A program made the translations under genes and the position numbers. This document shows, piece by piece, positions 1 to 21,130 of a stretch of DNA of 21,130 bases. Source of the stretch: a virus; IMG/VR virus record IMGVR_UViG_3300030099_001311, positions 1 through 21,130 of that record; one strand, given 5' to 3'. A model generated the notes under the pieces. The model saw nothing but the letters and a program-made list of their open reading frames with translations. It was not told where the DNA came from and did not search any database. Within the stretch, counting starts at the first letter, position 1, and every line of letters starts with the position of its first letter.

Positions 1-1
1 T

Positions 2-325
2 TATAATCGTTTCGCTGGCACTACTGGAGATTTGGGAAGACTGACATCTGAGTTAGGACGTGCTGATTTAGGCTCTCTTTCAAGTTTAGGTGCAATGGGT
101 AGAACATATCAACAACAAATGCTTGACGCTTACAGACAAAATCAAATGCAAAATATAATGGAGCCATTTACAAGACTTCAATTAGGCTCTAGCTTCTTAT
201 CAGGGATGCCAAGCTCTGACATAGCAAGTACGTTTCAATCTACAGTAACACCAGCAACAAACCCATTCTTGGCAGGTATAGGTGCTTATACAACCTTACA
301 GGGTGTTGCTCCATATGGACAGTAA
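2..325 (+). CDS. Virion structural protein, C-terminal part (5' end cut by window edge)
   Basis: The reading frame is open from the first bases and stops at TAA 323-325, so only the last 107 residues are visible and the true start lies upstream. A TTG at 32 is just an internal codon. The visible part has a Gln/Asn-rich helical stretch (YQQQMLDAYRQNQMQNIMEP) followed by a short loop with PSSD and a Pro/Thr/Gly-rich tail. A helical Q-rich segment followed by a proline/threonine tail is a pattern I associate with small structural or ejection proteins encoded just upstream of large internal virion proteins in marine podoviruses; this is recall, not a search. Only two bases separate it from the next gene, which argues for one late operon. 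No catalytic motif is visible. The structural assignment rests mainly on context. Confidence 0.6.
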   Translation, partial: YNRFAGTTGDLGRLTSELGRADLGSLSSLGAMGRTYQQQMLDAYRQNQMQNIMEPFTRLQLGSSFLSGMPSSDIASTFQSTVTPATNPFLAGIGAYTTLQGVAPYGQ

Positions 326-327
326 AT

Positions 328-2157
328 ATGGCTGAAGATAATAGACCACTAATAAATAAAATTTTTAATCCTTACCCTAATTTAACAGGGTTAAAAGGTT
401 TAGATTTAACAGGTGGTAAAAAATATTTTATAGGTAGCGACAAAGGATTAAGTGCTTTAGTTGATAAAGATTACACTGATCCAGATATAACAATTGGTGA
501 AACTTTACTTAAAGGATTAGGTTCTGCTGGTGATGTTGGTTTAGAAACTATTTTAGGTGTTTATGATACTGCAATGAGAGCACCACAAGGAGTTATGAGT
601 GCACTTACAGCGAAAAGTCCTTTTGCTGGAGAAAAAGAATCTTTAAAATTAGCTCCACAAGTGAGACAACAAGACCCTAGTGGAGATATGGGTTTTGGAG
701 AAATTAGTCCTGATATATTTGATCCAAAGTTTGCACCAAAAGATAAAAAATTTGTAGCAAAGTTTGAACCAAAAGAACCACAACTTACAATGGATGATGA
801 TGAAACTTTTGGATTAATAGGTGATACCAAAACAGATGCAGTTAAAACTCCAACAGATACAACAGATACAACAGATACAACAGGTAAAGCTGACGAAACT
901 CCAGCAGTATCAGAGCAAGATAAGTTAGATGAATTATTTACTTCTGCTTTACAATCTGCGGCAGATGCAAGAGAAGGACAACCAACAAAAAGAAAAACTT
1001 TAGAAGATTACAAAAAAGAATTTTCTGAAGCAACAGGTATTGACGCATCAGGTAAAGTTGATAAGTCAGGTGCACTTATGGCATTAGGTTTAGCACTGAT
1101 GCAGAATAAAGCTGGTAAAGGTTTTAATGTAGGTAATATGTTAAGTGCAGTTGGGGAGGCTGGATCAAAAGCATTACCAGTCTTTGAAAAAGCTAAACAA
1201 CAAGCTAAACTTGCCGCAGCTAAAGCTGGTGAATACGCATTAGGTAAAGTTGCAGAAGATGAGGCAACAGCGAAATTAGAAAAAGAAGAAATGATGAAAA
1301 GAGAGAATTTTTATGTTGTTCCTAAAGGTAAAAAGGGTGGCCCATTAGGTATTGCAGAAGCAATTACTCAAGGCAAAGGTGAATTTGTTCGGGTTAATAA
1401 ATTTGAATTATCTAAATTAGATCAAAATAAAAACTTTAATGATAATTTTGAAATCGTAAAAGCATCTGATTATTTAGATGTAGCTAAAGAAATGATGAAA
1501 GCTCCAGAAGTAAAAGATCAATATTCTAAAACATCTAAATTTATTCCTTTGTTTAGTGGAGCTGACAAAGATTTAGGATTTTATGTTCAATTACCAGACG
1601 CTAACGCTGGTGGTAATGTTAAACCTGCCTTTGTAGATGATGCTGATAGTGTAATAGGTCAAATTCAATCTATGGAACAAGATTTAAACAGACAAGAAAA
1701 AGATTTTAAAGAAATAGCATCTTTATTAAACAGAACTGACATTGATGTTGTTTCACAGTTAGGTCAAAGTGTTGTTCAAGGATTTAGAAATCTTGGTTTT
1801 GATGTTGGTGGTGATACTACACCTATAAAACAAATACAAACTTTGTTAACTAAATTACAAGCAGAAAATGCAGCAGATATTTTAGGTGAATCAGGTAAAA
1901 CATTATCAGATACTGATAGAGAATTAGTAAGAGAAATTGTAGGTAAAATATCATTCACTGAAGGTGATGAAGCAGAATTAACTAGAAAACTTGGCAGATT
2001 ATACGAAGTCATTATTACTAAAGGCAGAAACAATGTTAATGAAGCATATTCTAAATTAAAAAGTGCTGGAGTAAATATAAATAGAGAGTCAGTCAAAGCT
2101 GATCCAACTGCTAGTCTTGTTAAAGGTGATGACGGCATTTATGACATTGTGAGTTAA
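328..2157 (+). CDS. Putative internal virion / ejection protein (609 aa)
   Basis: This 609-residue protein starts at ATG 328, two bases after the previous stop, and its stop is one base before the next ATG. It is Lys/Asp/Thr-rich and mostly predicted helical by composition. It has a Thr/Asp low-complexity linker near residues 170-190 encoded by a tandem 9-nt repeat, an Ala/Gly/Lys-rich segment near residues 245-310, and long charged helices in the C-terminal third. There is no signal peptide and no enzyme motif. Its position between a small virion protein and a 968-residue protein followed by lysozyme fits internal virion (ejection) proteins of podoviruses. Codon use is strongly A/T-ending, more so than in the replication genes further right. 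Scaffold or tail-associated roles are alternatives; function is inferred from context only. Confidence 0.6.
   Translation: MAEDNRPLINKIFNPYPNLTGLKGLDLTGGKKYFIGSDKGLSALVDKDYTDPDITIGETLLKGLGSAGDVGLETILGVYDTAMRAPQGVMSALTAKSPFAGEKESLKLAPQVRQQDPSGDMGFGEISPDIFDPKFAPKDKKFVAKFEPKEPQLTMDDDETFGLIGDTKTDAVKTPTDTTDTTDTTGKADETPAVSEQDKLDELFTSALQSAADAREGQPTKRKTLEDYKKEFSEATGIDASGKVDKSGALMALGLALMQNKAGKGFNVGNMLSAVGEAGSKALPVFEKAKQQAKLAAAKAGEYALGKVAEDEATAKLEKEEMMKRENFYVVPKGKKGGPLGIAEAITQGKGEFVRVNKFELSKLDQNKNFNDNFEIVKASDYLDVAKEMMKAPEVKDQYSKTSKFIPLFSGADKDLGFYVQLPDANAGGNVKPAFVDDADSVIGQIQSMEQDLNRQEKDFKEIASLLNRTDIDVVSQLGQSVVQGFRNLGFDVGGDTTPIKQIQTLLTKLQAENAADILGESGKTLSDTDRELVREIVGKISFTEGDEAELTRKLGRLYEVIITKGRNNVNEAYSKLKSAGVNINRESVKADPTASLVKGDDGIYDIVS
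853..879 (+). repeat. Short tandem repeat, 9-nt unit x3, in a coding linker
   Basis: Three consecutive copies of ACAGATACA, with a partial fourth, encode a TDTTDTTDTT linker inside the 609-residue virion protein. It is a slippage-type repeat in a flexible region, in frame, so length changes would not break the gene. Confidence 0.8.
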
Positions 2158-2158
2158 T

Positions 2159-5065
2159 ATGGGAATTATACAAGTTAGAACACCTAATGACGGAGTAGTT
2201 AAAGTAAGAATTGCAGGTGATGAGCCTACTGAAGAAGAAGTATCTAAAATTAAATCTCAATTTTTTGGTCAACCAACTACTCAAAAAACTAGCTCTTTTG
2301 AAGATTTATTACAAGAATCAAAAACTGCTGATGAAGATGCAGACTTTGATTATGAAACTGGTGCGACTGGTGGACTAAGAGCTTTAGTTTCTTTTGGAGA
2401 AACAGAGGAAGAGAAAGAGGCCATACTTCTTAAAAAAGTTGGTAAAGAGGGATATACAAAAGATTCAAAAGGTAGATTAGCATTAACACCAATCGGTCAA
2501 TCAAAAGTTGGAATGAAACCATCTGATAAAAATGTGGTGTTAGAAGAAAAAGGATTTTCTGCTCGTGACTTTGCTGATTTAGCAGGTGTAGTTCCTGAAA
2601 CAGTAGGATCAATTGTTGGTGGTATATTAGGTTTACCTGGTGGGGTGTTTGGAAGTGCCGCTGGAGCTGCGGCTGGTGCGGCAACTGGTCAAGCAGCCGA
2701 AGAAGGTATAGAGGCTTTACTTGGTGTTCAAAAACAAACATTACCAGAAATAGGAAAAGATTTAGCAAAAGAAGCTGCTTTAGCTGGCACAGTTGATTTA
2801 GTAACGCTTGGAACATTTAGAGTTGCTAAAAATGTAATAGGTGCTGGTGCTAAAAGGTTATCAGGTGATCCATTAGATGCGGCAAGAGGAGCTGATCTTG
2901 TTAGGAGAGGTTTTAAACCAAGTCTTGAAAGATTAGGTGCTCCTGCTCCGTTAGCTTATTCTCAAAAATTTGCTGAAGGTGCAACTAGAGATTATCAAAG
3001 AATTATTAACAATACTAATTTAGCAATACAAGAAAAAGAAGCTCTTTTAAAAAAATTAGCAGATTTGGATGCTGCTGGTCAATCTTTTGCAAATGTTGCA
3101 GGGCCTAAATATAAAAAATTATCAGATGATTTAAATAAAGCTCGTGAAGCATCATTAAAGGCAGTAAAAGACAGCGTTGATGTTTTAGAAAAAGGAGTTA
3201 AAAGTGATTTAGATATTGATGATTTTGCAGTAAATTCAATGATTAAATCATTTAAAAACTTTCAAGATGTTGCTGACATTAATTATACTAAATTAGATGA
3301 CGCTTTAGCAAATTTAGACGGATTAGTAAGAGGTTCTGGAACTTTTGCGGGTGATGTAAGATTTATTGATGCAGGTAAATTAAATGCTTTGACTAATAAT
3401 ATTATGGATAGAGTTGCTAATATCCGTAATCCTGATTTGTTAGAACCTCAATTAGCTGCAGCAATTAAAAAAGTAAAAGCATTAAAAGTAGGAGATGATA
3501 ATTATAAAGCAACTTTTACTCAATTATCTGCTCAAAGAAAAATAATTAATGATACTTTATATTATGGAACAGCAGATTTATCTTCTGAAGGAAGAAAACA
3601 ATTAGGAAGATTATTAGATGAATTTGATACTCTGTTAAGTGCAGATCATTTAGCTGCAAGTGCAAAAGGTGTGGGTGGATTAGAAAATATAATAAAAAAT
3701 AATCCACAAATTAAAAATCAACTTAAAGAAATTGGTAAGTTAAGAGACAAAGCTGCGGGTTTTTACAAAGATGGTAAAAAACCTTTTGATGATTTAGAAA
3801 AATTTGGTGTCATAAGGGATATGAGACAGTCTTACAACACCAATGGAAAATTTAACACCGATAAATTTTTTGATAAAATAATTAAATCAAACTCACCACA
3901 AAGATTAAATTCTGTATTAAATTCTATGACGAAGATGGAAAAAGGAAAATTAGTTGTAGATAAAACTGCTCAAGAACAATTGAGATCACAGTTAGCAAAA
4001 TCATATTTAAATGATGCGTTAGGAAAAACAAATTTAGATTTGTTTAATCCTAAAATGTTTAATGGTAAAGCATTTAGAAATCATATTAATAATTTAGGAA
4101 CGACAGGAAAAGTTTTATTTGGCAAACAATGGAATGAAGTACAAAAACTAGCCGACACAATTGGTCAAGTTAGCCTTACAAATATTGATGATGCTGCTTT
4201 ACGAAATATAGTTAAAGCAAATGCTAACAAAGGTATAACTGATGCTTTAAAAGATGTAGCTAAAACATCTAAAGAATTTCAAGAAGCTAACTCTTTAAAA
4301 ATTATTAAAGATTTTAATTTAAATAACCTTGATCCTGTACAAGCTGCAGGTGAGATGATTAGGACAAATATAACAATATCTGAAGTAAAAAGATTACAAA
4401 GATTTTTTTCTGGAAATCCTAGAGAATATGTAAAAATAAGACAAGCTGTAATAACTGACTTATTAGGTTCTATTAAAGACGATATATTTACAACACCTGC
4501 AAAATCAAGAGCTTTACTTGATGCAATGAATCAATATAGACCAGGTGTTTTAAAACAAATTATAGGTAAAAATCATTATAGAAATTTAGAACAATTTGCA
4601 AAAGATTTAACATTTTTAGGAGATGTTGGTAAAGAGGGTAGTATATATGCAGCCACTTTTGCAGCTCACCCTATTGCTAAACTACCAGCAAATGTAAGAA
4701 TGAAAGGTATGGCAAGATTATTTGCAAGTCCTACAGCATTAAATTTCTTTGCTAAAACAGGTACACCTAATCAAAGATTAACAAAAACTATGAATCTTCT
4801 AGGAACAGTAGCTAATGTAGCTGCAAGAACAACGGCTGCAACAAGACAATTAGGTGCTCAAGCAGCCGCCGAACAAATTGGCGAAACATCTGAAGAGGTA
4901 AAAAGAACATTAATACCAACTCCTAATGTTACTGCACCAGTTCAATCTTCTTCAATGGGTGGTATAAATATAACTCAACCACAACAAAATTTAGCAACGA
5001 CTGCTGCCTTTAATCCAAATCCTAAAACTCAAGAGTTAGCAAAACAATTACAAGGAAGAAATTAA
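2159..5065 (+). CDS. Large putative internal virion / DNA-ejection protein (968 aa)
   Basis: This is the largest protein in the window, starting at ATG 2159 right after the preceding stop. The N-terminus has a small beta-rich module (MGIIQVRTPNDGVVKVRIAG, then a PTEEE helix), an opening I associate with internal virion proteins of marine podoviruses. Around residues 143-180 lies a Gly/Ala-rich hydrophobic stretch containing GGILGLPGG and AAGAAAGAATG; it could insert into or perforate a membrane. The remainder is long charged helices with coiled-coil character, and the last 60 residues are Gln/Pro/Asn-rich. The size (about 105 kDa) and the lysozyme immediately downstream fit a core or ejection protein that enters the cell with the DNA. 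No transglycosylase motif was recognised inside it. The function is inferred; homology was not tested. Confidence 0.6.
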   Translation: MGIIQVRTPNDGVVKVRIAGDEPTEEEVSKIKSQFFGQPTTQKTSSFEDLLQESKTADEDADFDYETGATGGLRALVSFGETEEEKEAILLKKVGKEGYTKDSKGRLALTPIGQSKVGMKPSDKNVVLEEKGFSARDFADLAGVVPETVGSIVGGILGLPGGVFGSAAGAAAGAATGQAAEEGIEALLGVQKQTLPEIGKDLAKEAALAGTVDLVTLGTFRVAKNVIGAGAKRLSGDPLDAARGADLVRRGFKPSLERLGAPAPLAYSQKFAEGATRDYQRIINNTNLAIQEKEALLKKLADLDAAGQSFANVAGPKYKKLSDDLNKAREASLKAVKDSVDVLEKGVKSDLDIDDFAVNSMIKSFKNFQDVADINYTKLDDALANLDGLVRGSGTFAGDVRFIDAGKLNALTNNIMDRVANIRNPDLLEPQLAAAIKKVKALKVGDDNYKATFTQLSAQRKIINDTLYYGTADLSSEGRKQLGRLLDEFDTLLSADHLAASAKGVGGLENIIKNNPQIKNQLKEIGKLRDKAAGFYKDGKKPFDDLEKFGVIRDMRQSYNTNGKFNTDKFFDKIIKSNSPQRLNSVLNSMTKMEKGKLVVDKTAQEQLRSQLAKSYLNDALGKTNLDLFNPKMFNGKAFRNHINNLGTTGKVLFGKQWNEVQKLADTIGQVSLTNIDDAALRNIVKANANKGITDALKDVAKTSKEFQEANSLKIIKDFNLNNLDPVQAAGEMIRTNITISEVKRLQRFFSGNPREYVKIRQAVITDLLGSIKDDIFTTPAKSRALLDAMNQYRPGVLKQIIGKNHYRNLEQFAKDLTFLGDVGKEGSIYAATFAAHPIAKLPANVRMKGMARLFASPTALNFFAKTGTPNQRLTKTMNLLGTVANVAARTTAATRQLGAQAAAEQIGETSEEVKRTLIPTPNVTAPVQSSSMGGINITQPQQNLATTAAFNPNPKTQELAKQLQGRN

Positions 5066-5514
5066 TGGACTTAGAAAAATTAAAAGAGCAACTCATCATT
5101 GATGAGGGGGTCAAATATGAAACTTACCTTGATCATCTTTCGCTAAAGACTTGTGGGATAGGTCATCTGTGTCGTGAAGATGACCCAGAATATGATTTAC
5201 CTTTAGGCACAAAAATATCTGAGGAAAGAGTAACAGAGCTTTTTGAGCAAGACATACAAAGTGTGATTATGGATTGCAAAAAAGTTTATGATGATTGGGA
5301 TAAATTGCCAGAGCCTGTAAAACAAATAATAGCGAATATGATGTTCAATCTCGGATTGCCTCGTTACAGCAGATTTCGTAGACATATACAAGCTGTCATG
5401 GACGGCAATTGGCAAGAAAGTGCAAATCAGATGCGTGATTCCAGATGGTATCGTCAGGTAACAAACAGGGCTGAGCGTTTATGTAAACGTATGGAAGAAG
5501 TTAAACCTGCTTAG
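5065..5514 (+). CDS. GH24 (T4-type) lysozyme, probable endolysin
   Basis: This muramidase cleaves the MurNAc-GlcNAc bond of peptidoglycan. The T4 lysozyme catalytic triad is visible with the same spacing: E14 (in IIDEG), D23 (in YLD) and T29 before CGIGHL correspond to T4 E11, D20 and T26 (gaps of 9 and 6 in both). The C-terminal RWYRQVTNRAERL matches the conserved RWYNQTPNRAKRV region of T4 lysozyme. At 149 residues it is close to the usual size. There is no N-terminal signal peptide or signal-anchor, so release would need a holin, and none was recognised in this window. The ATG overlaps the stop of the ejection-protein gene by one base, so it is translated with the late operon. Its 3' end overlaps a convergent minus-strand gene by 14 bases. 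It could act at lysis, at entry, or both. Confidence 0.92.
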   Translation: MDLEKLKEQLIIDEGVKYETYLDHLSLKTCGIGHLCREDDPEYDLPLGTKISEERVTELFEQDIQSVIMDCKKVYDDWDKLPEPVKQIIANMMFNLGLPRYSRFRRHIQAVMDGNWQESANQMRDSRWYRQVTNRAERLCKRMEEVKPA

Positions 5515-5677
5515 CAGAACCAATACCTAAGTTACTATATCTTTTCTCATATTCTTTTTTAACAAGATTAGAAATCTGTTGACCTATCTTTCTATCTTCA
5601 TCTTGTGCTATTTTTTTTATCTTTGCATAAGTATCTATATTTACACTGACACTTTTCCACTTTTCATTTGATGCCAT
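5501..5677 (-). CDS. Small ribbon-helix-helix-like putative regulator (58 aa, minus strand)
   Basis: On the minus strand an ATG at 5677 opens 58 codons ending at 5501. It is preceded by a good ribosome-binding site (AGAAAGGA, about 8 bases upstream). The product begins MASNEKWKSVSVNIDTYAKI and continues with KKIAQDEDRKIGQQISNLVK and a charged KKEYEKRY helix. A short beta strand (about residues 8-14) followed by two amphipathic helices (about 16-28 and 31-47) is the layout of Arc/MetJ/CopG ribbon-helix-helix DNA-binding proteins, which act as dimers. It is the only convincing minus-strand gene. It is convergent with the lysozyme gene (14-nt overlap) and divergent from the nuclease gene starting at 5699, at the junction between late and early genes. 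That position suits a transcriptional regulator of the early promoter, but this is inference. Homology was not tested. Confidence 0.7.
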   Translation of the reverse strand: MASNEKWKSVSVNIDTYAKIKKIAQDEDRKIGQQISNLVKKEYEKRYSNLGIGSAKQV

Positions 5678-5698
5678 TTACTGTATCCTTTCTAAGAT

Positions 5699-6073
5699 AT
5701 GATTAAAAAAAGTATACACTATCCTAGACAGTATGGGAAGTACAATAAATATAACGCTAAAAAAACTGAGTTTATGGGATACAAATTTGATTCTAAATGG
5801 GAGGCAGAGCGTTATGGTCAACTTGCATCTATGCAAATGGCAGGCGTTGTAGAAGATTTACAACGTCAAGTTAAGTACGACATACTTGTCAACGATCATA
5901 AAATTTGTCGATATGTTGCAGACTTTGTTTATAAATTAATACATGAAAATGGTGAAAAAGAAGAAATTGTTGAAGATGCAAAAGGTGTGCAAACCACTGA
6001 TTTCATTATTAAAAAAAAGCTGATGAAAGCAATATATAATATAAATATAAAAATTTCTAAAAAAAGTACTTGA
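5699..6073 (+). CDS. DUF1064-type PD-(D/E)XK-like phage nuclease (124 aa)
   Basis: The motif string fits small phage DUF1064 proteins, which I recall as restriction-endonuclease-fold nucleases. Visible blocks are KYNAKKTEFMGYKFDSKWEAERY near residues 15-40 (E in the first helix), YVADFVY near residue 78 (acidic D), and IVEDAKG near residue 97 (D/E-x-K). The C-terminal IKKKLMKAIYNINIKI resembles the end of family members, so the gene looks full length despite its short size. The likely role is DNA processing during replication, recombination or junction resolution. The start at ATG 5699 has no clear Shine-Dalgarno sequence; only 21 bases separate it from the divergent RHH start. Its TGA stop overlaps the -35 element of the next promoter. 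Confidence 0.72.
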   Translation: MIKKSIHYPRQYGKYNKYNAKKTEFMGYKFDSKWEAERYGQLASMQMAGVVEDLQRQVKYDILVNDHKICRYVADFVYKLIHENGEKEEIVEDAKGVQTTDFIIKKKLMKAIYNINIKISKKST

Positions 6074-6109
6074 TATTTCCGTACAAATCCCATATTATTA
6101 ATGGGTAAG
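6070..6109 (+). promoter_or_regulatory. Sigma-70-type promoter of the early operon (P1)
   Basis: TTGATA (6070-6075), a 17-bp spacer, and TATTAT (6093-6098) form a near-consensus promoter. The expected start falls on the GGGTAAG at 6103-6109. From the base before the -10 through this GGGTAAG, 18 bp are identical to a second promoter at 16839-16856. The -35 overlaps the stop codon of the upstream nuclease gene. A T8 run and a strong ribosome-binding site (GGAAGGAGG) follow. Confidence 0.8.
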
Positions 6110-6142
6110 GTTTTTTTTAATCAATAACAGGAAGGAGGATTT

Positions 6143-6562
6143 ATGACAGCAATAGCTACTATCGCAGAGAGCTTGGCAACTCATAAAGAAACTTTAGTTC
6201 GTAAATACGAACAAGCCAAAAAGGAGTTGGAGGACTTCAACAAATCACTCGAAACTAGATACTCTGATACTGCCAAAGACTTACTTAGGCAGGAGGGTAA
6301 AGATTTTGGTACTGCAACCTTGATCGAAAATAATTATAAAATAAAAATCGAGATGCGTAAAAAAGTGGATTGGGATCAAAATAAATTAAGAGACTTCTTA
6401 GAAACTCTCCCACCACAAGAAGCAGCTCATTATGCTAAAGTTAGCATCACTGTTCCAGAGGCAAAGTTTACTAATGCTGTGCCTGAAGTTCAAGACAAAT
6501 TAAAAGAGTTTAGAACAGTTAGCCTACAAGGTGTTAAAGTAACTTTTGAGGAGGTTGAGTAA
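6143..6562 (+). CDS. Conserved-looking phage protein of unknown function (139 aa)
   Basis: First gene of the operon downstream of promoter P1. It starts at ATG 6143, preceded by a strong GGAAGGAGG site. The N-terminal 50 residues are a charged helix with coiled-coil character (KYEQAKKELEDFNKSLETRY). They are followed by a segment with alternating Lys and hydrophobic residues (YKIKIEMRKKVDWD), a PPQEAAHY loop and a C-terminal beta-like stretch (VSLQGVKVTFEEVE). No catalytic residues or metal-binding motifs are visible. The stop codon overlaps the ATG of the RecA-like ATPase (TAATG), so the two are translationally coupled, suggesting a partner role in the recombination module. The function is not recognised. 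Confidence 0.8.
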   Translation: MTAIATIAESLATHKETLVRKYEQAKKELEDFNKSLETRYSDTAKDLLRQEGKDFGTATLIENNYKIKIEMRKKVDWDQNKLRDFLETLPPQEAAHYAKVSITVPEAKFTNAVPEVQDKLKEFRTVSLQGVKVTFEEVE

Positions 6563-7413
6563 TGGCATTTAAAATTATAGATGCCGAAACTAGGCTCAAA
6601 GAAAAGCGAGGACACAAGATCGTTATAGGAGGTCCGAGTGGTGTAGGTAAGACTACTTTGGTGCGTACACTACCATCAGAAAGCACTTTGTTTATGGACT
6701 TAGAGGCAGGTGATGCCGCTATACAAAATTGGTACATAGATGTTATTCGTCCTAGAACATGGGAGGAATGTCGTGACTTTGCGTGTTATCTTGGTGGTGC
6801 AAATCCTGCACTGAATGAAGATCAGATATACTCTGCTAGTCATTATGAAAGAGTTTGCCAAGAATATGGCAATCCCACAGAGATGTTATCTAAATACGAT
6901 ACAATATTTGTGGACAGTATTACAGTCGCTGGTCGCCTTTGTTTTCAATGGTGTCAAGGTCAGCCAGATTGTAAAACTTCAAGTGGTCGTTTAGATACCC
7001 GTGCAGCTTATGGTATGCAGGGTAGAGAGATGATGGCTTGGCTAACCCACCTACAACATATACGTGATAAGAATGTTATATTCGTAGGTATTCTTGATAG
7101 TAAGGTAGACGATTACAATCGTACTAATTATGACCTTCAAATAGAAGGTTCTAAGACAGGACGAGAACTACCAGGCATTGTTGATGAGGTGATTACTATG
7201 GCTATCATGCCTGGTAACGAAGACACACCACCTTATCGTGCTTTCGTTTGCCATACTCTTAATGAGTGGGGGTATCCTGCAAAGGATAGGTCGGGTAATC
7301 TCGATCTAATTGAAGAACCTAATCTTGGTAAATTGCTTAATAAAATATCTGGCAAAGAACCAACACAAAAAAGAAACTTAGATTTTAGTTTAAAAGATGA
7401 AGGAGGTAAATGA
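6562..7413 (+). CDS. RecA-like AAA ATPase, Sak4/AAA_24-type recombination protein (283 aa)
   Basis: This is a single-domain P-loop ATPase. Walker A is GPSGVGKT at residues 24-31, and Walker B is TIFVDS at 114-119 with D118. Polar residues near H163/Q165 (LTHLQHIRDKNVIF) are in the position expected for a sensor strand. Length and motif spacing fit the AAA_24/Sak4 phage family, which are Rad51-like proteins implicated in single-strand annealing or strand exchange. The neighbour downstream is a DUF669-like protein, a pairing common in phage recombination cassettes. It starts at ATG 6562 inside the upstream stop (TAATG), with GGAGG just before. Its stop overlaps the next ATG. It probably works on ssDNA together with the neighbouring putative ssDNA-binding protein. 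Confidence 0.85.
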   Translation: MAFKIIDAETRLKEKRGHKIVIGGPSGVGKTTLVRTLPSESTLFMDLEAGDAAIQNWYIDVIRPRTWEECRDFACYLGGANPALNEDQIYSASHYERVCQEYGNPTEMLSKYDTIFVDSITVAGRLCFQWCQGQPDCKTSSGRLDTRAAYGMQGREMMAWLTHLQHIRDKNVIFVGILDSKVDDYNRTNYDLQIEGSKTGRELPGIVDEVITMAIMPGNEDTPPYRAFVCHTLNEWGYPAKDRSGNLDLIEEPNLGKLLNKISGKEPTQKRNLDFSLKDEGGK

Positions 7414-8012
7414 TGTCAATAGACTTTAATAACATTGAACCTAATAGTAGTTCATCTGGTGAGTTTGAACTTATTCCAGAAAATACTATTGCAAGAGTTA
7501 ACTTACTATTAGAGGGTGGTGATGTGGAACTACCTGAATTTGGTAGGGGTAACTTTTTTAAAAAATCACAAGGTGGTGGTAGGGCAAAATGGATGCCTGT
7601 AGTATTTACCATTACAGGTGGTGACTATAATGGTCGTAAGGTTTGGCACAGAATTTTTGTCGATGGTGACAAGATGAGTGAACGTAATGTTCCTGTTGCT
7701 AAAGAGATTGGTTTGCGAACTATGCGATCAATTATAGAAAGTGCTCGTAACATTAATCCTGATGATACAACACCAAACGCACAACAAGCTAGACAGCTTA
7801 ACAGCATAGAAGATTTAAACAATATGCAGTTGTGTATTAAGATTGGTATTGAAAAAGGAACTAATGGGTATGCAGATCGTAACAGATTGATTGCACCTAT
7901 AACTCCTAATCAGACAGGATATATTGGTGGCAATAATCCTACACCACCTGTTACACAGGCACAACCTCAACAAAATCAAGTTGGGAACAATGTTCCAGAT
8001 TGGGCGAAGTAA
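7410..8012 (+). CDS. DUF669-like protein, putative ssDNA-binding protein (200 aa)
   Basis: It starts at ATG 7410 (a second ATG follows at 7413) after AGGAGG. An N-terminal beta-rich domain includes ARVNLLLEGG, KWMPVVFTITGGDYNGRKVW and HRIFVDG, then a helical part (AKEIGLRTMRSIIESA) and a strand LCIKIGIEKG. After about residue 165 the protein becomes a disordered Pro/Gln/Asn-rich tail ending in VPDWAK. A folded OB-like core with a flexible tail and conserved tip is the layout of SSB-type proteins. The GDYNGRKVW strand and the operon position after a RecA-like ATPase fit the DUF669 family, whose proposed role is ssDNA binding. The tail tip is not the classical acidic SSB tip, so partner interactions are uncertain. 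Confidence 0.72.
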   Translation: MMSIDFNNIEPNSSSSGEFELIPENTIARVNLLLEGGDVELPEFGRGNFFKKSQGGGRAKWMPVVFTITGGDYNGRKVWHRIFVDGDKMSERNVPVAKEIGLRTMRSIIESARNINPDDTTPNAQQARQLNSIEDLNNMQLCIKIGIEKGTNGYADRNRLIAPITPNQTGYIGGNNPTPPVTQAQPQQNQVGNNVPDWAK

Positions 8013-8242
8013 TGCACGATGATGACATTGAACTCAGTCCTGACCTGTCTGCGAAAGAATATGCGAGGCGACAGTCGTTGAGGAAAAAGCAGAGAACTCC
8101 TCATTCTGTAAATATTACTTTTACAGATGAGGAAAATGAGGAGTTTTTAAATAGGAAAGCTGTATTTGAAGATAACGTAGGTTTCTCTGTATCTAAAGTA
8201 CAGTTTTTAAAATCATTAATAAAAAATTATAACAAAAATTAA
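8012..8242 (+). CDS. Small phage protein, possible ribbon-helix-helix fold (76 aa)
   Basis: The chosen start is ATG 8012, which overlaps the upstream stop (TAATG); an in-frame TTG at 8000 lies inside the previous gene and is less likely. The N-terminus is acidic (MHDDDIELSPDLSAKEY), followed by a basic patch (RRQSLRKKQRTPH). It continues with SVNITFTDEENEEFLNRKAV and a final helix ending KSLIKNYNKN. A strand (SVNITFT) followed by two helices is compatible with an RHH fold but is too weak to name. It is the fourth gene of the P1 operon, and 20 bases separate it from the next gene. Function unknown; a DNA-binding accessory role is only a guess. Confidence 0.7.
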   Translation: MHDDDIELSPDLSAKEYARRQSLRKKQRTPHSVNITFTDEENEEFLNRKAVFEDNVGFSVSKVQFLKSLIKNYNKN

Positions 8243-8257
8243 TCAAGAGAAAGGAGG
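8239..8257 (+). promoter_or_regulatory. Recurrent translation leader, copy 1
   Basis: TTAATCAAGAGAAAGGAGG precedes ATG 8263. Nearly the same leader occurs at 10280-10297 and 17055-17073 before other genes, a shared ribosome-binding cassette. Confidence 0.6.
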
Positions 8258-8262
8258 CAATT

Positions 8263-9045
8263 ATGGTCGCTAAAAAAAATACAGTTAAAGCAATGGGGTT
8301 AAGTATTGAATCATTACAACAGACAGAGGTGTCTTTTAAAATCATAGGCACTGCACCTTTAATTTACAATTCAATGTCTTTGAAAGCACAAAAGACTTTG
8401 CTTATGGGTGCAGCGAAGAAGACTGCCGCTGAGAAAAAAGAAATCAAACATAATCCTGAAGAGGAGTTTGTAGATAGTTGTTATATCAATGGCACTAATG
8501 GTTCTTATCTTAGTTTCCCGTCCACAGGTATTAAGAGAGGCATGGCAACTGCGGCTCTTGAAACTGCTGGTGTAACAAAAGCTAGTATCAATCGTGGTAT
8601 CTATGTTGTGGGTGAACATATTAATGTGTGGGGTAAACCCTATATGAATATGTCTGTTGTTCGTTCTTCTGATATAAACAGAACACCTGATATTCGCACC
8701 CGTGCTAAATTACCTAATTGGTGTACTGAAGTTACAGTTCGTTATATTAACCCTACATTTAGTCAGCTTGACATTACGGCATTGCTCGTTAATGCAGGCA
8801 CGTTATGTGGCTTGGGTGATTGGCGAATTGAAAAGGGTGGTCCGATGGGAGGATATAGGATCGTCCAAACAAAAGATGATCAAAAGATTTTTGATCATCT
8901 AGTCAAAGAAGAAGGTGCTACTTGTCAAAAACTTGCTTTAGAAAATCCTGAGATTGAGGCACATGATAATATGAGCCACGAACTCTATGAAGCAATTACG
9001 CAAGAGAGGCTTAAAAGAGCGGCTATTATTAAGGAGGTTGCTTAA
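8263..9045 (+). CDS. Conserved phage recombination-module protein, unknown function (260 aa)
   Basis: It starts at ATG 8263 behind AAAGGAGG. Features in order are an N-terminal strand with GTAPLIYNSMS (about residues 29-39) and a basic Ala/Lys helix with KTAAEKKE. Then come EEEFVDSCY, FPSTGIKRGMATAAL (about 86-100), a middle part with SVVRSSDINRTPDIRTRAKLP, and a strongly conserved-looking end with NPTFSQLDITALLVNAG and GLGDWRIEKGGPMGGYRI (about 194-211). I recall similar proteins from phage recombination cassettes, always without an assigned role. The small-residue/KRG helix after a strand and the late glycine-rich loop recall the architecture of RAMP (Cas7-like) proteins, but this is only a pattern impression. 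It is coupled by TAATG overlap to the next gene. No nuclease or ATPase motif is visible. Confidence 0.8.
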   Translation: MVAKKNTVKAMGLSIESLQQTEVSFKIIGTAPLIYNSMSLKAQKTLLMGAAKKTAAEKKEIKHNPEEEFVDSCYINGTNGSYLSFPSTGIKRGMATAALETAGVTKASINRGIYVVGEHINVWGKPYMNMSVVRSSDINRTPDIRTRAKLPNWCTEVTVRYINPTFSQLDITALLVNAGTLCGLGDWRIEKGGPMGGYRIVQTKDDQKIFDHLVKEEGATCQKLALENPEIEAHDNMSHELYEAITQERLKRAAIIKEVA

Positions 9046-9581
9046 TGGCTAAACCTAAAAGATTTGGCAAAAGAGATCGTCAAGCAATTGTTGATGATTA
9101 TCTAAATAAAACAGGCAGGAACACTATTGTTCCTGCCGAGTTTCACGAATGGTTGTCTACACAGCCTGACCACCCAATGTATAAAGTATTAGAGTGGGAT
9201 GATGAAAAAGCTGCGATTAAATATAGAATACAGCAAATTCGTCAGTTTTTCTCAGGTTGTAGGATAACCATTAAATATAAAGATGTAACACCTGATCCTG
9301 TTGATGTAACAGATAGTATTGGTATTAGTGAACCAAAGGTGTTAAAGTTTCCTACTTACATCTCTCCTATAGATGGTAGAGCACAGGGTGGTGGTTATCA
9401 AAAGTTTGACTTGGATAACCCTGATACTGTTGCTGAGTTATGTCGTCAAGCCTGTAGAGAATTAAGATCTTGGACTAAAAGATATAAAGGTATCTGTGCT
9501 GTAAAAGAAGTAGATATAGAGAACCTTGAAGAAGTAGCAAATTCTTTGGAAGAACATAGTGTAAAGAGTGAGGCTATATAA
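9045..9581 (+). CDS. Conserved phage protein of unknown function (178 aa), last gene of the P1 operon
   Basis: ATG 9045 overlaps the upstream stop (TAATG) with AAGGAGG just before, so translation is coupled to the preceding gene. The N-terminus is basic (MAKPKRFGKRDRQAIVDDYL) and followed by GRNTIVPAEFHEWLSTQPDH. That is a helix-loop pattern typical of a small DNA-associated domain, with WLSTQPDHPMY as its most distinctive part. A middle segment (FFSGCRITIKYKDV) is beta-like, and the C-terminal half is acidic, ending with a helix-rich SLEEHSVKSEAI. No metal or catalytic site is visible. The stop codon lies in the loop of the downstream terminator hairpin, so the gene and the transcript end together. 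I recall this protein following the preceding one in other phages; the function is unknown. Confidence 0.8.
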   Translation: MAKPKRFGKRDRQAIVDDYLNKTGRNTIVPAEFHEWLSTQPDHPMYKVLEWDDEKAAIKYRIQQIRQFFSGCRITIKYKDVTPDPVDVTDSIGISEPKVLKFPTYISPIDGRAQGGGYQKFDLDNPDTVAELCRQACRELRSWTKRYKGICAVKEVDIENLEEVANSLEEHSVKSEAI

Positions 9582-9595
9582 GCCTCACTTTTTTT
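9567..9595 (+). terminator. Intrinsic terminator of the P1 operon
   Basis: A perfect 9-bp stem AGTGAGGCT (9567-9575) / AGCCTCACT (9581-9589) with loop ATATA, followed by a seven-T run (9589-9595). The upstream gene's stop codon TAA (9579-9581) sits in the loop. The pentamer array starts immediately after the T run. Confidence 0.92.
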
Positions 9596-10272
9596 AAGGC
9601 AGTTAACAAACGGCAAGTAGGGGTGAGGAACGCTCCGTTAGGTTGCGTTATGTTTTGTTCAGGCTGTTGTGTCGTGTTGAGGAGGGGTCAGATCAGTTAG
9701 GATATGTTGCGTTACGTTATGGCAGTTCAGCAGGGGTTGGGTTTTCTTGGGTCAGTTAGGATCAGTTGAGGCAGTTTGGGTGAATTAAGGTAAGCAAATG
9801 TAGTCTGAGGTTTGGTTGGCTAAGTTCTGTTGAGGCAGTTGAGTTATGGTGCTGCTCGTTTGGTTCTGTTAAGGCAGTTGAGTTTTGTTAGTCTGTGGAT
9901 GGGAGGGGTGCGTTGTGGTGCGATCCGTTTAGGCAGTTATTGTTGGGTGAGGTGAGTTACATTCAGGTCAGTTGCGTTGCGTTGTGGCAGTTGGGGTGAG
10001 GTGCGATATTCTATGTAGGGGTGCGATAAGTTCAGGCAGTTGAGTTGTGCTATCTTGGGGAGAGGTGCTGTTAGTTATGTTTAGGCTGTTTAGATGCGTT
10101 ACGTTCAGGAGAGGTGCGTTCAGGCGAGGTTTGTTGTATTGTGTTACGGCTGTTGAGGCTACCTACGTTTTTGTGTGTTTCTGTTTGCTTGGGTGAGGTG
10201 TGCTTGGTTAAGGCAGTTGCGTTCAGTTTAAGTGGGCTGTTCTTAGGTGTGTTGAGTTCGGTTAAGGCAGTT
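9596..10272 (+). repeat. Non-coding phased pentamer array, G/T-rich, punctuated by NNGG-CWGTT
   Basis: This 677-base stretch fills the whole gap between a terminator and the helicase gene and has no credible open reading frame. Counting from each CWGTT anchor, the sequence divides into pentamers without losing phase. Of about 124 pentamers, 108 end in T and 55 end in GTT (for example GCGTT, ACGTT, GAGTT, GAGGT, GGGGT). Thirteen anchors (CAGTT or CTGTT starting at 9600, 9664, 9723, 9772, 9836, 9875, 9934, 9988, 10037, 10086, 10150, 10214, 10268) are each preceded by a tetramer ending in GG. The twelve intervals are 64, 59, 49, 64, 39, 59, 54, 49, 49, 64, 64 and 54, all 5n+4. Both ends carry AAGGCAGTT. 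The + strand is poor in A and C. Function unknown; replication origin, recombination site, or a structured or protein-bound RNA are possibilities. Confidence 0.93.
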
Positions 10273-10279
10273 GAGTAAT

Positions 10280-10297
10280 TTAATTAAGAGAAAGGAG
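10280..10297 (+). promoter_or_regulatory. Recurrent translation leader, copy 2
   Basis: TTAATTAAGAGAAAGGAG precedes ATG 10302 of the helicase gene and is nearly the same as the leaders at 8239 and 17055. A weak promoter-like pair (TTGAGT 10252-10257, 18-bp spacer, TAATTT 10276-10281) overlaps the end of the array, but I would not rely on it. Confidence 0.55.
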
Positions 10298-10301
10298 TTT
10301 T

Positions 10302-11981
10302 ATGCTTTTAAGACCATATCAAGAGATTGCTGTTAATTCGGCTATAGATGCTTTGGATAAGCATGGCAATACTGTTGTTGTTGCACCAACGGGTGCAGGC
10401 AAAACAATAATGCTTTCTGCTTTGATAGGTAAACGCTGCGAAACCCGAAGAAATGTTCTGGTTCTGCAGCACAGAGATGAGCTGGTTAATCAAAATATGG
10501 ATAAGTTTAAACGCATAAACCCAAATATATTGACCAGCATTGTTAATGCTGAAGAGAAAGATTGGAACGGAGATGCTGTATTTTCTATGGTGCAGACATT
10601 ATCCAGACCAAACAATTTAGATAACATGAAAGCTATGGACATGGTAGTCGTTGATGAAAGCCACCATGTGGTAGCTGATACTTACACTCGGATAATTGAT
10701 CATGCTAAACAAATTAATGACAAAGTTGAAATCGTTGGTTTCACTGCTACGCCTAATCGTGGGGATAAGAAGGGTTTGCGTTCAGTCTTTAGCAACTGCA
10801 GCCACCAAATCGAAATATCAACACTCATTCGTGAAGGTTTTCTTGTCACCCCAAGAACCTACGTCATTGACGTGGGTGTACGTTCTGAACTTGAGAATGT
10901 TCGGAAAACAGTGGTTGATTTTGATATGGATCAAGTAGCTCGTATTATGAACAAGCGAGCTATCAATCAAAGGGTTGTAAGCGAATGGTTAGATAAAGCA
11001 CATGATAGAAAGACTGTGGTGTTCTGTTCGACAGTGGCACACGCAGAAGATTTATGCGAGGAGTTTGTAGAAGAAGGTGTTAATGCAAAGATAGTTACAG
11101 GGAGCACAGACAAAGCCGAGAGACGGGAGATTTTGGAGGATTTGTCAAGTGGGGATACACAGGTTGTAGTCAACGTATCTGTACTAACAGAGGGGTTTGA
11201 CTCACCTCCTGTATCCTGTATTGTTCTAACACGACCTTGCTCTTACAAATCAACAATGGTTCAGATGATAGGTCGTGGATTACGAACCATTGATCCAGAT
11301 GAGTATCCAGATATTATCAAGACAGATTGTGTTGTACTTGACTTTGGTACATCTGTGTTAACACATGGATCACTCGAAGAAGAAGTTAATCTTGAGGGTT
11401 CACAATCAGAGTTAAAAGGTGACGCACCAGAAAAGGTTTGTCCAGAATGTAACTCTGTTGTTCCTTTAAGTGTCAGAGAGTGTCCTATGTGTGGTCACGA
11501 GTTTGGCAAAGATGATAACTCACAGCTAGAAGAGTTCTCCATGACAGAGGTAGATCTATTAGACAGATCACCTTTCCGTTGGATAGATATATTTGGTACA
11601 GGTAAATGTGTCGCAGCGACAGGGTTCAATGGCTTTGCAATGGTTATAGATTTAGATGATTTATCCTGTGGTCTTGTAAAGCGTTCTGGTGGCAGGATAA
11701 GAATGATTAGTATAGGAACACGCAAGCAGGCTATCGCATCTGCTGATGACTTTCTCAGAGAGATTGAAGATAGTGATAGTGCAAAGAAAGGTCGTAGATG
11801 GCTAAATGAACGTATTAGTGACAGACAGAGAGATATGTTAAGCCGTAATGGTGTAATGGTATCAGGGTTTGACTTCTCTTGGACAAAATACAAAGCGGCG
11901 TGTTATTTGAATTATTTGTGGAATAAGGGTAGAGTAGACGATATGATTAGTAATGTGAGGGAGAAACATGAAAAAAGATAA
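10302..11981 (+). CDS. SF2 DEAD/DEAH-box-type DNA helicase with C-terminal zinc ribbon (559 aa)
   Basis: This ATP-dependent helicase has the full superfamily 2 signature: the Q-like RPYQ at residues 4-7, Walker A APTGAGKT (28-35), and motif II DESH (118-121). FTATP (motif III) lies near residue 150, GFDSPP follows in the second RecA domain, and motif VI QMIGRGLR is at 321-328. After the helicase core comes a Cys4 zinc ribbon (C380-x2-C383 ... C394-x2-C397) and a further 160-residue C-terminal domain of unknown role (WIDIFGTGKC region). It resembles phage and bacterial SSL2/UvsW-type helicases that remodel forks and recombination intermediates. It opens a new block after the pentamer array, with its own leader. 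Its last 14 bases overlap the DUF3310 gene. A degenerate CCGAA-N4-TG-TTC palindrome lies inside at 10444-10461. Confidence 0.92.
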   Translation: MLLRPYQEIAVNSAIDALDKHGNTVVVAPTGAGKTIMLSALIGKRCETRRNVLVLQHRDELVNQNMDKFKRINPNILTSIVNAEEKDWNGDAVFSMVQTLSRPNNLDNMKAMDMVVVDESHHVVADTYTRIIDHAKQINDKVEIVGFTATPNRGDKKGLRSVFSNCSHQIEISTLIREGFLVTPRTYVIDVGVRSELENVRKTVVDFDMDQVARIMNKRAINQRVVSEWLDKAHDRKTVVFCSTVAHAEDLCEEFVEEGVNAKIVTGSTDKAERREILEDLSSGDTQVVVNVSVLTEGFDSPPVSCIVLTRPCSYKSTMVQMIGRGLRTIDPDEYPDIIKTDCVVLDFGTSVLTHGSLEEEVNLEGSQSELKGDAPEKVCPECNSVVPLSVRECPMCGHEFGKDDNSQLEEFSMTEVDLLDRSPFRWIDIFGTGKCVAATGFNGFAMVIDLDDLSCGLVKRSGGRIRMISIGTRKQAIASADDFLREIEDSDSAKKGRRWLNERISDRQRDMLSRNGVMVSGFDFSWTKYKAACYLNYLWNKGRVDDMISNVREKHEKR

Positions 11982-12186
11982 CGTAAACTTTCCGTCACAT
12001 TATACTAAAAGTGAGATTGAATGTATTGATGCAATTAAATCTGCATTGGGCGAAGGCTATGAGTATTATCTGCAAGGTAATATTATTAAATACATTTGGA
12101 GATATAGAGATAAAAATGGAGTGGAGGATTTAGAAAAAGCAAAATGGTATCTGGAAAAAATAATAAAAGAGTGTGGAAAGACATGA
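11968..12186 (+). CDS. DUF3310 family protein (72 aa)
   Basis: The short protein carries the hallmark DUF3310 pattern: PSHYTKSEIECIDAI near residues 9-23, then GNIIKYIWRYRDKNG, and DLEKAKWYLEKII at the end. These proteins are widespread in phages and are often labelled nucleotide kinase, but the domain is too small for a kinase and the true biochemical role is not settled. The start is ATG 11968 behind GAGGGAGAAAC, within the last 14 bases of the helicase gene. The stop overlaps the ATG of the next gene (ATGA), so it sits in the middle of a tightly coupled replication operon. Confidence 0.88.
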   Translation: MKKDNVNFPSHYTKSEIECIDAIKSALGEGYEYYLQGNIIKYIWRYRDKNGVEDLEKAKWYLEKIIKECGKT

Positions 12187-12491
12187 CTCCATGTATAGAA
12201 GTTAAAATGCTTATAAAAACAGATGAGGGAGATATGAATGTAAATTTTTACACGACTGTTGAATTTCCTTATTCTTTAAATCCTAATGATTTTGATGATT
12301 ACTTTTGTGAAAGTGTATCGGACTCTGTTGATGAAGTATTAGCAAGAATGAAACAAGGTATTAATGCAGGCTGGGCTATTGCATCATATAGAGGTGATGA
12401 ATTGTTTACGTTTTCATTTTTTAAAGGCAAAGAGGAGGATAGATGGAAGTATCAAACAACACTCAATCTGGACGATCCGACAATTCATTAA
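12183..12491 (+). CDS. Small unknown phage protein (102 aa)
   Basis: The preferred start is ATG 12183, which overlaps the DUF3310 stop as ATGA. An in-frame ATG at 12144 would run 13 codons back into the previous gene and is less likely. The protein is acidic: MTPCIEVKMLIKTDEG, a beta-like NVNFYTTVEFPYSL, then DDYFCESVSDSVDEVLARMK (a helix) and a beta-like AIASYRGDELFTFSFFKG. Alternating strand and helix suggests a small alpha/beta domain. No motif was recognised. Its 3' end overlaps the next gene by 49 bases. Confidence 0.65.
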   Translation: MTPCIEVKMLIKTDEGDMNVNFYTTVEFPYSLNPNDFDDYFCESVSDSVDEVLARMKQGINAGWAIASYRGDELFTFSFFKGKEEDRWKYQTTLNLDDPTIH

Positions 12492-12661
12492 AGTCGATTG
12501 GCAGTTTATTTGGTAAGTTTGGTTGGAATACTAGGTTGTCTGAATTAGACGAAGAAAAGATTCTAGTTTTAATTATGCTTTGTAAAGAAGAGATAGGGGA
12601 TTTGGAATATGAGTTTAACGAAACTTATTTGGCAGACATCTGGCTCAAATACAAACAGTAA
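12443..12661 (+). CDS. Small unknown phage protein (72 aa)
   Basis: ATG 12443 follows a strong GAGGAGG site that lies inside the preceding gene, so the two genes overlap by 49 bases in different frames. The N-terminal 25 residues are Ser/Asn-rich (MEVSNNTQSGRSDNSLKSIG) and likely disordered. The rest is two acidic helices (LDEEKILVLIMLCKEEI and LEYEFNETYLADIWLKYKQ). No known domain was recognised. It overlaps the nuclease gene by 53 bases. The strong ribosome-binding site is the main evidence that it is real. Confidence 0.6.
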   Translation: MEVSNNTQSGRSDNSLKSIGSLFGKFGWNTRLSELDEEKILVLIMLCKEEIGDLEYEFNETYLADIWLKYKQ

Positions 12662-13388
12662 TGATATTAGTAAAAAAATACTAGACATTATTGATGACAG
12701 TATTCAGGAGCAGAATAAAAAGAAAGAAAAGAGAAGATATTTAGGTGCTTCATCTTTGGGCGACCCATGTTCAAGAAAAATACAGTATCGTTACATGGGT
12801 GTAGAAACTGATGTTGAAAACCAATTTAGTGCAAAGGTGTTGCGTATATTTGAGTTTGGTCATGTGATTGAAGACATGGCTCATGGTTGGTTGTACAATG
12901 CAGGATTTGATTTGAGGAGCACAGATAAGAGTGGAAAGCAATATGGTTTCTCAATAGCTGATGATAGGATAAAAGGTCATATAGATGGTGTGATATGTGG
13001 TGGGTCTGTTAATATGGCATATCCTGCATTATGGGAATGTAAATCAGCAAATGATAAAAGTTTTAATGAATTTGTTCGGAAAGGGGTTAGCGAGGTAAAC
13101 CCCGTATATGCAGCTCAAATAGCTCTGTACCAAGCATACATGGATTTAAACAATCCTGCTTTGTTTACAGTGGTTAATAAAAATACTTGTGAAATATATT
13201 TTGAGTTAGTTCCGTTCAATAAAATGTTGGCACAGCAAATAAGCGACAAGGCAGTAGACATTTTAAAAGCTGTGGAACATAATGAAATATTGCCACGCAT
13301 AGCAGTAAATTCGGATTACTTTGCGTGTAAAAGATGCGAGTTTAGAAAAAGATGTTGGGAGTTAGGAAATGAGAGTATTACCATTTAA
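12609..13388 (+). CDS. Cas4-like PD-(D/E)XK exonuclease with four-cysteine (Fe-S type) signature (259 aa)
   Basis: A RecB/Cas4-type nuclease. After an N-terminal Lys/Glu-rich helix comes GASSLGDPCSRK with C54, then a helix with FGHVIEDMAHGW. The catalytic core is IKGHIDGVI (motif II aspartate) and WECKSAN (E-x-K, motif III), and the C-terminus reads CKRCEFRKRC. The spacing C54 ... C240-x2-C243-x5-C249 is the four-cysteine pattern that binds a 4Fe-4S cluster in Cas4 and AddB-type nucleases. It likely degrades or resects DNA ends, producing single-stranded tails for the recombination proteins encoded upstream. It starts at ATG 12609 behind AGGGGATTTGG. The stop overlaps the primase gene by 20 bases. 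Nothing CRISPR-related was seen nearby, so this is a phage replication/recombination nuclease rather than an adaptation gene. Confidence 0.85.
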   Translation: MSLTKLIWQTSGSNTNSNDISKKILDIIDDSIQEQNKKKEKRRYLGASSLGDPCSRKIQYRYMGVETDVENQFSAKVLRIFEFGHVIEDMAHGWLYNAGFDLRSTDKSGKQYGFSIADDRIKGHIDGVICGGSVNMAYPALWECKSANDKSFNEFVRKGVSEVNPVYAAQIALYQAYMDLNNPALFTVVNKNTCEIYFELVPFNKMLAQQISDKAVDILKAVEHNEILPRIAVNSDYFACKRCEFRKRCWELGNESITI

Positions 13389-15531
13389 TAGTAGTAAAAG
13401 CACTATGACAGCAAAGGAACTGGTTGAATTAATAAGTGATAAAGTTCCAAGACAAGTACAGATTGATGTTCTGAAGAGGACATTTCCACAGGGTACAACT
13501 CGTGGTGATGAATTCTCTATCGGATCATTACATGGCGAATCGGGCAAGTCATTAAAGATAGATATAAATCCACGCAGTCCATACTTTATGAAGGGTCAGG
13601 ATTTTAATGGTGGTGTCGGTATCGGTGGTATTGTTAAGATATTGATGGAGGGTCAAGGGTTGCGACTGCCTGAAATCAAAGATATGTTCGCAGACTACAT
13701 AGATGAAACCCGAAGTTTTGTTCGGGAAGATGCACCAGCGAATCCAGTTAAGCCACAGATAAATCACCAGACACCTTATGATGCAGAGTACAAATACTAT
13801 AACTCTGATGGTAACATTATATGTTTGGTCAGGAAGTATCTTGTTCGTGATGGAGCAGGCAATCCTATACTGGACTCACATGGCAAGCCAAAGAAAGAGT
13901 TCAGACAGTTTACTGGCGACCACCCATATCCTCGTATGCCTGATGTCAGACCATTATACAATATCCCGAACATTTTAGCTTCAGATAAAGTTATATGGGT
14001 AGAAGGTGAGAAGTGTGCAGATGCTTTGAATAACATAGGACACACAGCTACTTGTACAATGGGAGGTGCTGGTATGCTTACAAAGAAGTCAGCGACACAG
14101 TATGACTTCTCTCCCCTGCAAGGTAAAGAAGTTATCTTATGGCAGGACAATGACACTGCTGGTAGGAGAGTTGCAGAGCTAGTGCAAGAGCTATCGCTTA
14201 ATGCTGGTGCAAGGTCAGTAACTATGTTGACACCACCAAGAGGTAAGCCAGAGGGTTGGGATGCGGCAGATGCCATATCAGAAGACTTTGACATAAATAA
14301 TTTTCTTAACACAACCAGTAAGAACACCAAGCAAAACATAAATCTACTGGACGAGAGTTTACTGGTATCAAGGTTTACTGGCACAGCACCCGAACAAAAG
14401 TTTCTAGTTGATGCCACATTCCCATTGAACGTACCAATAATATTAAGTGCGTCTGGAGATGCAGGAAAAGGTATGCTTACACTGGATTTAGGCATGAAGG
14501 TAGCCTCTGGTATTTATGGTCAAAACTCTTTTGGTGGTTTGGTTAAAGAGTTTGGCAACGTGATTATATTCACAGCAGAAGATGATGAAGGTGAGATGCA
14601 CAGACGTATTGAACGTCTTGATCCAGATGGTAAGAGGTTTAACTACCACCATGAGTTGAGAGTTGTATCGTTACCTAACTTTGGTGGGGTGTTTCCAATC
14701 ATGCAGAACATACATGGTGAGTACAGCACATCACAGGAGTTTGAACGTATATACGAACAAATCTTACAGATTAATAACCTGAAGCTGATTATATTTGATC
14801 CATTGGCTTCTTTTGTTCACGCAGATGTAAATGCAGATCCAGCGGCAGGAGCCGCACTCACTGGTTTACTATCACAAATCGGGTCAGAAACTGGTGCGTC
14901 AGTGATGATGTGCCACCACATGACAAAGGTAAAAGATGATGCTGTCATATCTACACCAGAGCAAGCCAGAAACCTTATTCGGGGTACGTCAGCTTTGGTT
15001 GACGGGGTTCGGTGTGCTTTTACTCTGTGGCAGTTGGACGAGAAAACAGCCAAGAGAAGATGCAAAGAACTGAACATAGAGTACCAGAGAAACAGATGTT
15101 TTGATGGTGCGATTGTTAAATCAAACGGACCTGCAAATCGTACAATCCGAAGATTTGTTCGGGATACATACACTGGACTGCTGGTAGATCGGACTGATGA
15201 AATAGAACAGTTAAACATGGGAACGAACAGAGATGTAAGGAAAACTGCGTTATACGAGTGGATAGCTCGGTGTGAAAGAGAAGGTCGGGCATTGTGTCAA
15301 CAGGGAACTGCTGATGGTATCCTAAACCGAATGACTGATGCTGACTCACCTGAAGCGTTGCACCACCTATCACAGCGTGTGATTGACGGAATTGTTCGGG
15401 AATTAATTGTCGGTGGCAGGATCAGTAAATATAGCTTCACTACATCTGGTGGTCGTAAGTGGCTCGGTACCATGAGTGGTGTGATGAGTCGAGGTGAGTA
15501 TGAGGCAACAACAGCGAGGGATAATATATGA
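13369..15531 (+). CDS. Primase-helicase: TOPRIM domain plus RepA-like ATPase (720 aa)
   Basis: This replicative protein has three parts. An N-terminal domain (about residues 45-105) resembles phage primase leaders (FSIGSLHGESGKSLKIDI, then KGQDFNGGVGIGGIV). A TOPRIM domain follows with VEGEKCADAL (E212) and the acidic pair in WQDNDTAG (D260, D262). The C-terminal RepA/AAA_25-type ATPase has a P-loop SGDAGKGM (K367), Walker B IIFDPLASF (D477), and the HH motif MCHHMTK (H516-H517), then RGTSALVDGVR. The P-loop has Gly instead of Ser/Thr after the lysine. It would unwind DNA and prime replication. ATG 13369 is favoured because GGGAGTTAGGA precedes it. It contains two exact CCGAA-N4-TGTTCGG palindromes. 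The stop overlaps the next ATG. Confidence 0.87.
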   Translation: MRVLPFNSSKSTMTAKELVELISDKVPRQVQIDVLKRTFPQGTTRGDEFSIGSLHGESGKSLKIDINPRSPYFMKGQDFNGGVGIGGIVKILMEGQGLRLPEIKDMFADYIDETRSFVREDAPANPVKPQINHQTPYDAEYKYYNSDGNIICLVRKYLVRDGAGNPILDSHGKPKKEFRQFTGDHPYPRMPDVRPLYNIPNILASDKVIWVEGEKCADALNNIGHTATCTMGGAGMLTKKSATQYDFSPLQGKEVILWQDNDTAGRRVAELVQELSLNAGARSVTMLTPPRGKPEGWDAADAISEDFDINNFLNTTSKNTKQNINLLDESLLVSRFTGTAPEQKFLVDATFPLNVPIILSASGDAGKGMLTLDLGMKVASGIYGQNSFGGLVKEFGNVIIFTAEDDEGEMHRRIERLDPDGKRFNYHHELRVVSLPNFGGVFPIMQNIHGEYSTSQEFERIYEQILQINNLKLIIFDPLASFVHADVNADPAAGAALTGLLSQIGSETGASVMMCHHMTKVKDDAVISTPEQARNLIRGTSALVDGVRCAFTLWQLDEKTAKRRCKELNIEYQRNRCFDGAIVKSNGPANRTIRRFVRDTYTGLLVDRTDEIEQLNMGTNRDVRKTALYEWIARCEREGRALCQQGTADGILNRMTDADSPEALHHLSQRVIDGIVRELIVGGRISKYSFTTSGGRKWLGTMSGVMSRGEYEATTARDNI
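13709..13726. repeat. Dispersed palindrome CCGAA-N4-TGTTCGG, copy in primase gene
   Basis: CCCGAA-GTTTTG-TTCGGG, a perfect 6-bp inverted repeat around a 6-nt centre, inside the primase-helicase gene (frame gives R-S-F-V-R). Confidence 0.8.
15147..15162. repeat. Dispersed palindrome, second copy in primase gene
   Basis: CCGAA-GATTTG-TTCGG, 5-bp arms, encoding R-R-F-V-R. Confidence 0.8.
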
Positions 15532-15722
15532 CAGATGGTTACTGGAGGTATTACGAAAATCATATAAATTGTGATTGGTGTGGAGCTTTAACTAGAGGTC
15601 GGGTCTACAAAGGTCGGACAGATGTTAGCTGTGGGTCTTGTGATAGACAGTTAAAAGAGCTCTCTAAAAAAGAATATACAATAAAGAAAAGATTACGAGA
15701 AAAGGGGAGATTAGATTCGTGA
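15528..15722 (+). CDS. Small zinc-ribbon protein (64 aa)
   Basis: ATG 15528 overlaps the primase stop (ATGA), so it is translationally coupled. The protein has two CxxC pairs: CDWCG near residue 15 and CGSCD near residue 35. A Cys4 zinc ribbon is therefore likely. The C-terminal 25 residues form a strongly basic helix (KKEYTIKKRLREKG), suited to nucleic-acid contact. Its stop overlaps the GTG start of the methyltransferase. Small zinc ribbons of this kind are common in phage replication operons; the specific role is unknown. Confidence 0.8.
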   Translation: MTDGYWRYYENHINCDWCGALTRGRVYKGRTDVSCGSCDRQLKELSKKEYTIKKRLREKGRLDS

Positions 15723-16828
15723 CAGTAGAATATTTAACGGGGGATTGCAGGGAGGTTTTAAAGACATTACCTGACAAACATTTTAATACAGTTGTTACTT
15801 CACCACCATACTGGGGGTTAAGAGATTACCAAACTGGCACATGGGTTGGTGGCGATCCTAATTGTCCACATATGAGGACTACAAAGATCGGGAAAACTGT
15901 TAAGACAGCGACAGGACACCAAGCTATGCACGATCAAGGTAATGTTGTCGGTGATGCCATATATAAAAGCAAATGTCCTAAATGTGGTGCAGTAAGACAA
16001 GATTTACAGGTTGGTCTTGAAGCAACGCCAGCAGAATATGTCCGAACTCTTGTTCGGGTTTTCAGAGAGATTCGCAGAGTGCTTCGTGATGATGGTACTG
16101 TGTGGCTGAATCTAGGTGATAGTTACTCCAGTGGTGGTCGGACTTCAACAACAAACCAGACTGTTCGGGGTGATGCAGACTATGGCGTAACCAGACCACC
16201 AGTTGTTAAAGGCTTAAAACAAAAAGATTTAGTCGGTATTCCATTTCGTGTAGCGTTTGGACTTCAGGAAGATGGTTGGTATTTACGCCAAGATATTATA
16301 TGGCACAAACCAAACCCTATGCCTGAAAGCGTACAAGATAGATGCACAAAGGCACATGAATATATATTTTTGTTGAGTAAAAAGAAAAACTATTATTATG
16401 ATAACGAGGCAATCAAAGAAGAGGTTAAACAAGATTGGGGTACTCGTGATAGAACAAATGGTAAGTATCATAATGAGGGTACGGGTCTAGTTCCCCATAG
16501 TGGATTAGAGATGTCTTACGAAACTAAAAACAAAAGATCGGTGTGGACAGTATCACCAAAACCATTCAAGGAGGCACATTTTGCTGTGTATCCAACAGAG
16601 TTAATTGAACCCTGCATTTTAGCAGGCTGTCCAGAAGATGGTTATGTTCTTGATCCATTTGGTGGTTCGGGAACAACGGGGTTAGTTGCTGACAGGCTTG
16701 GTCGTAATGCAACATTAATTGAACTAAATGAGGATTATTTAAACATAGGAACAAATAGAATTTTAGGTGATGCACCTTTGTTTACAGATATGAAAATAAA
16801 AAAAAACAAAAGTGTATTGACTAGGTAG
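15719..16828 (+). CDS. Beta-class DNA methyltransferase, N4-cytosine or N6-adenine type (369 aa)
   Basis: An S-adenosylmethionine-dependent amino-methyltransferase. Motif IV TSPPYW (residues 27-32) comes first and the SAM-binding motif DPFGGSGTTG (312-321) near the end: the beta order of N4C/N6A enzymes. SPPY rather than DPPY favours N4-cytosine, but some N6-adenine enzymes also have it. Between them is an inserted zinc-ribbon-like element (C49-x-H51 ... C86-x2-C89). The GTG start at 15719 overlaps the preceding stop (GTGA) and has AGGGGAG upstream. No restriction endonuclease was found, so it is an orphan enzyme, probably protecting phage DNA or marking it. Target specificity cannot be read from sequence. 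It contains one exact CCGAA-N4-TGTTCGG palindrome; promoter P2 overlaps its 3' end. Confidence 0.9.
   Translation: MTVEYLTGDCREVLKTLPDKHFNTVVTSPPYWGLRDYQTGTWVGGDPNCPHMRTTKIGKTVKTATGHQAMHDQGNVVGDAIYKSKCPKCGAVRQDLQVGLEATPAEYVRTLVRVFREIRRVLRDDGTVWLNLGDSYSSGGRTSTTNQTVRGDADYGVTRPPVVKGLKQKDLVGIPFRVAFGLQEDGWYLRQDIIWHKPNPMPESVQDRCTKAHEYIFLLSKKKNYYYDNEAIKEEVKQDWGTRDRTNGKYHNEGTGLVPHSGLEMSYETKNKRSVWTVSPKPFKEAHFAVYPTELIEPCILAGCPEDGYVLDPFGGSGTTGLVADRLGRNATLIELNEDYLNIGTNRILGDAPLFTDMKIKKNKSVLTR
16042..16057. repeat. Dispersed palindrome, copy in methyltransferase gene
   Basis: CCGAA-CTCTTG-TTCGG; here C and G flanking the centre extend the arms to 6 bp. Encodes R-T-L-V-R. Confidence 0.8.
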
Positions 16829-16856
16829 TATTGTTCCTATATTATTAATGGGTAAG
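16817..16856 (+). promoter_or_regulatory. Sigma-70-type promoter P2, twin of P1
   Basis: TTGACT (16817-16822), 17-bp spacer, TATTAT (16840-16845), then GGGTAAG (16850-16856) at the expected start. Eighteen bases (16839-16856) are identical to P1 (6092-6109), while the spacers differ. The -35 lies in the last codons of the methyltransferase gene. Confidence 0.8.
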
Positions 16857-16876
16857 ATTTAATAATAATTTAATGA

Positions 16877-17062
16877 ATGAGGGAGGCAAAAAAAAGACCT
16901 TTCTGGGTAAGTGAGTGTATCCTAACTGTAAATGTCGTATGTAAAGATTGCCCTCAAATGGGTTTCAGAACCAAATTACACAGTCTTATATACGATCAAA
17001 GTAGTTTTGCCCGAAGTCATGTTCTATCAAATTTACAGGTCACTCACACTAATATTAATTAA
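16877..17062 (+). CDS. Possible small protein downstream of P2 (61 aa)
   Basis: An open frame from ATG 16877 gives MREAKKRPFWVSECILTVNV, then CKDCPQMGF and a Ser/His-rich tail ending NIN. Three cysteines, two as CxxC, could bind metal. There is no clear ribosome-binding site, and the start lies only about 25 bases after the predicted transcription start. An SD-like GGGAGG at 16880-16885 lies inside the frame rather than before it. The stretch 16829-17080 is otherwise a promoter and a 5' leader, so this could be untranslated. It is listed with low confidence. A degenerate palindrome (CCCGAAGTCATGTTC at 17010-17024) is inside. Confidence 0.3.
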   Translation: MREAKKRPFWVSECILTVNVVCKDCPQMGFRTKLHSLIYDQSSFARSHVLSNLQVTHTNIN

Positions 17063-17073
17063 GAGAAAGCGAG
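17055..17073 (+). promoter_or_regulatory. Recurrent translation leader, copy 3
   Basis: TTAATTAAGAGAAAGCGAG precedes ATG 17081; it is nearly the same as the leaders at 8239 and 10280 except for one inserted C. Confidence 0.55.
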
Positions 17074-17080
17074 GTTAAAT

Positions 17081-17269
17081 ATGAATAGTGACAAAATAAT
17101 ATCCATACAGGAAGATGGATATACCATACATATAGGTAATATGTCGGAGTTCATTGAGGATAATGAACTTAATAAAGACGAAATTGATATGCTTGAAAAT
17201 CTAGGCAAAGGTCAACAATGCCTTGTATCAAGTGGTCAAGATTACACAAAAATAACACGATTAAAATAG
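17081..17269 (+). CDS. Small acidic unknown protein (62 aa)
   Basis: ATG 17081 follows the recurrent AAGAGAAAGCGAGG leader. The protein is acidic with a beta-like start (KIISIQEDGYTIHIGNMSEF), an Asp/Glu-rich helix (DNELNKDEIDMLENLGKG) and a short C-terminal strand. No known domain or metal site was recognised. It is the first securely placed gene after promoter P2 and lies 13 bases before the metallopeptidase-like gene. Acidic, under-70-residue proteins in early phage regions are often inhibitors or DNA mimics, but nothing here shows that directly. Confidence 0.7.
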   Translation: MNSDKIISIQEDGYTIHIGNMSEFIEDNELNKDEIDMLENLGKGQQCLVSSGQDYTKITRLK

Positions 17270-17282
17270 AAAGGGGGATTAT

Positions 17283-17720
17283 ATGGCTAGAGAATTAGTA
17301 AAACGTATTGATATGGCTTTGCATATACAGGAGTTATGTGCAAGGCATGACATTCGGGTTCGGTATCAATCATTAAGCGAGAAAGTGCCACGATATTATG
17401 CTGACCAAAACAACAGGACAATCTGTATTCGTCCAACAAAGAATACAGGATATTATGTATCAGCACTCCATGAACTCGGACATTTACTCGGTGTTAATCA
17501 AAGTGTTGAAAACGATACATTGGAAAGGGAGATCGGTGCATGGAAATATGCTATGGTCAATGCCATTGTATGGACAGATACAGCGACTAGGGTTATGAAA
17601 AATGCTCTCATGTCCTATGGTGTAACAGAGGATCAATGGGTCGGTGTCTGGAATGATTGTATGAATTATTACAATGCAATAAAAGAACAGAGCAAACCTT
17701 TCACAAAGGAAATTGCCTAA
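17283..17720 (+). CDS. HExxH metallopeptidase-like protein (145 aa)
   Basis: The motif ALHELGHLLG holds H63-E64-x2-H67, the zinc-binding HExxH signature. A likely third ligand is E83 in EREIGAWKYA, giving the gluzincin-like arrangement seen in ImmA/IrrE-type peptidases. The N-terminal 55 residues (ELCARHDIRVRYQS, then RTICIRP) look like the small beta domain that precedes the active-site helix in that group. In mobile elements ImmA-type proteases cut repressors; in phages their targets are mostly unknown. It starts at ATG 17283 behind AAAGGGGG. The stop overlaps the next start (TAATG), coupling it to an HTH-like protein. A repressor-cleaving role is inference; no classical repressor gene was seen here. 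Confidence 0.75.
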   Translation: MARELVKRIDMALHIQELCARHDIRVRYQSLSEKVPRYYADQNNRTICIRPTKNTGYYVSALHELGHLLGVNQSVENDTLEREIGAWKYAMVNAIVWTDTATRVMKNALMSYGVTEDQWVGVWNDCMNYYNAIKEQSKPFTKEIA

Positions 17721-17929
17721 TGACTAAATTCCATGAATCTTTTATCTTTGCTGTGCAAAAGTATTGGGAAGATAACAAGGGCAAGTTCAAGCATATCGAG
17801 AAGTCGGGGGTTCACATGGACAGAACAACCAAGAAAAAGTTCGGGTTGCAGGACTTGGCAGATCATTTTAACATAACCGAATCACAGGCTAGACGTATAG
17901 TCTATGTGAAAAATAAGATGGTCAAATGA
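17720..17929 (+). CDS. Small HTH-like protein (69 aa)
   Basis: The preferred start is ATG 17720, overlapping the upstream stop (TAATG) with AAAGGAAA in front; an in-frame ATG at 17657 lies well inside the metallopeptidase gene. The protein begins MTKFHESFIFAVQKYWEDN, has a basic middle (KFKHIEKSG, RTTKKKF) and ends with LQDLADHFNITESQARRIVY. That end reads as a helix-turn-helix: LQDLADHF, turn NITE, then SQARRIVY as recognition helix. A DNA-binding regulator is likely. It overlaps the next gene by 4 bases and is coupled to a putative protease, an arrangement that could form a regulatory pair. Confidence 0.72.
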   Translation: MTKFHESFIFAVQKYWEDNKGKFKHIEKSGVHMDRTTKKKFGLQDLADHFNITESQARRIVYVKNKMVK

Positions 17930-18363
17930 TGTTGGAAACTGCAACTGCTTTAATGTGTATGGCTCATGCCATATACTTTGAGGCGAGATCGGAGTCTACT
18001 GTCGGACAACTAGCTGTCGGGCAAGTTATTATGAATCGGGTTTCGGATCATAGGTTTCCAGATACTGTCTGTGAAGTAGTTACTGACGGACTCCGATACT
18101 CATGGGATACCCGAAAAATTGTTCGGAATAAATGTGCCTTCAGCTTCTACTGTGATGGAAAACCCGAACATATATCAGACCAGCAGGCATATATCTGGGC
18201 TGAAGAATTATCGTATGCTATTATCAACAATCATGTGAGCATTGATGTAACAGATGGTTCTACTCACTACCATGCTCACTACGTCCAGCCATATTGGAAA
18301 GATGCTTTCACACAAACTGTGAGGATTAATGCTCATATCTTTTATAGATGGGAAATGCCCTAA
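17926..18363 (+). CDS. SleB/CwlJ-type cell wall hydrolase (145 aa)
   Basis: This Hydrolase_2 family protein has its signature blocks in order: AHAIYFEARSES (residues 14-25, putative catalytic E19), VGQLAVGQVIMNRV, FPDTVCEVV, NKCAFSFYCDG, GSTHYHAHYVQPYW, and the C-terminal HIFYRW. Family members cleave peptidoglycan (SleB is a lytic transglycosylase). There is no signal peptide or linker, so the protein is only the catalytic domain. It is the second cell-wall enzyme of this phage, far from the GH24 lysozyme and in a different transcription unit, co-transcribed with regulatory-looking genes. It starts at ATG 17926, with another ATG at 17929. An imperfect-arm palindrome copy lies at 18110-18127. 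Confidence 0.88.
   Translation: MMLETATALMCMAHAIYFEARSESTVGQLAVGQVIMNRVSDHRFPDTVCEVVTDGLRYSWDTRKIVRNKCAFSFYCDGKPEHISDQQAYIWAEELSYAIINNHVSIDVTDGSTHYHAHYVQPYWKDAFTQTVRINAHIFYRWEMP
18110..18127. repeat. Dispersed palindrome, copy in cell wall hydrolase gene
   Basis: CCCGAA-AAATTG-TTCGGA, with the CCGAA/TTCGG core exact. Encodes R-K-I-V-R. A lone opposite-strand half site CCGAACA follows at 18164-18170. Confidence 0.8.
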
Positions 18364-18394
18364 TAGTTCATATTAGGGGGGTACAAACATACAC

Positions 18395-18415
18395 GGGGGG
18401 TTCTTTCCACCCCCC
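18395..18415 (+). terminator. GC-rich hairpin, possible terminator after the P2 operon
   Basis: GGGGGGT (18395-18401) / ACCCCCC (18409-18415) with a 7-nt loop, 31 bases after the hydrolase stop. It lacks an immediate T run, although a TTTTTT tract follows at 18438-18443. The intergenic stretch 18364-18554 otherwise holds an AT-rich promoter region and no gene. Confidence 0.5.
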
Positions 18416-18483
18416 TGTAGCCCTTTAAAACAAGCCGTTTTTTAACAAAATAATAAAAATATAATTTTTTTTTATAAATATAC

Positions 18484-18512
18484 TTGACATATATATTCTG
18501 GGTATATATATA
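18484..18512 (+). promoter_or_regulatory. Sigma-70-type promoter P3
   Basis: A consensus TTGACA (18484-18489), 17-bp spacer and TATATA (18507-18512) in a very AT-rich stretch, about 40 bases before a gene with a strong AAAGGAG site. The alternating TA makes the exact -10 register uncertain. Confidence 0.7.
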
Positions 18513-18554
18513 TACATCATATCTTAATTTTAACTTAACAGAAAGGAGTACATT

Positions 18555-18719
18555 ATGTACGTAAAAGATATGACAAAAAAGGACAGACGCAATATGCGTA
18601 AATTGAAAGAAGAATTTATTTACGGGTATGCTGATGTGCCAATGCCTAAAAAAGACTTACGTTCTTACGAGAAGATTAGACGTAAGGCTGTGGCAAAGCT
18701 AATACGGGAGTTTAATTAA
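18555..18719 (+). CDS. Small basic unknown protein (54 aa)
   Basis: ATG 18555 lies 6 bases after GAAAGGAG, and 55 codons end at TAA 18717-18719. The protein is very basic and helical (MYVKDMTKKDRRNMRKLKEE, YGYADVPMPKKD, then SYEKIRRKAVAKLIREFN). It is the first gene after promoter P3. Charge and size suggest nucleic-acid or host-polymerase binding, but no motif was recognised. It ends 4 bases before the cyclotransferase ATG, so the two are co-transcribed. Confidence 0.8.
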   Translation: MYVKDMTKKDRRNMRKLKEEFIYGYADVPMPKKDLRSYEKIRRKAVAKLIREFN

Positions 18720-18723
18720 GAAC

Positions 18724-19209
18724 ATGACAAAATTATATTTTGCTTATGGTTCTAACTTAAACCACAGTAGCATGGCGACTAGATGCCCTAATGCAAAACA
18801 TTTGGGTGCTATGTATATACCAAATTGGAAATTGGTATTTCGCCATGTTGCCGATATTGTGCCAAGCTATGATAAAGAGGACTTGTTGCCTGTAGGTGTT
18901 TGGGAGATTACTGAAGATTGTGAAAAGGCTTTAGATTTTTATGAGGGTTATCCAACTCTCTATGGTAAAGTTAAAGTCAATGGCATTATGACTTATAAGA
19001 TGAATAACAATAAAGACATATTGCCACCATCTTCTTCTTACTTCCATACGATACTAGAGGGTTATACAAACTTTGGCTTAAATCCTAGCCACCTCTATGA
19101 TGCTCTAGGTTGGTCGCATTATACGAGTAATAAACATAATTGGTCTGAACCAAAACCAAAACGTAAGTTCAAATCATTTCGTTTATTACATGAAAACAAC
19201 ACTAACTAA
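18724..19209 (+). CDS. Gamma-glutamylcyclotransferase-like (AIG2/GGCT fold) protein (161 aa)
   Basis: The N-terminus FAYGSNLNHSSMATRCP carries the YGSNL substrate-binding loop (residues 8-12) of the gamma-glutamylcyclotransferase family. The acidic catalytic residue is expected in LDFYEGYP (E74), as in GGCT and AIG2 proteins. YGKVKVNG and YHTIL-type strands complete the small beta-barrel, and the last 35 residues are basic. Family members release 5-oxoproline from gamma-glutamyl compounds. In phages the substrate is unknown; candidates are glutathione-related metabolites or gamma-glutamyl-modified amines. Lying between small early genes, it reads as an accessory metabolic gene. The start is ATG 18724, just after the preceding stop; no strong ribosome-binding site, so coupling to the upstream gene is likely. 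A terminator-like hairpin follows. Confidence 0.85.
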   Translation: MTKLYFAYGSNLNHSSMATRCPNAKHLGAMYIPNWKLVFRHVADIVPSYDKEDLLPVGVWEITEDCEKALDFYEGYPTLYGKVKVNGIMTYKMNNNKDILPPSSSYFHTILEGYTNFGLNPSHLYDALGWSHYTSNKHNWSEPKPKRKFKSFRLLHENNTN

Positions 19210-19212
19210 TAT

Positions 19213-19242
19213 AGGTGGGGATATACCCCACCTTATTCTTTT
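19213..19242 (+). terminator. Intrinsic terminator or attenuator
   Basis: Perfect 8-bp stem AGGTGGGG (19213-19220) / CCCCACCT (19226-19233) with loop ATATA, followed by TATTCTTTT. The tail is T-rich but interrupted, so partial read-through into 19261 is likely. Confidence 0.75.
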
Positions 19243-19260
19243 GAGAGGAGGTTAATAACC

Positions 19261-19539
19261 ATGAGTAAAAAAAATTATATTATTAGATTTCATTTAATTG
19301 CTTACGAAGATTATAAGGTTGAGGCAGATAGCCCAGAAGATGCTTATAAAATGTATGAATCTGGAGAATATGATTACCATGAAGAAACAGGAGTGCTATA
19401 TGGTAGCGAAAACAAGTTTCATGGTATATGGGAAATAGGTGAAGATGGCAAATGGATAGGTAAAGGTGATGACCCTTTAATTAAATGTGAAGACTATGTT
19501 CACCCTTTTGAACACAATTATAAAAAGATAGGAGGTTAA
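19261..19539 (+). CDS. Small unknown phage protein (92 aa)
   Basis: ATG 19261 follows GAGAGGAGG. It begins with a strand-strand-helix pattern (NYIIRFHLIAYEDYKVEADS, then PEDAYKMYESGEYD). This is like small phage proteins in which a beta hairpin leads into a helix with D-x-x-x-A-Y. The C-terminal half is Gly/Trp-rich and acidic (GIWEIGEDGKWIGKGDD). No catalytic site was recognised. It sits after a leaky-looking terminator and 3 bases before a Cys4 mini-protein gene, so the following four genes form a compact set. Confidence 0.75.
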   Translation: MSKKNYIIRFHLIAYEDYKVEADSPEDAYKMYESGEYDYHEETGVLYGSENKFHGIWEIGEDGKWIGKGDDPLIKCEDYVHPFEHNYKKIGG

Positions 19540-19542
19540 ATT

Positions 19543-19704
19543 ATGATTTGTATGGAATGTAAAAAACTTGTGAAACCCGATTGGGTTTCGCATGAAGATG
19601 AAAATGGCAATCTGATCTGCTTGGATTGCGACAACAGGGACGAGGTTTCCGAAGAAATGTTCGGGTCTGTTTCTGCTGGAGAGAAAGGAGGTAATGATGA
19701 TTAA
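19543..19704 (+). CDS. Cys4 zinc-ribbon mini-protein (53 aa)
   Basis: ATG 19543 lies 8 bases after GGAGG in the end of the upstream gene, and 54 codons end at TAA 19702-19704. MICMECKKLVKPDWVSHEDE has C3-x2-C6, and LICLDCDN has C26-x2-C29: a four-cysteine zinc ribbon of about 30 residues, followed by an acidic Ser/Gly tail. It overlaps the next gene, whose ribosome-binding site AAAGGAGG is inside this frame. Within 162 bases it contains a 7-bp perfect inverted repeat (GAAACCC/GGGTTTC, 19572-19589) and an exact CCGAA-N4-TGTTCGG palindrome. The palindrome is read here in a different frame from the copies in the big genes. Function unknown; nucleic-acid binding is plausible. Confidence 0.78.
   Translation: MICMECKKLVKPDWVSHEDENGNLICLDCDNRDEVSEEMFGSVSAGEKGGNDD
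19649..19664. repeat. Dispersed palindrome, copy in Cys4 mini-protein gene
   Basis: CCGAA-GAAATG-TTCGG, encoding S-E-E-M-F-G, a different frame from the copies in the primase, methyltransferase and hydrolase genes. Confidence 0.8.
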
Positions 19705-19927
19705 AAAAATAGTTCACTTCTTTGGTTTTAGAGGTGATGAATATAATCGTGCTAAAAAGATATGGGGTGAACCAGACTTTATACACCCCGTACACGATAG
19801 GAGGTCTTATATCGAGATTGATAAGGACAATGATGTGCTTATCTTTGCTAATAAAGAAAGACCAGAAATTTTGAGTCGGTATAGAAGAGAATATACTGAC
19901 ATGAAAAAGAAAGGGGGTAATGAATGA
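19694..19927 (+). CDS. Conserved-looking small phage protein of unknown function (77 aa)
   Basis: ATG 19694 (with a second ATG at 19697) lies just after AAAGGAGG. The sequence KIVHFFGFRGDEYNRAKKIW, then GEPDFIHPVHDRRSYIEI and DVLIFAN, is distinctive. I recall related proteins with VHF-GFRGDEY and W-G-PDFIH in alphaproteobacterial phages, without an assigned function. The mix of His, Asp and Arg in a short span could make a catalytic or metal site (HFFGFRGDEY; FIHPVHDRR), but this is not established. The stop overlaps the next start as ATGA, so the two are coupled. Confidence 0.8.
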   Translation: MMIKKIVHFFGFRGDEYNRAKKIWGEPDFIHPVHDRRSYIEIDKDNDVLIFANKERPEILSRYRREYTDMKKKGGNE

Positions 19928-20073
19928 AATTAGATATTGCTATTGAAATAATCAGAACTGAACTTGAATCTGCCTGTGATGAATTTTATGGTGAGGATTG
20001 CAAAGAGAATGAAGAAAGCAAAAAAGAAATTAATGATGCTTTCAAAACCATACTTGATAACTTACCAAAATAA
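19924..20073 (+). CDS. Small acidic unknown protein (49 aa)
   Basis: ATG 19924 overlaps the upstream stop (ATGA), with AAAGGGGG before it, and 50 codons end at TAA 20071-20073. The protein is acidic and helical (MKLDIAIEIIRTELESACDE, CKENEESKKEIND, FKTILDNLPK) with two cysteines. It is the last gene before the repeat-rich region upstream of the terminase. The first ACTTACC copy of that region (20060-20066) lies in its final codons. Function unknown. Confidence 0.7.
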   Translation: MKLDIAIEIIRTELESACDEFYGEDCKENEESKKEINDAFKTILDNLPK

Positions 20074-20284
20074 CTAATTTACTTACCAAGTTACCAACTT
20101 ACTTGGTAAGTAAAATTGTAGGTAAGTTAATATTTGTTATGTAGCCTACGTTACAGAGATTTACTTACATAGGTTACGAGTTAAGTCGGTAACTACGTTT
20201 CGGACTGTAAGTTATTGATTTTATTGCAACTTACCAACTTACCACTACTTCCCCCCTATAAGGGGGTATAGGGTGGTGGTAAGT
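20060..20284. repeat. Iteron-like cluster of ACTTACC / GGTAAGT with 14-bp inverted repeat
   Basis: ACTTACC occurs at 20060, 20081, 20229 and 20237, and its complement GGTAAGT at 20105, 20121 and 20278: seven copies in 225 bases. The central pair forms a perfect 14-bp inverted repeat, TTTACTTACCAAGT (20078-20091) / ACTTGGTAAGTAAA (20101-20114), with a 9-nt loop. The 300-base stretch 20074-20372 holds no gene. It precedes the small terminase gene, the usual place for a packaging site, and could equally be an operator cluster. Confidence 0.85.
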
Positions 20285-20296
20285 AACCCACCACCC
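20252..20296. other. Two adjacent C/G-rich hairpins in the pre-terminase region
   Basis: CCCCC (20252-20256) / GGGGG (20262-20266) with loop TATAA, then GGGTGGTGG (20271-20279) / CCACCACCC (20288-20296) with an 8-nt loop. No T run follows on either strand, so these are not ordinary intrinsic terminators. They sit immediately before promoter P4. Confidence 0.7.
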
Positions 20297-20310
20297 CCAC
20301 CCCAATACAC

Positions 20311-20338
20311 TTGATATTTCTGTAGCATTTTGTATAGT
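20311..20338 (+). promoter_or_regulatory. Sigma-70-type promoter P4, upstream of the terminase gene
   Basis: TTGATA (20311-20316), 16-bp spacer, TATAGT (20333-20338). The sequence ACTTGATATTTC around the -35 also matches the P1 region, including flanking bases. Transcription would start near 20345, which excludes the GTG at 20337 as the terminase start. Confidence 0.7.
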
Positions 20339-20372
20339 GATCGTAGCGACAAAACATGGAGAATTGTTCGGT

Positions 20373-20924
20373 ATGGTGCAGGTAGGTCAAACACTGACAA
20401 AGGAGCAAACCAAAGCAGGTTGGAAAAGGCTCACTGAAAAACAACAAAAATTTTTAGATAACTTCATGCATAAGGACATGACGCAAACTGCGTCTGCAAG
20501 AGATGCTGGGTATAGCAACCCATCAGTTGACGCTGTAAGGCTGTTGCGTAACCCTGTGGTACAGGAAAGATACCAAGAGATGCGTATGGAGGCTAACGCA
20601 AAGTTTGGGGTCACTGTGGAGAAATCTGTTCGGGATTTAAAAAAGATGCGTGATGATGCTTGGCAGAGTGGCAAAATCGGGGAGGCTATTCGGGCTGAAG
20701 AGTTGCGATTGAAGGCGACAGGACTACTGGTCAACAAATCACACGTTATGCACGAGGATATGAACGGGCTTACTAGGGAGCAAATCGTTGAAAAACTGGA
20801 AGAATTTAAAAAATTAGCTGAAGGTCGTATGCGTAACGTAACGCCAGACAAAGATGTTCGGGTTGAGATAGTCGATAATAGCAAAGATTCGGACAATTTA
20901 CCAGAAAACCCCGTTTCGGGGTAG
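20373..20924 (+). CDS. Terminase small subunit (183 aa)
   Basis: This protein recognises the packaging site and loads the large terminase. Near the N-terminus is the family hallmark TEKQQKFLDNFM, followed by TASARDAGYSNPS (helix-turn-helix) and VRLLRNPVVQERYQEM. A central coiled helix (VRDLKKMRDDAWQSGK) and EAIRAEELRLKATGLL come next, and the tail is acidic and likely disordered. ATG 20373 is chosen because GGAGA lies 10 bases upstream and an in-frame GTG at 20337 would lie inside promoter P4. The upstream repeats are the likely cognate site. The large terminase is expected beyond the window, though the following 200 bases do not show its start. Several TGTTCGG half-sites fall in and around the gene. 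Confidence 0.85.
   Translation: MVQVGQTLTKEQTKAGWKRLTEKQQKFLDNFMHKDMTQTASARDAGYSNPSVDAVRLLRNPVVQERYQEMRMEANAKFGVTVEKSVRDLKKMRDDAWQSGKIGEAIRAEELRLKATGLLVNKSHVMHEDMNGLTREQIVEKLEEFKKLAEGRMRNVTPDKDVRVEIVDNSKDSDNLPENPVSG
20908..20922 (+). other. Hairpin over the terminase stop codon
   Basis: ACCCCG (20908-20913) / CGGGGT (20917-20922) with a 3-nt loop. No T run follows, so it is a possible attenuator or mRNA-end structure rather than an intrinsic terminator. Confidence 0.55.
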
Positions 20925-20944
20925 AGGCGTTGAGCAAAATCCTG

Positions 20945-21073
20945 ATGGATCGGGTTCGGTGTGATAAATTGTTCGGGTTTCCCAGAAATATCGGGCTGGA
21001 TCGGGGACAGAAAGCCGAAGAATTGTTCGGAAACAGCCTCATCTCTCATCTCCAGCCGTGCCATCCCGAATAA
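20945..21073 (+). CDS. Possible very small protein after the terminase (42 aa)
   Basis: An open frame from ATG 20945 (or TTG 20930) gives MDRVRCDKLFGFPRNIGLDR, then GQKAEELFGNSLISHLQ and ends PCHPE. There is no strong ribosome-binding site. Two LFG segments are both encoded by TTGTTCGG-containing DNA, so the frame may simply be a by-product of the repeat motif. The stretch 20925-21130 is GC-richer than the rest of the window and dense in TCGGG. Coding status is doubtful. Confidence 0.25.
   Translation: MDRVRCDKLFGFPRNIGLDRGQKAEELFGNSLISHLQPCHPE
21015..21030. repeat. Dispersed palindrome, copy after the terminase gene
   Basis: CCGAA-GAATTG-TTCGG, exact 5-bp arms. Confidence 0.8.
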
Positions 21074-21082
21074 TTGTTCGGG
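21065..21082. repeat. Dispersed palindrome, last copy, perfect 6-bp arms
   Basis: CCCGAA-TAATTG-TTCGGG, followed by four more TCGGG units spaced 6-8 bases apart (21086-21110). Confidence 0.8.
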
Positions 21083-21130
21083 TTATCGGGCTTCGGGCTT
21101 CGGGATCGGGACTGCTGGTTGACAAATCTA

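Follow-up and report, generated by a model that had tools for sequence, protein, structure and literature searches.

The closest described system to the locus reported here is VIPR (Viral Interference Programmable Repeat), a CRISPR-like phage system presented in 2026 (bioRxiv 2026.04.26.720920, PMC13142463). As set out in that study, its parts are a RAMP protein, an accessory vap gene and RNAs made of GGY/NN pentamers, on which Vipr assembles; each NN pair reads two DNA bases, after which one base, usually the codon wobble, is skipped (PMC13142463). Guides hold 9-16 repeats each, the Vipr protein combines an RRM core with a glycine-rich loop, and the system studied is that of phage SUSP1. Seven types are distinguished, among which type II (SUSP1/P. 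fulva) has an invariant structured 3' tail. The published system acts on competing phages, satellites and prophages, and the main text names no restriction-gene targets (PMC13142463).

We analysed a window of 21,130 nt (the whole stretch of DNA considered here, IMG/VR record IMGVR_UViG_3300030099_001311), which comes from a marine phage genome and shows no DNA similarity to cultured phages. It shares with VIPR a phage RAMP protein, a putative accessory gene, an intergenic pentamer repeat with two variable bases and the wobble skip, and we consider it almost certain that the locus belongs to VIPR. The differences lie in the scaffold, NN-G-(G/T)-T, a related but more relaxed consensus than strict GGY; in the layout, twelve abutting modules with GGC[AT]GTT boundaries; and in the targets identified here, which are restriction/defence enzymes. 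Counted between its DNA boundaries, each module of the window holds 7-12 NN pairs, beside the 9-16 repeats published per guide. The modules abut with only GGC[AT]GTT between them and no structured tail was seen, and the locus is therefore not filed as type II. The main features of the locus are as follows.

8263..9045, + strand: vipr-like gene (protein A), a 260-aa RAMP with a C-terminal glycine-rich loop, CGLGDWRIEKGGPMGGYRIV
9045..9581, + strand: accessory gene (protein B; vap position), 178 aa, PHROG 15946, unknown function
9563..9593, + strand: stem-loop and T run, likely terminator of the accessory gene (fold z -5.1)
9598..10272, + strand: putative VIPR guide (vrRNA) array; 13 GGC[AT]GTT motifs enclose 12 modules built from NN-G-x-T pentamers

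A second comparison is offered by Class 1 CRISPR-Cas systems (Cas7/Csm3), which have in common with this locus the RAMP fold, an array of guide units and, by analogy, possibly an RNA-bound filament that flips out bases at regular intervals. The window differs from them in lacking direct repeats with spacers, in that no adaptation genes were seen beside the array, in its step, which is a pentamer and not 6 nt, and in its noncontiguous guide. Indeed, the array contains no CRISPR-type identical direct repeats with unique spacers, and no Cas1 or Cas2 was found among the ten window proteins scanned. A Cas4-like exonuclease match lies at 12609-13388; such exonucleases are common phage genes.

Period and module layout of the array

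The 5-nt register of the array is real and far beyond chance. Autocorrelation gave a lag-5 identity of 0.435, where dinucleotide shuffles gave 0.299 (z 8.1), and further peaks appeared at lags 10, 15 and 20. When the sequence was divided into T-ending 5-mers with occasional 4-mers, the optimal division scored 87, against 59.7 +/- 2.7 in 300 shuffles whose maximum was 69 (z 10.2), and 67 pentamers carried both G3 and T5, where shuffles averaged 24 and never exceeded 36. The signal is restricted to about 9.6-10.28 kb of the window, with a best extent of 9598-10272 (675 bases). These results bear out the phased 5-nt register proposed in a first-pass annotation of this DNA, as well as its proposal that the region is non-coding, since neither strand holds a stop-free frame of more than 70 codons. 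Its mixture of about 124 pentamers and 12 tetramers with T at position 5 was correct as a phased-T bias, but its hand counts (T in 108 of 124 pentamers, 55 ending in GTT) were not reproduced exactly: such counts depend on the parse, and our T-only parse yields 127 pentamers, 98 of them ending in T, and 10 tetramers.

A rigid modulo-5 table of base composition, the check that the annotation had suggested with shuffled controls, is flat (chi2 3.8, df 12), since a single tetramer in every module shifts the register; it is the tetramer-tolerant segmentation that is significant. The tetramers are not scattered, one being found at each GGC[AT]GTT motif. Thirteen such motifs, from 9598 to 10266, delimit 12 modules, and a fourteenth match, at 10235, lies inside module 12 and is merged into it, which yields the final spacing of 54. 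The boundary spacings (64, 59, 49, 64, 39, 59, 54, 49, 49, 64, 64 and 54) are all of the form 5n+4 (12/12), and each module therefore contains one tetramer. The array pentamer reads NN-G-x-T, with G or T at position 4. The modules, with the amino-acid readings obtained from some of their NN pairs, are listed below.

9598..9661, + strand: module 1, guide AA AC AA GG GA AC CC AG GC AT TT CA
9662..9720, + strand: module 2, guide GT GT GA GG CA CA AG AT GC AC AT; decodes VV(D/E)G(H/Q)(H/Q)R(I/M)AT(I/M), the GmrSD/DGQQR motif
9721..9769, + strand: module 3, guide CA GG TG TT TG CA AG CA GA; decodes (H/Q)G(C/W)(F/L)(C/W)(H/Q)(R/S)(H/Q)(D/E)
9770..9833, + strand: module 4
9834..9872, + strand: module 5, a short guide of 7 NN
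9873..9931, + strand: module 6, guide GA TT AG GT TG GG GC GT GC CC TA; decodes (D/E)(F/L)(R/S)V(C/W)GAVAPY
9932..9985, + strand: module 7; decodes I(C/W)(D/E)(D/E)T(H/Q)(H/Q)AAV
9986..10034, + strand: module 8, the commonest module in relatives
10035..10083, + strand: module 9, guide GA GT AT GG GA GC TA AT TA; decodes (D/E)V(I/M)G(D/E)AY(I/M)Y
10084..10147, + strand: module 10
10148..10211, + strand: module 11
10212..10265, + strand: module 12, with the internal GGCTGTT in pentamer phase
10266..10272, + strand: terminal GGCAGTT

An Rfam search of the array returned nothing above chance.

Neighbouring genes and relatives

Protein A has no Pfam match and falls in PHROG 4652, of unknown function. 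Its AlphaFold model (pLDDT 77, pTM 0.72) found Cas7-type RAMPs as top PDB matches, namely Csm3, Cmr subunits and Cas7-11 (Foldseek E 1.5e-5, VIA Z about 10), and a viral match is annotated 'Cas system-associated RAMP'. Protein A is also homologous to the 196-aa gene of SUSP1 (28474-29061; hhalign E 8.7e-16), which itself adjoins visible NN-GGT/GGC pentamer repeats. It is hence a RAMP-family Vipr, with an RRM core and a glycine-rich loop. Protein B differs from the SUSP1 counterpart: a profile comparison with the 147-aa SUSP1 accessory gene, the one VIPR accessory family compared, found them unrelated. Its homologues accompany vipr and the array in many contigs. The surrounding genes are those of replication and recombination, with an AAA_24 ATPase, a Holliday-junction-resolvase-like protein and a helicase.

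Helicase-based and gene-based scans of IMG/VR gave about 100 related loci. The array is common to about two dozen close relatives and is absent from the more distant helicase relatives examined. The pentamer phase survives in the close relatives, as the annotation had asked of homologous loci. Among the 598 module spacings measured across 67 arrays, 508 have the form 5n+4; the consensus over 209 distinct modules is N N G(0.88) G/T(0.87) T(0.86). A pattern scan further recovered homologues of proteins A and B together with an NNGNT array bounded by GGCAGT[TC] in unrelated phage contigs (L099, L100, L109, L121, L125, L141, L145 and others).

Module order is kept between phages, with only 6 inversions in 773 shared-pair comparisons. 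This count rejects a shuffling of modules between phages and implies that phages acquire or lose modules, or exchange one for another at the same position. Among homologous modules, variation was 0.14 at N1, 0.12 at N2, 0.12 at G3, 0.18 at position 4 and 0.05 at T5; the NN positions thus vary no faster than the scaffold, and within one guide lineage they are conserved and not hypervariable.

Several variants of this layout were seen. Long arrays of like design with GGCAGTT/GGCAGTC boundaries occur in the unrelated phages L099 (8415-9360), L105 (3590-4050), L110 and L119, and L105 and L110 have the accessory gene ahead of the array, not behind it. In the relatives L005, L006, L004, L007, L012, L015, L016 and L026, a gene of about 174-187 codons is inserted between array and helicase; it exists in two versions at one site and looks by eye like an MT-A70-type adenine methyltransferase (ADPPW motif). 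In another subclade, seen in L022 (4760-5000), L017, L023, L024, L027, L028 and L029, downstream of the array come a hairpin, a TTGACA-type promoter-like site and, before the helicase, a conserved leader, GCGTC...GGGAAGTACGTAGGACGC...CTTCCCAC, a region without any Rfam match.

Decoding of the guides with a one-base skip

The reading rule is that NN pairs, with one base skipped after each, correspond to codon positions 1 and 2. Under this rule module 3 reads HGCFWHRHE, the Vsr signature. Searched in genome_contigs as an 18-base gapped pattern with a 1-nt skip, it gave at least 120 exact matches, compared with about 7 expected (an estimate). Of 80 matches examined, 73 lay within vsr, at the HGCFWH motif and in frame, and Pfam Vsr was found in three of the matched genomes, one of them a SAR116 genome. 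Module 9 reads D-V-I-G-D/E-A-Y-I-Y, which before the search we presumed to be the HsdM motif. Its two exact matches in 240 alphaproteobacterial genomes were both hsdM (EDVIGEAY(M/I)YLIE), and the reversed control pattern had none in the same genomes.

Both guides were also scored on independent sets of 29 vsr loci and 30 N6_Mtase loci, collected by Pfam and not by guide. For module 3 the best site was the Vsr motif in 29/29 vsr loci, as judged by reading the listed sites, and the mean match was 0.885 at skip 1 but 0.676 at skip 0, 0.653 at skip 2 and 0.663 at skip 3; shuffled guides reached 0.675. For module 9 the N6_Mtase loci scored 0.726 at skip 1, against 0.654-0.672 at the other skips (z 4.7 over shuffled guides). 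Read by eye, its best sites fell on the HsdM D-x-x-G-x-x-(Y/F)-E motif in about 20/30 loci, and a narrower motif pattern counted 7/30. Module 3 scored on the vsr set alone and module 9 on the N6_Mtase set alone. This confirms that the 1-nt skip rule holds in the window's lineage: the code is computationally shown for modules 3 and 9, and modules 2 and 6 are consistent with it. The one-base-skip code is hence confirmed independently, from genome data alone, in a lineage with a looser scaffold.

The base that a guide passes over in its identified targets is the wobble base of a codon, and the guide therefore follows a conserved protein motif irrespective of synonymous codon changes. The wobble skip shows why such a code would be favoured, since the guide targets a protein motif and not a single DNA sequence. 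It follows too that the annotation was right that the period is kept, but wrong in taking the period to be all that is kept, as two variable bases per pentamer carry guide information.

The first 16 bases of module 2 had 22 matches in IMG/VR, which read the motif and lie mostly in long in-frame ORFs. As about 20 matches are expected by chance, the count alone is not evidence; what supports the target is frame, motif and full match. Indeed, 22/22 bases match a GmrSD restriction gene in viral contig L171, for which the best PADLOC name is HEC-06. In 120 Pseudomonadota genomes no match to module 2 was found within 2 mismatches.

Module 6 led us to suspect DUF4338, a family named DruA (Druantia) in current Pfam. 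In three DruA regions fetched by family, its best site was CGA(I/V)PPYN (LGAVPPYN in one), matching 15-17/22 bases and only at skip 1. Further DruA-domain loci, perhaps without that part of the gene, gave no site of this type, and module 6 was found neither within 2 mismatches in the 240 alphaproteobacterial genomes nor in an exact search of viral contigs.

The remaining guides were less informative. The reading of module 7 resembles DEAH-type helicase motif II, and its database matches look like chance, as do the single-mismatch matches of module 8. The reverse complement of module 5 reads (F/L)(R/S)(H/Q)(D/E)A(I/M)S, which resembles a motif of tyrosine integrases. The arrays of L013, L027, L029 and L147 hold a module that, read as its reverse complement, gives (I)(R)(F)(H)(D)LR(H)(E)A(I)S, similar to the HDLRHEAIS motif of those integrases; module 5 looks like this module with Leu and Arg codons exchanged for synonyms (CT to TT, CG to AG). 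Neither module 5 nor the longer versions in relatives had an exact database match for this reading. No target was found for any of the six guides of modules 1, 4, 8, 10, 11 and 12.

Proposed counter-defence role and its alternatives

We consider it likely that a phage VIPR system repressing host defences uses this region as its guide-RNA array. The + strand would be transcribed into guide RNAs, one per module, and Vipr (8263-9045) would coat this RNA, each pentamer being occupied by a single subunit that holds on to the G-x-T scaffold. Judging from its fold and the published mechanism, the coat would present the two variable bases, and the NN pairs would recognise DNA as NN-x-NN-x, with one base skipped per pair. 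With the skip at the codon wobble, a guide could recognise its protein motif despite synonymous change, and the predicted DNA binding and silencing would amount to RNA-guided repression of host defences during infection. A multimeric protein reading a 5-nt register on nucleic acid, as the annotation had imagined, fits well with the Cas7-like, VIPR-family RAMP encoded next to the array.

The role in counter-defence rests on what the guides match. Vsr, hsdM, GmrSD and DruA are restriction/defence genes, and because every confidently identified target is a restriction/defence enzyme, counter-defence is the best-supported role. Argued from target identity, it is also the most likely one. An array aimed at restriction/defence genes, and not at competing phages, appears to be new here. 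We also lean, with less assurance, towards the view that the clade carries a multiplex, programmable VIPR counter-defence kit, in which ordered guides read codon positions 1 and 2 of motifs in Vsr, HsdM, GmrSD, DruA and perhaps DEAH-type helicase subunits. If so, one guide could silence many homologues, and synonymous change would offer the host no escape. VIPR has been described as a weapon between phages; guides against defence motifs would in addition make it an RNA-guided means of evading restriction that can be programmed with many guides in parallel, each guide being a concrete prediction of which defence matters to its phage.

Some observations count against this explanation. A terminator-like hairpin lies just 5' of the array and no promoter-like (sigma-70-like) site was found before it, which makes its transcription hard to account for. 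Six guides have no target, the motif resemblances of modules 5 and 7 gained no support from database tests, the genome searches with modules 2 and 6 were negative, and the scaffold is less strict than the published GGY.

The VIPR array could alternatively be aimed at rival phages, prophages or mobile elements that carry homologues of vsr, hsdM, GmrSD or DruA. VIPR targets are indeed reported mainly in satellites and prophages in the published description (PMC13142463), the GmrSD gene that agrees with module 2 at every base sits in a viral contig, and module 5 could read an integrase motif. However, the exact matches of modules 3 and 9 that were seen are in cellular genome assemblies, in Pfam Vsr/HsdM genes, and in about 1.25 Mb of DNA from related phages, targets at skip 1 were not clearly in excess (an excess at skip 3 in related phage loci is probably array sequence left unmasked). 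We therefore regard such targeting as unlikely.

Far less probable still is a pentamer reader other than a RAMP, such as a TRAP-like ring, or a filament annealing ssDNA, with the motif spellings as coincidences. The array does sit among replication/recombination genes, its strand is G/T-rich, and its RNA fold is less stable than shuffles (z +1.8). However, the adjoining protein is a RAMP, and the vsr and hsdM matches go far beyond chance and only at the 1-nt skip. TRAP, which the annotation had named as the nearest analogy, resembles the array in its repeat register of about 5 nt on RNA. It reads (G/U)AG triplets spaced 2-3 nt, whereas the array fixes G3 and T5, has G or T at position 4 and leaves positions 1-2 variable, and no TRAP-like protein is involved; the analogy is not supported. 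Nor was there evidence that the region serves as an origin, recombination hotspot or annealing substrate, as had also been put forward. Finally, a functionless degenerate satellite or minisatellite born of slippage, which a drifting period-5 repeat with modules gained and lost between relatives might suggest, has a negligible chance of being correct, as module order is kept (6 inversions/773), the array adjoins the same two genes in distant phages, and the guides match conserved protein motifs, the module 3 and 9 tests refuting it.

Two further observations concern the VIPR locus and its relatives. The phage's own helicase (10302-11981) has VVVDESHHV as motif II, unlike the DETHH/DEAHH of module 7 and of relatives' guides, a difference that might possibly reflect self-avoidance. 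In the GC-rich phage contig L109 (3223-4400), the array is cleaner, with about 20 modules in which NN-GGT is almost invariant, and is a good candidate for target decoding.

Follow-up and report, generated by a model that had tools for sequence, protein, structure and literature searches.

A phase-punctuated, tail-less array in a viral genome that is very probably a VIPR guide array, with host defence genes and rival phages as proposed targets

We propose that the pentamer array at positions 9596 to 10272 of a viral sequence of 21,130 nucleotides (IMG/VR record IMGVR_UViG_3300030099_001311; the whole stretch analysed is referred to as the window) is a tail-less guide array of the VIPR type, and that during infection it most likely serves to repress host defence genes, and rival phages as well, by way of RNA guides, a reading that we hold with high confidence. 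VIPR, for Viral Interference Programmable Repeat, comprises phage-encoded RAMP proteins and guide RNAs (bioRxiv 2026.04.26.720920, PMC13142463). The guide RNA has 9–16 pentamers alternating GGY and NN, and NN pairs with double-stranded DNA while skipping one target base, mostly the wobble position of a codon (PMC13142463). The window shares with that system a RAMP protein homologous to the Vipr of SUSP1, a second gene next to it (here a candidate vap), guides made of pentamers in which two bases are free, and the one-base skip at the wobble position. What appears to be new is an array that is phase-punctuated and devoid of tails, together with the proposal that the guides of a phage would silence restriction and defence genes of its host. 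The features on which the argument is built are as follows.

8263..9045, plus strand: vipr homologue, RAMP protein of 260 aa (phrog_4652, function listed as unknown); AF2 model, PDB fold matches, and profile match to the SUSP1 Vipr ORF
9045..9581, plus strand: candidate vipr-accessory protein (vap), 178 aa (phrog_15946, function listed as unknown); adjoins vipr in the loci examined
9566..9595, plus strand: strong hairpin and T-run, terminator-like, overlapping the vap gene end just 5' of the array; fold z -5.1
9596..10272, plus strand: proposed array of guides (vrRNA) in 12 blocks built of NNGKY pentamers; a 4-nt unit closes each block, and GGC(A/T)GTT stands between them
9600..9663, plus strand: guide 1, 12 NN; no target found
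9664..9722, plus strand: guide 2, 11 NN; VVDG[HQ][HQ][RS][IM]AT, a GmrSD/DUF262/ParB-like motif
9723..9771, plus strand: guide 3, 9 NN; HGCFWH.H[DE], Vsr endonuclease
9772..9835, plus strand: guide 4, 12 NN
9836..9874, plus strand: guide 5, 7 NN
9875..9933, plus strand: guide 6, 11 NN; DLSVCGAVAPY, DruA of Druantia
9934..9987, plus strand: guide 7, 10 NN; [IM][CW]DETHHAAV, DEAH-like; no target found
9988..10036, plus strand: guide 8, 9 NN; the block shared most widely; no coherent target
10037..10085, plus strand: guide 9, 9 NN; DVIGEAY[IM]Y, HsdM of type I restriction-modification
10086..10149, plus strand: guide 10, 12 NN; no target in the 117 genomes searched
10150..10213, plus strand: guide 11, 12 NN
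10214..10267, plus strand: guide 12, 10 NN; holds the off-class motif copy at 10235
10302..11981, plus strand: UvsW/ResIII-like helicase, directly 3' of the array

The array is regular at the level of both the pentamer and the block. Autocorrelation of the region 9596–10272 has maxima at 5, 10, 15, and 20, and the pattern NNGKY fits 71 of 112 inner pentamers, against a mean of 21 and a maximum of 30 for best-phase shuffles (1000 mononucleotide shuffles); the strict form NNGGY fits 27 of the 112. The anchor between blocks, GGC(A/T)GTT, occurs by motif count 14 times on the plus strand from 9598 to 10272, with no copy on the minus strand of that interval, and over the whole window and both strands there are 19 copies, compared with a shuffle mean of 4.0 and a maximum of 11 (100 shuffles). 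An earlier note on this DNA had counted 13 anchors, one fewer than the recount gives, and had held that every gap between them is of the form 5n+4. The twelve gaps that it listed are all 4 mod 5 on recount, but the rule does not extend to the fourteenth copy at 10235, which makes gaps of 23 and 31. That copy is formed by in-register pentamers inside the last block (10214–10267, 54 nt), so omitting it fits the block structure and twelve blocks stay. The note was also right that the same sequence, AAGGCAGTT, is present at both ends of the array. No second pentamer array was found elsewhere in the window, and Rfam gives no match.

Relatives were collected through the upstream 178-aa gene (23 loci), through its alignment (47 loci), and through the pentamer pattern (52 viral contigs). 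Among 203 distinct anchor-to-anchor blocks of ≤90 nt, 178 are 4 mod 5 in length, 19 are 0, 4 are 3, and the other classes hold 1 and 1, so that gaps outside the class, which the earlier note had named as refuting its rule if seen in related phages, do exist (25 of 203) but are rare. More distant relatives have GKCGGT as the anchor, and there too most gaps are 4 mod 5. Across 1786 pentamers, positions 1 and 2 are free, position 3 is G in 86%, position 4 is T in 52% and G in 34%, and position 5 is T in 88% and C in 7% (94% for the two together). The array lies directly 3' of the 178-aa gene in close relatives with enough sequence, and in other phages (L042, L043, L058, L090, and L091) it is flanked by the homologues of the 260-aa and 178-aa genes, which indicates that the array and the two genes travel together. 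When 18 arrays are compared, distinct block families are shared whole, with other families inserted or missing between them, and the family order F02, F03, F00, F01, F04 is kept in L002, L004, L005, L006, L010, L016, and L017. Whole blocks are gained or lost between relatives, and the block is indeed a unit besides the pentamer, as had been claimed. Of the two explanations offered with that claim, unequal exchange of interchangeable units is unsupported, the families being distinct and their order mostly kept, while a register bound by a protein is the best explanation; the 260-aa protein, which the note had named as one candidate, is the RAMP. What had not been seen is that the blocks would be guides whose sequence information resides in the two free bases of each pentamer, and that the dropped base would separate one guide from another. 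Two local variations were seen among the relatives: in L018–L023 the array end reads GGCTGTTCTGG(T/C)AAAAAACGGCTT...AAGAGCCGT, a hairpin without counterpart in the window, and in L005, L008, and L039 a gene resembling an MT-A70-type DNA methylase is inserted between the array and the helicase.

These comparisons bear on whether the array is simply a neutral tandem repeat, produced by slippage and unequal exchange. Array length does differ between relatives by whole pentamers and whole blocks, as such a repeat would. However, Tandem Repeats Finder reports no array of pentamer period over the region, the units differ at two of five positions, the grammar recurs with its two neighbouring genes in distant phages, and the coding-frame matches given below also disfavour a neutral origin, which we regard as hardly credible. 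Five candidates were dropped, namely TRAP-like binding, a primase site array, iterons, an R-loop origin, and the neutral repeat.

The 260-aa protein is a homologue of the published Vipr and has a RAMP fold. It has no match in Pfam, and the AF2 model made with 33 homologues (pLDDT 81.3, pTM 0.77) finds CRISPR RAMPs (Csm3, Cas7, type VII, and gRAMP) in 28 of 28 matches at E≤1e-3 in a PDB fold search, the best at 3e-5, with VIA-align giving Z up to 9.2 over 135 residues. A segment G.GDWR.EKGGP.G, towards the C terminus of the RRM core, is kept in the 33 homologues and corresponds to the glycine-rich, here putatively RNA-binding, loop of VIPR proteins. The profile of these homologues finds the Vipr ORF of SUSP1 (28477–29079, minus strand) with an E of 1.2e-15, and GGY/NN tracts flank that ORF, in agreement with PMC13142463. 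In the SUSP1 record (L156, 27900–29300) Vipr is annotated as a hypothetical protein and the tracts carry no annotation; distant relatives of the 260-aa protein are present in 31 annotated records of Gordonia, Mycobacterium, and Pseudomonas phages and are hypothetical in the 20 matches listed. The 178-aa gene recurs beside vipr in the loci examined, and its product gave no Pfam match, no SUSP1 homologue, and no fold match.

We consider it very probable that the array is a VIPR guide array with a new layout, within a system that is known from one preprint. The consensus is strict GGY there and GKY here, and the guides here have 7–12 NN compared with 9–16 repeats (PMC13142463). Whereas each tract of VIPR type II (SUSP1-like) has an invariable structured 3' tail, the window has 12 guides head to tail, the blocks being tail-less with only GGC(A/T)GTT between them, that is, a 4-nt unit and CAGTT. 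The decoded targets also differ, being restriction and defence genes in the window. The layout may match one in S18 of the supplement of PMC13142463. The main text of that preprint does not mention anti-defence use, nor was anti-defence targeting by VIPR found in the literature searched. Class 1 CRISPR effectors (Csm3/Cas7) resemble the present system in protein fold and in being RNA-guided complexes of repeated RAMP subunits, but they use a contiguous guide and CRISPR repeats, whereas the guide here is discontinuous and the long identical repeats with unique spacers of the CRISPR type are absent from the array. Ten window proteins were run through Pfam on the question of cas1 and cas2, and a Cas4-domain exonuclease is present in the window. 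RNA anti-CRISPRs (Racrs; PMC10651486) are likewise small RNAs from phage against host immunity, but they mimic CRISPR repeats while the window guides would silence defence genes.

To decode the guides into peptides, each NN was taken for codon positions 1 and 2, the skipped base being the wobble position. Guides 2 and 6 were scanned first, as their decoded peptides looked familiar. Vsr, HsdM, DUF4338, ParB, and polymerase motifs were first recognised in the decoded peptides. The motif identities are backed by Pfam or PADLOC for L098, L100, L108, L119, and L120, and apart from L096 and L097, treated below, the remaining matches were identified from translation only; PADLOC calls on the target proteins supplied are MTase_I, Vsr, DruA, and HEC-06/SspE-like. 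Eight of the twelve guides were searched, and coherent in-frame targets were obtained for four (guides 2, 3, 6, and 9).

Guide 3 provides a test of the one-base skip. With one mismatch it has nine matches in nine of 172 genomes, all of them in-frame HGCFWH.H motifs of Vsr-like proteins (one being QGCFWH.H), while in the same 172 genomes the reversed pattern, and likewise skips of 0 or 2, gave no match. The one target run through Pfam is Vsr (5e-29) and adjoins a C5 methylase. For guide 6, a search of 257 Gb of species genomes gave three matches, in Parvularcula oceani, a Pelagibacteraceae single-cell genome, and an Acidisphaera MAG, all three in frame and in one protein family with DL[SN]VCGAVAPYN, one at 22 of 22 bases and two at 21 of 22. 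About four chance matches would be expected for this pattern in 257 Gb by our estimate, so the evidence lies in their frame and identity and not in their number; the Pelagibacteraceae target is DruA (Pfam 4e-25; PADLOC 1e-121). Guide 9 has two exact matches, both HsdM beside HsdS-like genes. With ≤2 mismatches there are 19 matches in 17 genomes, of which HsdM accounts for two of two exact, none of one with one mismatch, and one of 16 with two mismatches, and among 398 genomes of the phylum there is a single one-mismatch match, HsdM by motif. Guide 2 has three exact matches in viral contigs (pattern VVDG[HQ][HQ]R.A), all in frame, as VVDGQHRIATL, VVDGQHRMATA, and VVDGQQRIATI; by Pfam, L098 is GmrSD_N with GmrSD_C, L096 is DUF6551, and L097 is weakly GmrSD-like, below the cut-off. 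Its full 22 bases with ≤2 mismatches have one match in 172 genomes from the class to which Parvularcula belongs, VVDGQQRITTI, again in frame. To judge by these motifs, at least four guides appear to spell bacterial anti-phage defence genes. The matches come from sampled genomes and contigs, none of which is known to be that of the true host, and this counts against the reading.

A reading as guides is also bounded by how homologous blocks diverge. In close pairs, NN changes are fewer than scaffold changes (8.5 vs 16 per position). Over all 72 homologous block pairs the figures are 4.6 vs 5.7%, a small difference that counts against the guide reading, and between homologous guides there is no strong synonymous bias, with 10 of 90 NN changes synonymous in the forward reading and 6 of 90 in the reverse.

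The targets suggest a multiplexed phage counter-defence in which tail-less VIPR arrays, their guides separated by register breaks, silence a large number of defence genes of the host together (restriction, Vsr, Druantia, and GmrSD), and we think this slightly more probable than not. The same machine could instead be aimed at rival phages, prophages, and other mobile elements with restriction or defence genes of their own, since defence genes also ride on prophages and other mobile elements. In keeping with this, the reported VIPR targets are mainly phage, prophage, and satellite (PMC13142463), the matches of guide 2 sit in viral contigs, and the F07 guide of relatives falls in the phage DNA polymerase frame in three of four viral contigs matched, and outside that frame in the fourth. 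Against it, guide 6 has no match in viral contigs (searched with a longer version of the pattern) and three in bacterial genomes, and the vsr and hsdM matches whose neighbours were read are in bacterial genomes, beside methylase or specificity genes. We regard rivals in place of host defences as a possible aim rather than a probable one.

The array could also be a DNA element for a pentamer-binding protein, such as a replication origin, a partition site, or an R-loop, with no guide function. Its location inside a replication and recombination module (Sak4, helicase, and primase) and the strong GC skew of 0.54 are what such an element might have. However, the NN content fits protein-coding targets in frame, the block families are distinct and are gained or lost whole, and the neighbouring gene encodes a RAMP, and we consider a DNA element very improbable.

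We put forward the following hypothetical mechanism for the array as a VIPR guide array, in which RNP formation, the 1-nt skip, and transcriptional silencing are carried over by analogy from other VIPRs, for which they have been shown (PMC13142463). The array would be transcribed into a G/U-rich RNA with little folding, possibly processed at the anchors, and Vipr, the 260-aa RAMP, would polymerise on the guide RNA, each subunit gripping the constant G-K-Y of a single pentamer and leaving its two free bases exposed. One block would be one guide. The 4-nt unit before CAGTT shifts the next tract out of phase, so that the Vipr filament would stop there, and this is the likely reason for the 5n+4 rule; the dropped base probably marks where one guide stops and another begins. 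In the three guide 6 matches the CA of the anchor pentamer mismatches the target codon that precedes the guide, and the anchor is therefore probably outside the guide. The RNP would bind double-stranded DNA matching NNxNNxNN, every third target base being skipped. The guides decoded so far correspond to coding-strand sequence of conserved protein motifs, their skipped base falling on the wobble position, and would be aimed at vsr, hsdM, druA, and GmrSD-type genes, and one guide of the relatives at phage DNA polymerase. As the window guides with targets all equal the coding strand, they cannot pair with mRNA, which fits DNA targeting.

The transcript itself is consistent with the proposed RNA in that the array folds less than 20 of 20 shuffles. 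Against the guide reading, no structured 3' tail was seen in the array and no sigma-70 promoter was found. The hairpin and T-run at 9566–9595 is absent from the list given by a consensus scan, and with so strong a hairpin just 5' of it, the array may be transcribed separately or rely on read-through.

If the proposed mechanism is correct, programmable gene silencing would join the known means of phage counter-defence. As the guides would depend on just codon positions 1 and 2 within conserved motifs, synonymous changes would offer the host no escape. Protein motifs can be read out of the VIPR code directly from phage sequence, and the target list of any such array can be computed, which makes questions of phage counter-defence directly testable. 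In addition, phrog_4652 and phrog_15946, families without known function, are tied to an RNA-guided system, and the register break offers a simple model for setting guide ends without repeats or tails.

Among the eight guides searched, guides 1, 7, 8, and 10 gave no coherent target. Guide 1 has one chance-like match (240 genomes, 3 mismatches), guide 7 has none in one search and two chance-like matches in another, and guide 10 has none in 117 genomes from the taxonomic order that includes the L100 genome. Guide 8 has no exact match in viral contigs; with two mismatches it has 54 matches in 45 of 172 genomes, more than the reversed control, and the 12 that were translated have no common gene. 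Within the collected loci (0.79 Mb) the one-base skip gave slightly more matches than controls and no clear target, and the skip-3 control there is void because a skip of 3 finds the arrays themselves. Against the phage's own genome, the long guides match weakly, at most 17 of 24 bases. Guide 5 matches the window's DNA at 17709–17728 in 13 of 14 bases, spanning the end of one gene and the start of the next, and one of 300 permuted versions of the guide matches equally well; the match possibly reflects self-regulation, or chance over 12 guides. Apart from the array, the intergenic region 20040–20310, 5' of the terminase small subunit gene, contains many inverted and direct repeats resembling TTACCAACTTACC and is possibly a packaging or regulatory site.
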